A DNA stretch of 64,000 nucleotides from Cellvibrio sp. PSBB006. Its GTDB lineage: Bacteria > Pseudomonadota > Gammaproteobacteria > Pseudomonadales > Cellvibrionaceae. Under the pieces are notes generated by a model. The model had not been told where the DNA came from, did no database searches, and saw only the letters and a program-made list of their open reading frames with translations. A program made the position numbers and the translations under genes. Positions 1-64,000 of the stretch are shown piece after piece; position 1 is the first letter of the stretch, and the number at the start of each line of letters is the position of its first letter. The stretch spans positions 2,602,001 through 2,666,000 of the forward strand of contig NZ_CP021382.1 of NCBI RefSeq assembly GCF_002162135.1. The letters run 5' to 3'.

Positions 1-149
1 ATTTTTTAATCAGGTAAGGAGATTTACTACAAGGACGTAAACCTGATGACTTGTTATAACACCAACCAGCGTAAAAAAGGTGATAAAAATTCCTGTTATG
101 TGGTCTATTCGGAAAGCAATCCTCCGCGACACAACAGGGAGACCGGTTT

Positions 150-894
150 ATGGTTTTTATGCAGCGCAATACCAGGCACTCTGCTCCGCCCATCATCACA
201 TATTTATTCTGCCTGTTTTTCTTCGCCGCAGCATCCGCCGGTGCGCAGCAAAGTAAAAACCCGCCAATCACCGATAACCCCGATCAACAGCACGATATCG
301 TTCCCGCTGAGCGTATTCCGCTTGATTCCCGAATTTCCGATACTGTCATAGCGCCTGTTTTAGAAGAGGGCCATGCGCTGGTTCGACAATTTACAAAGCC
401 CTGCCGATTTTATTAGTGGGCATTTATCTGATTTTGAATATTACCGGGTTAAATAATCTCGCCACAACCGTCATCGGTGGTACAGGTTTATTGGGTTTGA
501 TTATCGGTTTTGCTTTTCGTGACATCGCCGAGAATTTTCTTGCCAGTATTCTGATCAGCCTGCAACGGCCATTTCGTTTGGGCGATACCATTGAGGTATT
601 GAATTTTATCGGTGTCGTTCAGGCGGTGACAACGCGCGTGAAGTTATCTTCCCGCAAGGGATACAGGTGATCGCAAAAAATAAAGCTGAGAAGGATGAAC
701 AACGGACATCTGCTGGTACTGAGCAAGTGCCAAGTCAAATGCCGGTGAACAACCAGGCAGTAGTCGAGCATGATCAACAGGAAAATGCCTTATGCACACC
801 AGCGGAAGGCGAGTTAAAAACTGAAACATCTATTATCAAAGAGCAAGCAGAAAAATCCACTCTCGGCGAGGGAAAAACAACTTTATTGAAGTGA
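150..894 (+). pseudogene. Remnant of an MscS-family mechanosensitive channel gene
   Basis: Three reading-frame pieces together resemble one small-conductance mechanosensitive channel. The first (150-416) starts with an export signal (hydrophobic run ending ASAGA) and a polar stretch. The second (about 390-670) carries the pore-lining part: the hydrophobic segment after [11 protein letters not shown], then the glycine-rich helix with [13 protein letters not shown] and [10 protein letters not shown], then the start of the beta domain ([11 protein letters not shown]). The third piece resumes with [11 protein letters not shown], which resembles the end of the cytoplasmic domain, and runs into a polar tail ending at 894. 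A frameshift lies near 390-416. A deletion near 635-650 has removed most of the beta and alpha/beta cytoplasmic domain. The product cannot be a working channel as read. A sequencing error could explain the first break but not the missing domain. Confidence 0.75.
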
Positions 895-909
895 TGCTAC
901 AGGAGACGG

Positions 910-1827
910 CTAATTATCTTTATCAAACCGTACAGGTTCTGACGCGGTTGATACGGCAAACTCCGAAGGCATAATTCGGCGGCCATGCCGCCGGGCATAA
1001 ACCCGGGTAAATTCCGCACCAAAAAACAGGATCATGCCAGCATATGAAACCCACAACATGATCAGGATAATACTGCCCGCTGCGCCATAGGCAGAACCGG
1101 GATCACTGTAGGCAAAGTACAGCCCCAACGCGAATTTAGCGAGCACAAATAACAGGGAAGTGACCAGCGCACCGATCCAGACATCGCGCCACTCAATTTC
1201 CACATCCGGTAAAAATTTATAGATCGCAGCAAATAACAAGGTAATAACGCCTAGCGAAATACTCACATCGAGCAGACGGAAAACCACATTGAGTGAACCA
1301 GAGAAGTAGGCTGCGACCCAGTTGCTTATCATACTCAACACGGTGGATAGCACGAGCGAGACCAGCAACAGGAAACCGACCACCAGGATCAAACCGAAAG
1401 AAAACAAACGATCCATTACCAGCTTGAGCAATTTTCGTTTGGGCTGTGGCTTGACTTCCCACATCAGGTTGAGCGTTTGTTGTAATTGATAAAACACACC
1501 GGTTGCACCAAACAGCAAGGTGGCCAGACTGACGATGGATGAAATAGTGAAACCTTTGCTTTGATTTGCATTGGACACGATTGCCTGCACATCCTCGGCA
1601 GCCTTGGCGCCGATCAGCGCACGAATCTGTTGATCTATTTCATTGCTGACAGCCTGCTGCTCGAAAAAATAACCCGCCAGGTTGATAATAATAATGAGCA
1701 GACCCGGCATCGAAAAAATAGTGTAGTAGGCAATGACGGTACTGTTCCTGAAGGGGTCACGACTAATCCACTGCGAGAAAGTTTCCTTGAGCAGGCTGCC
1801 CATATTTTTTACATGCTGTAGCATCAT
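910..1827 (-). CDS. YihY/BrkB-family inner-membrane protein
   Basis: A 305-residue protein with six predicted membrane segments, near residues 29-54, 93-122, 137-163, 183-207, 216-238 and 250-278. The layout and the motifs GATGVFYQLQQTLNLMWEV and YGAAGSIILIMLWVSYAGMILFFGAEFTRVYA are typical of the YihY/BrkB family. Members were once called ribonuclease BN, but they are integral membrane proteins of uncertain function. An AAGG ribosome site precedes the ATG pair. It lies just downstream of the MauE/DoxX-like gene on the same strand (15 bp gap), so the two are probably cotranscribed. Family assignment is firm; no substrate can be proposed. Confidence 0.88.
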   Translation of the reverse strand: MMLQHVKNMGSLLKETFSQWISRDPFRNSTVIAYYTIFSMPGLLIIIINLAGYFFEQQAVSNEIDQQIRALIGAKAAEDVQAIVSNANQSKGFTISSIVSLATLLFGATGVFYQLQQTLNLMWEVKPQPKRKLLKLVMDRLFSFGLILVVGFLLLVSLVLSTVLSMISNWVAAYFSGSLNVVFRLLDVSISLGVITLLFAAIYKFLPDVEIEWRDVWIGALVTSLLFVLAKFALGLYFAYSDPGSAYGAAGSIILIMLWVSYAGMILFFGAEFTRVYARRHGRRIMPSEFAVSTASEPVRFDKDN

Positions 1828-1842
1828 TGCCGGCAGCCTTAC

Positions 1843-2373
1843 TTAGGAAAATATTCGCGTCAGCAACATCAACAATGCCATCACGACCATACTGACATCC
1901 TCGATCAGCGAAACCGTACTTAAAGGCACCTTGAGCACCGAACCCATACAAGGGCAATAAATATCGATATTATTTTGCAGCGCGCGGTAAACCCCGAGCG
2001 TACCGACACCGAAAACAACAATCGTCAACAGATACGTCAACACCGGGGCAAAAAACGCGAGGTAACTCAGGCCCAGTAATAATTCGATAAAGGGATACAT
2101 CCAGGCGTAGTAGCTGAATCGCTTTGTCACCAGGTCGTACATCGCAAAACCATCGCGAAAACCTGACAAATCGAATAACTTCAGCATGGCAAAGAGACAC
2201 AAGGCGATGCCCATATAAAAGTGCATACCCGCCATCGGCGCCATATTCAAACCGCTTTTTAACGCCAGTGCAGCGAGAATCGCAATGGCAATCAACACCA
2301 TCAAAGGCCAGTAATCGGCGATATTTTTTCCGCGTTGGTCATCGCGTTGATGGTAATCAGCTTGCTCACTCAT
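1843..2373 (-). CDS. MauE/DoxX-like redox-associated membrane protein
   Basis: A 176-residue membrane protein with four hydrophobic segments (about 24-43, 50-66, 92-128 and 153-174). After the third comes the motif CPCMGSVLKVPLSTVSLIED, a hallmark of MauE-like members of the DoxX group. These are thought to move electrons or thiols across the inner membrane. The CxC pair and the conserved acid fit a thiol role. It starts after an AAGGAG ribosome site and precedes the BrkB-type gene by 15 bp. The partner protein and true substrate are not visible here. Confidence 0.8.
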   Translation of the reverse strand: MSEQADYHQRDDQRGKNIADYWPLMVLIAIAILAALALKSGLNMAPMAGMHFYMGIALCLFAMLKLFDLSGFRDGFAMYDLVTKRFSYYAWMYPFIELLLGLSYLAFFAPVLTYLLTIVVFGVGTLGVYRALQNNIDIYCPCMGSVLKVPLSTVSLIEDVSMVVMALLMLLTRIFS

Positions 2374-2524
2374 ATCAGGGCTCCTTTTACGACAGAGATA
2401 AAGCAGGTTGCATTTTTTATTCCATTTAAAACGCGCTAAACGAAGCGTGCACTTACAGCAAGTAGCTATGGAGGGGAAGATTGGAGGGGGAGACTAAAAA
2501 GCAGAAATTTTGTCAGATTTACAA

Positions 2525-2585
2525 GGGCAGGCTGTAAAAAGAACAATGGGCAAACTACCAACCCGCATTTGTTGGCAGCCTGCCC
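2525..2585. repeat. Inverted repeat with nested hairpin
   Basis: GGGCAGGCTG at 2525-2534 is perfectly complementary to CAGCCTGCCC at 2576-2585. Between them, CCAAC and GTTGG (about 2558-2575) can form a second, inner stem. The structure sits in the gap between the MauE-like gene and the hypothetical membrane protein gene, just after the latter's stop on the minus strand. There is a T-rich stretch inside the loop but no U-run after the stem, so it is a poor intrinsic terminator. The rest of 2374-2600 shows nothing else. Confidence 0.45.
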
Positions 2586-2600
2586 GGCAGATGAAAGTTT

Positions 2601-3194
2601 TTAGCCCGCGTAGTCGACCAGAATACTGTACATGCCCAGCGCAATAAATCCCCAGAATAAGACGCCAACCACAATCCATAACCAGTTGATGGGTGTGAAC
2701 TGGCTGTTGCCGGTCCCCTGTGGATCACTACATGCAGCGTTGGCAGCCAATTGCGCCCGATACAGTGGCCACACCAATACAGGCAACAGCAGGATTGAAG
2801 CAATATCAGTCATGGGCGAGCCGATATCTTTTGCCGATAAACGCTCCACCACCGTCTCAACCAGCAAAAGAATAACGTAGCACGTCGCTAACAAACCGGG
2901 CGTCCAATTGAACGAAATATTTTTGTCTTTCAAGCGAAAGTCGATTAAATCAAATAAAGAATGGGTAAAAAATATCGAAAAGATTGCCCGAGGAATCGGC
3001 CAGATGCTGGAGTCAATATGCTTTTTATGTTGCGCCCAATGCTTATAGAACCAGTAGATGCGATAAATACCCACCGTCATAAAAAACAGCACCAGAAATT
3101 TTTGCGGGGAGACCACATAAAAGTGATCATCGGTCTCATCGATCGATGTCGCTTCCAGATCGGCCTCCGGCGTTTTATAGATTTCATTTTCCAT
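2601..3194 (-). CDS. Hypothetical four-helix membrane protein
   Basis: A 197-residue protein with an acidic, soluble N-terminus (about 1-28), then hydrophobic segments around 33-50, 66-80, 97-115 and 170-192. The segment FYVVSPQKFLVLFFMTVGIYRIYWFYKHWA resembles the start of DUF4234-like small membrane proteins, where a short amphipathic lead runs into a helix ending in YW and basic residues. A GAGGGG ribosome site precedes the ATG. It lies 28 bp downstream of pbpC on the same strand, so it may be the last gene of that transcript. I do not recognise a function. Confidence 0.6.
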   Translation of the reverse strand: MENEIYKTPEADLEATSIDETDDHFYVVSPQKFLVLFFMTVGIYRIYWFYKHWAQHKKHIDSSIWPIPRAIFSIFFTHSLFDLIDFRLKDKNISFNWTPGLLATCYVILLLVETVVERLSAKDIGSPMTDIASILLLPVLVWPLYRAQLAANAACSDPQGTGNSQFTPINWLWIVVGVLFWGFIALGMYSILVDYAG

Positions 3195-3222
3195 TTTTTT
3201 CCCCTCTTGATTATCGTAAATA

Positions 3223-5583
3223 TTATTCTTCCGGCGTATCGCCCAGCACCTGAAACCACCGTTCCAGGCGATAGCCTTGCTGATCGATCAATAACAACTT
3301 ATGCCAACCGGGTTCCAGTGAAACGCTTTGCTCGTGAAAGGTGTTGGTTTCACCCAGGAAGTTATCGTCAAGGTGCCAGTAAAGCGTCATCTCCGGTTGA
3401 CGATGCACTGCCTGCAAGACGGCGCGACTGCGGCGGCCATCCAGATCTACCGGAATATAAACGCGACTGCCTTCATGAGGATAGAGCAAATCCATCGGTT
3501 GATCATCGTCAAGTTCACTGCGCTCCGCCAGGCAGTCCGCTCGCCAGGGTGGCAGGCTGCGATAATCACTGTGGTATTGCCGCCAGAAAAATTCCTGCGC
3601 GGGCGGCAACACAAACCAGTCTACTGCTTGCATCTGACTGACGGATTCACAGCGACTATGCACGCGAAATTGTCCCGCCGCATCCAGGTGCACGCGCCGA
3701 TGATAGGGCGTAACCTGCTGAAAATGGCTATCGACCGGAATAAAAATATCTTGCGCCGTACATTGGCCCCCGGCCAGATAGCCATCGTTACGGCATACGC
3801 TCACGGTTTTCAGAGATTGCAGTGGGCGCTCGAACCAACTGCTTGAGCCCAGGCGATCAAATACATCAAAAAGAATCGGCGCAGCACTGGCTTGCCCGCT
3901 TAAAAAACTGGCCGCTTCTCCACCGGCATTGCCCACCCAGACACCAACGGTAAAACGGCCATTGCTGCCGATCGCCCAGGCATCGCGCAAGCCATAACTG
4001 GTACCGGTTTTCCAGGCGATGGTCTGGCTGCCGGAAAAATCCCGCCACAAATTTTCATTGCCGGGGCGTACCACCTCTACCATCGCTTGCAAGGTCAACC
4101 AGGCCGCGCCCTGGTTCAAGGTTGCGTGCGACGATGAGGATGATTTTTCATCGCGCAATACACGAATCGTATTCGGTGATGCGAATGCGCCGTCGCGCGC
4201 ACTGGCGGTCATGCGTGCATAGATGGAGGTGAGCTCCCACAGCGTGCCTTCCGCACCGCCGAGGATTAATGTCAGCCCATAATCATCCGCCGGACGAAAT
4301 AAGGTTGTCATGCCCATGGCTTGCAGATGATGGTGAAAACGGCTGATACCGTACTGGCGCAACATGCGCACCGCCGGTACGTTCAGTGAATGCGCCAGCG
4401 CGTAATGCGCCGGCACGGCGCCGCGATACTGGCGATCATAATTTTGCGGTTTGTAACCGGCAAATTGCGTGGGAATATCAGACACCAGAGTGGTCGGCAG
4501 CAACTCACCATCCTGCAACATCAAACCATACAACAAGGGTTTTAAAATGCTGCCGGTAGAACGCGGCCGCTGAATAATATCCACCTGCGGCGAATAACGC
4601 GCCTGGTTTTGCCACGCCTGATTACCCACATAAGCGCGCGTCGTCAAGGTTTGATGATCGATAACCAGCAGCGCAATATTGTTCGCTCCCTCATTGGCCA
4701 GTCGCCGACTGTGGCGCTGCGCTATCTGCTGAACATGTTGTTGCAGTTGTGCATCGAGTGTTGAATGTAAGACGGCATCCTGAGGAAATTGTTGTTTGGC
4801 GGTGGAGAGAAAATGCGGTGCTGTTTGCGGTAAGGTTTGCGGTCTTTCCGGCAGGGGTTCCAGCAATGCCAATTGCAGATCCAGTGCCGTTAATTTTTTT
4901 TGCGCATGCAAACGTTGCAACAAGCGATCACGCTTTGCTTGCAGCACATCCCGTTGGCGTCCCGGGTGAATCAGCGCCGGGCTGTTAGGCAAGACCGCGA
5001 GCAACGCAGATTCCGCCCAGGACAACTCTTCCGGTGCCCTGCCAAAATAACGCCAGGCCGCTGCACGCAAGCCAACAATATTGCCACCGAAAGGCGCGTG
5101 GCTGGCGTAGTGAATTAGTAATTCATCTTTGCTAAAACGCCACTCCAATTGCAATGCGCGAGCGGCTTCAATGATTTTGCTTGTCAATGTGCGCGGCGGT
5201 TCATCGCGCAGCATGCGCGCCAATTGCATGGTGATGGTACTGCCACCACTGGTAACCCGCCCGTCGCGCAGATTGCCCCAGGCCGCGCGCGCAATCGCCA
5301 GCGGATCAATACCGGGATGGTGATAAAAACGGCGATCCTCAAATAACAACAATGCCTGCACATATTTTTCCGGCAGCGTCTCAACCGGTGCAAAACGCCA
5401 TTGCTGATCAGCGGCGATGCTTGCGCCAAGCAAATGTCCCTCGCGATCCAACAGCATCGTGGCATAACTGACACGGGTCAGCTTTTCCGGCAAGGGAGCG
5501 AATTGCACAACCAATATCGCCACACCCAGTACCAATACCAGTGCCGCTAACGCAAAACCCTGAAACCCGAAACGCCGATTCAT
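3223..5583 (-). CDS. pbpC: Penicillin-binding protein 1C
   Basis: A class A bifunctional peptidoglycan synthase of about 786 residues, a little longer than E. coli PBP1C. After a membrane anchor (about 8-27) comes the glycosyltransferase domain with EDRRFYHHPGIDPLAIARA and GGSTITMQLARM. The transpeptidase domain has the serine motif STGSILKP near residue 345, the SLN motif in AHSLNVPAV and KTGTS near 527. The C-terminus (from about 690) matches the BiPBP_C immunoglobulin-like domain, usual in PBP1C. I chose the MNRRFGF start at 5583 because basic residues precede the anchor; an ATG at 5607 is possible. Its usual partner, the yfhM macroglobulin gene, lies upstream on the same strand but is separated by about 2.2 kb of inserted genes. 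Confidence 0.93.
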   Translation of the reverse strand: MNRRFGFQGFALAALVLVLGVAILVVQFAPLPEKLTRVSYATMLLDREGHLLGASIAADQQWRFAPVETLPEKYVQALLLFEDRRFYHHPGIDPLAIARAAWGNLRDGRVTSGGSTITMQLARMLRDEPPRTLTSKIIEAARALQLEWRFSKDELLIHYASHAPFGGNIVGLRAAAWRYFGRAPEELSWAESALLAVLPNSPALIHPGRQRDVLQAKRDRLLQRLHAQKKLTALDLQLALLEPLPERPQTLPQTAPHFLSTAKQQFPQDAVLHSTLDAQLQQHVQQIAQRHSRRLANEGANNIALLVIDHQTLTTRAYVGNQAWQNQARYSPQVDIIQRPRSTGSILKPLLYGLMLQDGELLPTTLVSDIPTQFAGYKPQNYDRQYRGAVPAHYALAHSLNVPAVRMLRQYGISRFHHHLQAMGMTTLFRPADDYGLTLILGGAEGTLWELTSIYARMTASARDGAFASPNTIRVLRDEKSSSSSHATLNQGAAWLTLQAMVEVVRPGNENLWRDFSGSQTIAWKTGTSYGLRDAWAIGSNGRFTVGVWVGNAGGEAASFLSGQASAAPILFDVFDRLGSSSWFERPLQSLKTVSVCRNDGYLAGGQCTAQDIFIPVDSHFQQVTPYHRRVHLDAAGQFRVHSRCESVSQMQAVDWFVLPPAQEFFWRQYHSDYRSLPPWRADCLAERSELDDDQPMDLLYPHEGSRVYIPVDLDGRRSRAVLQAVHRQPEMTLYWHLDDNFLGETNTFHEQSVSLEPGWHKLLLIDQQGYRLERWFQVLGDTPEE

Positions 5584-5610
5584 CAATAATTTTTCACCGT
5601 TATACATTAC

Positions 5611-5647
5611 CCGTAGGTCGGATTAGCCAAGGGCGTAATCCGACACA
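5611..5647. repeat. REP-type palindrome
   Basis: GTCGGATTA at 5617 pairs with TAATCCGAC ending at 5643, flanked by the leading GTAG seen in other copies. It belongs to the dispersed family described in the findings and sits just upstream of the pbpC start. Confidence 0.75.
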
Positions 5648-5798
5648 CATCCACATCAAGACTCGCCTATTCCAGCTTCTCTCTCCCACACCATCTTAAC
5701 GAAAATTGTTTTGAGTCGCGCCGATGAATAGATTAACGTTGGAACACGGGACATCGGCGCCCGCAATACCAATAAACCCATAACAAGAGAACAACATC

Positions 5799-7121
5799 AT
5801 GCGCAAGCTCCTTTTTACTCTCGCATTTCCCGCGCTTCTGGCTGCCTGTAATCCCTCGACGGAAGACCCGTCAAATGAACAAGCCAATGCACAAGCGGCG
5901 TCCAGTAGCGGCGCCATACCGGTCACGCTGAAACAGGAAGACGGCCGCTTTCAGATTTATCGCGGTGATCAAGCCTACTTTATTCGCGGCGCCGGAGGCA
6001 GCCATAACATTCCATTACTGGCCGCCAGCGGCGGCAACTCCCTGCGCACCTGGGGCACTAACGATGCCGAACGCATCCTCGACGAAGCTCACGAGCACGG
6101 CCTGACCGTGATGATGGGACTGCGCCTGGGTCACGAGCGGCATGGCTTTGATTACAACGATGAAGCCGCCGTAGCCAGGCAAAAAGAAGAAGTACGCGAG
6201 CAGGTCCTGAAATACAAGGATCACCCCGCACTTCTCGTGTGGGGCCTGGGTAACGAAGTCGACCTGTTTTATACCAACACCAAGGTGTGGTATGCCATCG
6301 AAGATATTGCGAAGATGGTGCGCGAACTTGATCCCAATCATTTAATCACGACGGTCACCGCCGGTATTGATGCCGAAAAAGCGCAGCTGATTATGGAACG
6401 CGTGCCAAGTATCGATTACCTCAGCGTGAACATTTACGGCGGTCTGGAAACCCTGCCGCAAACCCTGAAAGATATCGGCTGGACTGGCGCCTACGCGGTC
6501 ACCGAATGGGGCCCTACCGGTCACTGGCAAATTACCAGGACTGATTGGGATGTACCTATCGAGCAAACTACGACTGAAAAAGCAAAATCCTATCGCGAAC
6601 GTTACGAAGCCGGCGTGCTCGGTGCGCCTGATCAGGCCCTGGGCTCCTACGCCTTTTTATGGGGACAAAAACAGGAAACCACACCAACCTGGTACGGTAT
6701 GTTTCTGGAATCCGGTGAAGCTACCGAAGTCGTGGATACCATGCAGTTTTTGTGGACCGGCGAGTGGCCCAAAGAGCGCGCGCCGTCTATTCGCAGCTTT
6801 TTGATTGATGGAAAAAGGGCGGAAGAGAGTATTTACCTGGAAGCAGGAAAAACCTACACCGCACAGCTTGATGCGTTTCATCCCGACAACGAAGCGTTTA
6901 CTGTCCGCTGGGAATTTTTACCGGAAAGCACCGACATTCGCGCCGGCGGGGACCCGGAAGCCCGCCCGAAAGCGGTGGAAGGTTTGATTGTAAATGACGA
7001 TCGGAAAGGAACCCTTGAGTTCAAAGCGCCGGAAGAAGGTGGGCCTTATCGTTTGTTTGCTTACGTGACCAATCGGTTTAATCGAGCCGCCGCCGCGAAT
7101 GTGCCGTTTTTTGTGCGGTGA
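5799..7121 (+). CDS. Clan A glycoside-hydrolase-like lipoprotein
   Basis: A 440-residue exported protein. The signal peptide ends in LLAAC, a lipobox with the lipidated cysteine at residue 17, followed by a serine- and asparagine-rich linker. From about 45 to 330 it reads as a TIM barrel of the GH2/GH5 type. GLGNEVD places a candidate acid/base glutamate at 153. AVTEWGPTG places a candidate nucleophile at 236, on the strands expected for clan A. A beta-rich domain follows (about 345-440). Substrate cannot be told; beta-linked glycans are usual for this clan. It is divergent from pbpC and points toward the transposase. No partner sugar-transport genes are adjacent. A catalytically dead relative remains possible. 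Confidence 0.75.
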   Translation: MRKLLFTLAFPALLAACNPSTEDPSNEQANAQAASSSGAIPVTLKQEDGRFQIYRGDQAYFIRGAGGSHNIPLLAASGGNSLRTWGTNDAERILDEAHEHGLTVMMGLRLGHERHGFDYNDEAAVARQKEEVREQVLKYKDHPALLVWGLGNEVDLFYTNTKVWYAIEDIAKMVRELDPNHLITTVTAGIDAEKAQLIMERVPSIDYLSVNIYGGLETLPQTLKDIGWTGAYAVTEWGPTGHWQITRTDWDVPIEQTTTEKAKSYRERYEAGVLGAPDQALGSYAFLWGQKQETTPTWYGMFLESGEATEVVDTMQFLWTGEWPKERAPSIRSFLIDGKRAEESIYLEAGKTYTAQLDAFHPDNEAFTVRWEFLPESTDIRAGGDPEARPKAVEGLIVNDDRKGTLEFKAPEEGGPYRLFAYVTNRFNRAAAANVPFFVR

Positions 7122-7138
7122 TTTTTTTGGCGGGTGGG

Positions 7139-7168
7139 GTGTCGGATTACGCTGCGCTAATCCGACAC
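7139..7168. repeat. REP-type palindrome
   Basis: GTGTCGGATTA pairs perfectly with TAATCCGACAC around a short GC-rich loop. It lies between the glycosidase-like gene and the 3' end of the REP-associated transposase gene, on the side expected for a RAYT-flanking REP. Confidence 0.85.
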
Positions 7169-7180
7169 AACCATGTCAAT

Positions 7181-7687
7181 TCAATAAAACAATCTACTCA
7201 TTCCCCACCGTCTCCGGCAAATCCACCTCTCCCCCCAATCCTCGTCATAAAATCCCAACTCAACAAATTTACGAAAACTTGAATGCGGCCATTGCGCGGG
7301 TGTTTGTGTATAACCGTGTTTTACCGGATTGAAATGAATGTAATCCAGGTGCTGGCGATAATCCCTTTCGTCGCGAATCAAATGTTCCCAAAAACGGTTT
7401 TGCCAGATGGGCAATGGTTGTCCGTAAGCTTTCGCAAAACCACTTTTTATCAACCGCCAACGTGTTGAGAAATCGTCATCGTGGGCGGGTAAAGTCCAAA
7501 TGCAATGGAGGTGGTCGGGCAGGATGACGGCGGCGTCGATATCGAAAGGGTAATTGCGTTTTATGCGCTTGAAGGTTTGACGCAGCAGGAGAACAACATC
7601 GGGATGATTAAAGATGGGGTTGCGTTCGTGGGTGACTAGAGTGAAAAAATAACAGCCACCGTTGTGCAGGGCTCTGCGGTATTGCAT
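7181..7687 (-). CDS. REP-associated tyrosine transposase (RAYT)
   Basis: A 168-residue Y1 single-strand transposase domain protein. PDHLHCIW gives the HUH metal-binding pair (His59, His61). The catalytic tyrosine lies in ERDYRQHLDYIHFNPVKHGY (Tyr110 or Tyr116). RAYTs are domesticated relatives of IS200/IS605 TnpA that act on REP hairpins, and REP palindromes sit on both sides here (7139-7168 and 7761-7843). An AAAGGA ribosome site precedes the start. The last 18 residues (ERWICRRRWGM...) look out of frame: one more G in the six-G run near 7237 would give DWGGEVDLPETVGNE and a stop, a more typical acidic ending. So the gene may carry a late frameshift that leaves the catalytic core intact. Confidence 0.88.
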   Translation of the reverse strand: MQYRRALHNGGCYFFTLVTHERNPIFNHPDVVLLLRQTFKRIKRNYPFDIDAAVILPDHLHCIWTLPAHDDDFSTRWRLIKSGFAKAYGQPLPIWQNRFWEHLIRDERDYRQHLDYIHFNPVKHGYTQTPAQWPHSSFRKFVELGFYDEDWGERWICRRRWGMSRLFY

Positions 7688-7760
7688 GGTTCAGTCCTTT
7701 GAGTGTTGCGTATTCTGTGTTGAGCGAATATTGCAGAAGTTTTTGTGTGGGTGCAAGTTG

Positions 7761-7843
7761 GGTGTCGGATTACGCCGCTGCGCGGCTAATTCGACCTACT
7801 TTGCGCTCCGTAGGTCGGGTTAGCGTAAGCGTAACCCGACACC
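7761..7843. repeat. Pair of inverted REP palindromes
   Basis: The first unit (7764-7795) is GTCGGATTA paired with TAATTCGAC. The second (about 7813-7840) is GTCGGGTTA paired with TAACCCGAC. They face each other with GTAGGT ends between them, the arrangement called a BIME. They lie between the transposase start and the end of the macroglobulin gene. Confidence 0.85.
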
Positions 7844-7873
7844 GCCCTTGCTCAGAAAGCCTCAATCAAAAAG

Positions 7874-10800
7874 CTACTCCGCCACAACCTCCACCCAATA
7901 GCCTTTGGTCTTCGCGTGAATTTTTTCATCGTACATGGCGTTGGCTTGCCAGCTTGGTAAATAAAATTTACCCGCGTAAGACGCATTTAAAATAACGCGC
8001 ACCGTCACACTGGTTTGATTGCGGTCGTTGTAGCGGTAGGACCAATAATAATCCCGCCAGAGGCTGAAATAACTCAACACGCGATCATCGCGAATATCCA
8101 TATAATCCAGGCCTTTCGGCAACTGCGCCCCCTCCAGACGTTCATTGCGAATTTGCCAGCCGCTGGGCATGACCAGCGTGAGCGCGATATCCTCCACGCG
8201 ATCAACCGGCAAGGTGATAAAGTCGGCGCTGACCGTCACTTCAGCAACAAAATCTGTGCCTTGTATCAACGACTCAACCGACAGCGGCTGATTATCCATC
8301 GTCATAAAATCAACCGCGATACTCAAACCATGCTGGCTCGCCACTTCTTCCAGATTCGCAGGAATACCGCGATTGCTTACCAACACGCGAATATTGTGGT
8401 CATCATCGTTGCGCACACTGAGTTGACTCTGTTCCAACGGCTGGCGATAAAAAGTTTCTGTCGCCTGGATGTTTTGCCAATTATTGGTCGTATTAATCGC
8501 AAAACGCATATCGTCACCTGCACCGGAATGCTGCGCGAATTCGCTCATGGCTAACAATGCCCAGGCCAGGCTCTGGGTGCTGTACCAATTGCCGCTGGAT
8601 AATTCCGTCGCAATTGCTTCTGCCAATTGCCAGGTTGAATCTTCCTTCGCCTGACCGTTACGAATGCGGGTAATCAACAGGATACTGCGGTCGCGTAATT
8701 CTGATCCGTAGGTATAACCGGACACATCGTAATCCGGCACTTGATCACTCGCGTTCGCCAGCACATCCGTTGCCGCATCTTTCAGGCCCATGTGTTGATA
8801 GGTTAATGACAACAACCGCATCGCGGTGATGTTGTAACGATTGTCCGTGGGGCGGCGCAACTGCTCGCGCAAACGATTCATTGCCGGCAATTCAGCCTTG
8901 TCAGCCAAGGCGAGCGTATATAGCCGATAAGCCGCCACCGTCGCATCATAATCCTGTTGCTGCCCACGATAGCTCCGCGCGAGATCGCGCTGATAATTAA
9001 TCCACTGATCCAGCAAACCGGTAGGCACCGCGTGGCCGGCACGTTTCGCTTCCAGCAGGAAGTGACCCGCGTAACTGGAGGCCCAATCGTTCACATAACT
9101 GGCACCCGGCCAATAACTGAAGCCGCCATTACTCTGCTGAAAACTCGCCAGTTTATTGATTGCCGCACGCACATTTTTCTCGATGTCCGCCGTCTGCGCC
9201 TCATTCAAATTAACCAGTTTGGATAAACGCAATTGTGGAAACGCTGCCGACACCGTTTGCTCCAGACAACCGTGCGGATAACCAATTAAATAATCCAACC
9301 GCTTCTCCAGGTTCAGCGGCGGCAAGGTGCTCACCTCCAGCGTGGTTTGGTTAGTACCGGCCATGCCGTGGGGCGTTAAGGGTGACTGCCAGGTTTCGCC
9401 GGGCGCAAGCAATTTGCTTTCCCAGATAACCGAGGGCGGATTCGCCGCACGGGATTCAATAAAGATTTCCTGGGTCGCTGTTTCGTCACCGCTGCGCGCC
9501 GTTACCAGCACCCGCCCTTTGCCGATGCGATCATTGACCTTCAAGCGCAGGCTCGCAATCGCATCACCGGGGCTATCGAATTTCAGGTTGGTGTTGTTAT
9601 CAATCACCGTAAAAATTTCATTGGTTTCAACCTCAACCCTTACGTCTTTAATGGCCACATCGCTGACAAAAACATTCACCGGCAAGGTCACATCTTCACC
9701 CGGACCAACCACACGCGGCAAGGTGGCGAATAACACCAAAGGTTGCGTTACCGTTACCGATTTTTCTGTGCTGCCGTAGGCGTTGACTTCACCTTCATCG
9801 CCCGCCACAACCATCACCCGCACAGCGCCCATGTAGGGCGGCAAGGTAATTTTATGATCGCGCGTTTCTTTTGCATTTAGCGTAAAGGGCCCCATAAATT
9901 TCACGATGGGCGGAAAGCGACGTTCACGGCGTTTATTGTCTGCCTCTTTGTCGGCGTCACTACCACCGATAGCGAGCACACGTTCCAGCGATGCGCCATA
10001 AGCACCAACGACCTGATCAAATAAATCCCAGGTCATAACGCCCAGCGCTTCGCGGCGATAAAAATATTGATGTGCTTTGGGTACATTGAAACCGGTCAAC
10101 CCCAATAAACCCTCATCCACTATCGCCAGGGTATATGTCATCGTCCGTTGATTTTTTTCACTGACACTGACGGTAAATTCAGTCTCCGGGCGCACCTCGT
10201 CGGGAACATCGACTTCTGGTTGTAATTGCGTGGCAGGATCTTCCACCAGCAGCGGCACTATGCCGTACAAACGCATGGGCGCATCGGTTTCGCGCGCTTG
10301 ATGTGGCAACAACAGCGCAACATTGACGTAAGCATTGGGGGCCATATCGGCGGTAATCGGAATACTGATTTCTGTTTGATCTGGCTTTAGATCGAGCCAG
10401 CGATGTTCGAGCACGCGGCTGCCATTTTCCAGGCTTAACAGAACGCGGCCCTGTTGACTCTGCGGCAAACGCACAATAGCCGTTTCGCCGACCTGATATT
10501 TTTCTTTATCCGTAGTGAGCATCAACTGTGTGGCGGAATCCGGATTCTTTTGTTCACTCCAGCTCCAGCCGAGATACACCACCTGCCCCGCGCAATGATC
10601 GCCCTGCACATCACACACGCGGATTAAATGGCGTCCCCATTCATACGTATTTTTAGCCAGCGTCCAGCGTGCGCGGCCACTATTATCCGTGGTGAGTTTT
10701 GCCTGACTTACCGGCGTATGATTTTGATTGCCGACATAACTGGCAAGATCCTCACTTTCCTGATCCCACCACCAACGCCAACCAATTTCATACACCGTTA

Positions 10801-13480
10801 CATCCAATTGCCGGTTTGCCAGGGTTTTGCCATCGCGCCCCAGGGTCACAAAAGTGACTTCATGGTCTGACTCGCGACTGATCGCATCCTGATAACCGTC
10901 GCCCTTGGGCACCATCACGCCAACCCAATTGTCGTAGGGCAATAAATCAAAGCGGCGCAGCGTGGTGCTGAAATTACCGCTCTCTTCAAACACGCGTGTG
11001 ACGAAAGTGGCAGACAACATACCGGGCGGCGGTGACTCCACCGGTACATTCAAGGGAAATTGCGCACGGCCCTGGGCATTTAATTTTCCATCAAAGACTT
11101 TTTGTGAACTGCCTTCAAAGCTGCGCGCCGGATCATCGAAGCTGAACTGATCAAAGCCATCAAAGCGCGTTACCTTGCTACTGAGTTTGACTTCCGAATC
11201 GGCCTTCAATTGATTGGCCACCGCGCCGTGTAACCATTGCCCGAAGAGCTCCACCTGCGACGGCATAGTGGACAGGCGCAATGGCGTTTCGCTGAGTGTT
11301 AAATCCACCTTCAAACGGTTGGGCGTGATGGTTTCGACCTTAAGAATTTTATCGAAGTAACGGTTGCCCACATGCACCACCGCTCGCCAGTTTCCTGTCG
11401 GTGCGGTTTCTTCCGTGCGCAACTGAAAGGTGTAGAAATTATTCACCGGCTGCACATTGGTCTGGCTGGTGACTTTGTTGCCGCGCGGATCGAACAAATC
11501 CAGTTTGACCGGATGATCATCAGGTAATAATTTCTCTTTGTCCTGCAAGATAAACGTCAGGAAGATATCATCCCCCGGTCGCCAGACATCGCGTTCGCCG
11601 TAGATAAATCCTTTCAAGCCGCCTTTGACATTTTCGCCCGCCACATCAAATTGGTTGGTGGGCAGCGCTTCGTTGCGCGGGATGCGTAAAAAGCCGAGTT
11701 TTTTGTCGCGCTCCGCCGTGACATAAAAAGGTGTGCCATCGGTGGTGACCTCGGCCATACCGTATTGGTCCGTTTGGGCAGAGCCGATCACCTGTTGTTG
11801 AAAATTAAATACGTTGATTTTGCTGTTCGCCAAAGGCGCCGCGTCGTTTAATCCGGTGGTGATCACATGCAATTTATTATCGGCACCGCGCTTGGCCATG
11901 ATGCCGATGTTGGACACCATAAACGTGCGGCCGCTGCTGACATTATCGCCGTAAGCGTAGTAGGCATCATGGCAGGGGTTATTGCGTTCACTGTAATTCC
12001 AGTATCCACTGGACTCGTAATATTGGCGATACCAATCCGGTTCCTGTTCGCGCGCATAATAATCCACACCATCGTAGTCTTCCGGCATCGCCGCAGTGGG
12101 CTCGACCGGACGCTCACTCTCACATTCATAAATGGCGTTGCTGCGATCCACACGCAATTCAATACGCACCAATCCATCGGGATGCTGCGCCATTAATTCC
12201 GTTAAATCGAGATGAAAACGTTGCGCGGCTTCGCGGGGAATGTCGGGCAGGCGGTAGGTTTTACGCCACAAATAACGGCCGGTACTGGTGTCGGCTACAT
12301 TCGCGGTGAGATTGTAGCGCTGTAAAAATTGGCCGATGTTGTTGGCATAAACTTTAAACGCGATGACCTGTACCGAGTCCACCCCCACGGCTTCAAAAGG
12401 CACCGAGATTTGTGAGGCCGGTGGCAGGATGCTGCTATTGCCCACAAAATTAACCGCCGGTTTTGCCACGGCCATCATCAAGGTGTGGTGATAATCCTCC
12501 GGCAGATTTTTTTGCTGGCTGCTGCGCAATAATTCAGACACCACCAGCTCCGCTTCACCACTCAACGGCTGCGCGGGATAAACCCGCAACCGACTGCCGT
12601 CCACTTGTGCTCGCACATTTTCCTGATCAGCCAGGCGCACCAGGCCGCGCAGATTTTGTCGCGCATCCAGCGGCTCGGAAAAATTCACCTCTACATAAGT
12701 ATCAGGATGGCGCACGACCCGTGCGTGGGTTACCAGAAATTGATTGATGGCGGGCACCGTGATATCGCGCGCACCTTTTTCGTCGGAGCCGATCGCACTG
12801 CCATCCCATTCAAGGCGCAAACTGGCCGCTTCGGCAGTGCGGGGAATATCCGCCAAGGTAAAGTCGTAGGTTTTATTATCGCTCTGCGCTTGCCAGCTAA
12901 CCGGCAAGGTATTTCCCGCCAGACTCGCGCGCAGAATATTTTCTACCGCTTTGGGGTCAGCACGGTCGGTGGTAATCAGCTGACCACGCAAAGTCATCTG
13001 CTCCGTGTTTTCCTGACTGACCAGACCATCGATCTTTAGATCGAAATCCTGTTTGATGGTATGCACCTGCACCACAAAAGGCGGCAGATCTTTGTCCACA
13101 CCTTGTAGTTTTTTATTGCGCAGCGTGAGGGTAAGTTGACGATCATTGGGCAGGCGCGTGCCGGGGGTAATACGCAATTCATCGGTGGCGGTGAAGAGCG
13201 CGATCAGCGGATGGTCTGGCGTTAATGACACCAAGCCCTCCACCGGTTGATTCAGCTGCTGCTCATCCACCACCGGATGGCTGAAACGGATAATCAGCGG
13301 TGCGTCCGTCGCAATCCAGCGTTTGGGGTAGTCAACAATATGCGCATCCCAGGCAGATGCCGTTGCCTCTTCTGTTGGTGCCTCGGCGGGCGGCGTGCGA
13401 TCACAAGCAGTGACAATAAACAGAACATTGAACAGAACAGTAAGCAGAACAAAAAGTCTGCGGGCAGTCATTAACATCAT
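7874..13480 (-). CDS. yfhM: Alpha-2-macroglobulin-family lipoprotein (YfhM type)
   Basis: A 1868-residue periplasmic protease-trap protein, larger than the roughly 1650 residues of E. coli YfhM. The N-terminal signal ends in IVTAC, a lipobox. Many beta-sandwich MG domains follow, then a bait-like region. The thioester motif CLEQ in YPHGCLEQTVSAAFPQL lies near residue 1405 and marks the covalent-trapping class. An alpha-toroid follows (SNGGFSYWPG, NDWASSYAGHFLLEA). An AAGGA ribosome site sits eight bases before the chosen ATG. In many proteobacteria this gene is paired with pbpC, and the pair is thought to guard against envelope breach. Here both remain on the same strand but are split by other genes. 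Confidence 0.93.
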   Translation of the reverse strand: MMLMTARRLFVLLTVLFNVLFIVTACDRTPPAEAPTEEATASAWDAHIVDYPKRWIATDAPLIIRFSHPVVDEQQLNQPVEGLVSLTPDHPLIALFTATDELRITPGTRLPNDRQLTLTLRNKKLQGVDKDLPPFVVQVHTIKQDFDLKIDGLVSQENTEQMTLRGQLITTDRADPKAVENILRASLAGNTLPVSWQAQSDNKTYDFTLADIPRTAEAASLRLEWDGSAIGSDEKGARDITVPAINQFLVTHARVVRHPDTYVEVNFSEPLDARQNLRGLVRLADQENVRAQVDGSRLRVYPAQPLSGEAELVVSELLRSSQQKNLPEDYHHTLMMAVAKPAVNFVGNSSILPPASQISVPFEAVGVDSVQVIAFKVYANNIGQFLQRYNLTANVADTSTGRYLWRKTYRLPDIPREAAQRFHLDLTELMAQHPDGLVRIELRVDRSNAIYECESERPVEPTAAMPEDYDGVDYYAREQEPDWYRQYYESSGYWNYSERNNPCHDAYYAYGDNVSSGRTFMVSNIGIMAKRGADNKLHVITTGLNDAAPLANSKINVFNFQQQVIGSAQTDQYGMAEVTTDGTPFYVTAERDKKLGFLRIPRNEALPTNQFDVAGENVKGGLKGFIYGERDVWRPGDDIFLTFILQDKEKLLPDDHPVKLDLFDPRGNKVTSQTNVQPVNNFYTFQLRTEETAPTGNWRAVVHVGNRYFDKILKVETITPNRLKVDLTLSETPLRLSTMPSQVELFGQWLHGAVANQLKADSEVKLSSKVTRFDGFDQFSFDDPARSFEGSSQKVFDGKLNAQGRAQFPLNVPVESPPPGMLSATFVTRVFEESGNFSTTLRRFDLLPYDNWVGVMVPKGDGYQDAISRESDHEVTFVTLGRDGKTLANRQLDVTVYEIGWRWWWDQESEDLASYVGNQNHTPVSQAKLTTDNSGRARWTLAKNTYEWGRHLIRVCDVQGDHCAGQVVYLGWSWSEQKNPDSATQLMLTTDKEKYQVGETAIVRLPQSQQGRVLLSLENGSRVLEHRWLDLKPDQTEISIPITADMAPNAYVNVALLLPHQARETDAPMRLYGIVPLLVEDPATQLQPEVDVPDEVRPETEFTVSVSEKNQRTMTYTLAIVDEGLLGLTGFNVPKAHQYFYRREALGVMTWDLFDQVVGAYGASLERVLAIGGSDADKEADNKRRERRFPPIVKFMGPFTLNAKETRDHKITLPPYMGAVRVMVVAGDEGEVNAYGSTEKSVTVTQPLVLFATLPRVVGPGEDVTLPVNVFVSDVAIKDVRVEVETNEIFTVIDNNTNLKFDSPGDAIASLRLKVNDRIGKGRVLVTARSGDETATQEIFIESRAANPPSVIWESKLLAPGETWQSPLTPHGMAGTNQTTLEVSTLPPLNLEKRLDYLIGYPHGCLEQTVSAAFPQLRLSKLVNLNEAQTADIEKNVRAAINKLASFQQSNGGFSYWPGASYVNDWASSYAGHFLLEAKRAGHAVPTGLLDQWINYQRDLARSYRGQQQDYDATVAAYRLYTLALADKAELPAMNRLREQLRRPTDNRYNITAMRLLSLTYQHMGLKDAATDVLANASDQVPDYDVSGYTYGSELRDRSILLITRIRNGQAKEDSTWQLAEAIATELSSGNWYSTQSLAWALLAMSEFAQHSGAGDDMRFAINTTNNWQNIQATETFYRQPLEQSQLSVRNDDDHNIRVLVSNRGIPANLEEVASQHGLSIAVDFMTMDNQPLSVESLIQGTDFVAEVTVSADFITLPVDRVEDIALTLVMPSGWQIRNERLEGAQLPKGLDYMDIRDDRVLSYFSLWRDYYWSYRYNDRNQTSVTVRVILNASYAGKFYLPSWQANAMYDEKIHAKTKGYWVEVVAE

Positions 13481-13597
13481 TGCCGATTCCTTGTCGGTGG
13501 TGTGTCAGTGTGAAACTTTTTTGGAATATTTCAGGTCGCGTAACAGTATGGTTCAGACTGCCGCTAATATCGTTTGGTTGCACCACAAAATGTGGCT

Positions 13598-14062
13598 TTA
13601 TTCCGCATCCAGTTCCCGTTTCAACAACAGTCTCGCAGCAGGGATCAATTCATCCGCCTGTTCTCGTTCGTCTTTGGTGAGAATTTTGTAACCGCGCGGT
13701 TGGCGGACAACGGCATCCCACCAGGGCCAGCCATAACCCCAGCGGTAGGTCGTGATCCAGTAGGGGCTGCCGCCCCAGCGGACATTGCTGTAGACAAAAT
13801 TACCCAGCATGGGTGTGGCGGCCTCGCTGATACACAGCTCAAGCCGCCGATCCGAGAGTTCGCGTTGTTTCTCGGTGCCACCGAGCCAGTAATCAAAATC
13901 ATGGGCCACACAGCAATGGCGCCAGCGCGGTAGATCACCGGGCAGGCCATCGAGCATCATGCTGCAACCGTCGGTACTGAACGGCATCAGCGTGTTAACT
14001 TGCGCCATTGCCGATGCGCCAAGCAATAACAGTGTGCCCAAGCCTGTCCTGATGGCTTTCAT
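13598..14062 (-). CDS. Small secreted protein with PLA2-like CCxxHD motif
   Basis: A 154-residue protein with a clear signal peptide (cleavage near ASAMA-QV, residue 20). The mature part has DGCSMMLDGLPGDLPRWRHCCVAHDFDYWLGGT, in which Cys50, Cys51, His54 and Asp55 form the CCxxHD signature of phospholipase A2 active sites. Other cysteines at 33 and in ELCISEAA could form disulfides. It lacks the usual calcium-loop YGCYCG pattern, so the enzyme assignment is inference; it may be a PLA2-fold protein with another role. An AGGAG ribosome site lies upstream. It is transcribed divergently from ubiE across about 110 bp. Confidence 0.65.
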   Translation of the reverse strand: MKAIRTGLGTLLLLGASAMAQVNTLMPFSTDGCSMMLDGLPGDLPRWRHCCVAHDFDYWLGGTEKQRELSDRRLELCISEAATPMLGNFVYSNVRWGGSPYWITTYRWGYGWPWWDAVVRQPRGYKILTKDEREQADELIPAARLLLKRELDAE

Positions 14063-14172
14063 GGTGATTTCTGTCTCCTGATCGGCTGCTGACAGCCCCC
14101 GGCTGGTGTAAACGCTCCGGCATTGTACAATAGCCGCCTTTGACTCCGCCGCTCACCGCCCTGGACCTTGCT

Positions 14173-14922
14173 ATGAACGAGAAAAAAACCACCCATTTTG
14201 GTTTTGAAGAAGTCGCCGTTGACGAAAAAGCCGGACGCGTAGCTGACGTGTTTCATTCGGTCGCCGCCAAATACGATGTGATGAACGACCTGATGTCCGG
14301 CGGTATCCACCGCTTGTGGAAGCGCTTCACCATTGAAGTCTCAGCGGTGCGCAGCGGCCATAAAGTGCTCGACATTGCCGGCGGCACCGGCGACCTGAGT
14401 TACCAGTTCGCCAAGCGCGTCGGCAGCGAAGGCCTGGTGGTGTTGGCGGATATCAACGAATCCATGCTCAACGTGGGCCGCGACCGGCTGATTGATCGCG
14501 GTGTCGCGGGCAATATCCAGTTTGCCCAGGCCGATGCCCAATACCTGCCCTTCCCGGACAATACTTTTGATTGCATCACCATCGCCTTCGGCCTGCGCAA
14601 TGTCACCGACAAAGACCTGGCACTGCGCGCCATGCTGCGCGTACTCAAACCCGGCGGCCGCCTGCTGGTGCTGGAATTTTCCAAGCCGCAGAACAGCCTG
14701 CTGGAAAAGGTTTACGACACCTATTCATTCAAAGTCCTGCCGCTCATGGGCCGCTTAATTACCAACGACGCCGACAGCTACCGCTACCTCGCCGAATCCA
14801 TCCGCATGCACCCCGACCAGGCGACCCTGAAGGCCATGATGGAAGACGCCGGTTTTGTGAATACCGAATACCACAACATGACCGGCGGCATCGTCGCGCT
14901 GCACAAAGGGATCAAACCCTGA
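14173..14922 (+). CDS. ubiE: Ubiquinone/menaquinone C-methyltransferase UbiE
   Basis: A 249-residue SAM-dependent methyltransferase that methylates ring carbon 2 of the quinone precursor at the inner membrane. It starts at [14 protein letters not shown], which aligns with the E. coli start. An in-frame ATG at 14140 is less likely. The sequence [27 protein letters not shown] is the family signature. [15 protein letters not shown] is the SAM-binding motif [31 protein letters not shown] is the second signature. Its stop overlaps the ubiJ start (TGATG), showing translational coupling. ubiB follows, as in most gammaproteobacteria. Confidence 0.97.
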
Positions 14923-15539
14923 TGGACGCCACCCTCTCCACGGCGGCTCTCGCCGGACTGGAAAAGCTCATCAACACCGCCCTGCGCTATGATCCGGGCA
15001 CCCGCATCGCCTTGACGAGCCTGGCCGATCAGGTACTGGCCATCCAGGTCACCGCGCCGGCATTTACGGTTTACCTCACGCCCGACGACGCGGGTATTTG
15101 CCTCATGGGCCATTGGGAAGGTGAAGTCCATACCCGCTTGCGCGGCTCCCTGCCTGCCCTGGCGCGCCTTGCACGCAGTGAACAGACGACCTTTGCTGAC
15201 AGTGGTGTAGAGGTGATTGGTAACACGGGGTTGCTGGTGGATTTGCAGCGCCTGCTGAAAAATCTGGATATCGATTGGGAAGAAGCGTTGACGGAAATTG
15301 TTGGCGATGTGGTGGGACACCAGGGCGCGGAGATGCTGCGCAGCGGCGCGCGTTATACGCAGGATCGTGCCGGTGAAGCGAAGCGTTTGGTGAGTGAGTT
15401 TTTGACCGAAGAACTAGGCACATTACCTTCCAGAAATGAATTGGAAGGGTTTTATCAGGATGTGGATGATCTGCGGTTGCAGGCGGATCGTTTGGAAGCG
15501 CGGATCAAAGAGTTTTTACAGCACGGCAAAAACGGTTGA
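14922..15539 (+). CDS. ubiJ: Ubiquinone biosynthesis accessory factor UbiJ
   Basis: A 205-residue protein with an SCP2-like lipid-binding N-terminal domain (about 15-115; APAFTVYLTPDDAGICLMGHWEGEVHTRLRGSL) and a helical C-terminal half (DDLRLQADRLEARIKEFL) likely to form a coiled coil. UbiJ binds the lipid part of quinone intermediates and organises the soluble Ubi complex with UbiK. The start is fixed by the one-base overlap with the ubiE stop. Its position between ubiE and ubiB is conserved. A 102 bp palindromic element follows its stop, before ubiB. Confidence 0.92.
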   Translation: MDATLSTAALAGLEKLINTALRYDPGTRIALTSLADQVLAIQVTAPAFTVYLTPDDAGICLMGHWEGEVHTRLRGSLPALARLARSEQTTFADSGVEVIGNTGLLVDLQRLLKNLDIDWEEALTEIVGDVVGHQGAEMLRSGARYTQDRAGEAKRLVSEFLTEELGTLPSRNELEGFYQDVDDLRLQADRLEARIKEFLQHGKNG

Positions 15540-15545
15540 TGGTAT

Positions 15546-15647
15546 GGGATCGGGTGAAGGCGGGGGAGACACGCCGTAAATACATCCCTGTAGGCTCAAC
15601 ACCCGCATCCCTGCGGGTGATGGTCTCCCCCACCTTCACCCGATCCC
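15546..15647. repeat. Variable-arm palindromic element, copy A
   Basis: Left arm 15546-15570 and right arm 15623-15647 are complementary at 24 of 25 positions. The core between them (15571-15622) reads ACGCCGTAAATACATCC... and holds a hairpin around ACACCCGCATCCCTGCGGGTG. Inner arm ends are GAC and GTC, as in the other two copies at 29407-29508 and 29708-29811. The outer arm sequence is unlike theirs. It begins six bases after the ubiJ stop and 67 bases before the ubiB start, inside the ubi operon. Confidence 0.85.
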
Positions 15648-15714
15648 CGGCGAACACCGCGGTTTCTGAAGATTGGGTTATGTCTCTTTCCAAATTAATT
15701 AATAAAGGATTCAC

Positions 15715-17376
15715 GTGATCGTATTGCTTCGTCTACTGACTATCCTGCGTGTTTTCCTGCGCTATCGTCTGGATCAAATTTTGCCGACCGAACAACTATC
15801 GTTCGGTATGCGGTTGTTGTTACTGCCCTGCAAATTATTTCCCACGCCTTCCCTGAATCGCGGTGAACGCTTGCGGCGGGCGTTTGAAGATCTGGGGCCG
15901 ATCTTTATTAAATTTGGTCAGTTACTCTCTACCCGCCCGGATTTGATTCCCGACGATATCGTGCGTGAGCTCAATCACCTGCAAGACAATGTTAAACCCT
16001 TTGATGCCAATCAATTTCGCGCGTTGGTGGAGTTGGCGTTGGGTGCGAAGGTCGAAGATATTTTTCTGGAGTACGAACAGGAGCCGTTGGCATCGGCGTC
16101 GGTTGCGCAGGTGCATGGTGCGGTGTTGAAGGACGGGCAGCGGGTGGTGATCAAAATTATCCGTCCTGGTATCGAACGCATTATCGAGCAGGACGTACAG
16201 CTGCTGTTGCACCTCGCGAAGCTCGTTGAAAAACACAGCCGCGACGGCAAGCGCCTGCGCCCGGTTGAAGTGGTGGAAGATTATCGCATCACCATCTTTG
16301 ATGAGCTGGACCTGCAACGCGAAGCTGCCAACGCGTCACAGTTGCGCCGCAACTTTGCCAAGTCGCCCTTGTTGTATGTGCCGGAAATTTACTGGGATTA
16401 CACACGCAACAATATTCTGGTGATGGAGCGCATCCACGGTATTCCGGTCACTGATATTGCCGCATTGAATGCGCAGAATACCAACATGAAAAAATTGGCC
16501 GAGCGCGGCGTAGAGATTTTTTTCACGCAGGTGTTCGAGCATAATTTTTTCCATGCGGACATGCACCCCGGCAATATCTTTGTGGCGGAGGAGCATCCCG
16601 AGTTACCGCAATATATTGCGGTGGATATGGCCATCGTCGGCTCGCTGACGCGGGAGGATCAATATTATCTGGCGCGCAATCTGCTGGCGATGTTCCGCCG
16701 CGATTATCGCCAGGTTGCCGAGCTGCATGTGCAAAGCGGTTGGGTGCCGGTCCACACGCGTGTGGAAGAGTTGGAAGCGGCAGTGCGTACCGTGTGCGAA
16801 CCGATCTTTGAAAAGCCGCTAAAAGATATTTCCTTCGGCCATGTGCTGATCAGCCTGTTCCGCACCGCGCGCCGCTTTGATATGGAAGTGCAACCGCAAT
16901 TGGTGTTGCTGCAAAAAACCTTACTGAATATCGAAGGGCTGGGCCGCCAGCTTTATCCGGATCTGGATCTCTGGACCACGGCGCATCCGTTCCTCGAACG
17001 CTGGCTGAAGAAACGTTTCCACCCCACCATCTTGTGGAGCGAATTAAAACGCTACGCGCCGGAGTGGATGGAAAAATTTCCGCAGGTGCCGCACCTGGTG
17101 TTTAACAGCCTGGAGCAATTGCAGAATCTCGGAGAGGTTGCGCCGCAACTGCAGGAGCTTCGCATGCAGTTGGATATCAATGAACGTAAACGCATCCATC
17201 GGCGTCGCCGTGCGGTCATTGCGTTACTGGCATTCGGCGGTGCAATAGCCATTGCCTGGCCCGACATTGGCGATGCGGTATTGCGCTCGGTGGATGATGT
17301 TACGCAGATGGATATTCCTGTGGGCAGTTATATTCTTGCCACCATCGGTGCAGCGGCATTGTGGTTCCGTCGGTGA
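15715..17376 (+). CDS. ubiB: Ubiquinone biosynthesis atypical kinase UbiB
   Basis: A 553-residue ADCK/UbiB family protein that uses ATP to help extract quinone intermediates from the membrane. The KxGQ signature is [19 protein letters not shown]. The alanine-rich loop is [12 protein letters not shown]. The catalytic loop is [12 protein letters not shown]. Two C-terminal membrane helices lie at about 496-516 and 532-552. The start is GTG after an AAAGGA site. One oddity: the metal-binding motif reads VDMAIVGSL, with alanine where relatives usually have glycine (DxG). This follows from the DNA at about 16621-16645; it may be tolerated or may change nucleotide handling. Function remains well supported by context. 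Confidence 0.95.
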
Positions 17377-17383
17377 GTATTTT

Positions 17384-17503
17384 GTAGGTTGGCTTAGCAC
17401 AAGCGTAAGCCAACGCGGTGTCGGAAAATGGGTTGTGCTTGAAATAAGGCACACATTGCTTGGGGATTTGTTTGTCGGATTACGGCCTGCAGCCTAATTC
17501 GAC
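17384..17503. repeat. Two REP-type palindromes
   Basis: The first (17384-17414) is GTTGGCTTA paired with TAAGCCAAC and carries the GTAG lead. The second (17474-17503) is GTCGGATTA paired with TAATTCGAC. Both belong to the dispersed family and lie between ubiB and the DUF1294 gene. A lone GGTGTCGG at about 17417 may be a decayed half copy. Confidence 0.75.
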
Positions 17504-17513
17504 GTGATGATGT

Positions 17514-17909
17514 ATGGTTATTTATTTTAAAATTTTATTGTTTATCGCGATGTGCGCCTTGCCGATTTTCGGTGCGCGCGATATGTGGCTGCGTCTGGAT
17601 TTTATCTGGCCTGCGGTGATTTACAGCGTGCTTAGCCTGATCACTTTTTTAATCTATCGCAGCGATAATTGCCGTGCGCAACAAGGCGAGCGTCGCTTCT
17701 CTGAAAAATCCCTGCAATTATTTGCGCTGCTGGGCGGCTGGCCCGGTGCGCTGCTCGCGCAACAATTATTTCGTCACAAAACCCGCAAAGTTTCGTTTCA
17801 GCTTTTATTCTGGTTCATCGTTTCGCTGCATCTCGCGTTCTGGTGCGACTGGTTTTTATCCGGCGGTCATTATTCCTCATTAGTGCTGAAATTCCTGATG
17901 GGCCGCTAA
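17514..17909 (+). CDS. DUF1294 family membrane protein
   Basis: A 131-residue protein with membrane segments near 5-20, 30-47, 68-82 and 96-113. The signature LLGGWPGALLAQQLFRHKTRKVSFQ is diagnostic of DUF1294. Family members sometimes carry an added cold-shock domain at the N-terminus, but this one does not. Function is unknown. It stands alone between ubiB and the fadI operon. Confidence 0.85.
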   Translation: MVIYFKILLFIAMCALPIFGARDMWLRLDFIWPAVIYSVLSLITFLIYRSDNCRAQQGERRFSEKSLQLFALLGGWPGALLAQQLFRHKTRKVSFQLLFWFIVSLHLAFWCDWFLSGGHYSSLVLKFLMGR

Positions 17910-17960
17910 GCTTTTTCACTTCTGCATCACACCTGTTCTGCTGTCACCGGATTCATGTTA

Positions 17961-17997
17961 GCTAGAGCACTGACATGTCCCGGTGCTCCGTCCTAGC
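17961..17997. promoter_or_regulatory. Inverted repeat upstream of the beta-oxidation operon
   Basis: GAGCAC at 17965 pairs with GTGCTC at 17983, and the outer GCTAG (17961-17965) can pair with CTAGC (17993-17997). It lies 65 bp before the thiolase start. It could be an operator or an mRNA hairpin. No regulator can be named. Confidence 0.3.
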
Positions 17998-18061
17998 ATC
18001 ACCTGACTGCCATTCGCGCGCGCTGTATACAGCGTGAAATGCACTCGGTTAACAGGATGTA

Positions 18062-19387
18062 ATGATGACCCATTCGCTGCAAGATTCCGCCGCGCCTCGC
18101 GCAACCGGTCGCCCCGTGTATCTGGTGGATGGTGCGCGCACGCCTTTTTTGAAAGCGCGCGGCAAACCCGGTCCGTTTTCGCCGGTGGATCTGGCGGTGC
18201 AGTGCGGGCGCCCATTGCTGTTGCGTCTGGATATCCCCGCCGATGCTTTTGACCAGGTGATCCTCGGCTGCGTCAATGTGGTGGCGGGCGAGATGAACCC
18301 CGCGCGCATTGCGGCGCTGCGTTTGGGTATGGGTGAAGCCATGACGGCTTTTACCGTACAGATCAATTGCGGTTCCGGTATGCAGTCCGTGGATACTGCC
18401 TTTCGTTATATCCGTGAAGGCTCGGCAGATTTGATTCTCGCCGGCGGTACCGAAGCCCTGAGTCACGCGCCCATGGTGCTGGAGGACGAGGCGGTGGAGT
18501 GGCTGGCCGGCGTGCAGCAAGCCAAAAGCCTTGCGGATCGCCTGCACCAACTCACGCACTTCAAGCCAGGCTTCCTTAAGCCGGTCATCAGTTTGAAACG
18601 GGGCCTGACAGATCCCATCGCCGAGTTGAACATGGGGCAAACTGCCGAAGTAATCGCTCACTTATTTAATATCACGCGCCTGCAGGCGGACGAATACGCC
18701 GTATCCAGCCATCACCGGCTGGCCCGCGCACAACAGGAAGGCTGGCTCAAACAGGAAGTCTTACCCGTCTTCAGCGATGCCGGGGAATTGTTCGAAGACG
18801 ATGACGGCGTGCGGCCCGACAGCTCGCTGGAGTCCCTGACCAAACTGAAGCCGGTATTCGAAGCACCTTACGGCAAGGTCACGGCCGGCAATAGCTCGCA
18901 AATTACCGACGGCGCTTCCTGGCTGGTGCTGGCCTCGGAAGAGGCGGTACAGAAATACCAACTCACCCCCAGGGCGGTAATCCTCGACAGCGACTGGGCT
19001 GCGCTCGACCCGGCGATCATGGGCCTGGGGCCGGTCCTCAGTTGCTCCAGCCTGCTGACGCGCAACCAACTGGCGCTGGATGATATTGACCTGTGGGAAC
19101 TCAACGAAGCCTTCGCGGCACAGGTGCTCGCCTGTCTGGCCGCCTTCAACGACGCCGATTTCTGCCGCACCGCATTGGGTCGCGAAACCCCTTGGGGGCT
19201 GATTGATCGCAACCGGCTGAATATCGACGGCGGCGCCGTCAGCCTAGGCCACCCGGTGGGCACCAGCGGCAACCGGATCGTCCTGCATCTGATGAATGCC
19301 ATGCAGCGCAACGGGTTCAAACGTGGCATCGCCACAGAATGTATTGGCGGCGGACAATCCGGCGCTATGTTGATTGAAGCAGTCTAG
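18062..19387 (+). CDS. fadI: Acetyl-CoA C-acyltransferase (FadI-type thiolase)
   Basis: A 441-residue thiolase that splits 3-ketoacyl-CoA in fatty-acid beta-oxidation. The nucleophile is the cysteine in INCGSGMQSVDTAF (about residue 100). The catalytic histidine lies in GGGAVSLGHPVGTSGNR (written here as DGGAVSLGHPVGTSG). The second cysteine is in ATECIGGGQSGAML. Its length fits FadI-like thiolases, which are about 436 residues, rather than FadA at about 390. It starts after an AGGAT site and ends 11 bp before the FadJ-type gene. Gene order thiolase then multifunctional enzyme is the fadIJ order. Confidence 0.88.
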   Translation: MMTHSLQDSAAPRATGRPVYLVDGARTPFLKARGKPGPFSPVDLAVQCGRPLLLRLDIPADAFDQVILGCVNVVAGEMNPARIAALRLGMGEAMTAFTVQINCGSGMQSVDTAFRYIREGSADLILAGGTEALSHAPMVLEDEAVEWLAGVQQAKSLADRLHQLTHFKPGFLKPVISLKRGLTDPIAELNMGQTAEVIAHLFNITRLQADEYAVSSHHRLARAQQEGWLKQEVLPVFSDAGELFEDDDGVRPDSSLESLTKLKPVFEAPYGKVTAGNSSQITDGASWLVLASEEAVQKYQLTPRAVILDSDWAALDPAIMGLGPVLSCSSLLTRNQLALDDIDLWELNEAFAAQVLACLAAFNDADFCRTALGRETPWGLIDRNRLNIDGGAVSLGHPVGTSGNRIVLHLMNAMQRNGFKRGIATECIGGGQSGAMLIEAV

Positions 19388-19398
19388 GGAGTACCTCC

Positions 19399-21513
19399 AT
19401 GGCCGGCCACATACTCGACACACTCAACCGACAGGAACGCCAACTCGGGCCCTTCGGTCGGGGCGACCTGATCAACACCGAGGTGAACCCCTGGCAGCAC
19501 TGGCACCTGCGTACCGATGATACGGGTATCGCCTGGCTGGTCATGGACCGCGCGGATGCGAATACCAATTCGCTGTCGCAGGCGGTGTTGGAAGAACTCG
19601 GACAGATACTGGAACAACTGTTACTGAACAAACCCCGCGGCCTGGTGCTGCGCTCCGCCAAGGACAACCACTTTTGTGTGGGCGCCGACATCCGCGAATT
19701 CCGCTCCCTGGAAACCACCGAATCCGTTGAACAAAAACTCCATGCCGCCCATGCGGTGGCAGACCGACTTGCCAGCCTGAATTTCCCTACCGTCGCCGTG
19801 ATCCATGGCCACTGCTTCGGCGGCGGCCTGGAACTGGCACTCTGCTGCCGCTATCGCCTCGCCGTGCCCGGCGCCAGCCTGGGTTTTCCAGAGGTGCAAC
19901 TGGGCCTGCATCCGGGATTGGGTGGCACCGCACGCGCCACGCAATTAATCGATCCCATCGCGGCCATGACCATGATGCTGACCGGCAAACCCATGCCGGA
20001 CAGCAAAGCCAAAAAACTGGGGCTGATTGATGATCTGGTACCGGAGCGCCATCTCGCCAATGCCATTGAAGCCGCCATGCGCGGCAAACTGCCTCGTCAG
20101 CAACCGGGCCTGAAAGCGCGCCTGCTCAACAGCGCCCCGGCCCGCCAACTGGCGGCAAAAAAGATGCGTGAACAGGCCGCGCACAAAGCCTCACCGGACC
20201 ACTACCCGGCACCGGAAGCCTTGATCGAACTCTGGGAAAAGCACGGTAGCGACAGTAGTGCCATGCGCCGCGCCGAAATCAGTTCGTTTGCCCGTCTGCT
20301 CACTGGCCACACCGCGCAAAACCTCATCCGGGTGTTCTTTCTGCGCGAGGCCATGAAAGGCATTGCCAAGGAACAACCGACCTACCATTTCAAGCGGGTT
20401 CACGTGGTGGGTGCAGGCGCGATGGGCGGCGACATTGCCGGCTGGTGCGCACTGCAAGGCCTGACCGTGACATTGTCAGATCAGAAAACCGATTCCATTG
20501 CCCGCGCCGTTAAACAGGCGGCGGAACTGTGTGACCGCAAGCATCTGGGTCCGGCGGAGAAGCGGCGCGTACTGGACCGTTTAATTCCCGACCTCAACAA
20601 TCTTGGCGTGCGTACCGCCGATATCGTGATTGAGGCGGTGCCGGAAGATCTCGACATCAAACACAAGGTCTACCGCGCTATCGAGCCCAAGCTTAAACCC
20701 GGCGCCATACTCGCCACCAATACCTCCAGCATTCCGCTGGACCAGCTCAAGGAAGGCCTACAGAATCCGGAGCGACTGGTGGGGCTGCATTTCTTCAACC
20801 CGGTGGCCATGATGCAGTTGATTGAAGTGGTCAGCCAACGGGGTATCGCCGAGGACACTTACCAAAAAGCATTGGCCTTTACCGGCAAGATCAACCGCCT
20901 CCCCGCCCCGGTTTCCAGTGCACCGGGCTTCCTGGTCAATCGCGCGCTTACGCCTTATTTGCTCGAAGCCATGGTGATGCTGGACGAAGGCATCGCTCCG
21001 GAAAGCATTGATCAGGCCGCGGTGGATTTCGGGATGCCGGTGGGTCCGGTGGAGCTGGCGGATCAGGTTGGCCTCGACATCTGCCTTGGCGTGGCCGATA
21101 TGCTCCACGAACAGCTCTCCACCGAGATGGCACCCATACCGGACTGGCTGCGGCAAAAAGTCGAGGAGGGCAAGCTCGGCAAAAAATCGGGCCAGGGTTT
21201 ATATACCTGGCAGGATGGCAAGGCGCAGAAAAAGAAGGATCTACCCAAGGCGCCGGAAGGCACGGTGAATCGCCTGATTCTGCCGATGCTGAACGCCTGC
21301 ATGGCGTGCCTGCGGCTGGGCGTGGTTCCGGACGAAGATATCCTCGACGGCGCCATGATCTTCGGCACCGGCTTTGCCCCGTTCCGGGGAGGTCCGATGC
21401 ACTATGCGCGCCGCAATGGTTTTGCGGAAATCGCCATCCGCCTGGATGTACTGGAACAACAACATGGCCCACGCTTCAGGCCCGACCCCGGCTGGCGCAA
21501 GGACAATGGATGA
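19399..21513 (+). CDS. fadJ: Bifunctional enoyl-CoA hydratase/3-hydroxyacyl-CoA dehydrogenase
   Basis: A 704-residue multifunctional beta-oxidation alpha subunit. The crotonase domain (about 35-225) contains SAKDNHFCVGADIREF and the oxyanion-hole motif HGHCFGGGLELALCCRYRLA. The dehydrogenase NAD domain begins at about 333 with VHVVGAGAMGGDIAGW. HFFNPVAMMQLIEVV is the 3HCDH signature near 470, and the C-terminal 3HCDH repeat covers about 510-700. It follows the thiolase and overlaps the next gene by 8 bp, so all three are one operon. Length and order fit FadJ; FadB function cannot be excluded. Confidence 0.92.
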   Translation: MAGHILDTLNRQERQLGPFGRGDLINTEVNPWQHWHLRTDDTGIAWLVMDRADANTNSLSQAVLEELGQILEQLLLNKPRGLVLRSAKDNHFCVGADIREFRSLETTESVEQKLHAAHAVADRLASLNFPTVAVIHGHCFGGGLELALCCRYRLAVPGASLGFPEVQLGLHPGLGGTARATQLIDPIAAMTMMLTGKPMPDSKAKKLGLIDDLVPERHLANAIEAAMRGKLPRQQPGLKARLLNSAPARQLAAKKMREQAAHKASPDHYPAPEALIELWEKHGSDSSAMRRAEISSFARLLTGHTAQNLIRVFFLREAMKGIAKEQPTYHFKRVHVVGAGAMGGDIAGWCALQGLTVTLSDQKTDSIARAVKQAAELCDRKHLGPAEKRRVLDRLIPDLNNLGVRTADIVIEAVPEDLDIKHKVYRAIEPKLKPGAILATNTSSIPLDQLKEGLQNPERLVGLHFFNPVAMMQLIEVVSQRGIAEDTYQKALAFTGKINRLPAPVSSAPGFLVNRALTPYLLEAMVMLDEGIAPESIDQAAVDFGMPVGPVELADQVGLDICLGVADMLHEQLSTEMAPIPDWLRQKVEEGKLGKKSGQGLYTWQDGKAQKKKDLPKAPEGTVNRLILPMLNACMACLRLGVVPDEDILDGAMIFGTGFAPFRGGPMHYARRNGFAEIAIRLDVLEQQHGPRFRPDPGWRKDNG

Positions 21514-23392
21514 GCTGAAGTGCCAGCCCCGGTTATTCTCTGATCCACAGGCCCTGGCTGATGCCGTTATCGAACGTGTAGGGAAACGGATCGTCCTCGG
21601 TTTACCCCTGGGATTGGGAAAAGCCAATGAGTTCGCCAATGCGCTGTTCGAGCGCGCCTGTAATGACCGCAGCATTTCCCTCACGATTTTTACCGCGCTG
21701 ACACTGGAAGCACCACCCGCCAGCAGTGAACTGGCCAAACGCTTCCTCAACCCGCTGCGCGACCAGTTCTTCGGTGACTATCCAAGGCTCGCCTACGCCC
21801 GCACGCTCAGCCAAGGCAAACCATTACCCGGCAATATCCGCGTCCAGGAATTCTTTCTGCAACCGGGTAAATGGTTGGGCAATGCCCAGGTACAGCAGAA
21901 TTATGTTTCGCTCAACTACACCTATGCCTTGCAGTTTTTGCTGAATGCGCGGGTCAATGTTATCGGCCAGCTCCTGGCGCCGCCCGCCAATTATGAAGCC
22001 GGTGAATTACCCGCGCAGGTCAGTTTAAGCAGCAACCCCGACATCACCGCCGACCTGCTGGATTTGCGCCGGGACGGCAAGCTGGAGTGCCTGATGGTGG
22101 GCGAGATAAACCGCCACCTGCCCTTTATGCACGGCGCGGCCGAGCGCAGCACCGATGAATTTGATTTGCTGCTGGATACCGGCCCGGTGTATTTCTCGCT
22201 CTTCAAGCCACCGCAGCAACCGGTGAGCCTGATGGATCATGCCATTGGTTTGCACGTGGCCCGTCTGATCCCAGACGGCGGCACCTTGCAGATCGGTATC
22301 GGTTCCATCGGCGACGCCATTGCCAGCGGCTTGATCCTGCGCCAGCAGCACAACGACATCTTCCGCGAATGCGTGCGCAACCTGTTGGGCAACCGCAAAA
22401 CCCTGCCCGGTTATGAAGAACCGTTTCGCGACGGGCTATACGGGTTGAGCGAAATGCTGGTAGAGGGTTTTCTTGCGCTGATCAACGCCAGCATCGTTAA
22501 ACGCGAGGTCGATGGTTACCTGATGCACGCCGGTTTTTTTATGGGCAGCCCGCATTTTTATCAGATGCTGGAGCAGATGGACCCGGCGATTCGCCGCCGG
22601 ATTGCGATGATGCCGGTGTCGTTTGTAAATGAACTCTACGGCGACGAACCACAAAAACGCCGCGCGCGGGTCAAGGCGCGCTTCGTCAATTCCGCCATCA
22701 TGGCCACGCTGAATGGTGCGGTGGTATCCGACGGTCTGGATAACGGTCAGGTCATCAGCGGTGTGGGAGGCCAGCACAACTTCGTCGCCCAGGCGCACGC
22801 GCTGGCGGATGCGCGCTCCATTATTACGCTACGCGCAACCCGCACCCACAAGGGCAAGGTGCATTCGAATATTTGCTGGTCCTACGCCAACATCACCATT
22901 CCGCGCCATATGCGCGATATCGTGGTAACGGAATACGGCGCGGCAGATTTGCGTGGTAAATGTGATGCAGAGGTTATCGCGGCGTTGCTGAATATTGCCG
23001 ATTCACGTTTTCAGATGGCGCTATTACAACAAGCCAAACGGGCCAAAAAAATCCCGGCAGATTATGAGATTCCGCCGCTCTATCGCCACAACACGCCAGC
23101 GCATTTGTTGACGCTGTTGGGGCCGATCCGCGCGCGCGGTTATCTCAACCATTTTCCTATCGGCAGTGACTTTACGCCGACAGAACAGCGACTCGCCGCT
23201 GCGCTGAAAATTCTCAATAAACAACAAGGTTCAAGGAAAGCACTCTGGAGACTATTTAAAAAATCCTGGGGCCAAACACCAGACGAAGCCGTTCGGGCCT
23301 GTTTGAAGCGCATGGATCTGGATGCCCCCGGGTCGCTTAAATTAAAGCTGTATCGCCGCCTGTTGATTGGCGCGCTATGCGAGCACTATTAA
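21506..23392 (+). CDS. Acetyl-CoA hydrolase/CoA-transferase family protein
   Basis: About 628 residues from the ATG at 21506, which overlaps the fadJ stop; a longer open frame upstream is a shadow of fadJ. The N-terminal half starts with a VGKRIVLGLPLGLGKANEFANALFERA segment. The C-terminal half has DGGTLQIGIGSIGDAIASGLILRQ and VISGVGGQHNFVAQAHAL, both typical of acetyl-CoA hydrolase/4-hydroxybutyrate CoA-transferase enzymes. The expected catalytic glutamate is in the region FVNELYGDE to VVTEYGAADLRG. Being fused into the fad operon, it probably moves CoA between short-chain acids or releases acetate. The exact acyl substrate is unknown. Confidence 0.85.
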   Translation: MDELKCQPRLFSDPQALADAVIERVGKRIVLGLPLGLGKANEFANALFERACNDRSISLTIFTALTLEAPPASSELAKRFLNPLRDQFFGDYPRLAYARTLSQGKPLPGNIRVQEFFLQPGKWLGNAQVQQNYVSLNYTYALQFLLNARVNVIGQLLAPPANYEAGELPAQVSLSSNPDITADLLDLRRDGKLECLMVGEINRHLPFMHGAAERSTDEFDLLLDTGPVYFSLFKPPQQPVSLMDHAIGLHVARLIPDGGTLQIGIGSIGDAIASGLILRQQHNDIFRECVRNLLGNRKTLPGYEEPFRDGLYGLSEMLVEGFLALINASIVKREVDGYLMHAGFFMGSPHFYQMLEQMDPAIRRRIAMMPVSFVNELYGDEPQKRRARVKARFVNSAIMATLNGAVVSDGLDNGQVISGVGGQHNFVAQAHALADARSIITLRATRTHKGKVHSNICWSYANITIPRHMRDIVVTEYGAADLRGKCDAEVIAALLNIADSRFQMALLQQAKRAKKIPADYEIPPLYRHNTPAHLLTLLGPIRARGYLNHFPIGSDFTPTEQRLAAALKILNKQQGSRKALWRLFKKSWGQTPDEAVRACLKRMDLDAPGSLKLKLYRRLLIGALCEHY

Positions 23393-23505
23393 CGTTAAAA
23401 ATCGGAACTCCCCCCACCTCTCCCAGTCGCAGAATCAGGCTACACGCCTTGTGTGATTTACCTGAGTCGACTTCCATCTGATCACCTTGCCAGAGGAGAC
23501 GCATC

Positions 23506-23937
23506 ATGAAAGTAAAAGAAGCCATGACCAGTCAATGCGAGTTCATCGAACCGGATGACAACCTGCAACAAGCGGCGCAAAAAATGCGTGACCTGAATTG
23601 CGGGTTTCTACCCATTGTGCGTCCAGCTACCGGTGCGCTGGAAGGTGTGATTACGGATCGCGATATTGTGGTGCGTGCGGTGGCAGACGGCTGTCATCCT
23701 ACCGAAACCTTGTTGAACCAGATTGAAACGCCCAACGTGCTTTATTGTTACGCGGAAGACGGCGTTGAATCCGCTGCGGATAAGATGAGTGAACAAGGCG
23801 TGTATCGATTGATTGTCCTTGATTCACCGGAAACCAAACGCCTGTGCGGGGTAATCTCCCTCGGCGATATTTTGCGGCATAACGAAGAAATTCTCGCAGC
23901 GGAAACGGCGCGGCATATTATGATTAATGCGGCGTAG
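23506..23937 (+). CDS. CBS-domain protein
   Basis: A 143-residue protein made of a pair of CBS domains (about 1-65 and 72-130). VKEAMTSQCEFIEPDDNLQQAAQKMRDLNCGFLPIV and the ITDRDIVVRAVADG motif are typical. Such pairs bind adenosyl nucleotides and usually sense energy state. There is a strong AGAGGAG ribosome site. Nothing nearby shows what it regulates. Confidence 0.9.
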   Translation: MKVKEAMTSQCEFIEPDDNLQQAAQKMRDLNCGFLPIVRPATGALEGVITDRDIVVRAVADGCHPTETLLNQIETPNVLYCYAEDGVESAADKMSEQGVYRLIVLDSPETKRLCGVISLGDILRHNEEILAAETARHIMINAA

Positions 23938-23948
23938 AGAAATCTGTG

Positions 23949-23976
23949 GGTCGGATTAACGCAGCGTAATCCGACC
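23949..23976. repeat. REP-type palindrome
   Basis: GGTCGGATTA pairs with TAATCCGACC around a short loop. It lies between the convergent CBS and TraB/GumN genes, where it could also stop or stabilise both messages. Confidence 0.8.
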
Positions 23977-23982
23977 AAACTA

Positions 23983-24867
23983 TCAATGACCCGCCTGCCC
24001 CACCACCACTGGCTGATAACGCTTAACGGTATAGCCCTCTGCTGCAAACAATTCCAACAAATTACCCGGCCCGGTAAAGTGCATCGCATCGACCAACACC
24101 AACTCTACATCCTTACTTTTTAACATACCGGCAAATGCCGGCAGCCAGGATTTATTGCGCTTGACCACCAACTCGTTGTACAAATCCGGCGCCTGGGTGC
24201 GTAGTTTCTTGCTTTTGAGTTCATCGAGTTTTTCCATATCACCCTTACGCCAACTTTGTGTCGCTTGCTGGGTCGTTTCGGATAAATTTTTCAATTCATC
24301 CAGAGTGGCTTTGATTAACGCATCGGCGTCCGCATTATTAACCACTTGCAAAAGCTGGATTTGTTGGTCGATGGATTCCAGCGCAATAACCGGCTTGCCC
24401 GCACGACGCGCGCGATAAAAATAATGGGCATCAACACCGTTGGTAAATTCCAGGCGTTTGGTTTCCATCAGGGTGAGGGTAAAGCTGGCAAAGGCGGGTT
24501 TGAACATAAATAAACTGAAGACCGGTACGCGGCGCTCCCGCGCGAATGCTTCCAACTCCTGCCACACCGGCGCGGACAGTACCGATTTTAAATTGCGACC
24601 ATCGGTGTACATACTGGCCTGCATGGCGCGCACACCAAAATCCGGTTGATTAACCGCGTGAATATCGCGCTCGACGTAGAGTGCATCCGCCTCGCGAAAG
24701 GCTTCATCAAATTCTGCCGGCAAGGGATAGGCTGTTTTCTTTAACGCACCCAGACTTGCACCAACCCGGAATGAGTGTTTGCCATGGGAGACTTCCCAAA
24801 TAGCCGCTTCAGCCCAAACAGCCGGGGTAAGCAACAGCATGATGAGCGCTACAGAAGTTTTCAGCAT
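23983..24867 (-). CDS. TraB/GumN family protein
   Basis: About 294 residues with an N-terminal signal peptide (MLKTSVALIMLLLTPAVWAEA). The conserved N-terminal GASLGALKKTAYPLPAEFDEAFREADALYVERDI and the C-terminal SWLPAFAGMLKSKDVELVLVDAMHFTGPGNLLELFAAEGYTVKRY match the TraB/GumN family. In that family, histidine and acidic residues suggest a metal-dependent protease-like site. The usual GxxH near the start appears altered (GASLG). An upstream in-frame ATG at 24909 would add 14 residues and spoil the signal, so I prefer 24867. Role unknown. Confidence 0.85.
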   Translation of the reverse strand: MLKTSVALIMLLLTPAVWAEAAIWEVSHGKHSFRVGASLGALKKTAYPLPAEFDEAFREADALYVERDIHAVNQPDFGVRAMQASMYTDGRNLKSVLSAPVWQELEAFARERRVPVFSLFMFKPAFASFTLTLMETKRLEFTNGVDAHYFYRARRAGKPVIALESIDQQIQLLQVVNNADADALIKATLDELKNLSETTQQATQSWRKGDMEKLDELKSKKLRTQAPDLYNELVVKRNKSWLPAFAGMLKSKDVELVLVDAMHFTGPGNLLELFAAEGYTVKRYQPVVVGQAGH

Positions 24868-24918
24868 TGATATTTTACTGAGGAAAAATGTCGTTATCAT
24901 GGGATACATCGCACGCTA

Positions 24919-24967
24919 GACGCTTCGCTTAAAAAGCGTCGGGCTCAGCGGCCATGCCGCTGCCCGA
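24919..24967. repeat. Double hairpin palindrome
   Basis: GACGCTT at 24919 pairs with AAGCGTC at 24934-24940. It shares its last bases with a second, nearly perfect palindrome, 24938-24967, in which GTCGGGC-CAGCGGC pairs with GCCGCTG-CCCGAC. It lies between dtd and the TraB/GumN gene. It could act as a terminator-like stabiliser or be a mobile palindrome; there is no long T-run. Confidence 0.5.
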
Positions 24968-25061
24968 CTACCCTCCGAATTCTTATTACAATTGCCAGCG
25001 AAGCGCGTAAGTAATTGGGTTATCCGTTCGATGAAGTTTTGCGGGCAAGGTTCAGTAAAAA

Positions 25062-25502
25062 CTACTCAGCTTGCAGCATAAATGTGACCGGCCCGTCATT
25101 TAGTAAACTGACTTGCATGTCAGCCGCGAAGATACCGGTGGCAACCTGCAAGTGGCGTTCACGCAGGCGCGCAACGAAATAATCGTACAGTTGCTCCGCT
25201 TGCGCCGGTGGTGCCGCCGATGAAAAACTCGGGCGCAGCCCCTTGCGCGTATCCGCTGCCAGGGTGAACTGCGAGACAACAAGAACACCACCATTGATCT
25301 GCTGCACATTGCAGTTCATCTTGTTGTCCTGGTCCGCAAAGATGCGATAGGCCAACACCTTGTCAAGCAACTTATCCGCACTCGCTTCGGTATCGGTCTT
25401 TTCCACCCCCAGCAGCAACAAAATACCCTGCTCTATCGCACCGACAATTTTCCCATCGACTTCTACCGCCCCGCGCTTGACCCGCTGAATCAAACCTAAC
25501 AT
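25062..25502 (-). CDS. dtd: D-aminoacyl-tRNA deacylase
   Basis: A 146-residue homodimeric enzyme that removes D-amino acids (and glycine mischarged on tRNA-Ala) from tRNA. The two family motifs are present: [23 protein letters not shown] and [10 protein letters not shown], the second being the cross-subunit cis Gly-Pro motif. Length is normal and an AAGGG site precedes the ATG. It starts just upstream of the double hairpin on its 3' side and follows the AraC gene by 21 bp on the same strand. Confidence 0.96.
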
Positions 25503-25523
25503 AACTACCCTTTTTGCTGCCGA

Positions 25524-26699
25524 TTATGACTGACTGGCCTGCTTGCGAAACTCGCTCGGCGTCATGCCCACTTTTTTCTTGAACAGTGCGTTGAAGGTTG
25601 CCTTGCTGTTAAAACCCATTTCGTACATCAGGTCGATCATGTTTTTATCGGCTGACTGCGGATCGGCTAACAAACGCTTGGCTTCCTCGACGCGGTAATG
25701 GTTAACAAATTCAAAAAAATTACAGTTGAAATGGCGGTTGATGATATTGGATAGCGTTCGCGACGGCATATGTAATTGCCCTGCCAGTTTCTCCAGGGTC
25801 AGGGCCGGAATCAGGTAAGGTTTTTCATCTTCCATCCAGCGACTCAAGGTTTCCGCCAACTCCGGTTTATATTTATCTTTGTTGGTTTCTTCCTTACCGC
25901 TTTCTGCCTCTGGCGTGCGCGACTCAAGCCCTTCACACACCGTCGAGTGGCTCAGCCCAAAGAAAATCAGGATGCTCACCAGAATAAAGGTAATGTAATT
26001 TCCCAATAAACCGGCCGTTCCGAAATCTGCCGACACACCATACATAATGGACAGGATTAACATCACGGCGACCAATACCGCCCACAAACGAATACCGAGG
26101 AACCCGATCACCAATAACTTTAACCAGGTTAAATCCAGCTTATCGATATCAGAATAATTGTGTTTCAAATGTTTGCCGTAACGGCGAATCTCCAACAGGC
26201 ACACCGCGCCCAGGGTTGCGCGGAACAGATCGCGAAACAGCGTCACAAAATTCATGTAGTGAGGCGCAACCAGCAGGTCATATTCTTCCTGTATGGATTT
26301 TTTGGTGGCGAAATCCAGGCTGTAATAAAACACCAGCTGATGAAGGAAATACGCAATAAAAGGAATCAGGTAGACCAGATCGCGCGCGGTCAGGCGGTAA
26401 TCCTTATACACCAGCGAGCGGGTGTACCAAAGCAATAACGGCCCTTCGAGCCAGTAACCAAAACCGAATACATAAAACAGATTGGGCGACCAGTCCAATG
26501 CAATCGCACGGAACTCGGCACCGAAACTGATCAGGATATCCAGTGGAATCGCCGCTTGCTGCAACAGGAATAACGCCAGTAGGGTGTTGGTCAAACGCCG
26601 TTCCCGGCGCGCTGTCAGCAATAAGATCGCGAAGAGAATACATTGATAGGCTGTCATCAACAGCACGACATCATGGGTATTAAAGATTGTTGCTTCCAT
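25524..26699 (-). CDS. Membrane-anchored AraC-family regulator
   Basis: A 391-residue protein with about seven membrane segments in the first 245 residues and a C-terminal AraC helix-turn-helix pair (about 285-388; LTLEKLAGQLHMPSRTLSNIINRHFNCNFFEFVNHYRVEEAKRLL and MGFNSKATFNALFKKKVGMTPSEFRK). This architecture senses a signal in or across the membrane and binds DNA directly. It resembles the gene at 56407-57540 in layout. The regulated gene is not obvious; pip lies upstream on the same strand. Confidence 0.88.
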   Translation of the reverse strand: MEATIFNTHDVVLLMTAYQCILFAILLLTARRERRLTNTLLALFLLQQAAIPLDILISFGAEFRAIALDWSPNLFYVFGFGYWLEGPLLLWYTRSLVYKDYRLTARDLVYLIPFIAYFLHQLVFYYSLDFATKKSIQEEYDLLVAPHYMNFVTLFRDLFRATLGAVCLLEIRRYGKHLKHNYSDIDKLDLTWLKLLVIGFLGIRLWAVLVAVMLILSIMYGVSADFGTAGLLGNYITFILVSILIFFGLSHSTVCEGLESRTPEAESGKEETNKDKYKPELAETLSRWMEDEKPYLIPALTLEKLAGQLHMPSRTLSNIINRHFNCNFFEFVNHYRVEEAKRLLADPQSADKNMIDLMYEMGFNSKATFNALFKKKVGMTPSEFRKQASQS

Positions 26700-26846
26700 G
26701 GGGATACCACCGAAAAGGATGCGCGGTTTTTTCGTTATTGTTCACATCCCGGGCCCGGCGAAAAATACATCCATGCGCACCGGTCGCATAATCGGGAAAT
26801 CATGGCGCAGCAGCGTTATCCGGACTGCTGCGCTTTTGTTTTTATA

Positions 26847-27818
26847 TTACGCCAGATTGTCGCTTTCGTGACGCAGCTTTCTGGCCAGTGCATCCGTTGC
26901 GCGAATCAGGGCGTCCACAATACCGGTTTCGCGTGAGGCGTGGCCCGCTTCGCGGATAATTTGCAACTCGGCATCCGGCCAGGCTTTGGACAGCGCAAAG
27001 GCATTATCAACCGGACATACCATATCGTAACGGCCATGGATAATCACGCCGGGGATACCTTGCAACTTGTCCGCATTGCGCACAATCTGGTCCTCGGAGA
27101 GGAAGGCATTGTTCATAAAATAATGCGATTCGATACGCGCCAAAGACAGGGCACGATGTGGCTCGGTAAATGATTCAACGACTTCCTGATTGGGCCGCAG
27201 GGTTGCGCAGCGCCCCTCCCACAACGACCAGGCTTTGGCGGCGGCCATCTGCATAATTTCGTTGTCGCTGGTCAGGTGTCGATAATAGGCCTTCATCAGA
27301 TTGTGCTGCTCACTGACCGGAATCGGCTGGATAAAATCCTGCCAGTAATCGGGAAAGACATGGCTGGCACCATCCTGGTAAAACCAATGGAAATCCTGCG
27401 GCCGACACAGAAAAATACCGCGCAGGATCAAACCCAGCACCCGGTCGGGATAGGTCTCCGCGTAAACAAGGCTGAGGGTCGAACCCCAGGAGCCGCCGAA
27501 CAATACCCAGCGATCAATGCCCAAATGCTCGCGGATGACTTCCATATCCTCCACCAGTTTTTGCGTGGTATTGTTCTCCAACTCAGCGTGAGGACGGGAA
27601 CGACCGGAGCCGCGCTGATCGAACAGCACGATGCGGTAAACCTCTGGATCAAAAAAGCGCCGATCGAACTTACCGCACCCGGCACCCGGTCCGCCGTGTA
27701 CAAACAGTACCGGGATACCGTCGGGGTTGCCCGACTCGTCGACATACAATTCGTGGGGAGGCTCCACGGCAATTTCGTGGCGTTGATAGGGTTTGATTTC
27801 GGGGTAAAACGTCTGCAT
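26847..27818 (-). CDS. pip: Proline iminopeptidase
   Basis: A 323-residue alpha/beta hydrolase of family S33 that removes N-terminal proline. The nucleophile motif is FGGSWGSTLSLVYAETYPDRV. The oxyanion region is FVHGGPGAGCGKFDRRFFDPEVYRIVLFDQRGSGRS. The aspartate lies in IHGRYDMVCP, and the histidine in IIREAGHASRE. A signal peptide is absent, so it is cytoplasmic. I chose the ATG at 27818, which has an AAAGGAAAA ribosome site, over one 18 bp upstream. Confidence 0.95.
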   Translation of the reverse strand: MQTFYPEIKPYQRHEIAVEPPHELYVDESGNPDGIPVLFVHGGPGAGCGKFDRRFFDPEVYRIVLFDQRGSGRSRPHAELENNTTQKLVEDMEVIREHLGIDRWVLFGGSWGSTLSLVYAETYPDRVLGLILRGIFLCRPQDFHWFYQDGASHVFPDYWQDFIQPIPVSEQHNLMKAYYRHLTSDNEIMQMAAAKAWSLWEGRCATLRPNQEVVESFTEPHRALSLARIESHYFMNNAFLSEDQIVRNADKLQGIPGVIIHGRYDMVCPVDNAFALSKAWPDAELQIIREAGHASRETGIVDALIRATDALARKLRHESDNLA

Positions 27819-27936
27819 AGTTTTTCCTTTCAGCAATACTGCACGCCAAAACCGTCACACATACCACCAGACAGTTTCAAAGATTAACAGTAGCACACCA
27901 TGACATTTTTATCGGCCACCACAACCGGTTAAAACC

Positions 27937-27998
27937 CATTTTGTGGCACAGAACGCAGGATGCATGTTCCGTTGCGCTTTACAAGTTTTCACAAAATG
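27937..27998. promoter_or_regulatory. Spaced inverted repeat before the YafY-type regulator
   Basis: CATTTTGTG at 27937-27945 is the exact complement of CACAAAATG at 27990-27998. The pair lies 70-130 bp upstream of the WYL regulator start in the gap shared with pip, so it could be a regulator binding site. This is inference from symmetry only. Confidence 0.3.
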
Positions 27999-28070
27999 GC
28001 GGATTCTACTGACATAGACTGACAAACCCATCTTTTAGACTGCTGCGCAATCTACCGAGGGAGTGCCACC

Positions 28071-28820
28071 ATGCAACGCGCCGAACGTCTGTTCCAATTA
28101 CTCACTCTGTTACGCAACCGCCGCACAGCATTAACTGCGCGCCAGTTGAGTGAACATATGCAAGTCTCCGAACGCACCATCTACCGCGACGTCCAGGCAC
28201 TCAGCCTGTCCGGCGTGCCGGTTGAAGGCGAAGCCGGCGTTGGCTATCGCCTGCAACGCCACTTCCAGTTGCCCCCCTTGATGTTTGACCGCCACGAAGT
28301 GGAAGCCTTACTGCTGGGTGCACGCATGGTCAGCGGCTGGGGCGACAGCCAGATGGCCGCCAGTGCCAACAGTGCCATCCAGAAAATCCTCGCGGTCCTG
28401 CCCGACCACTTGCGCCACAGCGATGAAAACCTGCCGCTGCTGGTGCCAACCTATGACGAATACCAGAAGATTTATACCGCCCACAGCCAGACCATCCGCG
28501 AAGCGATTCGCCAGCAACGGATGCTGTTGATCGATTACAAACGCGCCGATGAACAAACCTCCTCCCGTCAAATCGAGCCGCTGGGCCTGATCTTTTGGGG
28601 CAAGGTCTGGACGCTGGTGGCCTGGTGCCAATTGCGCAATGACTATCGTGTATTTCGCCTCGATCGTATCCAGCAATTGGCAACCACCGATGAAAAATTC
28701 ACAACCAGCGATGAAAAGAGTCTGAAACACTATCTGAATCTGATGGCGGAAAATTATGAGCAATACAACGAACAAGCCTACGAATGCCACAAGCAAGAAG
28801 TCGCCGAGCTTATCGAGTAA
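28071..28820 (+). CDS. YafY-type HTH and WYL-domain regulator
   Basis: A 249-residue regulator. The N-terminal winged helix-turn-helix (about 5-60; LLRNRRTALTARQLSEHMQVSERTIYRDVQALSLSGVPVEGEAGVGYRL) is followed by a WYL sensor domain (about 140-215; IDYKRADEQTSSRQIEPLGLIFWGKVWTLVAWCQLRNDYRVFRLDRIQ). WYL domains bind nucleic acids or nucleotides, often linked to DNA damage. A GAGGGAG ribosome site precedes it. It overlaps the following tag gene by 65 bp, which suggests joint expression with DNA repair. Confidence 0.9.
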   Translation: MQRAERLFQLLTLLRNRRTALTARQLSEHMQVSERTIYRDVQALSLSGVPVEGEAGVGYRLQRHFQLPPLMFDRHEVEALLLGARMVSGWGDSQMAASANSAIQKILAVLPDHLRHSDENLPLLVPTYDEYQKIYTAHSQTIREAIRQQRMLLIDYKRADEQTSSRQIEPLGLIFWGKVWTLVAWCQLRNDYRVFRLDRIQQLATTDEKFTTSDEKSLKHYLNLMAENYEQYNEQAYECHKQEVAELIE

Positions 28821-29388
28821 AACACCCGTTCGCTGCGGCTGGTGCGGCACGGATGAACTCTATTGCCAGTACCACGATGAGGAATGGGGCGTGCCGGTTT
28901 ACGACGATCAGAAGATGTTTGAATTTCTGATGCTGGAAGGCGCCCAGGCGGGCTTGTCGTGGATCACGGTGCTGCGCAAGCGGGAGGCTTATCGCAAGGC
29001 GTTTGATAATTTTGATCCGGTCAGGATTGCCCGTTACAGCGAGGCGAAGAAGGCGAAGCTGCTGTTGAATCCCGGCATCATCCGTAACCGTTTGAAGATT
29101 GAGAGTGTGGTGCGCAATGCGCGGGCGTATCTGGATTTGCAGGAACAGGGGGAGAGTTTCAGCGATTTTCTGTGGCAGTTTGTGGGTGGTAAGCCGAAAC
29201 AGAACCGGCGCCGTACCCTGGCGGATATTCCGGCGTCGACGCCGGAGTCGGATGCGATGAGTAAGGAGTTAAAAAAGCGCGGGTTTAATTTTGTGGGCAC
29301 GACTATTTGTTATGCGCATATGCAAGCGACGGGGATGGTGAATGATCATTTGATCAGTTGCCATCGTTACAAAGACTGTGCGGATTAG
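28756..29388 (+). CDS. tag: DNA-3-methyladenine glycosylase I
   Basis: A 210-residue base-excision enzyme removing 3-methyladenine. The N-terminal RCGWCGTDELYCQYHDEEWGVPVYDD and the C-terminal NDHLISCHRY supply the zinc-binding Cys and His residues. MLEGAQAGLSWITVLRKREAYRKAFDNFD is the family core. The start overlaps the regulator by 65 bp; about 26 extra residues precede the conserved CGWC. Start choice is therefore uncertain, with no better ATG nearby. Two palindromic elements lie downstream. Confidence 0.93.
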   Translation: MSNTTNKPTNATSKKSPSLSSKTPVRCGWCGTDELYCQYHDEEWGVPVYDDQKMFEFLMLEGAQAGLSWITVLRKREAYRKAFDNFDPVRIARYSEAKKAKLLLNPGIIRNRLKIESVVRNARAYLDLQEQGESFSDFLWQFVGGKPKQNRRRTLADIPASTPESDAMSKELKKRGFNFVGTTICYAHMQATGMVNDHLISCHRYKDCAD

Positions 29389-29406
29389 CTTTTTTTCTTG
29401 TGGTCA

Positions 29407-29508
29407 TGGATTCCGTTGTACCCTCCGGGACTCGCCGTGAACCCATCCATGGGGGCTCATCACCGGCATCCTTGCCGGCGATGGTCCCGGAGGGTACAAC
29501 GGAATCCA
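29407..29508. repeat. Variable-arm palindromic element, copy B
   Basis: Left arm 29407-29431 and right arm 29484-29508 are perfect complements over 25 bases. The 52-base core (29432-29483) begins TCGCCGTGAACCCATCC and holds two hairpins, one around CCCATCCATGGGG and one around CACCGGCATCCTTGCCGG. It starts 18 bases after the tag stop. The core differs from copy C at one position, while the arms are unrelated to those of copy C. Confidence 0.9.
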
Positions 29509-29707
29509 CTCTGGAAGTTCGGTGCGAACGGCTGGGGTTAAAAGCGTTTATTAGGGAATAATGCCCGTGGCACTAGGGCCTGTGCATAAAGTCAGATTTG
29601 CATGAAATAATCTGTTTAATTGCAAAAAAGCAGTACGGAAATTTCTCCTCACCGGCTATACACCATGCGCTTTTTTAAAAGTCACGCTGTGGCACAAATG
29701 TCGCAGA

Positions 29708-29811
29708 ATGGGTTTCGGTGTTGGGTCCGAGACCATCACCGGCAAGGATGCCGGTGATGAGCCCCCATGGATGGGTTCACGGCGAGTCTCGGACCCAACA
29801 CCGAAACCCAT
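29708..29811. repeat. Variable-arm palindromic element, copy C (inverted)
   Basis: Left arm 29708-29733 and right arm 29786-29811 are perfect complements over 26 bases. The core (29734-29785) is the reverse complement of the copy B core with one change. It lies 200 bp from copy B in opposite orientation. The 29509-29707 spacer and 29812-30088 show no ORF I can support; they are AT-rich. Confidence 0.9.
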
Positions 29812-29945
29812 GACCCCACCTAAAACAAGCCATTAAAACGACAAAAAAAACCGTCAAAATCCCGCCTATATTTCCACTCGAAGTAAAACCAGTTCAAAAA
29901 ACCAGCAATAAAAACAAAACAATCTATTAACGCTCTATTAGCAAA

Positions 29946-29959
29946 AGACCTACTGGTCT
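29946..29959. promoter_or_regulatory. Operator-like palindrome
   Basis: AGACC-TACT-GGTCT is a perfect five-base inverted repeat, the form bound by many TetR-family dimers. It lies about 130 bp upstream of the small gene at 30089. No TetR gene is adjacent, so this is weak. Confidence 0.25.
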
Positions 29960-30088
29960 ATGCTTCAAAAACCTAGCGCACGATCATCCTGCGGAACCAC
30001 TCAAGGAGCACAGGGTCATCACCTTACACCAATAACACATCGACGCTAGATTACCCTCACTGCACAACATCGACATGGAGCAAAGTTT

Positions 30089-30304
30089 ATGAGCAAACAT
30101 CGCCAAACCGTTGGAGTCGGCGTTAACCTCGGCCACACTGAAGCGCTGCGCGACCAATTAGTTGCCGAGATTACTGAATACGAACGTCAACAAGCCTCGT
30201 TGAAGTTAAACGGAAACCACGTGAACTTCAGCATGATTCAAACCTATAAGGAATTGATTCATGCGCGACGGGAAATGCTGAATAAATTACCGCCCCGTTT
30301 TTAA
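30089..30304 (+). CDS. Small hypothetical protein
   Basis: A 71-residue soluble protein, mostly helical in appearance (LRDQLVAEITEYERQQASLKLN and MIQTYKELIHARREMLNKL), so possibly a coiled-coil pair. It has a GGAG site at 11 bases before the ATG and a long AT-rich upstream region. Its last 77 bases overlap the end of the convergent GGDEF-EAL gene. I do not recognise the family. Confidence 0.6.
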   Translation: MSKHRQTVGVGVNLGHTEALRDQLVAEITEYERQQASLKLNGNHVNFSMIQTYKELIHARREMLNKLPPRF

Positions 30305-32138
30305 CTCCTCCCGCAACGTCGCGCTGTTGATCGGTCAGCCAGGCTGGTACGGCGCTGACCGGCATCGGACGATGCACGACGTAACCCTGCACCTGATCAC
30401 AACCCAATTCATGTAACGCCTGCACCTGCTCGCAAAGTTCGGCTCCTTCCGCCACCACCTGTAAACCCAGCGCGTGAGCGATGGAGACGATGCCTTTGAT
30501 GATGTCGCGATCCACTTTGTTATGCGGCAGGTCGGCCACGAACGAGCGGTCGATCTTGATAACGTCCAGCGGCAGACGCTTGAGATAAGTCAGCGATGCG
30601 TAGCCGGTGCCAAAGTCGTCGATGGCAACACGTACGCCCATGTCGTGACACCGGAGCATGATGCGCCGCGCCCGTTCCAGATCTTCGAGCATGGCGGTTT
30701 CGGTGATCTCAATCAGCAGTGACTTGCCAATGTCCGTCGAGAGTTCGCACACACTTTGCAGCTCCGCCAGGAACGAGGGATGCAGAAAGTGTCGTGCTGA
30801 AATATTGATGTGCATGCTCGCGGTCACGCCCTGACGCTGCCACTCCAAGATCTGCGCCACGGCGTTGTTCAATACCCAGTTGCCAACGCGGTAGTCGATG
30901 TCGCCGCGCGCCGATTCGATGGCGTTGACGATAGGCGTGGCGGTGATCACTTTGGCGGAGGGTTTTTGCCAACGCAGCAAGGCTTCGAAACCTTCCACCG
31001 TTGCATTGCTGAGATTGATGATCGGTTGGTACCACAAACACAATTCGTTGCGATCCAGTGCGCCGTCGATATCGACACTCGAAATACTTTTTTCCGGCTC
31101 GACATCCACCAGCGCCGAGGCGCGGTAAACGCGATCACCGCCGTCGAGCTTGGCGCGGTACATGGCCGCATCTGCCTTACGCAGCAGGCTGATTTGGTCG
31201 GTGCCATCGGCCGGTGCGAGGACGACGCCAATACTGCCGCTCAATCGGCCGCACTTGCGTCCGGTACCGAAGTGGATGCGCAAGGCTTGCTGGAAACGTT
31301 TGGCCAAGACCTCGACACCGGCCTCGTCACATTCCGCAATCACCAGAAATTCATCGCCACCCAGCCGACCCAGATCATCGCTTTTGCGTTTGGCATCGTT
31401 GAGGCGATTGGCCGCATCGCGCAGCAGACAATCACCGACTTCGTGCCCCCAGTTATCGTTAGCGGTTTTCAACCCATCAATGTCGATAAAAAACAGAGCG
31501 AAGGAACAATGGTGTTCGCGCAGGCGTTGCAAGCGCGCGTCGAGGCGGCTGATTACGCCGTGACGATTCAGCGCCTGGGTGAGCGGGTCGGTGTCCACCA
31601 GTGAGCGCAGGCGGTGTTCCAATTGCTCCCGATGACAGGCCACTGCAATCTGGCTGGCGATACGTTCTGCGAGATTAAGGGCGTTGGGCGATATTTGCGG
31701 CTGGTTGTCATTAAACCAGGATGAGGCAAGCACACCGATCACCTGGTCAAACGCGATCAGCGGAATCACCAGGTTGGCCTTCAAACCGGCACTGATTAAC
31801 GAGGGCATGGCATCGGGATCGGCGGGATAGTCGCTGACAAAAATACTGTTCTTGGTGCGCAAGGTGCGCCCGGCGATTCCCTGGGTTGAGGCAAAGCGCA
31901 TGCCCCTGAATGCACCGAGCAAATGCTGGCGACTGCCTTCAAACAAGCGGTATTCAAAATGCTGACCCGTATCGTCGAGCATGATCAAGGCTGTGCCGTC
32001 GGCGCCGAGGATAGACTGCACCGACATCGCCGCTTTGCGAAAGAAGGTTGAGAAATCCGGCTCCAGCGTCAAGGCATCCATCGCCGCCAACAACGAAGGA
32101 ACTGCGCTCAGGCCGAGAGAATTATTGTTCATCGCCAC
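30228..32138 (-). CDS. GAF-GGDEF-EAL cyclic-di-GMP protein
   Basis: A 636-residue cytoplasmic signalling protein. The GAF domain (about 20-170) should sense a ligand. The GGDEF domain (about 182-340) has an intact GGDEF and an RKSD inhibitory site five residues before it, so cyclase activity is plausible. The EAL domain (about 355-605) keeps EALLRW, NISARHF, EITETAM, DDFGTGYASLTYL, KIDRSFV and AEGAE, so phosphodiesterase activity is plausible too. The final 27 residues run past the usual EAL end and overlap the convergent small gene by 77 bp. No membrane segment is visible. Confidence 0.93.
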   Translation of the reverse strand: MAMNNNSLGLSAVPSLLAAMDALTLEPDFSTFFRKAAMSVQSILGADGTALIMLDDTGQHFEYRLFEGSRQHLLGAFRGMRFASTQGIAGRTLRTKNSIFVSDYPADPDAMPSLISAGLKANLVIPLIAFDQVIGVLASSWFNDNQPQISPNALNLAERIASQIAVACHREQLEHRLRSLVDTDPLTQALNRHGVISRLDARLQRLREHHCSFALFFIDIDGLKTANDNWGHEVGDCLLRDAANRLNDAKRKSDDLGRLGGDEFLVIAECDEAGVEVLAKRFQQALRIHFGTGRKCGRLSGSIGVVLAPADGTDQISLLRKADAAMYRAKLDGGDRVYRASALVDVEPEKSISSVDIDGALDRNELCLWYQPIINLSNATVEGFEALLRWQKPSAKVITATPIVNAIESARGDIDYRVGNWVLNNAVAQILEWQRQGVTASMHINISARHFLHPSFLAELQSVCELSTDIGKSLLIEITETAMLEDLERARRIMLRCHDMGVRVAIDDFGTGYASLTYLKRLPLDVIKIDRSFVADLPHNKVDRDIIKGIVSIAHALGLQVVAEGAELCEQVQALHELGCDQVQGYVVHRPMPVSAVPAWLTDQQRDVAGGVKNGAVIYSAFPVAHESIPYRFESC

Positions 32139-32357
32139 TCACTGTCGCCGGCAAGGCGGTAAAACAATTGAGTGGAGCAACAAATCTGCCAAGTCCGACA
32201 AAATGGGCCGAAGGCGATTTTTTATAACAAAACCGGCCCTGTGCAGGCTTAATAAACTATCTGCGCCTACACGCAGGAATCAAAACCTCAACAGCACGCA
32301 CCAAGTTGAATAATGCGTCAAGGCACGCGCACCATGACAACGCAAACGCATTCGCGC

Positions 32358-33551
32358 CTACAACGGATACACTTGTACCTCATCCCCTTCCGCCACACTG
32401 ACACCCACATCAATACGCACCAGACAATTGGCCCACACCACAGACGACAAGGCTCCGGAACTCTGTTGGGGATAAATCTCCACCCCGGCCGGCGTGATGC
32501 GACCACGCAGGTATTCACAGCGCTTGCGCGGGTTGGGCAAGGCAAACAAGGCCGGTAGGCGCAGTGGTTGCGGGGATACATAGCTGCGCCCCTGGCGCTT
32601 GAACAACAGTGCGCGCACCAGCAGGGTAAAGGTCACAAACGCGGAAACCGGATTGCCCGGCAGACCGACAAAAGGCGTTTCACCCACGTAACCAAAGGCC
32701 AGCGGTTTACCGGGCTTAAGGTTGATCTTCCACAACGTCAACTTACCCAGCTCGGTCACTGCCGCTTTCACGTGATCTTCTTCGCCAACCGATACACCAC
32801 CGCTGCTGAGGATGACATCTGCCTCGGCAGCCTGTTGCAGTGCGGCTTTGGTGGCATCGAGGGTATCGGCCACAATGCCGAGATCAACCACGTCGCAACC
32901 CAGGTCACGCAGCAGGCCGGTAAGTAGATAGCGGTTGGAGTTGTAGATCTTGCCCGGCATTTGCGGTTGACCCGGGTCGAGCAATTCATCGCCTGTAGAC
33001 AAGAGCGCAACCCGCAGGGGGCGGTAAACCACCACCTCGGCAATATTCACCGACGCCAGCAACGCCACATCTGCCGCGCCCAGGTAATGGCCTTTTTCCA
33101 GCAGGCGTGTACCGGCGTGGATATCCTGCCCTTGGGGGCGGATGTTTTCCCAAGGTTTGACCGGCGCCAAGAGAGTGACCCGATCACCTTCCAACCGACA
33201 ATCTTCCTGAATAATGACTGCATCGGCGCCGACAGGAATTTCCGCGCCGGTAAAAATCCGTGCTGCCGTACCGGCCAACAGCGGTTGTGCAACCTCTCCC
33301 GCTGCAATGCGCTGGCTGATGGGCAGGCTGCTGCCCACTTGCAACCCCATGCTGTTTACCGCGTAGCCGTCCATCGCGCTGTTGTCCGCTGGCGGCACAT
33401 TGATACCAGCCTGGTATGGCTGCGCCAGAACCCGACCGAAGGCTTGCATCAACGGCAGGGTTTCAGTGGCTTTGATCGTACTCACACCATCGATCAACTG
33501 CTGGCGGGCGGATTCAATGCTGATGAGCTTTTTGGTCATGGCGTTATCCAA
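32358..33551 (-). CDS. moeA: Molybdopterin molybdenumtransferase MoeA
   Basis: A 397-residue enzyme that inserts molybdate into adenylylated molybdopterin. Signatures include PPADNSAMDGYAVNS near the N-terminus, GAEIPVGADAVIIQED, LLSTGDELLDPGQPQMPGKIYNSNRYLL and ILSSGGVSVGEEDHVKAAV (the MoCF-binding loop), then GKPLAFGYVGETPFVGLPGNPVSAFV. It is last in the minus-strand set moaA-moaB-moeA. It sits near an enzyme set that needs molybdenum cofactor (41957-45882). Confidence 0.96.
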   Translation of the reverse strand: MDNAMTKKLISIESARQQLIDGVSTIKATETLPLMQAFGRVLAQPYQAGINVPPADNSAMDGYAVNSMGLQVGSSLPISQRIAAGEVAQPLLAGTAARIFTGAEIPVGADAVIIQEDCRLEGDRVTLLAPVKPWENIRPQGQDIHAGTRLLEKGHYLGAADVALLASVNIAEVVVYRPLRVALLSTGDELLDPGQPQMPGKIYNSNRYLLTGLLRDLGCDVVDLGIVADTLDATKAALQQAAEADVILSSGGVSVGEEDHVKAAVTELGKLTLWKINLKPGKPLAFGYVGETPFVGLPGNPVSAFVTFTLLVRALLFKRQGRSYVSPQPLRLPALFALPNPRKRCEYLRGRITPAGVEIYPQQSSGALSSVVWANCLVRIDVGVSVAEGDEVQVYPL

Positions 33552-33635
33552 AGTCTTTTTGTTATCGGTCGGGTTTTACGCATTAGCGCTGGGTGTGGAT
33601 GAGGTGGGGGTTGGTTGGGCGTTATTCAAACCGAT

Positions 33636-33667
33636 GTCGGATTACGCGGCTTTGCCGCTAATCCGAC
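33636..33667. repeat. REP-type palindrome
   Basis: GTCGGATTA with GCGGC pairs with GCCGC and TAATCCGAC. It lies in the 128 bp between moeA and moaB. Confidence 0.8.
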
Positions 33668-33679
33668 CTAGGGTGCGAA

Positions 33680-34189
33680 TCACAGTTTAATTTGTTCGAC
33701 GAAATTGCAGGGGCGGTGACGGCTGTCGAGTTGGTCTTTGATGATGCGCTGCCAGGCGGTTGTGCAGGCACCGGTTGAGCCGGGCAGGCAAAAGATCAGC
33801 GTGCGGTTGGCAAGCCCGGCGGTGGCGCGCGACTGGATAGTCGAGGTGCCGATTTCCTCATAAGACACCTGACGAAACAGCTCGCCAAAGCCCACTACGG
33901 TTTTATCGAACAAGGGTGTAACCGCTTCCACAGTACTGTCGCGGCCCGCAAAGCCGGTGCCGCCGGTAATTAAAATCACCTGGGCCTGCGTATCCACAAT
34001 CCAATTAGAGATGACGGCGCGAATCTGGTAGATATCGTCTTTCACCAGCTCGCGTTGATGCAGCTGATGCCCGGCTTCTTGCAACAGATCCTGCAAGCGT
34101 TGCCCGGAGGTGTCCGTCTCGCGATTGCGGGTGTCAGAGACGGTCAGCACACAAATATGTAAAGGAACGAAGTAGGTTTGACTGCTCAC
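33680..34189 (-). CDS. moaB: Molybdenum cofactor biosynthesis protein MoaB
   Basis: A 169-residue molybdopterin adenylyltransferase-type protein. It has CVLTVSDTRNRETDTSGQRLQDLL, LITGGTGFAGRDSTVEAVTPLFDKTVVGFGELFRQVSYEEIG and FCLPGSTGACTTAWQRII, all typical. The start is GTG with an AAGGA site eight or so bases upstream. It follows moaA by 45 bp on the same strand. Confidence 0.94.
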   Translation of the reverse strand: MSSQTYFVPLHICVLTVSDTRNRETDTSGQRLQDLLQEAGHQLHQRELVKDDIYQIRAVISNWIVDTQAQVILITGGTGFAGRDSTVEAVTPLFDKTVVGFGELFRQVSYEEIGTSTIQSRATAGLANRTLIFCLPGSTGACTTAWQRIIKDQLDSRHRPCNFVEQIKL

Positions 34190-34234
34190 AAATGAAAGTC
34201 CTTGAACAAGCCTGGAGAGATAGCGGCCGGGATG

Positions 34235-35287
34235 TCAGCCGCCAGTGGTATTCATAAAGCGCAATATTTGGGGTTCTTCGGCCAGATTAAAGTCGTGTTG
34301 CAGCGGTTTATTCGCCATGGCCGCGATAATCGCTTCACGCAAGGGCGCCGGATCATCGGGCGAGGCACGCAAGACTGCGCGCAGGTCAACGCTGTTTTCC
34401 TGACCTAGGCACAACAGCAACCGCCCTACCGCCGTCACCCGCACGCGGTTGCAACTACTGCAAAAATTCTGGCTGTGGGGGGAAATAAAACCGATGCGTG
34501 AAGCATGAGTACCGCTGCGCCAGTAACGCGCCGGACCACCGGAATCATCGTCCACCGGCACCAACGGAAATTGTTGTTCGATCAAAGCACGCAACTCGGC
34601 GCTGCTGACAAATTCGGCGGCACGCCCGTGGTCATCGATACGCCCCAGAGGCATTTCTTCAATAAAGCTGATATCCAGCCCTTCATCCAGCGCAAAGCGC
34701 ACCAGCTCCGGCACTTCATCGGCATTGAAATGTTTGAGAGCGACGCAGTTCAACTTAATGCGCGAAAACCCCACCCGCTGGGCGGCGCGAATGCCTTCCA
34801 GCACCTGCTGCACATCGCCAAAGCGGGTCAGGCGGCGGAAGCGCTCCGGGTCGAGACTGTCGAGGCTAATATTGATGCGATCCACACCAGCGTCATGCAG
34901 AGCCCGGGCATAGCGTGCGAGATGGGTGGCGTTGGTGGTCAGACATAAACTGCGCAGGCCGGGCAACTGACCCAGCTGCTCCATGAGCTCAATTACGCCT
35001 CGGCGAATCAGCGGCTCGCCCCCGGTAATGCGCAACTTGTGTACGCCCAGTTCGGTAAAGGTTTTACCCACCTGCACCAGTTCTTCGATGGAGAGTAATT
35101 CATTGCGCGGCAAAAACGTCATGTCCTCCGCCATGCAATACACACAGCGCAGGTCGCATCGGTCGGTAATCGACAGACGTACATAGGTAATCTCACGCCC
35201 GAACCCATCTACCAGGGCGGCGCGGCGCGAAGCGACAGGTCGATCAGTTTGCGTAGGACCAGCCGTTGAAACAGGCACTGTGTACAT
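34235..35287 (-). CDS. moaA: GTP 3',8-cyclase MoaA
   Basis: A radical SAM enzyme of about 350 residues catalysing the first step of molybdopterin synthesis. The N-terminal cluster motif is CDLRCVYC. The C-terminal cluster cysteines lie in FCSSCNRVRVTAVGRLLLCLG. The ATG at 35287 is chosen; a TTG four codons upstream (35299) lies too near its GAGGTG site. The C-terminus ends MNTTGG, the conserved GG tail needed for activity. No moaC, moaD or moaE is present here. Confidence 0.95.
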   Translation of the reverse strand: MYTVPVSTAGPTQTDRPVASRRAALVDGFGREITYVRLSITDRCDLRCVYCMAEDMTFLPRNELLSIEELVQVGKTFTELGVHKLRITGGEPLIRRGVIELMEQLGQLPGLRSLCLTTNATHLARYARALHDAGVDRINISLDSLDPERFRRLTRFGDVQQVLEGIRAAQRVGFSRIKLNCVALKHFNADEVPELVRFALDEGLDISFIEEMPLGRIDDHGRAAEFVSSAELRALIEQQFPLVPVDDDSGGPARYWRSGTHASRIGFISPHSQNFCSSCNRVRVTAVGRLLLCLGQENSVDLRAVLRASPDDPAPLREAIIAAMANKPLQHDFNLAEEPQILRFMNTTGG

Positions 35288-35521
35288 AGATGTTCTCAAT
35301 TCACCTCAGTGATCACATGATAGCGCAGAGTCTCGCGGGTTCCTGTTAACTTTACAGCGCCTAACGTTTGTTAAGACATCCTTCATATAAGCCAGCAGCG
35401 AGCCGAGTGGTTCCTGAGCGGTGCAATTACCAAACCAGCTTCGCGGTTAGACCAATCCAGGCGTCAACTACCGTACAAATGCATCAACTATATTTCACCG
35501 AAAACCCATAGAAAAGAAGAA

Positions 35522-35538
35522 TGCACACTATTGGTTCT
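35522..35538 (+). promoter_or_regulatory. Candidate NtrC enhancer site 1
   Basis: TGCACA-N5-GGTTCT resembles the NtrC consensus TGCACC-N5-GGTGCA and shares TGCACANNATTGGT with the second site at 35619. It lies about 210 bp before the sigma-54 promoter. Confidence 0.45.
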
Positions 35539-35618
35539 CGTGCACCACATGTTGATTCATTTTGGATCATTTTTGTTAAAAAATTCCACTGCGTTTTTGC
35601 AATAAAAAAGCGCACACC

Positions 35619-35635
35619 TGCACACCATTGGTGCC
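35619..35635 (+). promoter_or_regulatory. Candidate NtrC enhancer site 2
   Basis: TGCACA-N5-GGTGCC matches the NtrC dyad at 10 of 12 positions. It lies about 110 bp upstream of the -24 element, the expected distance for an enhancer. Confidence 0.6.
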
Positions 35636-35744
35636 GTAGTGCAAATTCACCCGGCTCGCCCAAATGACAGAGACCACCTTTTTACCCTTCATAACCTCTT
35701 GAAAATAAAGCACTAAAAAAAATTATTCGCGCCGAATCGGCAGA

Positions 35745-35760
35745 TGGCACTCTCTTTGCT
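35745..35760 (+). promoter_or_regulatory. Sigma-54 promoter of cobA-nirBD
   Basis: TGGCAC-TCTCT-TTGCT matches the RpoN consensus, with the invariant GG and GC exactly 10 bases apart. Transcription should begin near 35772, so the coding start of cobA must lie downstream, which supports the GTG at 35861. Together with the two NtrC-like sites it predicts induction under nitrogen limitation. The rest of 35300-35744 shows no gene. Confidence 0.8.
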
Positions 35761-35860
35761 CAAGTCCCTTTGCGCAGTTTTGATCACTGCAAGATGTTTT
35801 AAGACCGGTGCAACTTTTCATTTTTTCTGTTGCGTCGCCACTACACAAAGGGCTGTCATT

Positions 35861-36802
35861 GTGAGTACTTCATCCTTACCGCGTTACACACCTGCTGACG
35901 AAACTGTCACCGCCATCCATGCGCGCGCTATTGAGCCGCTGATGGTCCGTGCATCGCAATTCACTGTGACCGCATCACCCGCCAAGCAGCACGGCACTAC
36001 CCAGGGTCGCTCAGCAAAATCTGCCGGCGGAAAAGTGTGGCTGGTGGGCGCCGGTCCAGGCGATGCAGAGTTGTTGACCATCAAAGCCCTGCGTGCGATA
36101 GAAAACGCCGATATTATTTTTTTCGACCAATTGGTCAGTGCAGAGATTCGCGCGTTGTTTCCTGTAGGTACACCGGCGCTGTACGTCGGCAAAGCGAAAA
36201 ACCAGCACAGCATTGCGCAGGAAGACTTAAACCAATTATTAGTGGATCAAGCACAGCTCGGCTTGACCGTATGCCGCATTAAAGGTGGCGACCCGTTTGT
36301 ATTCGGCCGCGGCGGCGAAGAATTACTGGAACTGCGTAAAGCAGGTGTTGAAGCAGAAGTCATTCCCGGCATTACCTCGGCATCCGGTTGCAGCACCTAC
36401 GCCAATATTCCCCTGACCCATCGCGGCCTTGCCCAAGGCTGCACGTTTGTCACTGCCCACGCCGAAAAAACCCTGGACCTGAATTGGTCAGCACTGGCGC
36501 AACTGAATCACACACTGGTGTTTTACATGGGCCTGACGCGTGCCGATGTAATCGCCACAGAGTTGCTAAATGGCGGTATGGCTGCCGACACACCGGTTGC
36601 CATTATTGAAAACGGCTGCCGCAGCAATCAGCGCGTGATTATCGGTGCATTGAGTGAATTAACTGAACTTGTTGCACGCGAGCAGGTGCAATCCCCCGCA
36701 TTAATTATCGTCGGTCAGGTGGTGAGCCTGGCGGAACAATTACAACCGGACTTTTGGCAATCTGTTGCAGCAGAAGCCAACACCCAACGTCTGTTAGCCT
36801 GA
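35861..36802 (+). CDS. cobA: Uroporphyrinogen-III C-methyltransferase
   Basis: A SUMT enzyme of about 313 residues that adds two methyl groups to uroporphyrinogen III, giving precorrin-2, the precursor of siroheme. The SAM-binding motif is VWLVGAGPGDAELLTIKALRAI. RIKGGDPFVFGRGGEE, VIPGITSASGCSTYANIPLTHRGLA and FYMGLTRAD are family signatures. The GTG start has AAGGG eight bases upstream; an ATG at 35744 falls inside the promoter and is rejected. About 60 poorly conserved residues precede the domain, so a start at 35942 is possible. It precedes nirB by 16 bp, and NirB needs siroheme. Confidence 0.93.
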   Translation: MSTSSLPRYTPADETVTAIHARAIEPLMVRASQFTVTASPAKQHGTTQGRSAKSAGGKVWLVGAGPGDAELLTIKALRAIENADIIFFDQLVSAEIRALFPVGTPALYVGKAKNQHSIAQEDLNQLLVDQAQLGLTVCRIKGGDPFVFGRGGEELLELRKAGVEAEVIPGITSASGCSTYANIPLTHRGLAQGCTFVTAHAEKTLDLNWSALAQLNHTLVFYMGLTRADVIATELLNGGMAADTPVAIIENGCRSNQRVIIGALSELTELVAREQVQSPALIIVGQVVSLAEQLQPDFWQSVAAEANTQRLLA

Positions 36803-36818
36803 GAGTAGGAGTAAGGTT

Positions 36819-39359
36819 ATGAAACAACGCATTATTGTTGTCGGCAACGGTATGGTCGGCCACAAATTTATTGATGGCCTGCTCAACAGCGAGAACGCCG
36901 CTGATTATGAAATCCTGACATTTTCCGAAGAGCCACGACTCGCGTACGACCGGGTAAAACTCAGTTATTACTTTGCCGGCTCGACCGTGCAGGATTTGAT
37001 GTTGACCTCCGAAACGGAATATCAGGCGCGCGGCGTACATTACACCTTGAGCGATAAAGTGGTTGGCATCGACACCGCCAACAATACCGTCACCACCGCC
37101 AGCGGTCGCAGCGAACACTACGACAAACTGGTACTGGCGACCGGTTCCTATCCTTTTGTTCCGCCCGTGCCGGGCAAAGACCAGCCTCACTGCCTGGTGT
37201 ACCGCACCATTGAAGATCTGGAAGCTATCACCGCGTCCGCTGCCGAGAGCAAAGTGGGTGTTGTCGTGGGTGGCGGTTTGCTCGGACTGGAAGCAGCCAA
37301 CGCGTTAAAAAATCTCGGACTGAAAACCCACGTGGTGGAATTTGCTCCGCGTTTGATGGCAGTTCAGTTAGATGAAGGTGGCGGCCAATTATTGCGTCGC
37401 AAGATTGAATCACTCGATGTGTGTGTGCATACCGAAAAAAATACCAAGGAAATTGTGGCCGGCGAAGAATGCCGCTACCGCATGAATTTTGCCGACGGCT
37501 CTTTCCTTGAAACCGACATGATTTTGTTCTCTGCCGGCATTCGCCCGCAGGACGAACTCGCGCGTCAGTTTGGTTTAACCATCGGCGAGCGCGGCGGTAT
37601 TGTGATCAACAACAATTGCCAGACGTCGATCGACAATATTTATGCCATTGGTGAATGCGCCCTGTGGGACAACCGCATCTTCGGCTTGGTCGCGCCCGGC
37701 TATCAGATGGCCAAGGTTGCTGTTGCACACATCACTGGCGGTGCCGATCAATTTGTCGGCGCTGACATGAGCACCAAACTGAAATTACTTGGCGTGGATG
37801 TGGCGAGCATCGGCGATGCCCACGGCCGCACGCCGGGTTCACAATCCTACATCTTCAGCGATGGCGTGGCGGAAGTTTATAAACGCCTGATCGTCTCTGC
37901 CGATGGCAAAAAATTGCTCGGCGCCGTCCTGGTCGGCGACGTTGAAGCCTACGGCACACTGCAACAAATTTGTGTTAACGGTATGGATTTACCGGACGCA
38001 CCGGAACAACTGATTCTGCCGGCGGTAGAAGGCGGCGGCATGGCCATCGGTGTGGATGCTCTGCCGGAAACGGCACAAATCTGCTCCTGTTTCGACGTCA
38101 CCAAAGGCGCTATCTGCTGCTCCGTACAAAATGGTGTAACTACTATGGCCGGCATCAAGGATGCCACTAAGGCGTCTACCGGTTGCGGTGGCTGTGCAGC
38201 GCTGGTCAAACAGGTAATGGATTGCGAACTCACCAAACTCGGTGTGGAAGTGAACAACAATATCTGCGAACACTTTGCCCATACACGGCAAGAACTGGCG
38301 GATATCGTGCGCGTGAAAAAAATCCGCACCTTTGATGAATTGCTCGATCAACACGGTCACGGCCTGGGTTGCGATATTTGTAAACCGGCGGTGAGTTCTA
38401 TCCTGGCGTCTTACTGGAATGAATATGTGCTCAAGCCGGAGCACATGGGCTTGCAGGACACCAACGACATCTTCCTCGGCAACATGCAGAAAGACGGCAC
38501 CTACTCCATCGTGCCGCGCATCGCCGGTGGCGAAATTACACCTGACAAATTAATTGTACTGGGTGAAGTCGCCAAGGAATTTAATCTCTACACCAAAATC
38601 ACCGGCGGCCAGCGTATCGATTTATTCGGCGCACAACTGCATCACCTGCCGACCATCTGGAAAAAACTGATTGATGCCGGCTTTGAAACCGGCCACGCCT
38701 ACGGCAAAGCTGTGCGCACCGTGAAATCCTGCGTCGGCAGCACCTGGTGTCGTTACGGCGTACAGGACAGCGTCGGTATGGCCATCGCGATCGAAAATCG
38801 TTACAAAGGTTTACGTGCACCGCATAAATTAAAATTTGCGGTGTCCGGGTGTACACGCGAATGTGCGGAAGCGCAATCAAAAGACATCGGTGTTATCGCC
38901 ACAGAAAATGGTTGGAACCTGTATGTGTGTGGCAACGGCGGCATGCGTCCACGTCATGCAGACTTATTTGCCACCGACCTCGACGATGAAACCCTGATCA
39001 AGTACATCGACCGCGTACTGATGTTCTACATCCGCACCGCCGATCGTTTACAGCGCACCTCGGTGTGGCTGGAAAATCTTGAAGGCGGCTTGGCCTACCT
39101 GAAAAAAGTGGTTATGGAAGACAAACTCGGTATCGGACAAGACCTGGAAGATGAAATGACCAGCAACATTGGTAACTACCAGTGCGAATGGAAAACCACC
39201 ATTGAAGATCCGAGCAAGCTGAAACGTTTCAGTCACTTTATCAATTCAAAAGCGATTGATGAAAACCTGGCTTATGTGATCGAACGGGATCAGCCGCGCC
39301 CGGCTACCAGTGAAGAGCGCGTGCAGAAAATTCCGTTGATTGAACTGGTAGAAAATTAA
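36819..39359 (+). CDS. nirB: Assimilatory nitrite reductase large subunit
   Basis: An 846-residue NAD(P)H-dependent nitrite reductase reducing nitrite to ammonia in the cytoplasm. The order is an FAD/NAD reductase (about 1-400; IIVVGNGMVGHKF, VGVVVGGGLLGLEAANAL), then BFD-like [2Fe-2S] motifs (CSCFDVTKG and STGCGGC), then two sulfite-reductase-like repeats. The siroheme/[4Fe-4S] cysteines lie in CVGSTWCRYG and CTRECAEAQSKDIGVIA. All key cysteines are present. It has a strong GGAG site and lies in one transcript with cobA and nirD. Confidence 0.97.
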   Translation: MKQRIIVVGNGMVGHKFIDGLLNSENAADYEILTFSEEPRLAYDRVKLSYYFAGSTVQDLMLTSETEYQARGVHYTLSDKVVGIDTANNTVTTASGRSEHYDKLVLATGSYPFVPPVPGKDQPHCLVYRTIEDLEAITASAAESKVGVVVGGGLLGLEAANALKNLGLKTHVVEFAPRLMAVQLDEGGGQLLRRKIESLDVCVHTEKNTKEIVAGEECRYRMNFADGSFLETDMILFSAGIRPQDELARQFGLTIGERGGIVINNNCQTSIDNIYAIGECALWDNRIFGLVAPGYQMAKVAVAHITGGADQFVGADMSTKLKLLGVDVASIGDAHGRTPGSQSYIFSDGVAEVYKRLIVSADGKKLLGAVLVGDVEAYGTLQQICVNGMDLPDAPEQLILPAVEGGGMAIGVDALPETAQICSCFDVTKGAICCSVQNGVTTMAGIKDATKASTGCGGCAALVKQVMDCELTKLGVEVNNNICEHFAHTRQELADIVRVKKIRTFDELLDQHGHGLGCDICKPAVSSILASYWNEYVLKPEHMGLQDTNDIFLGNMQKDGTYSIVPRIAGGEITPDKLIVLGEVAKEFNLYTKITGGQRIDLFGAQLHHLPTIWKKLIDAGFETGHAYGKAVRTVKSCVGSTWCRYGVQDSVGMAIAIENRYKGLRAPHKLKFAVSGCTRECAEAQSKDIGVIATENGWNLYVCGNGGMRPRHADLFATDLDDETLIKYIDRVLMFYIRTADRLQRTSVWLENLEGGLAYLKKVVMEDKLGIGQDLEDEMTSNIGNYQCEWKTTIEDPSKLKRFSHFINSKAIDENLAYVIERDQPRPATSEERVQKIPLIELVEN

Positions 39360-39428
39360 TCGGTACGCATGGCTCGCCTCACCGGGCGAGCAAGATACTT
39401 CATCAACAATCCATAACGAGAAGCCATT

Positions 39429-39800
39429 ATGAATACCATGACAGCGACTTCCGACATTACCCGTCACACCCAGGTCTCCGATTGGACCAGCGTGTGCGAG
39501 GTCAGCGACCTGACACCGGATACCGGCGTTTGTGCATTGATCAATCAAAAGCAAATCGCCATTTTTCACTCGCGCCGACTGAACGAATACTTCGCCATCG
39601 GTAATTACGATCCCATCGGCGAAGCCAACGTCTTGTCGCGCGGCATCATCGGCTCCATCGGCGACGCCGTGGTAGTCGCCTCGCCCTTATATAAGCAGCA
39701 TTTTAATTTGCGCACCGGTGAGTGCCTGGAAAAGCCCGAGCACACCGTACCAACTTACGCCATCCGCATTCAGGACGGCCAGGTACAAGTACACGCATAA
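39429..39800 (+). CDS. nirD: Nitrite reductase small subunit
   Basis: A 123-residue Rieske-fold protein (DWTSVCEVSDLTPDTGVCALINQKQIAIFHSRR, SRGIIGSIGDAVVVASPLYKQHFNLRTGECLE). It lacks the two Cys-His pairs of true Rieske proteins, as is normal for NirD. It follows nirB by 69 bp, and two terminators follow. Confidence 0.95.
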   Translation: MNTMTATSDITRHTQVSDWTSVCEVSDLTPDTGVCALINQKQIAIFHSRRLNEYFAIGNYDPIGEANVLSRGIIGSIGDAVVVASPLYKQHFNLRTGECLEKPEHTVPTYAIRIQDGQVQVHA

Positions 39801-39819
39801 CCCGTTTCACTCGACCCCT

Positions 39820-39846
39820 GCCGCCGTTAACCCGGCGGCTTTTTTC
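39820..39846 (+). terminator. Intrinsic terminator after nirD
   Basis: GCCGCC pairs with GGCGGC, followed by a six-T run. It lies 20 bp after the nirD stop. Confidence 0.85.
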
Positions 39847-39885
39847 CCCAGCTTCTTCGACGACTGCTTCATGAAGTCGGCCTCT

Positions 39886-39913
39886 GGGGCAGCCTCGGCT
39901 GCCCCACTTTTTT
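39886..39913 (+). terminator. Second terminator after nirD
   Basis: GGGGCAGCC pairs perfectly with GGCTGCCCC around a two-base loop, then ACTTTTTTT. It lies just before the convergent LysR gene end and backs up the first terminator. Confidence 0.75.
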
Positions 39914-39936
39914 ATGACGATACGTCAACGGTATTT

Positions 39937-40845
39937 CTACATTCGGCCGTGGGATAGCAAAACGTCTTTTTGCTGAAACAGAAATTCCACCACGGCACGC
40001 ACGGACGGAAGTAGTCCTCTGCGGTGGGGCATTAACAGCGTTGTGGTTACTTCACCTGCGGTCCATCCCTCCAATACCTGCACAAGCCTTCCAGATAAAA
40101 GTTCAGTCATACACAATTGGCGCGGCAAGCAGGTGATGCCCAAACCATAGCTCGCCGCGTTTATCAGTGTTGTTGTGTCATTCGCCATAAAACGTGAGAT
40201 GGGCGTGACCTTCGTCTTGCTACCTGTCATATGAGTGAGCGACCAACTCGACGCCGATGTCGCCGTTAGCAAACCGTGATGAGCGATAAGATCTTGAGGT
40301 GTTTTTGGCGCCCCGAATGTGTCCAGATAGGCAGGTGAGGCCACGAGAAAAACCGGGTCAACACACAGCTGTCGTTGAACCAACTCAGAATTCGGCAGCG
40401 GTGAAAAATGATCACGGACCACGATATCAAAACCTTCCTGTATCACATCAACAAAACGATCTGTCGCGTCCAGGTCTATGCGCAATTTTGGATATTTTCC
40501 CGCAAGTTCGGGCAGCAGTGGCGCCAGAAAAAGTTGCGCTGTCGGTATAGACGCGGTGATTCGCACCAATCCGTTAGGCTCTGCCATGCGACCGCGAACA
40601 ATATTTTCTGCCGCTTCCGCCTCAATCAACATTGCGGCCGCGTGGCGATAAAAATCCTTGCCAGTGTCAGTCACAACAAAACGGCGCGATGTACGTTGAA
40701 TCAGGCGCACACCCAGCGCATCTTCCAGCGCTGCGACACGTTTGCTGAGGGTCGCCTTTGGAATGCCAAGCTGGCGCGACGCAGGAGCAAACCCCTGGCA
40801 GTCCACCGCCTGAACAAAAAGATAAAAGTCGTTGAGGTTTCTCAT
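39937..40845 (-). CDS. LysR-family transcriptional regulator
   Basis: A 302-residue regulator. The N-terminal winged helix (about 1-60) reads LNDFYLFVQAVDCQGFAPASRQLGIPKATLSKRVAALEDALGVRLIQRTSRR. The substrate-binding domain (about 88-295) has VRITASIPTAQLFLAPLLPELAGKYPKLRIDL and GLGITCLPRQLC. It is divergent from the imine-reductase-like gene, with a shared 121 bp region holding a palindrome, so it probably controls that gene and perhaps the paoABC set. Confidence 0.93.
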   Translation of the reverse strand: MRNLNDFYLFVQAVDCQGFAPASRQLGIPKATLSKRVAALEDALGVRLIQRTSRRFVVTDTGKDFYRHAAAMLIEAEAAENIVRGRMAEPNGLVRITASIPTAQLFLAPLLPELAGKYPKLRIDLDATDRFVDVIQEGFDIVVRDHFSPLPNSELVQRQLCVDPVFLVASPAYLDTFGAPKTPQDLIAHHGLLTATSASSWSLTHMTGSKTKVTPISRFMANDTTTLINAASYGLGITCLPRQLCMTELLSGRLVQVLEGWTAGEVTTTLLMPHRRGLLPSVRAVVEFLFQQKDVLLSHGRM

Positions 40846-40856
40846 CTTCGCTCACC

Positions 40857-40872
40857 GTCTACATTTGTAGAC
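40857..40872. promoter_or_regulatory. Likely LysR operator
   Basis: GTCTAC-ATTT-GTAGAC is a perfect palindrome 12 bp before the LysR start. A related partial copy, ATCTACTAGACC, lies near 40891. The pair resembles a LysR recognition and activation site set for the divergent promoter. Confidence 0.55.
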
Positions 40873-40966
40873 TTTTCGTTAACAATTTGCGATCTACTAG
40901 ACCATCGTATCCCTATATAAACTTTCGACATTATTGATTGATTTGTCAACGATGGAGAAAGCAGGA

Positions 40967-41851
40967 ATGAGCGACGTAACAATTGTGGGTCTTGGCGCTA
41001 TGGGCACAGCACTGGCCGAAACACTTCTCGCCCAGAGACTAAAGGTTAATGTCTGGAACAGGTCCCCCGAAAAAGCAAAACCACTCATCGTCAAAGGTGC
41101 CAACCTATCGGTAGATATCGCGTCTGCCATAAGTACCAGTGAACTGGTGTTGATATCGGTGCTCGACTACCAAGCCGTAAAGGAAATCCTGGAGTCAGCC
41201 ACGGAAGCTTTGGCCGGACGGACGATTGTCAATCTCACCAATGGCACACCATCTCAAGTGCGCGACATGGCCGCATGGGTAGAAAAATGTGGTGGCAAGT
41301 ATCTCGATGGCGGCGTGATGGTGACACCAGAGTTAGTCGGCGGACCCGAAGCATTTGTATTCTATAGCGGCTCTCTCGCCGTTTATAAACAGCACCAAAA
41401 AGTGCTGGCCATGCTGGGCAACCCGGTTTATGTCGGAGAGAATTTTGCACTCGCGGCGATTTATGATCTGGCATTACTCAGTTCAATGTTTGGCATGTTC
41501 GCAGGCTACATTCATGCTGCTGCGCTCTTGCGTTCAGAAAATATACCTGTCACCGATGTCACACCGATGATCATGTCCATGCTGAAGGCGATGATTGAAC
41601 TGTTCCCCCAAACTGCGCAGGAAATTGATACGGGTGTATATCCGCAGCCGAGTTCAAACAATACGATGATGGCTGCCGGGCTCAAAAATATTCTGGATGC
41701 CAGTCGTGAACAAGGCGTACAGGAAGACCTGATACAACCTATCTGGAAATTATTTCAGCGCGCTTCGACTTCAGGATTAGGTAATAAAGACATCTCCGCC
41801 CTGCCGTTATTACTACTCCGTGCTAAACCCATCATAAGCCCACCGCAGTGA
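40967..41851 (+). CDS. Imine-reductase-like NAD(P)-dependent oxidoreductase
   Basis: A 294-residue protein from the ATG at 40967 (GGAG nine bases upstream); an ATG 33 bp earlier is possible. The Rossmann motif is VGLGAMGTALAETLL, and NRSPEKA suggests NADPH use. The stretch NLTNGTPSQVRDMAAW is the mark of the imine reductase branch of the beta-hydroxyacid dehydrogenase family, rather than the usual GxS-K motif. Asp167 in IYDLALLSSM is at the place of the proton-donor aspartate of R-type imine reductases. The cellular substrate is unknown. It is the first gene right of the LysR operator. Confidence 0.8.
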   Translation: MSDVTIVGLGAMGTALAETLLAQRLKVNVWNRSPEKAKPLIVKGANLSVDIASAISTSELVLISVLDYQAVKEILESATEALAGRTIVNLTNGTPSQVRDMAAWVEKCGGKYLDGGVMVTPELVGGPEAFVFYSGSLAVYKQHQKVLAMLGNPVYVGENFALAAIYDLALLSSMFGMFAGYIHAAALLRSENIPVTDVTPMIMSMLKAMIELFPQTAQEIDTGVYPQPSSNNTMMAAGLKNILDASREQGVQEDLIQPIWKLFQRASTSGLGNKDISALPLLLLRAKPIISPPQ

Positions 41852-41956
41852 CTTTCTCTTTGCGCGTTCCGGGAACCTACCGCCAAAACTGATGCCTGCG
41901 TTATCAGTCCTCTGCCAAATAGTGCTGAGGGTTTGCGTTGATTCAAGGAGCAAGCC

Positions 41957-42640
41957 ATGACGAAAGAGCACAGCGATCACGTTGATCCGGCAAATACAAT
42001 CACCCTTGATAGTCATGATGCTACAAGCATTCCATCGCGACGACGGTTTATCAAAGGCGTGGGCTTGTCGAGCCTCGCCGCTGCGACGGGTGGCGCATCG
42101 ATGAACACCTGGGCGCAACAAAATCCCCCCGCAACCTCACCCACCAACGCTGGTGCTGCCGCCGAAGGTAAGGTTCGCGTCGCGTTTACGGTGAACGGTC
42201 AAAAAAAACAAATCGATGTCGCACCCAATGTGATATTGCTCGATGCACTGCGCGATTACCTCGGCCTTACCGGTACCAAAAAAGGTTGCGATCACGGCCA
42301 GTGCGGCGCGTGCAATGTGCAGGTCAACGGCAAGGTGATTAATTCCTGCCTCAGCCTCGCGGTCATGCACGAGGGCGATGAGATTACCACCGTCGAAGGT
42401 CTCGGCGGTTCCGCTGGCAAACTCAGTCCATTGCAACAGGCCTTTCACGAACACGATGCATTTCAATGCGGCTATTGCACGTCCGGCCAATTGATGAGCG
42501 CCGATTTTGTGCTGCGCAATGAACAACATATTGCATCGGACGATGCGACGGTGCGCGAAGCCATGAGCGGCAACATTTGCCGTTGCGGTGCCTACAAAAA
42601 TATTCTCAGCGCTATTCAATCGGCGCGCGACAAAGCTTAG
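41957..42640 (+). CDS. paoA: Aldehyde oxidoreductase [2Fe-2S] subunit, PaoA-like
   Basis: A 227-residue iron-sulfur subunit. It carries a twin-arginine signal (SRRRFIKGVGLSSLAAATGG) for folded export. The plant-type cluster cysteines are in CDHGQCGACNVQVNGKVINSC. The second cluster is in CGYCTSGQLMS and GNICRCGAYKNI. It starts after an AAGGAG site. paoB follows by 8 bp. The set oxidises aromatic or aliphatic aldehydes in the periplasm in E. coli; substrate here is inferred. Confidence 0.92.
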   Translation: MTKEHSDHVDPANTITLDSHDATSIPSRRRFIKGVGLSSLAAATGGASMNTWAQQNPPATSPTNAGAAAEGKVRVAFTVNGQKKQIDVAPNVILLDALRDYLGLTGTKKGCDHGQCGACNVQVNGKVINSCLSLAVMHEGDEITTVEGLGGSAGKLSPLQQAFHEHDAFQCGYCTSGQLMSADFVLRNEQHIASDDATVREAMSGNICRCGAYKNILSAIQSARDKA

Positions 42641-42648
42641 GAGGTCAC

Positions 42649-43629
42649 ATGCGTAATTTCGGTTATCAACGTGCGGCCAGTGTGGATCAAGCGGTGAAAG
42701 CCCACGCGGGTCAACAGGCTTCGTTTGTGGCGGGTGGCACGACTTTGCTTGATCTGGTGAAGCTGGATGTGATGCGCCCGGAACGTATCGTCGATATCAA
42801 TCCGCTGCCGTTAAAACAAGTTGAACGATTGAGCGACGGGCGTTTGAAAATTGGTGCAATGGTATCCAACGCAGACCTCGCGTGGCACCCGACGGTTAAG
42901 CAGGATTACGCAGTGTTATCCGAAGCATTATTGGCTGGCGCATCCACGTCGTTGCGCAATAAAGCCACGACTGGCGGCAATGTCATGCAGCGTGTGCGTT
43001 GCCCTTATTTTCGCGATGGCATCTCGCCGTGTAATAAACGCGAACCGGGTTCCGGTTGTTCCGCTATCGGCGGCGTTAACCGCAGTGTGCACGCCGTGCT
43101 CGGTACCAGCGATCATTGCATTGCGAGTCATCCGTCAGATATGTGTGTGGCCATGGCGGCTATCGGCGCGCGCATTCTGGTGGACGGCCCTAAAGGCAAA
43201 CGCGAAATTGATTTTCTGGATTTTCATCTGCTCCCCGGTAATTCGCCGGAGAAAGAACACGCACTCGGTACCGATGAAATCATTACTCACGTTGTGCTTG
43301 ATGCGCCCATCGCGGGCAGCAAATCCCATTACCTGAAACTGCGTGACCGCGCGTCCTATCAATTTGCCTTGGCATCCAGTGCCGTAATTGTTGCTACCTC
43401 CGGCGGAACTATTCAACAGGCACGCATTGCGTTAGGCGGCGTGGGCACCAAGCCCTGGCGCGCCAAAGAAGCGGAGCAAAGTCTGATCGGCCAGGCACCG
43501 ACGCAGGAAAATTTTGAACGGGCAGCGCGCATTGCGTTTGAAGGCGCGCAACCGCAATCGCAAAACGCATTCAAGATTCCACTCGGCCAACAAGCCATCG
43601 TGCGCAGTCTGCTCACCGTAACTGTCTAG
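42649..43629 (+). CDS. paoB: Aldehyde oxidoreductase FAD subunit, PaoB-like
   Basis: A 326-residue FAD-binding protein starting MRNFGYQRAASVDQAV after an AGGAGG site. FVAGGTTLLDLVK is the FAD pyrophosphate motif. RNKATTGGNVMQRVRCPYFRDGISPCNKREPGSGCSAIGG contains the cysteines of the extra [4Fe-4S] cluster specific to PaoB-type subunits. It lies between the iron-sulfur and molybdenum subunit genes. Confidence 0.92.
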   Translation: MRNFGYQRAASVDQAVKAHAGQQASFVAGGTTLLDLVKLDVMRPERIVDINPLPLKQVERLSDGRLKIGAMVSNADLAWHPTVKQDYAVLSEALLAGASTSLRNKATTGGNVMQRVRCPYFRDGISPCNKREPGSGCSAIGGVNRSVHAVLGTSDHCIASHPSDMCVAMAAIGARILVDGPKGKREIDFLDFHLLPGNSPEKEHALGTDEIITHVVLDAPIAGSKSHYLKLRDRASYQFALASSAVIVATSGGTIQQARIALGGVGTKPWRAKEAEQSLIGQAPTQENFERAARIAFEGAQPQSQNAFKIPLGQQAIVRSLLTVTV

Positions 43630-43662
43630 CGGCTTGCGCAAGGAGCCGAAGGAGATCGAACC

Positions 43663-45882
43663 ATGAATGATTTCAAGCAAAGCGGCATGATCGGCGTCGC
43701 CAAGCCGCGCATCGACGGCCCCAAAAAACTCACCGGCCAGGCACACTACGCGGCGGACAATCGCTTCCCCGGCATGGTGTACGCCTACGGTGTGTTCAGC
43801 ACCATTCCTAAAGGTCGCATTACCAAGCTCGATACTGCGCGCGCGCTGAACATGCCGGGCGTGATCGATGTGTTTCATCACAACCATTTCCCCAAGCTCT
43901 ACCACTCGCCCAGCTCCATGGCACAAGAAAATCACATGGATGAAACACGCCTGCCGTTTGAAGATGATCGCGTGCATTACGCCGGACAATTTGTGGCGCT
44001 GGTGGTAGCGAATACGTTTGAAGTAGCGCGCGAAGCGGCACGTTTAGTCGATGTTCGCTACGCGGAAGACACGCCCGTCATCACATTGCAACAAGCGATG
44101 GCCAGTGGTGCGAAGATCAAACCGGACAAAGAGAATCAAAGTGCACGCGGCAAACCCAAAGCGGTTTTTCAACAAGCCACCCAACGCATTGACGTAACCT
44201 ACACAACGCCGATAGAAACCCATAATCCCATGGAGATGCATGCCACCACTGCCATGTGGGATGGCAATAATTTACTGATGTACGAAGCAACCCAGGGCGT
44301 TATCTTCGCGCGCAATACCATGGCCAAAATTTTCGGTCTGCCGCCCGAACAAGTGGATGTGCGTGCGCCGTTTATTGGATCAGGTTTTGGTAATAAATTG
44401 TGGATCTGGCCCCACGCCATTGCCACTGCCGCCGCGGCGCGGGAAATTCGTCGGCCGGTGCAATTTGTTGTGCCGCGCGCGCAGATGTTTACCACCACTG
44501 GCCATCGGGCGCCCACCCATCAGCAGATTCGCATGAGCACCGATGATAAAGGTCGGCTTACGTCATTGGAGCATCACACCGTCAACACAACATCCACCAT
44601 CAATACCGTGGTGGAAACGGCGGGCCGTTGCAGCAGCAGTCTTTATAGCTGCCCGAACGTGGACGTCACTCACGGCACATTGCAAGCCAATACCGGCACA
44701 CCCACCGCCATGCGCGCGCCCGGCGCCGCACCGGGTTTATTTGCGTTGGAATCCGCGATCGATGAGATGGCCGAAACACTCGGCATGGACCCGCTGGAAT
44801 TTCGGCGAATTAATTTCACCGATACAGATCAGAGTAATAATTTACCGTTTTCCAGCATTCATTTATTGGAAGCTTACGAACGTGGCGCTGAAAAATTTGG
44901 CTGGGCAAAACGTAATCCTAAAATCGGTTCCATGCGCGACGGCAATGACATCCTCGGCTGGGGACTCGCAGCGTGCAATTGGGAAGCAATGAAAAATGAT
45001 TGTGAAGCCCGCTTGTCCTTGCGCGCCGACGGCAGCGTTTTTGTGTCCTGCGCGACCCAGGATATCGGCACCGGCACTTACACCGTTATTGCGCAAACCG
45101 CTGCCGCCATAACGGGGGTTCCTCTTGAACGTATTGACGTCGAGATCGGTGATTCCAGTTTTCCTAAAGGCCCATTGGCCGGCGGTTCCTGGGCCACCGC
45201 TACTGTCATGCCAGCGGTCGCCGAAGCCGCGAAAAATGCTATCGAAGAACTCAAGGAATATGCCGCCGATGAAGGTGGCATTTTTGCCGATGCAAAAAAA
45301 GACGCTCTGCGTTTTGAAAACGGCAAACTTATCGGCCCGAACAATCGCGCGGTGGCGTTTCCAGAAATACTGAAAGCCAAAAAACTCGCCAACGCCGACG
45401 GCACCGCCAAAACCTCTGGCAGAACCAACGAAAAATATTCCTATAAATCCTTCGGCGCGCACTTTGTCGAAGTGCGTTGGGACCCCGGCATCTCACGGCT
45501 ACGCGTCTCCCGCGTTGTCAGCGCCATTGATGTGGGTCAGATCGTCAATGAAAAGACCGCGAAGAATCAGGTCGAAGGCGCCGTTGTGATGGGCATCGGC
45601 ATGGCGCTGTTCGAACACACAGACTACGACACCCGCACCGGGCGGCCAGTCAACAACGACCTCGCGGAATATATGATGCCCGTCCATGCCGACCAACCGC
45701 CGGAACTGGATGTAATCTTGCTCGATCACCCGGATTACAACTTCAGCGAGTTTGGTGCGCGCGGTATCGGTGAGATCGGGATTACCGGGTTGGCGGGGGC
45801 GGTTGCCAACGCGGTGTATCATGCGACGGGCAAACGTATTCGTGATTTGCCCATTTCGTTGGAGAAATTGATGGCGGTGTGA
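43663..45882 (+). CDS. paoC: Aldehyde oxidoreductase molybdenum subunit, PaoC-like
   Basis: A 739-residue xanthine-oxidase-family catalytic subunit that binds the molybdenum cofactor (MCD form in E. coli). IGVAKPRIDGPKKLTGQAHYAAD opens the domain. RAPGAAPGLFALESAIDEMA and GSWATATVMPAV are cofactor-binding regions. The base glutamate lies in ARGIGEIGITG near the C-terminus. An AAGGAG site precedes the start. moaA, moaB and moeA are 7-12 kb away. Such enzymes need a dedicated chaperone (PaoD), and none is seen in this window. Confidence 0.93.
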   Translation: MNDFKQSGMIGVAKPRIDGPKKLTGQAHYAADNRFPGMVYAYGVFSTIPKGRITKLDTARALNMPGVIDVFHHNHFPKLYHSPSSMAQENHMDETRLPFEDDRVHYAGQFVALVVANTFEVAREAARLVDVRYAEDTPVITLQQAMASGAKIKPDKENQSARGKPKAVFQQATQRIDVTYTTPIETHNPMEMHATTAMWDGNNLLMYEATQGVIFARNTMAKIFGLPPEQVDVRAPFIGSGFGNKLWIWPHAIATAAAAREIRRPVQFVVPRAQMFTTTGHRAPTHQQIRMSTDDKGRLTSLEHHTVNTTSTINTVVETAGRCSSSLYSCPNVDVTHGTLQANTGTPTAMRAPGAAPGLFALESAIDEMAETLGMDPLEFRRINFTDTDQSNNLPFSSIHLLEAYERGAEKFGWAKRNPKIGSMRDGNDILGWGLAACNWEAMKNDCEARLSLRADGSVFVSCATQDIGTGTYTVIAQTAAAITGVPLERIDVEIGDSSFPKGPLAGGSWATATVMPAVAEAAKNAIEELKEYAADEGGIFADAKKDALRFENGKLIGPNNRAVAFPEILKAKKLANADGTAKTSGRTNEKYSYKSFGAHFVEVRWDPGISRLRVSRVVSAIDVGQIVNEKTAKNQVEGAVVMGIGMALFEHTDYDTRTGRPVNNDLAEYMMPVHADQPPELDVILLDHPDYNFSEFGARGIGEIGITGLAGAVANAVYHATGKRIRDLPISLEKLMAV

Positions 45883-45963
45883 GGGAAGCACTCACACCGC
45901 CAAGTTGATTCACACCAACTATGCGCATAGGATATACAATGATTTTTAAAAAGGTCATCGCCC

Positions 45964-46434
45964 GTGCAACAGGAAAACGCCCCCTCATTTGCCATCCACC
46001 AGGTTAACCTCACCGATATTTTTACGCTTCATGCCAAGCTTCCTGAAATGCGCGCGGCAGAAAGCATTGAACATTATATCAACCGAATTAAAAAACGTCC
46101 TTATTTAGCACTGGCGGCCTACGTCGATAATCAGCCTATCGGGTTCAAGTTAGGTTATGCGGAAAGTGAACAAACATTTTATAGCTGGCTCGGAGGTGTA
46201 ATGCCAGATTATCGGCGAATGGGTGTAGCAAAAGCCTTGATCGACGCCCAAGAGAAATGGGCGAAATATGCTGGATACAAAACACTTAGCGTAAAATCCA
46301 TGAACCGCTATCCCGGTATGTTGCGACTATTAATTGGTGCGGGTTATGTGATTGATGGATATGAAGCGAATGGCGACCCGATGGAGGCGAAGATTTTGTT
46401 CTCTAAAAATATTACCAAACCGTTAAATGTATAG
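45964..46434 (+). CDS. GNAT-family acetyltransferase
   Basis: A 156-residue protein with a GTG start. The acetyl-CoA loop is in GGVMPDYRRMGVAKALIDAQEKWAKYAGYKTLSVKS, and the final strand in GMLRLLIGAGYVIDGYE. Substrate is unknown. Codon use is a little more AT-rich than the pao genes upstream. The 166 bp after it hold nothing clear. Confidence 0.85.
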   Translation: MQQENAPSFAIHQVNLTDIFTLHAKLPEMRAAESIEHYINRIKKRPYLALAAYVDNQPIGFKLGYAESEQTFYSWLGGVMPDYRRMGVAKALIDAQEKWAKYAGYKTLSVKSMNRYPGMLRLLIGAGYVIDGYEANGDPMEAKILFSKNITKPLNV

Positions 46435-46600
46435 TCCCCATATTTCTAATTAATACACTCATTATAATCACCAACTTGGCCCAAGGCTTGCAACTCTATC
46501 ATCCGGCCTTCGGCGAGGAGCTTATTTCAAGCTATCCAATAACACGCAAGTGCTTGAGATCGCCGAGAAAAGTGTCTGACATTATTTTAAGGCGATCGCT

Positions 46601-47404
46601 ATGGAACATATTGCAACCAGTAAAAATTTCAAAACCTTGGCAAGAATGGGATACGGTGCCAGAGGTGTGGTTTATCTGATGATCGGTGGACTGGCGTTGT
46701 TAACCGCGTTTGGAGAAGGTGGAAAAACAACGGACAGCAGGGGCGCGATTACAGAAATTATGCAGCAGCCTTTTGGTGAAATATTGCTGACGATTTTAAT
46801 TATCGGATTGCTGGGCTATGTCGTGTGGCGGTTTACTCAGGCGGTGAAAGATGCGGACGGCCATGGCAATGATCCCAAAGGTCTGGCAGTGCGCAGTGGA
46901 CTGTTTATCAGCGCGATCTCGCATTTATTTTTAGCTTTCTGGGCGACGATGTTATTGCTGGGTGAAGAAAGCAGTAGCGACGCCAGCGGCGGCGGTATGC
47001 AGGAAAACGGTCAGGCTTTTTTGCAAACCGATATCGGCCAGATGGTGCTCGGCATCGTCGGTTTAATTGTTATCGGCGTCGGTTTTGCGCATATGTATAA
47101 AGGCTGGCAGAGTCGCTTTGAGCGCTACATGGATATTCCCGGAAACCAACAACAATGGGCGCGACCTGTGTGCCGATTCGGTTTGATCGCGCGCGGCATT
47201 GTGTGGTGTATCGTCGGCTGGTTTTTGGCTCGCTCTGCATTGCTCGCGGGCAGTGGCGACATAAAAGGCATTGCCGAGGCGCTGGATACTTTGCGCAACA
47301 CCACCTATGGAATCTGGTTATTCAGTATTGTTGCGGCCGGCCTGGTGGCGTTTGGTGTGTACAGTGTGCTGGAAGCCTTGTATCGACGAATCAATACCGA
47401 TTAA
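46601..47404 (+). CDS. DUF1206 membrane protein
   Basis: A 267-residue protein with six hydrophobic segments arranged as three repeated units of two helices (about 15-90, 100-175, 185-262). Each unit begins with a pattern like RMGYGARGVVYLMIGGLAL (first copy) or RFGLIARGIVWCIVGWFLA (third copy). This triple repeat defines DUF1206. Function unknown. An AAGG site precedes the ATG. Confidence 0.88.
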   Translation: MEHIATSKNFKTLARMGYGARGVVYLMIGGLALLTAFGEGGKTTDSRGAITEIMQQPFGEILLTILIIGLLGYVVWRFTQAVKDADGHGNDPKGLAVRSGLFISAISHLFLAFWATMLLLGEESSSDASGGGMQENGQAFLQTDIGQMVLGIVGLIVIGVGFAHMYKGWQSRFERYMDIPGNQQQWARPVCRFGLIARGIVWCIVGWFLARSALLAGSGDIKGIAEALDTLRNTTYGIWLFSIVAAGLVAFGVYSVLEALYRRINTD

Positions 47405-47587
47405 CACATAAGAATTACGCAAAACCATCGTTTTATCCAGAGCCGTTTCCAGAAAAACAAAGTCCGATCTAGGATTCCGCACAAGTCCATGCTTAAATTG
47501 AACGTTCGGATATACAGGGAATATCAGCAATGGTGAAGGCAATCCCTGAATCACTATAAATAAACATCGACTTGGGGATTTTTAATC

Positions 47588-48682
47588 ATGTGGAGCCTGT
47601 TGCGGGTTTGTGCCGTGTTGGCACTGGGTTTTATTGCGTTAAATGGTTATGCAGCCGACGTTGCTATTAAAAAGTTATATAAAAGCAAATGGCTTCAATT
47701 GGAAACCGAGAACTTTATTGTCCTCACCGATGCAAAGGAAAAACAAGCCAAAGACATGGCGCTGGAGCTTGAACATTTCCGCCACTTCACCGCGTTCCTG
47801 CTGGGCTATGAACAACATCCGCTTAACCAAAAAGTCCCGGTCATCCTGGCCAAAAATAGAAGCTCATTTAAATCCATGGGCTTTTTCGACAACCTCGCTG
47901 GTATCTTTGTACAAAACCATGGCTACGTTATTTTTGCCCGCGCCGATGGTTTTAAGTCTTCCGCGCAGGGCAAAGGTAATTGGGGGCGCGCCGTGGTGTT
48001 GCATGAGCTGATGCATCTGCTGGTTAACAACTCGTCTTTGGAGTTCGCCCGCCCATTTTGGTACAACGAAGGTATTGCTGAATATTTCGGAACCTATCTG
48101 GAAAAGGACGGCCATGTCATCCTCGGGGACATGAGTGTACTTGGTGACCGGTTTTATACCATGTTGACCCGCAACGGCGGCGGTTTTGAAGGCATAGATT
48201 CAGAGTCATTACTCAAGACGCGACAAGCCGACCTGGAATTTCACGAAAAGATGAACAATCAACAAAGCCGTGAATACAGTAAATTTTATGCGCGCTCGGC
48301 AGCGGTGGTGCATTATCTCAACAGTGACCCGGCAAGGCGTCAGCAACTTTACAGATACCTCGCACTGATCGACAAGGGACATTCAGTCGATGATAGTTTT
48401 GCTTATATCTTTGAGATGTCTTATGCCGAGTTCGACAAAAATGTCGCCGACTACATATTCGGCAAATATGTCCTGGCACGCACCTTTCCTATCGGGCCGG
48501 GTGGCATTGAGTTTCCTGAAACATCCTATACCGTTAGAAAAGTGCCACAGCGGGAATCCATGGAAACCTTGTTCGGCAAGATCATGATGCTGCCCAGAAA
48601 TATTGTTTCTGATGAAGACCGGGAAAATATGTATCAGGATCTTGAAAAGATCTATCCCGATTTCTTTGCGCAAAAAGAATAG
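47588..48682 (+). CDS. Exported gluzincin-type metallopeptidase-like protein
   Basis: A 364-residue protein with a signal peptide (cleavage near NGYAA). VVLHELMHLLV gives the HExxH zinc motif at about 139-143, and NEGIAEYFG places the third zinc ligand glutamate about 27 residues later, as in gluzincins. The early region KWLQLETENFIVLTDA resembles DUF1570/peptidase MA-like domains. The C-terminal 100 residues have no recognised domain. It stands alone, and the leader of rtcB starts 20 bp after its stop. Confidence 0.75.
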   Translation: MWSLLRVCAVLALGFIALNGYAADVAIKKLYKSKWLQLETENFIVLTDAKEKQAKDMALELEHFRHFTAFLLGYEQHPLNQKVPVILAKNRSSFKSMGFFDNLAGIFVQNHGYVIFARADGFKSSAQGKGNWGRAVVLHELMHLLVNNSSLEFARPFWYNEGIAEYFGTYLEKDGHVILGDMSVLGDRFYTMLTRNGGGFEGIDSESLLKTRQADLEFHEKMNNQQSREYSKFYARSAAVVHYLNSDPARRQQLYRYLALIDKGHSVDDSFAYIFEMSYAEFDKNVADYIFGKYVLARTFPIGPGGIEFPETSYTVRKVPQRESMETLFGKIMMLPRNIVSDEDRENMYQDLEKIYPDFFAQKE

Positions 48683-48702
48683 CAAAAAAATATTCTCATC
48701 GG

Positions 48703-48730
48703 TTGACAGCACAAAAAATCGGCGTATTAT
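48703..48730 (+). promoter_or_regulatory. Strong sigma-70 promoter upstream of the rtcB leader
   Basis: TTGACA at 48703-48708 and TATTAT at 48725-48730 are separated by 16 bases. Transcription would start near 48737. The -10 box lies in a small palindrome, GGCG-TATTAT-CGCC. Confidence 0.7.
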
Positions 48731-48785
48731 CGCCAACAATTTTTCGGGCCAAGCCCATTTACCCATCACAGAGGAGTACTCGTTA

Positions 48786-48815
48786 ATGTCTTATGTAGGA
48801 AAACAATTCGACTAA
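48786..48815 (+). CDS. Nine-codon ORF in the rtcB leader
   Basis: ATG to TAA encodes MSYVGKQFD. A GAGGAG site lies nine to ten bases before the ATG, good enough for translation. The ribosome site is part of a hairpin arm, so translation and folding would compete. The peptide could be a leader peptide. It is too short to judge by coding signal. Confidence 0.4.
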   Translation: MSYVGKQFD

Positions 48816-48876
48816 CACCTTTCGAGTACTCAGGCTTGGAAGGTCATTTACAAAACCTTCCAGGTCAGGCAACTAC

Positions 48877-48915
48877 AAAGCCCTGATCAGGTCACTGTTC
48901 AGGGCTTTTTCTTTT
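48877..48915 (+). terminator. Intrinsic terminator between leader and rtcB
   Basis: AAAGCCCTGA pairs perfectly with TCAGGGCTTT across a 12-base loop, followed by TTCTTTT. rtcB starts 50 bases later, so readthrough would be needed to express rtcB from the upstream promoter. Confidence 0.85.
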
Positions 48916-48964
48916 GGCTCCGGTTGGTTTGATTTATAGATACCCCCTATTGGTAGGTAAAGTC

Positions 48965-50173
48965 ATGCCTGTAAAAATTGAGTTAAACAAAAACGCGAGC
49001 AACGGCATTAAGCCGGTAAAGATTTACACCAACAACATCGAGCAATCTGCGATTACGCAACTGAAACAAATCGCGCAATTACCGATTGTGCATTCACACG
49101 TTGCCGCCATGCCCGATGTTCATACCGGCATCGGTGCCACAGTGGGTTCGGTAATCCCGACACTCAACGCGATTATTCCCGCCGCCGTTGGTGTGGATAT
49201 CGGTTGCGGTATGAGTGCGGTGCGGTTATCGGTGAAGTCTTCGCAACTGCCGGATAATTTATCGCCCATGCGCAGCGCCATCGAGCGCGCCGTACCGGTC
49301 GGCATGCAGGCGCATAAAACGGTGAGCGTGCGCGGGAGTGCGTGCAAACAATTGGCACCGGGTGTGGAGTGGTTATTTGAAAAACATCCGGCTGTAATGA
49401 AGATGCTCAACCAACCGCACACCATCTGGACCAAGCAACTGGGCACGCTCGGCAGCGGCAATCACTTTATTGAAGTGTGCGTCGATGAAAACAAGGATGT
49501 GTGGGTAATGTTGCATTCCGGCAGCCGTGGCATTGGCAATGCGATTGGCCGTTACTTTATCGCGCTTGCGAAAAAAGATATGGGAAAACACATCCACAAC
49601 CTGCCCGACAAAGACCTCGCCTACTTCACCGAAGGCAGCGAGTATTTTGTGGATTACGTGGCCGCGGTGAATTGGGCACAGGAATACGCGCGGCTTAACC
49701 GCGATGAAATGATGGGCCTGGTGTTGCGCGCTATTGCGCCCTTCCTGCCACCGTTTCGCACGGATCGCCACGCGATAAATTGCCATCACAATTACGTCAG
49801 CCGCGAAACACATTACGGCGCGGACGTGATGGTAACGCGCAAAGGCGCCATCAGCGCACGGGACGGCGAACTGGGCATTATCCCCGGCAGCATGGGAGCC
49901 AAATCCTATATTGTTAAAGGAAAAGGCAACCCGGAATCGTTTTGTTCCTGCGCCCACGGCGCTGGCCGAACCATGAGTCGTACCGCCGCGCGCAATAAAT
50001 TTCGCGTAAGCGATTTAGTACAACAAACCAAAGGCGTTGAATGCCGGAAAGATAAAGGAGTGATTGATGAAATACCCTCGGCCTACAAGGATATTGATAC
50101 CGTAATGGAAAACCAGTCGGATCTGGTTGAGGTGGTGCATACGTTAAAGCAGGTTATGTGCATTAAAGGATGA
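48965..50173 (+). CDS. rtcB: RNA ligase RtcB
   Basis: A 402-residue GTP-dependent RNA ligase joining 2',3'-cyclic phosphate and 5'-OH ends. VGVDIGCGMSAVRL has the manganese-binding Asp and Cys. GTLGSGNHFIEV and NCHHNYVSRETHYG supply metal histidines, and CAHGAGRTMSR contains the histidine that is guanylylated (about 331). The length fits the short RtcB form. I use the MPVKIELNK start; an upstream ATG at 48914 lies in the terminator. No rtcA or rtcR is adjacent; instead an EEIQSD-type protein follows. Confidence 0.95.
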   Translation: MPVKIELNKNASNGIKPVKIYTNNIEQSAITQLKQIAQLPIVHSHVAAMPDVHTGIGATVGSVIPTLNAIIPAAVGVDIGCGMSAVRLSVKSSQLPDNLSPMRSAIERAVPVGMQAHKTVSVRGSACKQLAPGVEWLFEKHPAVMKMLNQPHTIWTKQLGTLGSGNHFIEVCVDENKDVWVMLHSGSRGIGNAIGRYFIALAKKDMGKHIHNLPDKDLAYFTEGSEYFVDYVAAVNWAQEYARLNRDEMMGLVLRAIAPFLPPFRTDRHAINCHHNYVSRETHYGADVMVTRKGAISARDGELGIIPGSMGAKSYIVKGKGNPESFCSCAHGAGRTMSRTAARNKFRVSDLVQQTKGVECRKDKGVIDEIPSAYKDIDTVMENQSDLVEVVHTLKQVMCIKG

Positions 50174-50240
50174 GCCACACATATTCATCATGACATCGCT
50201 CCTACAGCGTGACGCAAGAGAGCGACACAAGGAAACGACC

Positions 50241-51179
50241 ATGCAAGAACAACTAGTTGAAGAAATTATTGCCTGTTTACCGCAACACCGAAGTTTATTT
50301 TCCTACTACAAGGACCAGTACGCGGTGTATTTACTACAACGTTTATGCCAGCACGCACCGGAGGATGTAAAACGCTTGCGGCAATCCCGCTGGGGCAAGC
50401 TGCTTAACAAGCCTTTGTTGAACGATGCACTCAAGTACGCGGGCCAGGGAAAATTGGCAGCGGAACACCTGGATTATTTGTGGGCCGCCAACCCGGAGCA
50501 TTATGTGCTGACACTCGGGCGCTGGGGCGAAAAGCGTCGCTATGATTGGGCACAGACCTCGCGCCCCGGTGCCAACCTGGTGTTGCAGTTAAATTTGAAA
50601 AGCGAATACGACCGAGCGTTTCAAGCCATGGCCGGTTGCACAGCCAACGACTTTACCTCGGCAGTGCATCCCTCCAGCCACAAACGCGCAGCGACACTCG
50701 CGTGGGCGCGACTGGATGTGGACTTTGTTACAGGTGAAGTGTTGATTGAAGAAATTCAATCGGATTTGATGCGCGACCTGGAAGCCGTGTATCGCGTGGC
50801 CAAGGAGCGGCCCGCCGACAGCCATGGGCAATTTTATCTGTATGGATTTATGTTTGATAAAACCAAAGCCCTGCAATACTGCGAACAGTTGTTGGCAACG
50901 CAGCGTAAGCTCTGGTCCGAAGCGATGCTCACCGCTGCACTCTGGTTTGTGCATCGGGAGCTGGGTATCAACAAGGTGTATTACCACACCTTTGATACCG
51001 GCAACGCGCTCAAAAATATTCGCTCGCGCAAACCACCGCGCTCGCTGTACACCGACTTGCCGGAGCAATTTTGCTTTCAGCAAACCGAGGAAGCACCGGC
51101 ATTTATCGCCAAGGATAAAAAGGCAACACGACGACTGAAAACTATCAAAAAACCCAAGTGGTATTTGATGGCGAGTTAA
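50241..51179 (+). CDS. EEIQSD-motif protein next to rtcB
   Basis: A 312-residue soluble protein. The N-terminal half (about 1-110) is helical. The C-terminal half has VTGEVLIEEIQSDLMRDLEA (EEIQSD at 170-175) and, about 50-90 residues later, KLWSEAMLTAALWFVHRELGINKVYYHTFDTG. These two blocks match, in order and spacing, the VLFIEEIQSD...ALKRMIRYAAENGF...TTG pattern of a domain in very large phage and plasmid polyvalent proteins. That match is from memory and needs a profile search. Here the domain stands alone, 67 bp after rtcB, so a role in RNA end repair or damage is an inference. The start at 50241 follows a GGAAA site. Confidence 0.6.
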   Translation: MQEQLVEEIIACLPQHRSLFSYYKDQYAVYLLQRLCQHAPEDVKRLRQSRWGKLLNKPLLNDALKYAGQGKLAAEHLDYLWAANPEHYVLTLGRWGEKRRYDWAQTSRPGANLVLQLNLKSEYDRAFQAMAGCTANDFTSAVHPSSHKRAATLAWARLDVDFVTGEVLIEEIQSDLMRDLEAVYRVAKERPADSHGQFYLYGFMFDKTKALQYCEQLLATQRKLWSEAMLTAALWFVHRELGINKVYYHTFDTGNALKNIRSRKPPRSLYTDLPEQFCFQQTEEAPAFIAKDKKATRRLKTIKKPKWYLMAS

Positions 51180-51202
51180 TACACCCACCAACAGGAGGAA
51201 CC

Positions 51203-51577
51203 ATGGTAAAGAAAATCAGCCGGTACTTACCCGGGCTTTCACTGGGTGAAACTGCGCCCGTTTCCAAGGGAACCAAACAGCCCAAACGAAACGGCCACGC
51301 CTTTCACCCGATCATGAACAAGGGCGGCGCCCACGAAAAATCCAAAGGCGCCCAACGCGCAGCGGCCAAGCAACAAACGAATCAGAAGGTTCGGGAGTGG
51401 CTTGGCCGCTCTTTTATGATTTTGAACATCGCTATCACCTTAGGCTGCCAACCGCACACAGCACAAAAATCCCATAGCTTAAGCAAAGCCAATCCAGCCG
51501 ATACCGACAAATCCCTTAACGACCAAGCTTATCTTGTTCAGCTGATCAGGGAATGTTTTGGTTGTCACAGATTCTGA
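51203..51577 (+). CDS. Small basic hypothetical protein
   Basis: A 124-residue protein with a very strong AGGAGG site. Residues 1-65 are lysine- and glutamine-rich (SKGTKQPKRNGHAFHPIMNKGGAHEKSKGAQRAAAKQQTNQKVREW), suggesting nucleic-acid binding. The second half has a short hydrophobic piece (SFMILNIAITLGC) and ends ECFGCHRF, with three cysteines overall. It follows the EEIQSD gene by 23 bp and completes a likely rtcB operon. I do not recognise the family. Confidence 0.6.
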   Translation: MVKKISRYLPGLSLGETAPVSKGTKQPKRNGHAFHPIMNKGGAHEKSKGAQRAAAKQQTNQKVREWLGRSFMILNIAITLGCQPHTAQKSHSLSKANPADTDKSLNDQAYLVQLIRECFGCHRF

Positions 51578-51723
51578 ATTTGTAGTTACTGCCACTAAAG
51601 AAGACCTCAATGCGAAGCTTACTGTAAAGAAATAATAAGTTCTGAACCTTGCTCGCTCTGCGAGTAGAATTTCAATTAAAGGGCGTTTAAGCTCGGGGCC
51701 TTTACATCCATAAGGCACCCATA

Positions 51724-52908
51724 ATGCATAACATAAAAATCCTGACACTAAGCCTGCTACTCACTCTTGCGCCCCTTTCCCAAGCTGATTTTGTTGATAA
51801 CTTTGATGATAAATCGGTCGCGGGCTGGCAAGCGCTCACCGGTGATGGCGATGCACAATTAACACTTTTACCTATGGATGGTTTTTTACGCATGCAGATT
51901 GATGCAACAAAAGACCAACACACGATTTGGTGGACCGTCATCAAACGGGATGTCGCTCAGTCGCTGGATATGAAAAAACTCCAGAGTCCGGATTATGAGC
52001 TGCGCGTAGAAGCTCGCGTGCGCCCCAGCCATTCGCCGCGCCGGGTTAATTTTATGATTAACACGCAGCGCACAACGGACTATCACGAACACTTACGCGA
52101 GTATGACCTCGGCCAGAACGCTGATTGGCAAATTATCAGTATGACCACGCAAAAACTGGATGCAGTGGCCGGAGACCAACTTAATGTGCAATTGGGGGTC
52201 ACCGATTGGGGCCCGGGAGAATACTATCTCGATATCGATTATTATCGCGCGCAAGTCGTGAAGGTGAAGGATGCGAAGCCCGATATGGGCGAGCCGCTCA
52301 TTTATCATCCTCCGGTTCCCCCACTCGACGCCTTCAAACAACACATCAGCGTAAAACACGATGCCATAATTAACGCCGCCTTTCCTGCGGTTAGTTTTAA
52401 TAACTGGCAGTCAGATGGTGCGCGTGTACTTACCGTGAGTGCGGGCCAATATCCACTATTGCGCTGGGATATGAAAAGCTTTCGCGGGAAAAAAGCCAAT
52501 GGCGCAGGCGTACTTGAACTCACGACGCAATCAGTACAAAAAGGCGGTAATTACGTTGACGCACTCGGTGAAGATTTTGGTATTGAGTTTGATAAGGTGC
52601 GGATCATTGAAATTTTTGGTGGCGATGCAGACTGGCAACAAGCTAGCGTGACCTATGCCAATTTTACGCAAGGGAAAGAATTACAATCTTTGATTAACGG
52701 CCAAATGATATTCGATACCGACGTAGCACAAGCTAACGGAAAAACCTTTGTCACCCTGTCGCGCCCCGTTATGCAACGTTTACTCGATGGGACCACGCGC
52801 GGACTTTTGTTAAAGCCACTCGGCGCGCTGGAAGTCTCGTTTTACGACTCAGAACACGGCGATGGCAGCCAAGCGCCGACATTGCATTTTAATACTCGCG
52901 CCAAATAG
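51724..52908 (+). CDS. Exported protein, probable carbohydrate-binding fold
   Basis: A 394-residue protein with a signal peptide (LLLTLAPLSQA-DF). The opening DFVDNFDDKSVAGWQALTGDGDAQLTLLPMDGFLRMQID is typical of beta-sandwich sugar-binding domains. The second half (about 210-390; VLTVSAGQYPLLRWDMKSFRGKKANGAGVLELTTQSVQ) looks like another beta-sandwich. It lies 57 bp before a glycoside-hydrolase lipoprotein gene and probably works with it. No catalytic motif was recognised. Confidence 0.6.
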   Translation: MHNIKILTLSLLLTLAPLSQADFVDNFDDKSVAGWQALTGDGDAQLTLLPMDGFLRMQIDATKDQHTIWWTVIKRDVAQSLDMKKLQSPDYELRVEARVRPSHSPRRVNFMINTQRTTDYHEHLREYDLGQNADWQIISMTTQKLDAVAGDQLNVQLGVTDWGPGEYYLDIDYYRAQVVKVKDAKPDMGEPLIYHPPVPPLDAFKQHISVKHDAIINAAFPAVSFNNWQSDGARVLTVSAGQYPLLRWDMKSFRGKKANGAGVLELTTQSVQKGGNYVDALGEDFGIEFDKVRIIEIFGGDADWQQASVTYANFTQGKELQSLINGQMIFDTDVAQANGKTFVTLSRPVMQRLLDGTTRGLLLKPLGALEVSFYDSEHGDGSQAPTLHFNTRAK

Positions 52909-52965
52909 AACATTCAGCCAAGTCATTCAACAACAGGCCAGCACTCCATTATAAAATGGTTAATA

Positions 52966-54906
52966 ATGAACCCATTATTCAAGCAATTTTTAATCAGAAC
53001 AGTGCTAGTTTTTTGCGTAGCAGCACTCAATGGTTGCGCTACGCCAGCGCAACATACTACCCACGAGAAAAAAATACACCCCTGGCAAATGCAGGAAATT
53101 ATTCTCCTCGCCGAAAAACAATATGAGAATTATTACACCGATGTGGATGTATGGGTTCAGCTCAAGGGGCCTAAGTTCGACAAACGCGTGTACGGTTTTT
53201 GGGATGGCGACAACCGCTATGTGGTGCGTGTTGTTGCGACCGTACCGGGCGAATGGACGTGGCGCAGTGCGTCTAACCACGCTGATGATGCCGGTTTGAA
53301 TAATCAGTCCGGCGCCTTCACCGCCACCGCATGGTCTGCCCGTGAAAAACAGCAAAACCCTAACCGACAGGGTTTTGTGCGTATCTCACCCAATGGCCGC
53401 GCGCTTGAATATGCCGACGGCACACCCTTCTTTATGGTCGGTGACACCTGGCTCGCAGGCACAACCTGGCGACTGCCATTTCGCAACGCACCTACCTCAC
53501 CGGATTACCGCCCCGGCCCAGGCATTGGCTTTGAAGATGCTGTCGCGTTTCGCAAACAGCAGGGTTTCAATTCCGTCAGCATGATTGCCGCCTTCCCCAA
53601 TTGGGATGCAGATTTAAACCCCAGCACCTTCGCCGACGCAAATGGTATTTACCTGAGGAATGCGTGGGAAAAATTCGGCTACGACGTATCGAGTGAACAG
53701 GGTACCGATGCATCGGGAGGTTTGAGTTACTGGGGCTCGTTCACAGCCAAAAGCATGCGCGATGAATACGGCCACCTGCCTTTTGCAATGTCGGAAGAAC
53801 ATAAAGGCGTGTCGGATTTTAACCGCATTAACCCAGCATATTTCAAAAGCCTGGACCGCAAAATGGCCTACTTATCCGAGCAGGGATTTGTGCCCTTAAT
53901 TGAAACGGTGCGACGGGATGTGGGCCCGTCGTGGAATGCCTATTTCGATTTCAATGAAACCTTTGCTCGCTACACGCAATATTTAATTGCGCGCTATGGT
54001 GCGAACAATATCGTGTTTAGCGGCATTCATTTGGATTGGATTCCCGACGACTTCAGCCTGACCGCTGCACAATTTAATGAAGCCCTGACCTATCACCTAA
54101 ACAAATACGGCAAGCCGCCGTTTGGCCAACCGGTTACGGCGCTGATTGATCGCTCCACCTATGAAGCCTTTGGCCACGGTGAGCAAGTACCCTGGATGAC
54201 CATGCATTCCGTGGGCAACAAACCGCGCGATCATCGAGTAGGCGAAGCGCTGGAAGTGCAATTCAAACTTACACCGCCCTACCCGACCATTAATTTCGAA
54301 CCTTACTACACGGGTTGGCTGCACGAAATTAATAAGCCCGCTGGCGAAGAGCCGCCCGCAAATTCCGCACGGGATAATTATTTCGCCCGCGCACAAATGT
54401 ATGGCTCTGTGCTTTCCGGTGGGTTGTCTGGCCATGTGCATGGCACCGCCGCGTATGACGTAACCACCACCGGCGAACCCGCCGGTGCACGGCCACACAT
54501 TTGGGATGCATTGAATTACGAGTCCGCCAATTACATGCAGCACTTGAATGCATTCATACAGTCGGAAGGCCGCCGCTATCAGGATTTGTTATTAGCGTCT
54601 GATCAGGTATCACCGCGTAAAGCGCCAGGCAGCCCGGAAAACGGGCTCGATGGCTGGTCTTACATGATGCGCACAATAGAAAAAGATTTTGCGCTGCTGT
54701 ATTTTGAAAACAAATCCGTCGCACCCAGATTAAAAGGCTTCTCCCCCGGCAAGACCTACACCTTAACCTGGTTTGACCCGATAAATGGTCAATGGCAAAA
54801 AACCATTTCAATCACGGCAGACAGCGAAGGCAATATCGATATACCGGGTTTTCCGCAAAATGAAAAAATTGCCAGCCGCGATTGGGCAGCAAAAATTCTG
54901 CTTTAA
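52966..54906 (+). CDS. DUF5060/DUF4038 glycoside hydrolase lipoprotein
   Basis: A 646-residue lipoprotein (LNGCA lipobox, Cys24). The DUF5060 sandwich (about 40-130) has VWVQLKGPKFDKRVYGFWDGDNRYVVRVVATVPGEWTW. A DUF4038-type TIM barrel follows (about 140-545), with ALEYADGTPFFMVGDTWLAGTTWRLPF and FNSVSMIAAFPNWDADLNPS. Candidate acids lie in PLIETVRRD and NFEPYYTGW. A C-terminal sandwich ends at 646. These folds are found in GH140-like apiosidases and related enzymes. The exact sugar is inferred only. Confidence 0.8.
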   Translation: MNPLFKQFLIRTVLVFCVAALNGCATPAQHTTHEKKIHPWQMQEIILLAEKQYENYYTDVDVWVQLKGPKFDKRVYGFWDGDNRYVVRVVATVPGEWTWRSASNHADDAGLNNQSGAFTATAWSAREKQQNPNRQGFVRISPNGRALEYADGTPFFMVGDTWLAGTTWRLPFRNAPTSPDYRPGPGIGFEDAVAFRKQQGFNSVSMIAAFPNWDADLNPSTFADANGIYLRNAWEKFGYDVSSEQGTDASGGLSYWGSFTAKSMRDEYGHLPFAMSEEHKGVSDFNRINPAYFKSLDRKMAYLSEQGFVPLIETVRRDVGPSWNAYFDFNETFARYTQYLIARYGANNIVFSGIHLDWIPDDFSLTAAQFNEALTYHLNKYGKPPFGQPVTALIDRSTYEAFGHGEQVPWMTMHSVGNKPRDHRVGEALEVQFKLTPPYPTINFEPYYTGWLHEINKPAGEEPPANSARDNYFARAQMYGSVLSGGLSGHVHGTAAYDVTTTGEPAGARPHIWDALNYESANYMQHLNAFIQSEGRRYQDLLLASDQVSPRKAPGSPENGLDGWSYMMRTIEKDFALLYFENKSVAPRLKGFSPGKTYTLTWFDPINGQWQKTISITADSEGNIDIPGFPQNEKIASRDWAAKILL

Positions 54907-54914
54907 GTTTGCAG

Positions 54915-54940
54915 CATAGCGAAAGCTTCGGCTTTCGCTA
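54915..54940. terminator. Hairpin after the glycoside hydrolase gene
   Basis: TAGCGAAAGC pairs perfectly with GCTTTCGCTA around TTCG, a very stable tetraloop, nine bases after the stop. No T-run follows, so it may protect the message end rather than stop transcription. The rest of 54941-55213 shows nothing I can support. Confidence 0.5.
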
Positions 54941-55213
54941 CCGCGCGGCCACAAGCGGATATTTATTAGAGATAGAAATTTGAATGAGCTGTTATGCAAT
55001 TTAGCCTTCCCTAGCTCTAGTGAACAATCCTAAGCCATTTCGCGACATATGAATTTAAACGAGAATGTGGAGACTCATTTCCTGAATCAAATTGAGGGGA
55101 TTGTGTCCCACCAATTCTATTCATGCACGTGACTTTTGGCCGACAGTCCCGAGCCTGCCTCCATTTTTACAGCAAAACCAACACACCTACGGTAGTGTCA
55201 CCTCACCGGCCAG

Positions 55214-56284
55214 TTAGTCTATTAGAGAAGTGGCAATCTTCATTCCGACATCACGTAGTAATTGAGCAGCATCAGGAAAACTACTATTTGAAACCACAGA
55301 AATAGCCAAGTTATGTGTTGGGAAAATTATCATCCAATTTTGAGTGCTCTCAACACCTCCATGGTGAATGATGTAAGTACCGAGTCTCTCATCCTTCGCG
55401 ACTATCCAAAAAAAAGCTAAATATTCGCTGTCTGTTACATCAAATAGTCGTTTGTGTGACAAGGCAATTACCGGCAGGTCTTCCTGTAACTGCAGCTTCA
55501 TATAGTTAATCAAGTCAGCCATGGTTGACTTTACGAAACCTCTACCTCCCCAGAGTTTATTGGGAACCACATGGGGCTTTGCGACCTCATTTTTGTCGTC
55601 ATATCCGTAGGCAAAAAAAGGGATTTGTGCTTTAGATAAATTAACCTGGGTATTCAACATGCCCGCTTTTTCTCTCAGGGTTTGTTTAAGAAGCGTATCG
55701 AATGATTTGTGATAGACCTGCGTTAAAATATAACTTAAGAGTTCTGCACCGACACCAGAATAATGGAACTGCCCCTTTAAAGTAGACGTATCAAATTTAT
55801 CTATTGCTGTGATGAATGATTGTTTGCTCACGGTTTTCTCCGCAAGGCCTAATTGTTCGATATCTTTTGGTAATCCCGATGTGTGAGTTAACAGTTGCCG
55901 GATGGTAATTGGCTGTGAGGCAGTACTAACTTTATCTAACTGATTATTAATATAAAAATTAACATTTTCATTCAGCGATAGCTTACCTTCCTCAACGGCA
56001 TAAGCTGCGAGTAGCCCCACCATGGTTTTACTTACAGAGCCAAGCTCATAAATGGTTTGATCGATCGGTTTATTACCTTGTTTTTTTGTCAGCTCTCCAT
56101 AGTGTCCCGTAACGCTGTTCCCATCACTAACGACACCAATGGAAACGGAAGTAAAACGCTTGTCTTGCAACAAGTGTTCAGCTTGCTTTTTGATCGCCAA
56201 TTCAATGTTCTCTTGAGTGCCTATCGCATAAGTATTGCAAGACAAGCTGATTAAAAAGCACGCGATACTGAATAATTTATGCAT
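55214..56284 (-). CDS. Exported serine hydrolase, class C beta-lactamase fold
   Basis: A 356-residue protein with a signal peptide (LISLSCNTYA). The SxxK motif is in YELGSVSKTMVGLLAAYA. The second motif reads FHYSGVGAELL, a YSG in place of the YSN or YAN of AmpC. The third is YIIHHGGVES, a HHG in place of KTG. These changes are usual in esterase or peptidase relatives rather than true AmpC beta-lactamases. So resistance should not be assumed. It lies 122 bp downstream of an AraC-type gene on the same strand. Confidence 0.8.
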   Translation of the reverse strand: MHKLFSIACFLISLSCNTYAIGTQENIELAIKKQAEHLLQDKRFTSVSIGVVSDGNSVTGHYGELTKKQGNKPIDQTIYELGSVSKTMVGLLAAYAVEEGKLSLNENVNFYINNQLDKVSTASQPITIRQLLTHTSGLPKDIEQLGLAEKTVSKQSFITAIDKFDTSTLKGQFHYSGVGAELLSYILTQVYHKSFDTLLKQTLREKAGMLNTQVNLSKAQIPFFAYGYDDKNEVAKPHVVPNKLWGGRGFVKSTMADLINYMKLQLQEDLPVIALSHKRLFDVTDSEYLAFFWIVAKDERLGTYIIHHGGVESTQNWMIIFPTHNLAISVVSNSSFPDAAQLLRDVGMKIATSLID

Positions 56285-56406
56285 TATATATTCACCTTTG
56301 TGTTGGTTCTTGAAACTCTAGACTTGTTGTAAAGGTGATGATATTAGGGAGTTTTGGTGATGTGTTCGACCGAATAAAAAAGTCGGTCGCCATATAAATC
56401 AATAAC

Positions 56407-57540
56407 TTAGGATTGTTGAAAAATTGCGGGTAATTTTTGTTGGCGATATTGAGATGGAGTCATCTGCATATGCTTTTTGAAGGCAGTATTAAATGAAGAC
56501 TTCGAATTGAAACCTGATTTCAGCAATATATCCAAAACCGTTTTCTCACTACAATCTGGAGAAGCCAACATTTCACAGGCCGCTGCAATTCGGTAGCCAT
56601 TGATAAAGTCAAAGAAGTGGCGACCCAAATGATGATTAAGTGCCGATGAGATGTCTTGAGCAACAATACCCACTGCCTCCGCCAAAGTATCAATATTCAG
56701 CGTTGGATTTAAATAGGGTTTTTGTGATTGCATGTGAAGCTCAAGTTTTGCCAGTATCTCTGATGCCTGCCCGATCGGGATTTTTTTATTGTCTGCGGGA
56801 AATCTAACCTTCTCTAGCTGCGAGCTAATCCCCTTAAACAACTCTGGCTTGTGAAGTGCTTGCCACAAGATCCAGCATGAAAAGCCCAGCCCCGCTAGCA
56901 TCATGATTGGTGTTATTACGTTAAGCGCATTCTGGAACTCTGTAAATTTAACCACATTCCGAATTAAGGCCAGCGCAAAGCTCACCAGGAAAAAGGCCAT
57001 AAAATGGCTCAGCCATTGTTTGTTGAGTTTCAATTCATCTGAATAGCTGTTGAGAATAGTGAGCTTATTGCGTCTAATCACGATGAAAATTAACGCAAGA
57101 TATATTGCCATCTGAATATATTGAAATATATGGACAAAAAGCAGCTCGAATGAAGGCTGCAAATTATTATTAATCTGTAATTTTAAAGCCGTATCCTCGA
57201 CCACATAAAAACGAGGCATAAATGTAAGAACAATTATTATAAATGGCAGTGTATGCGCCCAATCTTTCGCCTTAAAACGAAAATCAGTATGTAAAACAGA
57301 GCGCACATAAAAGTAAAGCGTCGGCGCCAGCAATGCCGATAGATTACATCGAAGCATCTCAAGATTAAGATGCTCATTATAAAAATTGATAAAAACGAAG
57401 TTGCTGATATCGAGGTTAAAGATAACAAAGTAAAAAGCCAGGATGCGGTTGCTGATCAGATTTCCAGAGCGAATGCTCAGCAAAAATAGTGCTGCAAAGA
57501 AGTTAATGAAAAGCTGGAGCAACGCAAGTTCATGAGACAT
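56407..57540 (-). CDS. Membrane-anchored AraC-family regulator
   Basis: A 377-residue protein with seven hydrophobic segments in the first 230 residues and AraC helices at about 270-370 (NIDTLAEAVGIVAQDISSALNHHLGRHFFDFINGYRIAAACEMLASPDCSEKTVLDILLKSGFNSKSSFNTAFKKHMQMTPSQYRQQ). It shares this layout with 25524-26699. It probably controls the serine hydrolase gene after it. The 300 bp to the IS element shows no gene. Confidence 0.88.
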   Translation of the reverse strand: MSHELALLQLFINFFAALFLLSIRSGNLISNRILAFYFVIFNLDISNFVFINFYNEHLNLEMLRCNLSALLAPTLYFYVRSVLHTDFRFKAKDWAHTLPFIIIVLTFMPRFYVVEDTALKLQINNNLQPSFELLFVHIFQYIQMAIYLALIFIVIRRNKLTILNSYSDELKLNKQWLSHFMAFFLVSFALALIRNVVKFTEFQNALNVITPIMMLAGLGFSCWILWQALHKPELFKGISSQLEKVRFPADNKKIPIGQASEILAKLELHMQSQKPYLNPTLNIDTLAEAVGIVAQDISSALNHHLGRHFFDFINGYRIAAACEMLASPDCSEKTVLDILLKSGFNSKSSFNTAFKKHMQMTPSQYRQQKLPAIFQQS

Positions 57541-57841
57541 GGAATGTTAGCAAATCATGGTGAATTGAAGCCGGATGATACACCATATATTAAAAACTTA
57601 AAGTGCCAGCGAGCACTGTATAGACTGAACTATAGAGGTAGCTTTGCCCCCGCGAACAACTTGACGTAATGAATAACGTTTAAGCCAATATATTGAGGTC
57701 AAAAAGTAAAAAGATGGCGCTTATATTACATCTTTTATAAGCGATTCCAGGGAATAAAAACTGTTTTCGAGTTAGTTGAATAAAGACATTGGAGTAAAAA
57801 ATAATAGGGAGCAGAGTAAAATTGGCAAAAGGTCCGCTCTT

Positions 57842-59481
57842 GGCCGAGACTGTGTGAAAACTCATAATAAGTTAAAATAAACTAGTCTCTTCAGCGGAGA
57901 AAAGCAATGAGTCGGTTTATAAAAAGTGCGGATCGATTTCAAAGTATTCTGTTTCCCGAAACGCTTGATGATTATATTGAAGAAGAAAATCCTGTCCGGA
58001 TAATTGAAGCTTTTATTGAAGGACTAGATCTCTCCCAGCTTGGATTTCAAAGAACCAAGCCTCACACCACTGGTCGCCCTGGCTACGATCCTGCAATATT
58101 GTTAAAAATCTATGTGTATGGTTATCTGAATCAAATCCAATCCAGTCGAAGATTGGAAAGAGAAGCACAGCGTAATGTTGAATTGATGTGGCTAACTGGC
58201 CGACTAGCTCCAGATTTCAAAACTATTGCAGATTTCCGAAAAGACAATGGCTCGGCAGTACGTGCTGCTTGTCGTGAGTTTATTGTGTTATGTAGAAAGT
58301 TAAAGCTGTTCACCAAATCAACAGTTGCGATTGATGGTAGCAAGTTTAAAGCAGTGAATAGCCGGGATAAGAACTTCACTGAAGCCAAAATAAAGCATCG
58401 AATTGAAGAAATAGAACAGAATATTTCACGCTATCTTTTGCAAATGGATGCTGCTGATCGAGCCGAGCCTGAAGCTTCTGCCCTCAGAAAAATAAGGCTT
58501 CGGGGCAAAATTGAAGCCCTGAAAGAGGCTGCACGAAAAATAAAAGGCGTTGAGCTGCAACTACAACATTCCGATGAAAAACAAGTATCCCTTACCGATC
58601 CGGATGCTCGGTCTATGAAAACAAGGGGAACCGGGATAGTCGGTTACAATGTTCAAGCTGCCGTAGATAGTGAAAACCACCTAATAATTGCGCATGAAGT
58701 TACCAACAATGGTAGTGATAGAAGCCAGCTGCATTCTATGGCAGTAAAAGCACGCAATGAAATAGGGAGGAAAAAGATAGAGGTTGTTGCTGACCGTGGT
58801 TATTTTAATGGAGAAGAAATTGTCGCTTGCGAGAAAGATAAAATAAAAGTATTTCTCCCCAAGCCTCAAACATCCCCAAATCCTATAAAAGGGTTATTTG
58901 GTAGAGAAGAGTTTAATTATTTGGAATCAGTAAACGAATACCGTTGTCCGGCTGGTGAGCGCCTAATTTGGCGATTCACCTCGGAAGAAAGAGGTCAGAT
59001 TCTTCATTGTTATTGGAGTTCCAACTGTCAAAGCTGCGAACTAAAAAAACAATGCACTACAGGGAAACATCGACGCATAAGGCGCTGGGAGCACGAATCC
59101 GTATTGGAAGCAGTTCAGCTAAGGCTAGAACGTGATCCAGATAAAATGAAGGTGCGTCGGTCAACGGTGGAACACACTTTTGGTACATTAAAAGCATGGA
59201 TGGGATCTACGCACTTTTTAACAAAAACGTTACCTAATGTGAAAACTGAAATGAGTTTGCATGTGCTTTCATATAACATTAAGAGAATGATAAAAATTCT
59301 TGGTGTTAAAGCACTGATTTCGGCCATTGAGGCTTAGGTTTTTTTGAAATATATATATTTCTATCTTAAGAATAATTTTTAGTGAAAGAATACCTATTTA
59401 AGAATTCAAATGAATGAAAAATATCTGTGGATACGCTTTTCACTAAAAGCTAGTATTCTTAGTTTTCACACAGCCTCGGCC
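57842..59481 (+). mobile_element. IS1182-family insertion sequence
   Basis: A 1.64 kb element with one transposase gene. The ends are inverted repeats: GGCCGAGACTGTGTGAAAACT at 57842 matches the complement of 59461-59481 at 20 of 21 positions. The outer GGCC is self-complementary and may be a 4 bp target duplication, which would put the true tips at 57846 and 59477. The element seems intact. Confidence 0.85.
57907..59337 (+). CDS. IS1182-family transposase
   Basis: A 476-residue DDE transposase. The N-terminus MSRFIKSADRFQSILFPETLDDYIEEENPVRIIEAFI and the segment LLKIYVYGYLNQIQSSRRLEREAQRN are the DUF772-type start. Acidic catalytic candidates lie in VAIDGSKFKAVNS, VVADRGYFNG and VRRSTVEHTFGTLKAWMG. 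It fills most of the IS. No frameshift is seen, so it should be active. Confidence 0.93.
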   Translation: MSRFIKSADRFQSILFPETLDDYIEEENPVRIIEAFIEGLDLSQLGFQRTKPHTTGRPGYDPAILLKIYVYGYLNQIQSSRRLEREAQRNVELMWLTGRLAPDFKTIADFRKDNGSAVRAACREFIVLCRKLKLFTKSTVAIDGSKFKAVNSRDKNFTEAKIKHRIEEIEQNISRYLLQMDAADRAEPEASALRKIRLRGKIEALKEAARKIKGVELQLQHSDEKQVSLTDPDARSMKTRGTGIVGYNVQAAVDSENHLIIAHEVTNNGSDRSQLHSMAVKARNEIGRKKIEVVADRGYFNGEEIVACEKDKIKVFLPKPQTSPNPIKGLFGREEFNYLESVNEYRCPAGERLIWRFTSEERGQILHCYWSSNCQSCELKKQCTTGKHRRIRRWEHESVLEAVQLRLERDPDKMKVRRSTVEHTFGTLKAWMGSTHFLTKTLPNVKTEMSLHVLSYNIKRMIKILGVKALISAIEA

Positions 59482-59698
59482 GTTATGTGCCAGTCGAAAT
59501 GCAGCAACAGCATAATCGCCAAATAACGTAGGTCTGCCTTGTATAACGGGCATTTGTTTCAACCGGTTCTTGTTAAGTAGTGGCCAATTAATAAAGCCTA
59601 TTAGGACTGAAGGGTGGCGATTGATACTAATCGCTTTTCTGGAGCTCATTAGGTTGCACGTGATAAACCCTTGTCTACCAAACAATAGGATTAACTGA

Positions 59699-60601
59699 AT
59701 GTTCACAAGACGCGACTTTTTGATCACATCCATGGCAGCGAGCTCACTTCTAGCTATGCCTGCTGCCGCAGAGCCAGCTACACGTCGCTTTGATGCCGCC
59801 GAGCGGCTTCGGGCGTTAGAAGTGGGACACGCGCGCCTCGGCGTTTGTTTCCTTGACACAGTTACCGGTGAAATCAGCGGTAACCGCATTGAGGAACGCT
59901 TTGCTATGTGTTCGACGTTCAAGCTGGCAATGGTTGCCGCCTGCCTGCGCGAGGCAGACAACGGGCGCTTGAACCTGGAGGAGATACTGCCCTATTCAGA
60001 GGCAGATCTTCTACCCTGGGCACCGGTCACGAGAAAGCATCTCGCCAAGGGCGGGCTGAGTATTGCCACTTTGGCGCAAGCGGCTCAAGAAATGAGCGAT
60101 GGCGTTGCCGCCAACCTTTTGGTTAAGCGCCTAGGCGGTCCTAACGCAGTCACCACGAAGTTCAGAGAAATGGGTGATACGGTGACCCGCCTTGATCGCT
60201 ATGAGCCGGATCTAGGCTTGGTTCTTTCTGCCGATACTCGCGACACCACCTCACCTCTTGCTTATGCGGAGCTTGTCAGGCAAATTCTGACTGGCAGTAT
60301 TTTACGGCGCGATTCGCGCGAACAACTTCTGGAGTGGACGCGAAATACAGCCACGGGTGCTAGACGGTTGCGAGCCGGCCTTCCCCCCGAATGGCGTACT
60401 GGGAACAAGACCGGGACTGGGCGTGACGAGGGGACGACCAACAAGTGCAATGACGTCGCTATTACTTTTCCGCCCAGCAAGAACCCAATCATCATTGCGG
60501 CCTATTTCGACAGCGGCGAGTACACGGAAAAGATAGAGGAGAGGCATGACGCTGTCCTCGCTGAAGTGGGAAAGATTGCTGCCGAATGGGCGATAAGTTA
60601 G
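59699..60601 (+). CDS. Class A beta-lactamase with a Tat-type signal
   Basis: A 300-residue class A serine beta-lactamase. The signal has a twin arginine (TRRDFLITSMAASSLLAMPAAA), so export is probably by the Tat route, as for the L2 enzyme. The catalytic motif is CSTFK (Ser72, Lys75). The SDN loop reads SDG (133-135), as in BlaC of Mycobacterium tuberculosis. The omega-loop reads EPDLG, keeping the general-base glutamate (169) but with glycine for the usual Asn170, as in GES-1. KTG is at 237-239. The spectrum cannot be told. It lies 218 bp after an IS end. I see no regulator. Confidence 0.92.
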   Translation: MFTRRDFLITSMAASSLLAMPAAAEPATRRFDAAERLRALEVGHARLGVCFLDTVTGEISGNRIEERFAMCSTFKLAMVAACLREADNGRLNLEEILPYSEADLLPWAPVTRKHLAKGGLSIATLAQAAQEMSDGVAANLLVKRLGGPNAVTTKFREMGDTVTRLDRYEPDLGLVLSADTRDTTSPLAYAELVRQILTGSILRRDSREQLLEWTRNTATGARRLRAGLPPEWRTGNKTGTGRDEGTTNKCNDVAITFPPSKNPIIIAAYFDSGEYTEKIEERHDAVLAEVGKIAAEWAIS

Positions 60602-60741
60602 TCGCGCCGATCAGTTTTCCGTTGATTCTAAATTCGACAAGTGATACCTAAAAACTAATTCGCGGACCAGAGGGGCCGCACTATTGAACTGTTAGCCGCA
60701 CGAATAGAGTAATCACCACACTTATAGGAATATTATTTACC

Positions 60742-61191
60742 ATGACAGCAAATGCTGAAGAAGAAAAAGGGATAATTGGCCGAGTATACGAAGATGGTGC
60801 TCCCGTAATATATAAGTTCGTTGATGAACTTCCGCAGGACACTATCAGATCAAACCTACCATGGTTAACGGTAATATCTTGGAAATACGATGGCTCATCC
60901 AATAATGGGATGCCTTTAAACGATGACAATCAAAGAATGATCACCTTAGAGGATGCAATCCAGGATCATATTGAGAATGATCAAGTGCTTCGTCATGTTT
61001 ATAGCCGAACGGGCAACAATCTCAAAGAGCTGGTTTATCATATAAACGACCGAGATGTATTCTTAGAAGTTTTTAACGACGCGCTAAGTGATCATCCACA
61101 CTATCCTATTGAAATTAATTTCTATCAGGATGCAGAGTGGGAAGACTTTAAGAGGCTACTAAGTGATTTCTCAAAAGCGGTTAACAAGTAG
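60742..61191 (+). CDS. DUF695-domain protein
   Basis: A 149-residue acidic soluble protein. SRTGNNLKELVYHINDRDVFLEVFNDALSDHPHYPIEINFYQDAEWEDFKRLL is the typical DUF695 core. The composition is AT-richer than most of the window. Function is unknown. It follows the beta-lactamase by 140 bp, in the accessory stretch. Confidence 0.75.
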   Translation: MTANAEEEKGIIGRVYEDGAPVIYKFVDELPQDTIRSNLPWLTVISWKYDGSSNNGMPLNDDNQRMITLEDAIQDHIENDQVLRHVYSRTGNNLKELVYHINDRDVFLEVFNDALSDHPHYPIEINFYQDAEWEDFKRLLSDFSKAVNK

Positions 61192-61233
61192 CTGCACCGG
61201 ACAAAATACTCGCTGTGCTCCTATTTTTCGGAG

Positions 61234-61425
61234 ATGAGAGAATTTCGATGCATGATTGAATCGGAAGCCGAGGAGATAGATCGGCTTCACCGAAATGTTC
61301 ACGCCACCTACAAAGAAAGAGGTAATAATTTAAGAGCGTGGAAAGACGCTTGTTCAGCTTTCCATGGTGCGCGAAAGCGCAGGGCATCAATAATGTTAGA
61401 TTACGAGATAGAATTCCGCACATAA
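61234..61425 (+). pseudogene. Short helical ORF, possibly a truncated gene
   Basis: A 63-residue ORF. IDRLHRNVHATYKERGNNLRAWKDACSAFHGAR resembles the N-terminus of small helical proteins in which the tryptophan-rich helix is followed by a FHARYDxLAFPGG tail. Here the tail is replaced by KRRASIMLDYEIEFRT. So the gene may be cut or frameshifted near 61360. The comparison is from memory and may be wrong. It ends 10 bp before the convergent histidine kinase gene. Confidence 0.35.
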
Positions 61426-61434
61426 CTAACGGCA

Positions 61435-62706
61435 TCACCATGAAAGACGAGTTGCTACACGCGCCTCATCAGCGTGCAATGAAAACGACCAGCCATTGCG
61501 CTCACACAGCCGTTGAACGATACCCAGGCCCAGGCCATATCCGTGAAACGACGACGCCTCGGCCGGCGTGGGCTGCTCGTCAGCGCCCTCTTGGTTGGTG
61601 ACTAAAGCGCTCACCTGATTTGTGACTAGCAGCTCGTGCTCTTTGATGAGAATCGTGATCGGTCCCTGCCCGGCGAGTGTGTGTTCGAACGCGTTTCGCA
61701 CCAGATTATTGACCGCGATAGAGAAAGCTTGTGGATGCCCGCAGACTTTAGGTTTTGCGAGTTGGTCGATTTCAACATCGACCAACTTGCCGTTCAGTAA
61801 GTGGCGTTGCTGTTCTATTGCCTGGCTCACCAGCGGCATCACCAAAAATTGCTTGTCATACAAACCGTCGTCGGTTTCGCGAGCGAGGCATAAGAACATT
61901 TCAATCGTGGTTTTCATGTCGAGCGTCGCGCGCCTGATTCGATCTACCACCTTCTCATCGGCCGCCGACAGATCGCTTTGCTCCAGCAGTTCAAGTGCGC
62001 CTGTTATCACGGTGATCGGCGTGCGCAATTCATGACTGGCTGAATCGGTAAAGTATCGCTCTCGCGCAACGAATGCGCTGATACGCTCAAGGGTTTTTTC
62101 AATGGTTCCAGCAAGCACGCCAACCTCGTCGTCGCCGAACCGGCTGGACTCGATGCGCTTATGATCCTCAGCCGATAGATGTTCTACGTCGATGTCCGCG
62201 ACCACGTTGGCGAGTTGCACGACAGGGAAAATCGCTCTACGCATCACAACAACGCCCAGCCCGAATCCAAGAGCACCGAGCGTACCTACGACTCCGGTGA
62301 TAAGGAGCAGCCACCACCAATCCTCTGACGACGCAGCCTCAATCCCGGCAACATCGAAAACCACAAATGCGCGCGGCTGTTTATTACCGGCTGACGGCTC
62401 TTCATTCCCGGTAGATAGCACTGCGACATGCAACTCTTCGGCTTCGAATTCGTATATTCCCTCATCGGGATTTGTCTGCGCCCATTCCCTGAGTGATTCC
62501 GGCAGGCTACCGACCTCATCGTATCCGCGAAGGTTCGTCGTCAGTGCGGGATAGCTTTCGGCGGCACGCTGTAGCTGATGCACCAGCACACGGTCTTCGC
62601 TGAACCTGATCGCCCCGAAGAAAGCGAGCCCCCAGGCGACGCTGAGCACAGCAACACAAAGCGCAAAGGCAATGGCGACACGCGTGCGCAAACTGTGCCG
62701 GTACAT
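61435..62706 (-). CDS. Sensor histidine kinase
   Basis: A 423-residue membrane kinase. Two membrane helices (about 9-31 and 131-156) flank a periplasmic sensor of about 100 residues. A HAMP-like linker follows (to about 215). The H-box is SASHELRTPITVITGALELL, the N-box NLVRNAFEHT and the G-box GYGLGLGIVQRLCER. The start overlaps the regulator's stop by one base (TAATG), so the two are translated together. The signal is unknown. Confidence 0.93.
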   Translation of the reverse strand: MYRHSLRTRVAIAFALCVAVLSVAWGLAFFGAIRFSEDRVLVHQLQRAAESYPALTTNLRGYDEVGSLPESLREWAQTNPDEGIYEFEAEELHVAVLSTGNEEPSAGNKQPRAFVVFDVAGIEAASSEDWWWLLLITGVVGTLGALGFGLGVVVMRRAIFPVVQLANVVADIDVEHLSAEDHKRIESSRFGDDEVGVLAGTIEKTLERISAFVARERYFTDSASHELRTPITVITGALELLEQSDLSAADEKVVDRIRRATLDMKTTIEMFLCLARETDDGLYDKQFLVMPLVSQAIEQQRHLLNGKLVDVEIDQLAKPKVCGHPQAFSIAVNNLVRNAFEHTLAGQGPITILIKEHELLVTNQVSALVTNQEGADEQPTPAEASSFHGYGLGLGIVQRLCERNGWSFSLHADEARVATRLSW

Positions 62707-63425
62707 TATTGACTATCCTCTGTGATATCAGGCTCTGCAATTCGGTATCCGATGCGATGCACCGTATGAATTAGCGGATTATCAAACGACCTGTCGATAG
62801 CCTGCCGCAGCTTGTACAAGTGCGAGCGAAGCGCGTCGCCATCGGGGCGCTCGTCAGCCCACAACAGCGTTTCGAGATCTTCGCGAGCCACAACAGACGG
62901 CGACGCTTCCATCAATCGTTGAAGTAGTCTCATGCCCGCCGGGGTGAGATCGATGCGCCGCCCCGCGCGATGCACTTGCAGCGTGGATTTATTCATCGTC
63001 AGATCACCAACCGTTAACAGATTTTCGGTTTTTCCATGACTACGTTTGTACAGCGCCTGCAGTCGCGCATGTAGCTCTTGTAGTGCGAATGGCTTGACCA
63101 GATAGTCGTCGGCTCCCGCCGCAAATCCTTTCAGTTTATCGTCAAGCGTGTCTCTCGCCGTTAGCATCAGCACGGGCGTTTCTACGTCGGCATCAGTTCG
63201 CAGCTTTTGACAGAAACTCAAGCCATCCATCCTCGGTAGCATCAGGTCCAGAACAATAACGTCGAACCGATTCGTCAACGCCAGGTGCATCGCGCTTATA
63301 CCGTCGTAGGCAAAATCCAGAACATAGCTGTGCTTCTCAAGATACGCAGCAATGTTCTCGCAAATATCGCGGTTGTCTTCGACAATCAACACTCTAATCG
63401 GCGCTGCACCCAGCATATGTACCAT
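62706..63425 (-). CDS. OmpR-family response regulator
   Basis: A 239-residue regulator. The receiver domain (about 10-120) has the phosphoacceptor aspartate in VIVLDLMLPRMDG and the conserved lysine in DDYLVKPFAL. A winged-helix DNA-binding domain (about 145-232) ends RSHLYKLRQAIDRSFDNPLIHTVHRIGYRI. It has a GAGGAG site and lies 50 bp after the TonB-dependent receptor gene on the same strand, which suggests one operon. Confidence 0.95.
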   Translation of the reverse strand: MVHMLGAAPIRVLIVEDNRDICENIAAYLEKHSYVLDFAYDGISAMHLALTNRFDVIVLDLMLPRMDGLSFCQKLRTDADVETPVLMLTARDTLDDKLKGFAAGADDYLVKPFALQELHARLQALYKRSHGKTENLLTVGDLTMNKSTLQVHRAGRRIDLTPAGMRLLQRLMEASPSVVAREDLETLLWADERPDGDALRSHLYKLRQAIDRSFDNPLIHTVHRIGYRIAEPDITEDSQ

Positions 63426-63437
63426 TCGTTGCTCCTC

Positions 63438-63481
63438 TTACCATGCACGATTTACCAAGCCCATTACCAGGCCCATTACCA
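63438..63481. repeat. Four spaced TTACCA units
   Basis: TTACCA occurs at 63438, 63452, 63464 and 63476, with spacings of 14, 12 and 12. The last unit contains the receptor stop codon. They lie between the receptor and response regulator genes. Confidence 0.5.
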
Positions 63482-64000
63482 TGCGTAGTCCAGCCGCAAA
63501 CCAATAAGTGGCTCGGCTTCGTTTTCGTCTTCCACGTTAATGCCGCGGCGGTAGTCAAACTCGGTGTCGTCGCTCGACGATGCTGCCGTTACGTTGATGA
63601 CATCGAGAAAGGTTGTTACATCGATGGGGCCAAATGCGCGCCGATAGTCAACGCGAATGTTCACCAGGCTGTAAGCGCTTTTACGACCGACATTGCGCTC
63701 TGTGATTTCTTTCGAGTAGCGCAGTGGTTGTCCGGGGCCCAGCACATCTGAATGAATAATAAATTCTTCGTCTGGCCTGCCGGACAGATATTTGTAGCGC
63801 CCGGCGATCTTCCAGCGGTCGTTGATTTCCCAGGTCAGGCCGAAGGTCGCGACATGCTCGCGGCTGAAGTCGGCAGCCAGGTCACCGCGACCGTCCTTCC
63901 GGTCGATGACGGCATCGTTGTAAGAGTAGGTTGCGGTAGCGTAAAGGCCTTCGGTAATCGTACCCCTGGCCACGATATCGACACCGTAGGATGTGCCGTC
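63476..64000 (-). CDS. TonB-dependent receptor, C-terminal part
   Basis: Only the last 174 or so residues are in the window; the gene continues past the right edge. DGTSYGVDIVARGTITEGLYATATYSYND begins the visible part. Amphipathic beta strands follow (HVATFGLTWEINDRWKIAGRYKYLSGRP and AYSLVNIRVDYRRAFGPIDVTTFLDVINVT), and the protein ends in GLRLDYAW with a terminal aromatic, as outer-membrane barrels do. The substrate is unknown. The two-component genes downstream may respond to the same nutrient. Confidence 0.9.
   Translation of the reverse strand, partial: DGTSYGVDIVARGTITEGLYATATYSYNDAVIDRKDGRGDLAADFSREHVATFGLTWEINDRWKIAGRYKYLSGRPDEEFIIHSDVLGPGQPLRYSKEITERNVGRKSAYSLVNIRVDYRRAFGPIDVTTFLDVINVTAASSSDDTEFDYRRGINVEDENEAEPLIGLRLDYAW

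Follow-up and report, generated by a model that had tools for sequence, protein, structure and literature searches.

Each of the CsrB, RsmX, RsmY and RsmZ sponges comes from one dedicated sRNA gene and offers many sites, presented as several GGA hairpins per RNA. The consensus for CsrA/RsmA binding is given as (A/U)CANGGANG(U/A) in the available part of PMC6692469. TwoAYGGAY (RF01731; Weinberg 2010) is a predicted sRNA, proposed to bind CsrA (Gardner and Eldai 2014; PMC4333381), with a poorly conserved outer stem and two hairpins with GGA loops. Another Rfam family, Ysr224 (RF02770), is listed among the 20 most prevalent sRNAs (available part of PMC9029176) and is reported as multi-copy, with differing expression, in Yersinia ruckeri (available part of PMC12112432). 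The available portions of the Ysr224 literature hold no account of it as a class-wide repeat.

REP/BIME repeats with RAYT, according to the available parts of PMC3733652 and PMC2817692, are intergenic palindromes, multi-copy, found in inverted pairs and located mostly downstream of genes. The TIRs of the TIRYT genes of Stenotrophomonas maltophilia are self-complementary and often paired (available part of PMC3733652). The element described here is like both in these respects and occurs in the same genomes as the TIRs. However, it has no GTAG or CGTC head, it contains two internal hairpins and long arms, and at about 102-104 bp it is outside the 20-40 bp of a REP. The repeats flanking two TIRYT genes are GGGGTCAGATCCCTTTCGC.. 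and GGGGACGGAGGGGATTAAGTCG.., not the present element. The BoxC/triplex repeat was also considered and rejected, as its consensus in the available part of PMC4666352 differs. Parts of PMC2699552 and PMC11701678 were drawn on as well.

The window, that is, the whole stretch of 64,000 nucleotides of the Cellvibrio sp. PSBB006 genome that was analysed, contains three palindromes (copies A, B and C, Table 1) with an internal three-way junction, at the positions that an earlier note on this DNA had assigned to them. The arms pair as described there, completely in B and C and with one unpaired cell (C.A) in A. The core, from GAC to GTC, is indeed 58 bp long with two hairpins, and the B and C cores differ at a single base. 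On both strands of all three copies the fold energy is 10 to 13 standard deviations below that of dinucleotide shuffles (z -10 to -13), and the palindromes are real, well past chance expectation.

Table 1. Features of copies A, B and C, with the strand on which the GGA sequence is read.
Feature	Position	Strand	Remarks
Copy A, whole element	15546..15647	-	GGA (structured) strand is the minus strand
Copy A core, GAC..GTC	15568..15625	-	R1 80.6 bits
Copy A hairpin P2 loop site	15583..15590	-	CAGGGATG on minus strand, fits CANGGANG
Copy A hairpin P3 loop site	15606..15613	-	CAGGGATG on minus strand, fits CANGGANG
Copy B, whole element	29407..29508	-	
Copy B arm, P1 stem side 1	29407..29431		pairs 25/25 with 29484-29508
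Copy B arm, P1 stem side 2	29484..29508		pairs with 29407-29431
Copy B core	29429..29486	-	R1 83.6 bits
Copy B P2 loop site	29444..29451	-	CATGGATG on minus strand
Copy B P3 loop site	29467..29474	-	CAAGGATG on minus strand
Spacer between inverted pair B/C	29509..29707		
Copy C, whole element	29708..29811	+	GGA strand is the plus strand; inverted pair with B
Copy C arm, P1 side 1	29708..29733		pairs 26/26 with 29786-29811
Copy C arm, P1 side 2	29786..29811		pairs with 29708-29733
Copy C core	29731..29788	+	R1 86.6 bits
Copy C P3 loop site	29743..29750	+	CAAGGATG
Copy C P2 loop site	29766..29773	+	CATGGATG

Copy A is located between ubiB (start 15715) and an ORF ending at 15539, which we take to be ubiJ from its operon position. 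Between copy B and its neighbour there are 18 bp, counted from the stop codon of a DNA-3-methyladenine glycosylase gene (ends 29388). A consensus scan of 29350-29880, which covers B and C, found no sigma-70 promoter and no intrinsic terminator, and identity of the element with either was rejected. The lack of a promoter match near B and C counts against its being a CsrA-binding transcript.

A, B and C are three of 48 strong copies in the PSBB006 genome, and the palindromes represent a large dispersed family of structured elements of gammaproteobacteria. With the B core as query, blastn located 30 places in this genome of 5.26 Mb. From the 28 cores that were aligned (several variant or truncated blastn forms fell outside the pattern, which in turn added one or two copies), a covariance model, R1, was built. 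R1 matched the same genome 95 times, with a score of at least 57 bits in 48 cases. A search of many genomes with a covariance model of the 58-bp core, the check proposed in the earlier note, uncovered a dispersed family. R1 matches are present in 20 of 21 genomes of the genus, including PSBB006 itself, and in 53 of 274 sampled genomes of the Gammaproteobacteria, where 20 candidates were scored per genome and copy numbers are therefore lower bounds. In a sample of the phylum, 17 of 249 genomes had matches, with only two outside the class, both single and marginal (E 2e-4 and 8e-4). With the best 150 candidates scored per genome, the S. maltophilia strains SJTL3, D457 and E301 gave 136, 114 and 111 matches, and Xanthomonas euroxanthea and X. 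hortorum at least 149 and at least 150, respectively. A pattern scan of named genomes yielded at least 118 stretches, and those listed include Cellvibrio, Stenotrophomonas, Xanthomonas, Rheinheimera, Marinobacter, Methylomonas, Shewanella, Yersinia and others. Among the matches listed, the titles are, by our reading of them, all gammaproteobacterial or too coarsely named to tell. Plasmid and phage collections gave no match to the B core with part of the B arms. Literature searches with exact core strings found no paper, those combining CsrA with repetitive extragenic palindromes found nothing, and those combining RsmA with repetitive elements found nothing on the present element; any impression of an undescribed repeat comes from these and further searches.

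Read on the strand that carries GGA, the core has the order P1 - P3 - P2 - P1, a three-way junction with the arms as its closing stem. Covariation in the core is 0.363, as opposed to 0.164 in shuffled alignments, and none of 500 shuffles reached as high a value (28 cores; kinship alone can exceed such shuffles). This GGA strand is the opposite of the one quoted in the earlier note, here called the TCCN strand: the family recognized there is real, but the strand quoted is the less informative one.

The two strands differ in the mismatches found in their arms. Of 218 candidates, 186 have 17 or more of 24 Watson-Crick matches in their arms (the 32 below this limit were left out), and in these 186 copies the TCCN strand has 199 A.C mismatches but only 20 G.T. 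Counted per copy, 103 lean to A.C, 9 lean to G.T and 74 tie (p = 2e-21, copies not all independent), and the bootstrapped A.C share, subject to the same dependence, is 0.909 (0.864-0.948). The A.C:G.T ratio is 29:2 in PSBB006, 52:4 in the genus, 109:12 in other genomes, 4:2 in SJTL3 and 5:0 in D457. On the same strand there are 102 pyrimidine-pyrimidine and 21 purine-purine arm mismatches. An A.C mismatch on one strand becomes a G.U (or G.T) when the opposite strand is read, and the excess thus shows that it is the GGA strand alone that tolerates G.U wobbles, and thereby that selection acts on the GGA strand as a single strand. The asymmetry shows one favoured strand and would fit RNA or strand-specific single-stranded DNA alike; most simply, the selected single strand would be RNA. 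The Rfam model of Ysr224 is written on the TCCN strand, which counts against the GGA strand as the working strand.

If the favoured strand were DNA, the element could be a mobile one that moves as single-stranded DNA, its hairpins being read by an HUH-type or other transposase, as in REPs and IS200/IS605, with G.T wobbles tolerated in that strand. The strand-specific wobble would fit such a mechanism, as would the high copy number, the differing presence and absence between species and a REP-like avoidance of divergent gaps, which hold 5 of 48 single copies but make up 30 of 128 background intergenic gaps of at least 120 bp. However, 12 genomes were searched for Y1 transposase genes, and the 17 loci present in 8 of them all lack a strong core within 1.5 kb; the top-scoring core match near them has 18.7 bits and lies inside a neighbouring gene region. 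In four genomes with 13-50 element matches, no Y1 gene reaches E <= 0.001. Nor do the two halves of the genome differ in element orientation in the three genomes compared, with base 1 taken as the origin; two of these are Stenotrophomonas genomes in which the positions of 46 of 136 and 37 of 114 matches were used. The loops, in addition, fit a known RNA-protein site instead. Overall, movement as single-stranded DNA appears unlikely. Mobilisation by RAYT or TIRYT was rejected because no strong core stands beside the 17 Y1 loci and the TIRYT genes are flanked by other repeats.

The window does include the sole Y1_Tnp match of the genome at E <= 0.001, a RAYT-like gene of 168 aa at 7181-7687 on the minus strand. 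It is flanked by GTCGGATTACGC palindromes, a sequence with 7 matches in the window (at most one mismatch) versus 0.31 in shuffles, and is unlinked to the present element.

A conserved core with weakly conserved, internally matching arms is a general property of the family, as the earlier note had described it. The further claim that the arms share no sequence between copies does not hold. The left arms of B and C, compared in register and without GAC, are the same at 15 of 23 positions, those of A and B and of A and C at 8 of 23 each, and mean pairwise arm identity among 46 PSBB006 copies is 0.455, compared to 0.278 for shuffled letters. In SJTL3, where 560 kb contain 34 copies whose core is 52 nt long, six of these carry one identical 20-nt arm and four carry another, so that arms common to several copies, which the note had taken as evidence against its own view, do occur in some copies there. 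Arms also look alike by eye among Rheinheimera copies and among Xanthomonas copies.

The histories of core and arms are nevertheless separable, as had been proposed. In PSBB006, core and arm identity are uncorrelated (r = -0.04), and two copies with identical cores have arms that are 50% alike; in SJTL3, core identity weakly predicts arm identity (r = 0.30). Orthologous sites were compared between 560 kb of SJTL3 and 598 kb of D457, which are about 90.6% identical as judged from the first 200 kb, where the aligned blocks sum to 149 kb. Of 36 SJTL3 elements, 27 could be compared, 7 were absent from D457 and 2 had no anchors; 5 of 32 D457 elements were unmatched. Module replacement was called at an identity threshold of 0.85, which is our own choice, and at 3820818 the replacement is a borderline call. 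Conserved arms were seen at 18 sites, 11 of which had kept the whole element, while 7 had a replaced core module (P2 only in four, P3 only in one, both in two). Where the arms differed, at 9 sites, 8 also had a replaced module, one of these borderline. It follows from this comparison that whole elements and single hairpin modules have both been exchanged, with the flanks unmoved.

Five of the seven sites absent from D457 were inspected (3531215 and 3733107 were left out). None of the five held a palindrome without a core, and none held a whole single arm; at three, all that is left is the outer flank with a remnant of arm, as if the rest had been deleted. At some seemingly absent sites there is a diverged core within the same or similar arms. 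As a test of the element as a MITE, the sites lacking it resemble deletions, with no clean empty site on which to judge target duplication.

Several other arrangements were observed. The P2 hairpin occurs in a short form and in longer forms of about 75-80 nt at the same site in SJTL3 and D457, within the same arms (L235-L254, L292-L329). In Alishewanella longhuensis (L207), two copies 451 bp apart have identical arms and represent a direct duplication with the arms included. Just outside the arm, the right-hand flank on the TCCN strand carries a partly conserved, lineage-specific motif, GTGCCAT in many PSBB006 copies and CTTCGACAGTTTCC-like in Stenotrophomonas. A tandem array (L330:3288-4652, G479:C1) consists of six 227-bp units, each with one element and a GTAGGAGCGGCTTCAGCCGCGA repeat, and one strand of it would hold 12 core hairpins consecutively.

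At one arm position of this array, two copies have A.C, one has A-T and three have G-C; at another position, one copy is an exception of the G.T type. Such stepwise intermediates are relevant to the mechanism put forward in the earlier note, in which DNA-level processes at each site must generate the arms or correct them, by template switching, by insertion into an existing palindrome or by copying of a flank. Near-perfect arms that do not correlate with core identity in PSBB006 would be expected of it. However, a correction of that kind is blind to strand, and the A.C:G.T ratio is 10:1; together with the array intermediates, the arms common to several copies and the lack of core-less palindromes or whole single arms at all five absent sites, this makes the mechanism very improbable. 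We consider it highly likely, on the other hand, that the family is a structured element specific to one strand, in which two GGA hairpins are fixed, the stem drifts freely and modules are exchanged.

On the GGA strand, both hairpin loops fit CANGGANG in the 28 aligned cores, which were chosen regardless of their loops, and the element thereby has paired hairpin loops of the type seen in CsrA/RsmA-binding RNAs. The two CANGGANG sites have 12 fixed letters, none of which varies in these cores; of the four N positions, three vary and one (column 40) hardly does, and the P3 loop is one N short in 3 of the 28. The later search pattern fixed the P2 loop and left the P3 loop free, and in 185 of 186 copies the P3 loop has GGA inside it or at most 2 bases away. 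In a P3 variant, agAGGGACct (3 copies), the closing pair is flipped and ANGGAN is kept. A wider pattern gave 231 short forms, for which 465 apical loops were predicted, 393 of them with GGA and 0 with TCC. For 18 long forms the figures were 34 of 68 for GGA and 3 for TCC, and the fact that about half of the long-form loops lack GGA counts against CsrA binding. Six long forms in PSBB006 have GGA in 3 of 3 loops (three forms), 2 of 3, 1 of 2 and 1 of 2.

Compared with CsrB, RsmX, RsmY and RsmZ, the present element has two sites per unit, many units and a long closing stem. Two other observations weigh against CsrA as the partner. A near-perfect outer stem of 25 bp is unlike CsrB or RsmZ. In addition, four element-bearing genomes, one of them (G221) 98% complete, have no CsrA above the cut-off. 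Overall, CsrA is present in 49 of 53 genomes with the element and in 186 of 221 others (p = 0.19, tallied by eye), and co-occurrence is uninformative.

At Rfam gathering scores there was no match in the window, in 14 loci or in 2 more, and when copies were scanned at the models' own cut-offs only one Yersinia copy and one viral-contig copy were marked. Both belong to Ysr224 (cut-off 70 bits): the Yersinia proxima copy L124 scores 94 bits and the viral-contig copy L234 scores 134, while copy C reaches 16.9 and the PSBB006 copy L020 reaches 35.8 of 70. The core sequence is the same, although the Ysr224 model is on the TCCN strand and has Yersinia arms, and Ysr224 is a Yersinia form of the present element.

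The element also has the layout of TwoAYGGAY, an outer stem with two hairpins with AYGGAY-like loops on one strand, in the same order, and the alignment of copy C shows similar junction letters (AGCC, CGGCG). However, the second hairpin is shorter, the element is dispersed in tens to more than 100 copies, and its scores of 36-41 bits stay below the cut-off of 43. B (36.2, in one scan only) and C (36.4) were matched on the GGA strand, with both hairpins and the junction aligned, and whole-genome searches gave 14 matches in 3 of 5 genomes, the best 41.3 and all below the cut-off; six other loci had no match at E <= 0.01. The unrelated model of a long-stem microRNA precursor, mir-3199, reached a similar E-value of 5e-4 on L118, and the TwoAYGGAY likeness is weak, no stronger than such a chance long-stem match. 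Among candidate RNAs the element is of a known kind, represented here by a variant that is highly dispersed.

A sister family is present in the same genome and accounts for about 40 of 47 weaker R1 matches (G000:C1; e.g., L288, L290, L291, L335-L368). It has a core of 46-47 nt with 30-bp arms on either side, and in 36 copies collected the mean identity is 0.649 for the arms and 0.944 for the cores (29 of the 36 with a 46-nt core). The pattern used fixed the first hairpin and left the second free, and 4 of 34 places fetched did not match it. All 36 copies have a second hairpin that fits CANGGANG when the GGA strand is read; on the other strand the motif is present in none. The arms contain 29 A.C and 1 G.T cells, mostly at one inherited site, and neither these cells nor the first hairpin are counted as independent support. 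Together, the two families have at least 84 counted copies in PSBB006.

The position of the copies relative to genes was determined for 48 single copies (31 from PSBB006, 17 from Stenotrophomonas and Xanthomonas) with crude, codon-scored gene calls. Eighteen are between genes in the same direction with the TCCN strand as sense, 10 between such genes with the GGA strand as sense, 15 between convergent and 5 between divergent genes. Paired copies are inverted in 36 of 38 cases. The copies are mainly located at gene 3' ends, often as inverted pairs.

It is conceivable that the element is a 3'-end RNA element, such as a stabiliser, a processing site or an antisense site, that acts through its stem, with the GGA loops put to some other use. 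This would agree with its start 0-49 bp past the stop codon in 13 of 14 PSBB006 singles of the same-direction, TCCN-sense class, and with the Ysr224 transcripts reported in Yersinia (available part of PMC12112432). However, a gene ends ahead of the element in the TCCN sense at 33 of the 48 singles (crude gene calls), so that the GGA strand would be antisense to that gene, and it is this antisense strand that the wobble favours. There is also no terminator-like tail at B and C, and fixed CANGGANG loops in two families are left unexplained. Such a role seems rather improbable.

The reading that we prefer, at a probability of roughly 0.5, is that the element is transcribed and binds CsrA/RsmA. 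Its working form would be the GGA single strand, most likely RNA, in which the outer stem P1, made by the arms, closes a three-way junction and two hairpins each present GGA in a CANGGANG loop as the recognition site for a CsrA/RsmA dimer. With two sites per element, one dimer could bridge both. The arms would serve as stem only, for which any pairing sequence suffices, and would thus be free to undergo compensatory drift through G.U wobbles, with loops and junction fixed. Hairpin modules are exchanged, probably by recombination between copies. Copies bound by CsrA/RsmA might act as scattered decoys or as local regulatory sites.

A more far-reaching suggestion, and a doubtful one, is that many gammaproteobacterial genomes contain a physiologically relevant, genome-wide dispersed Csr/Rsm sponge of two-site RNA modules. 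There would be dozens to more than 100 modules per genome, with hairpin domains that swap while each site retains its own stem. If so, global Csr activity would depend on which intergenic regions are transcribed and would be tied to read-through at gene 3' ends. If the GGA strand does bind CsrA/RsmA, copies in which the core was swapped and the arms were kept would supply a natural data set on the recombination of short structured repeats, an abundant intergenic repeat would gain a function, and the capacity for Csr titration would be set also by scattered repeats, beyond the few dedicated sRNAs.
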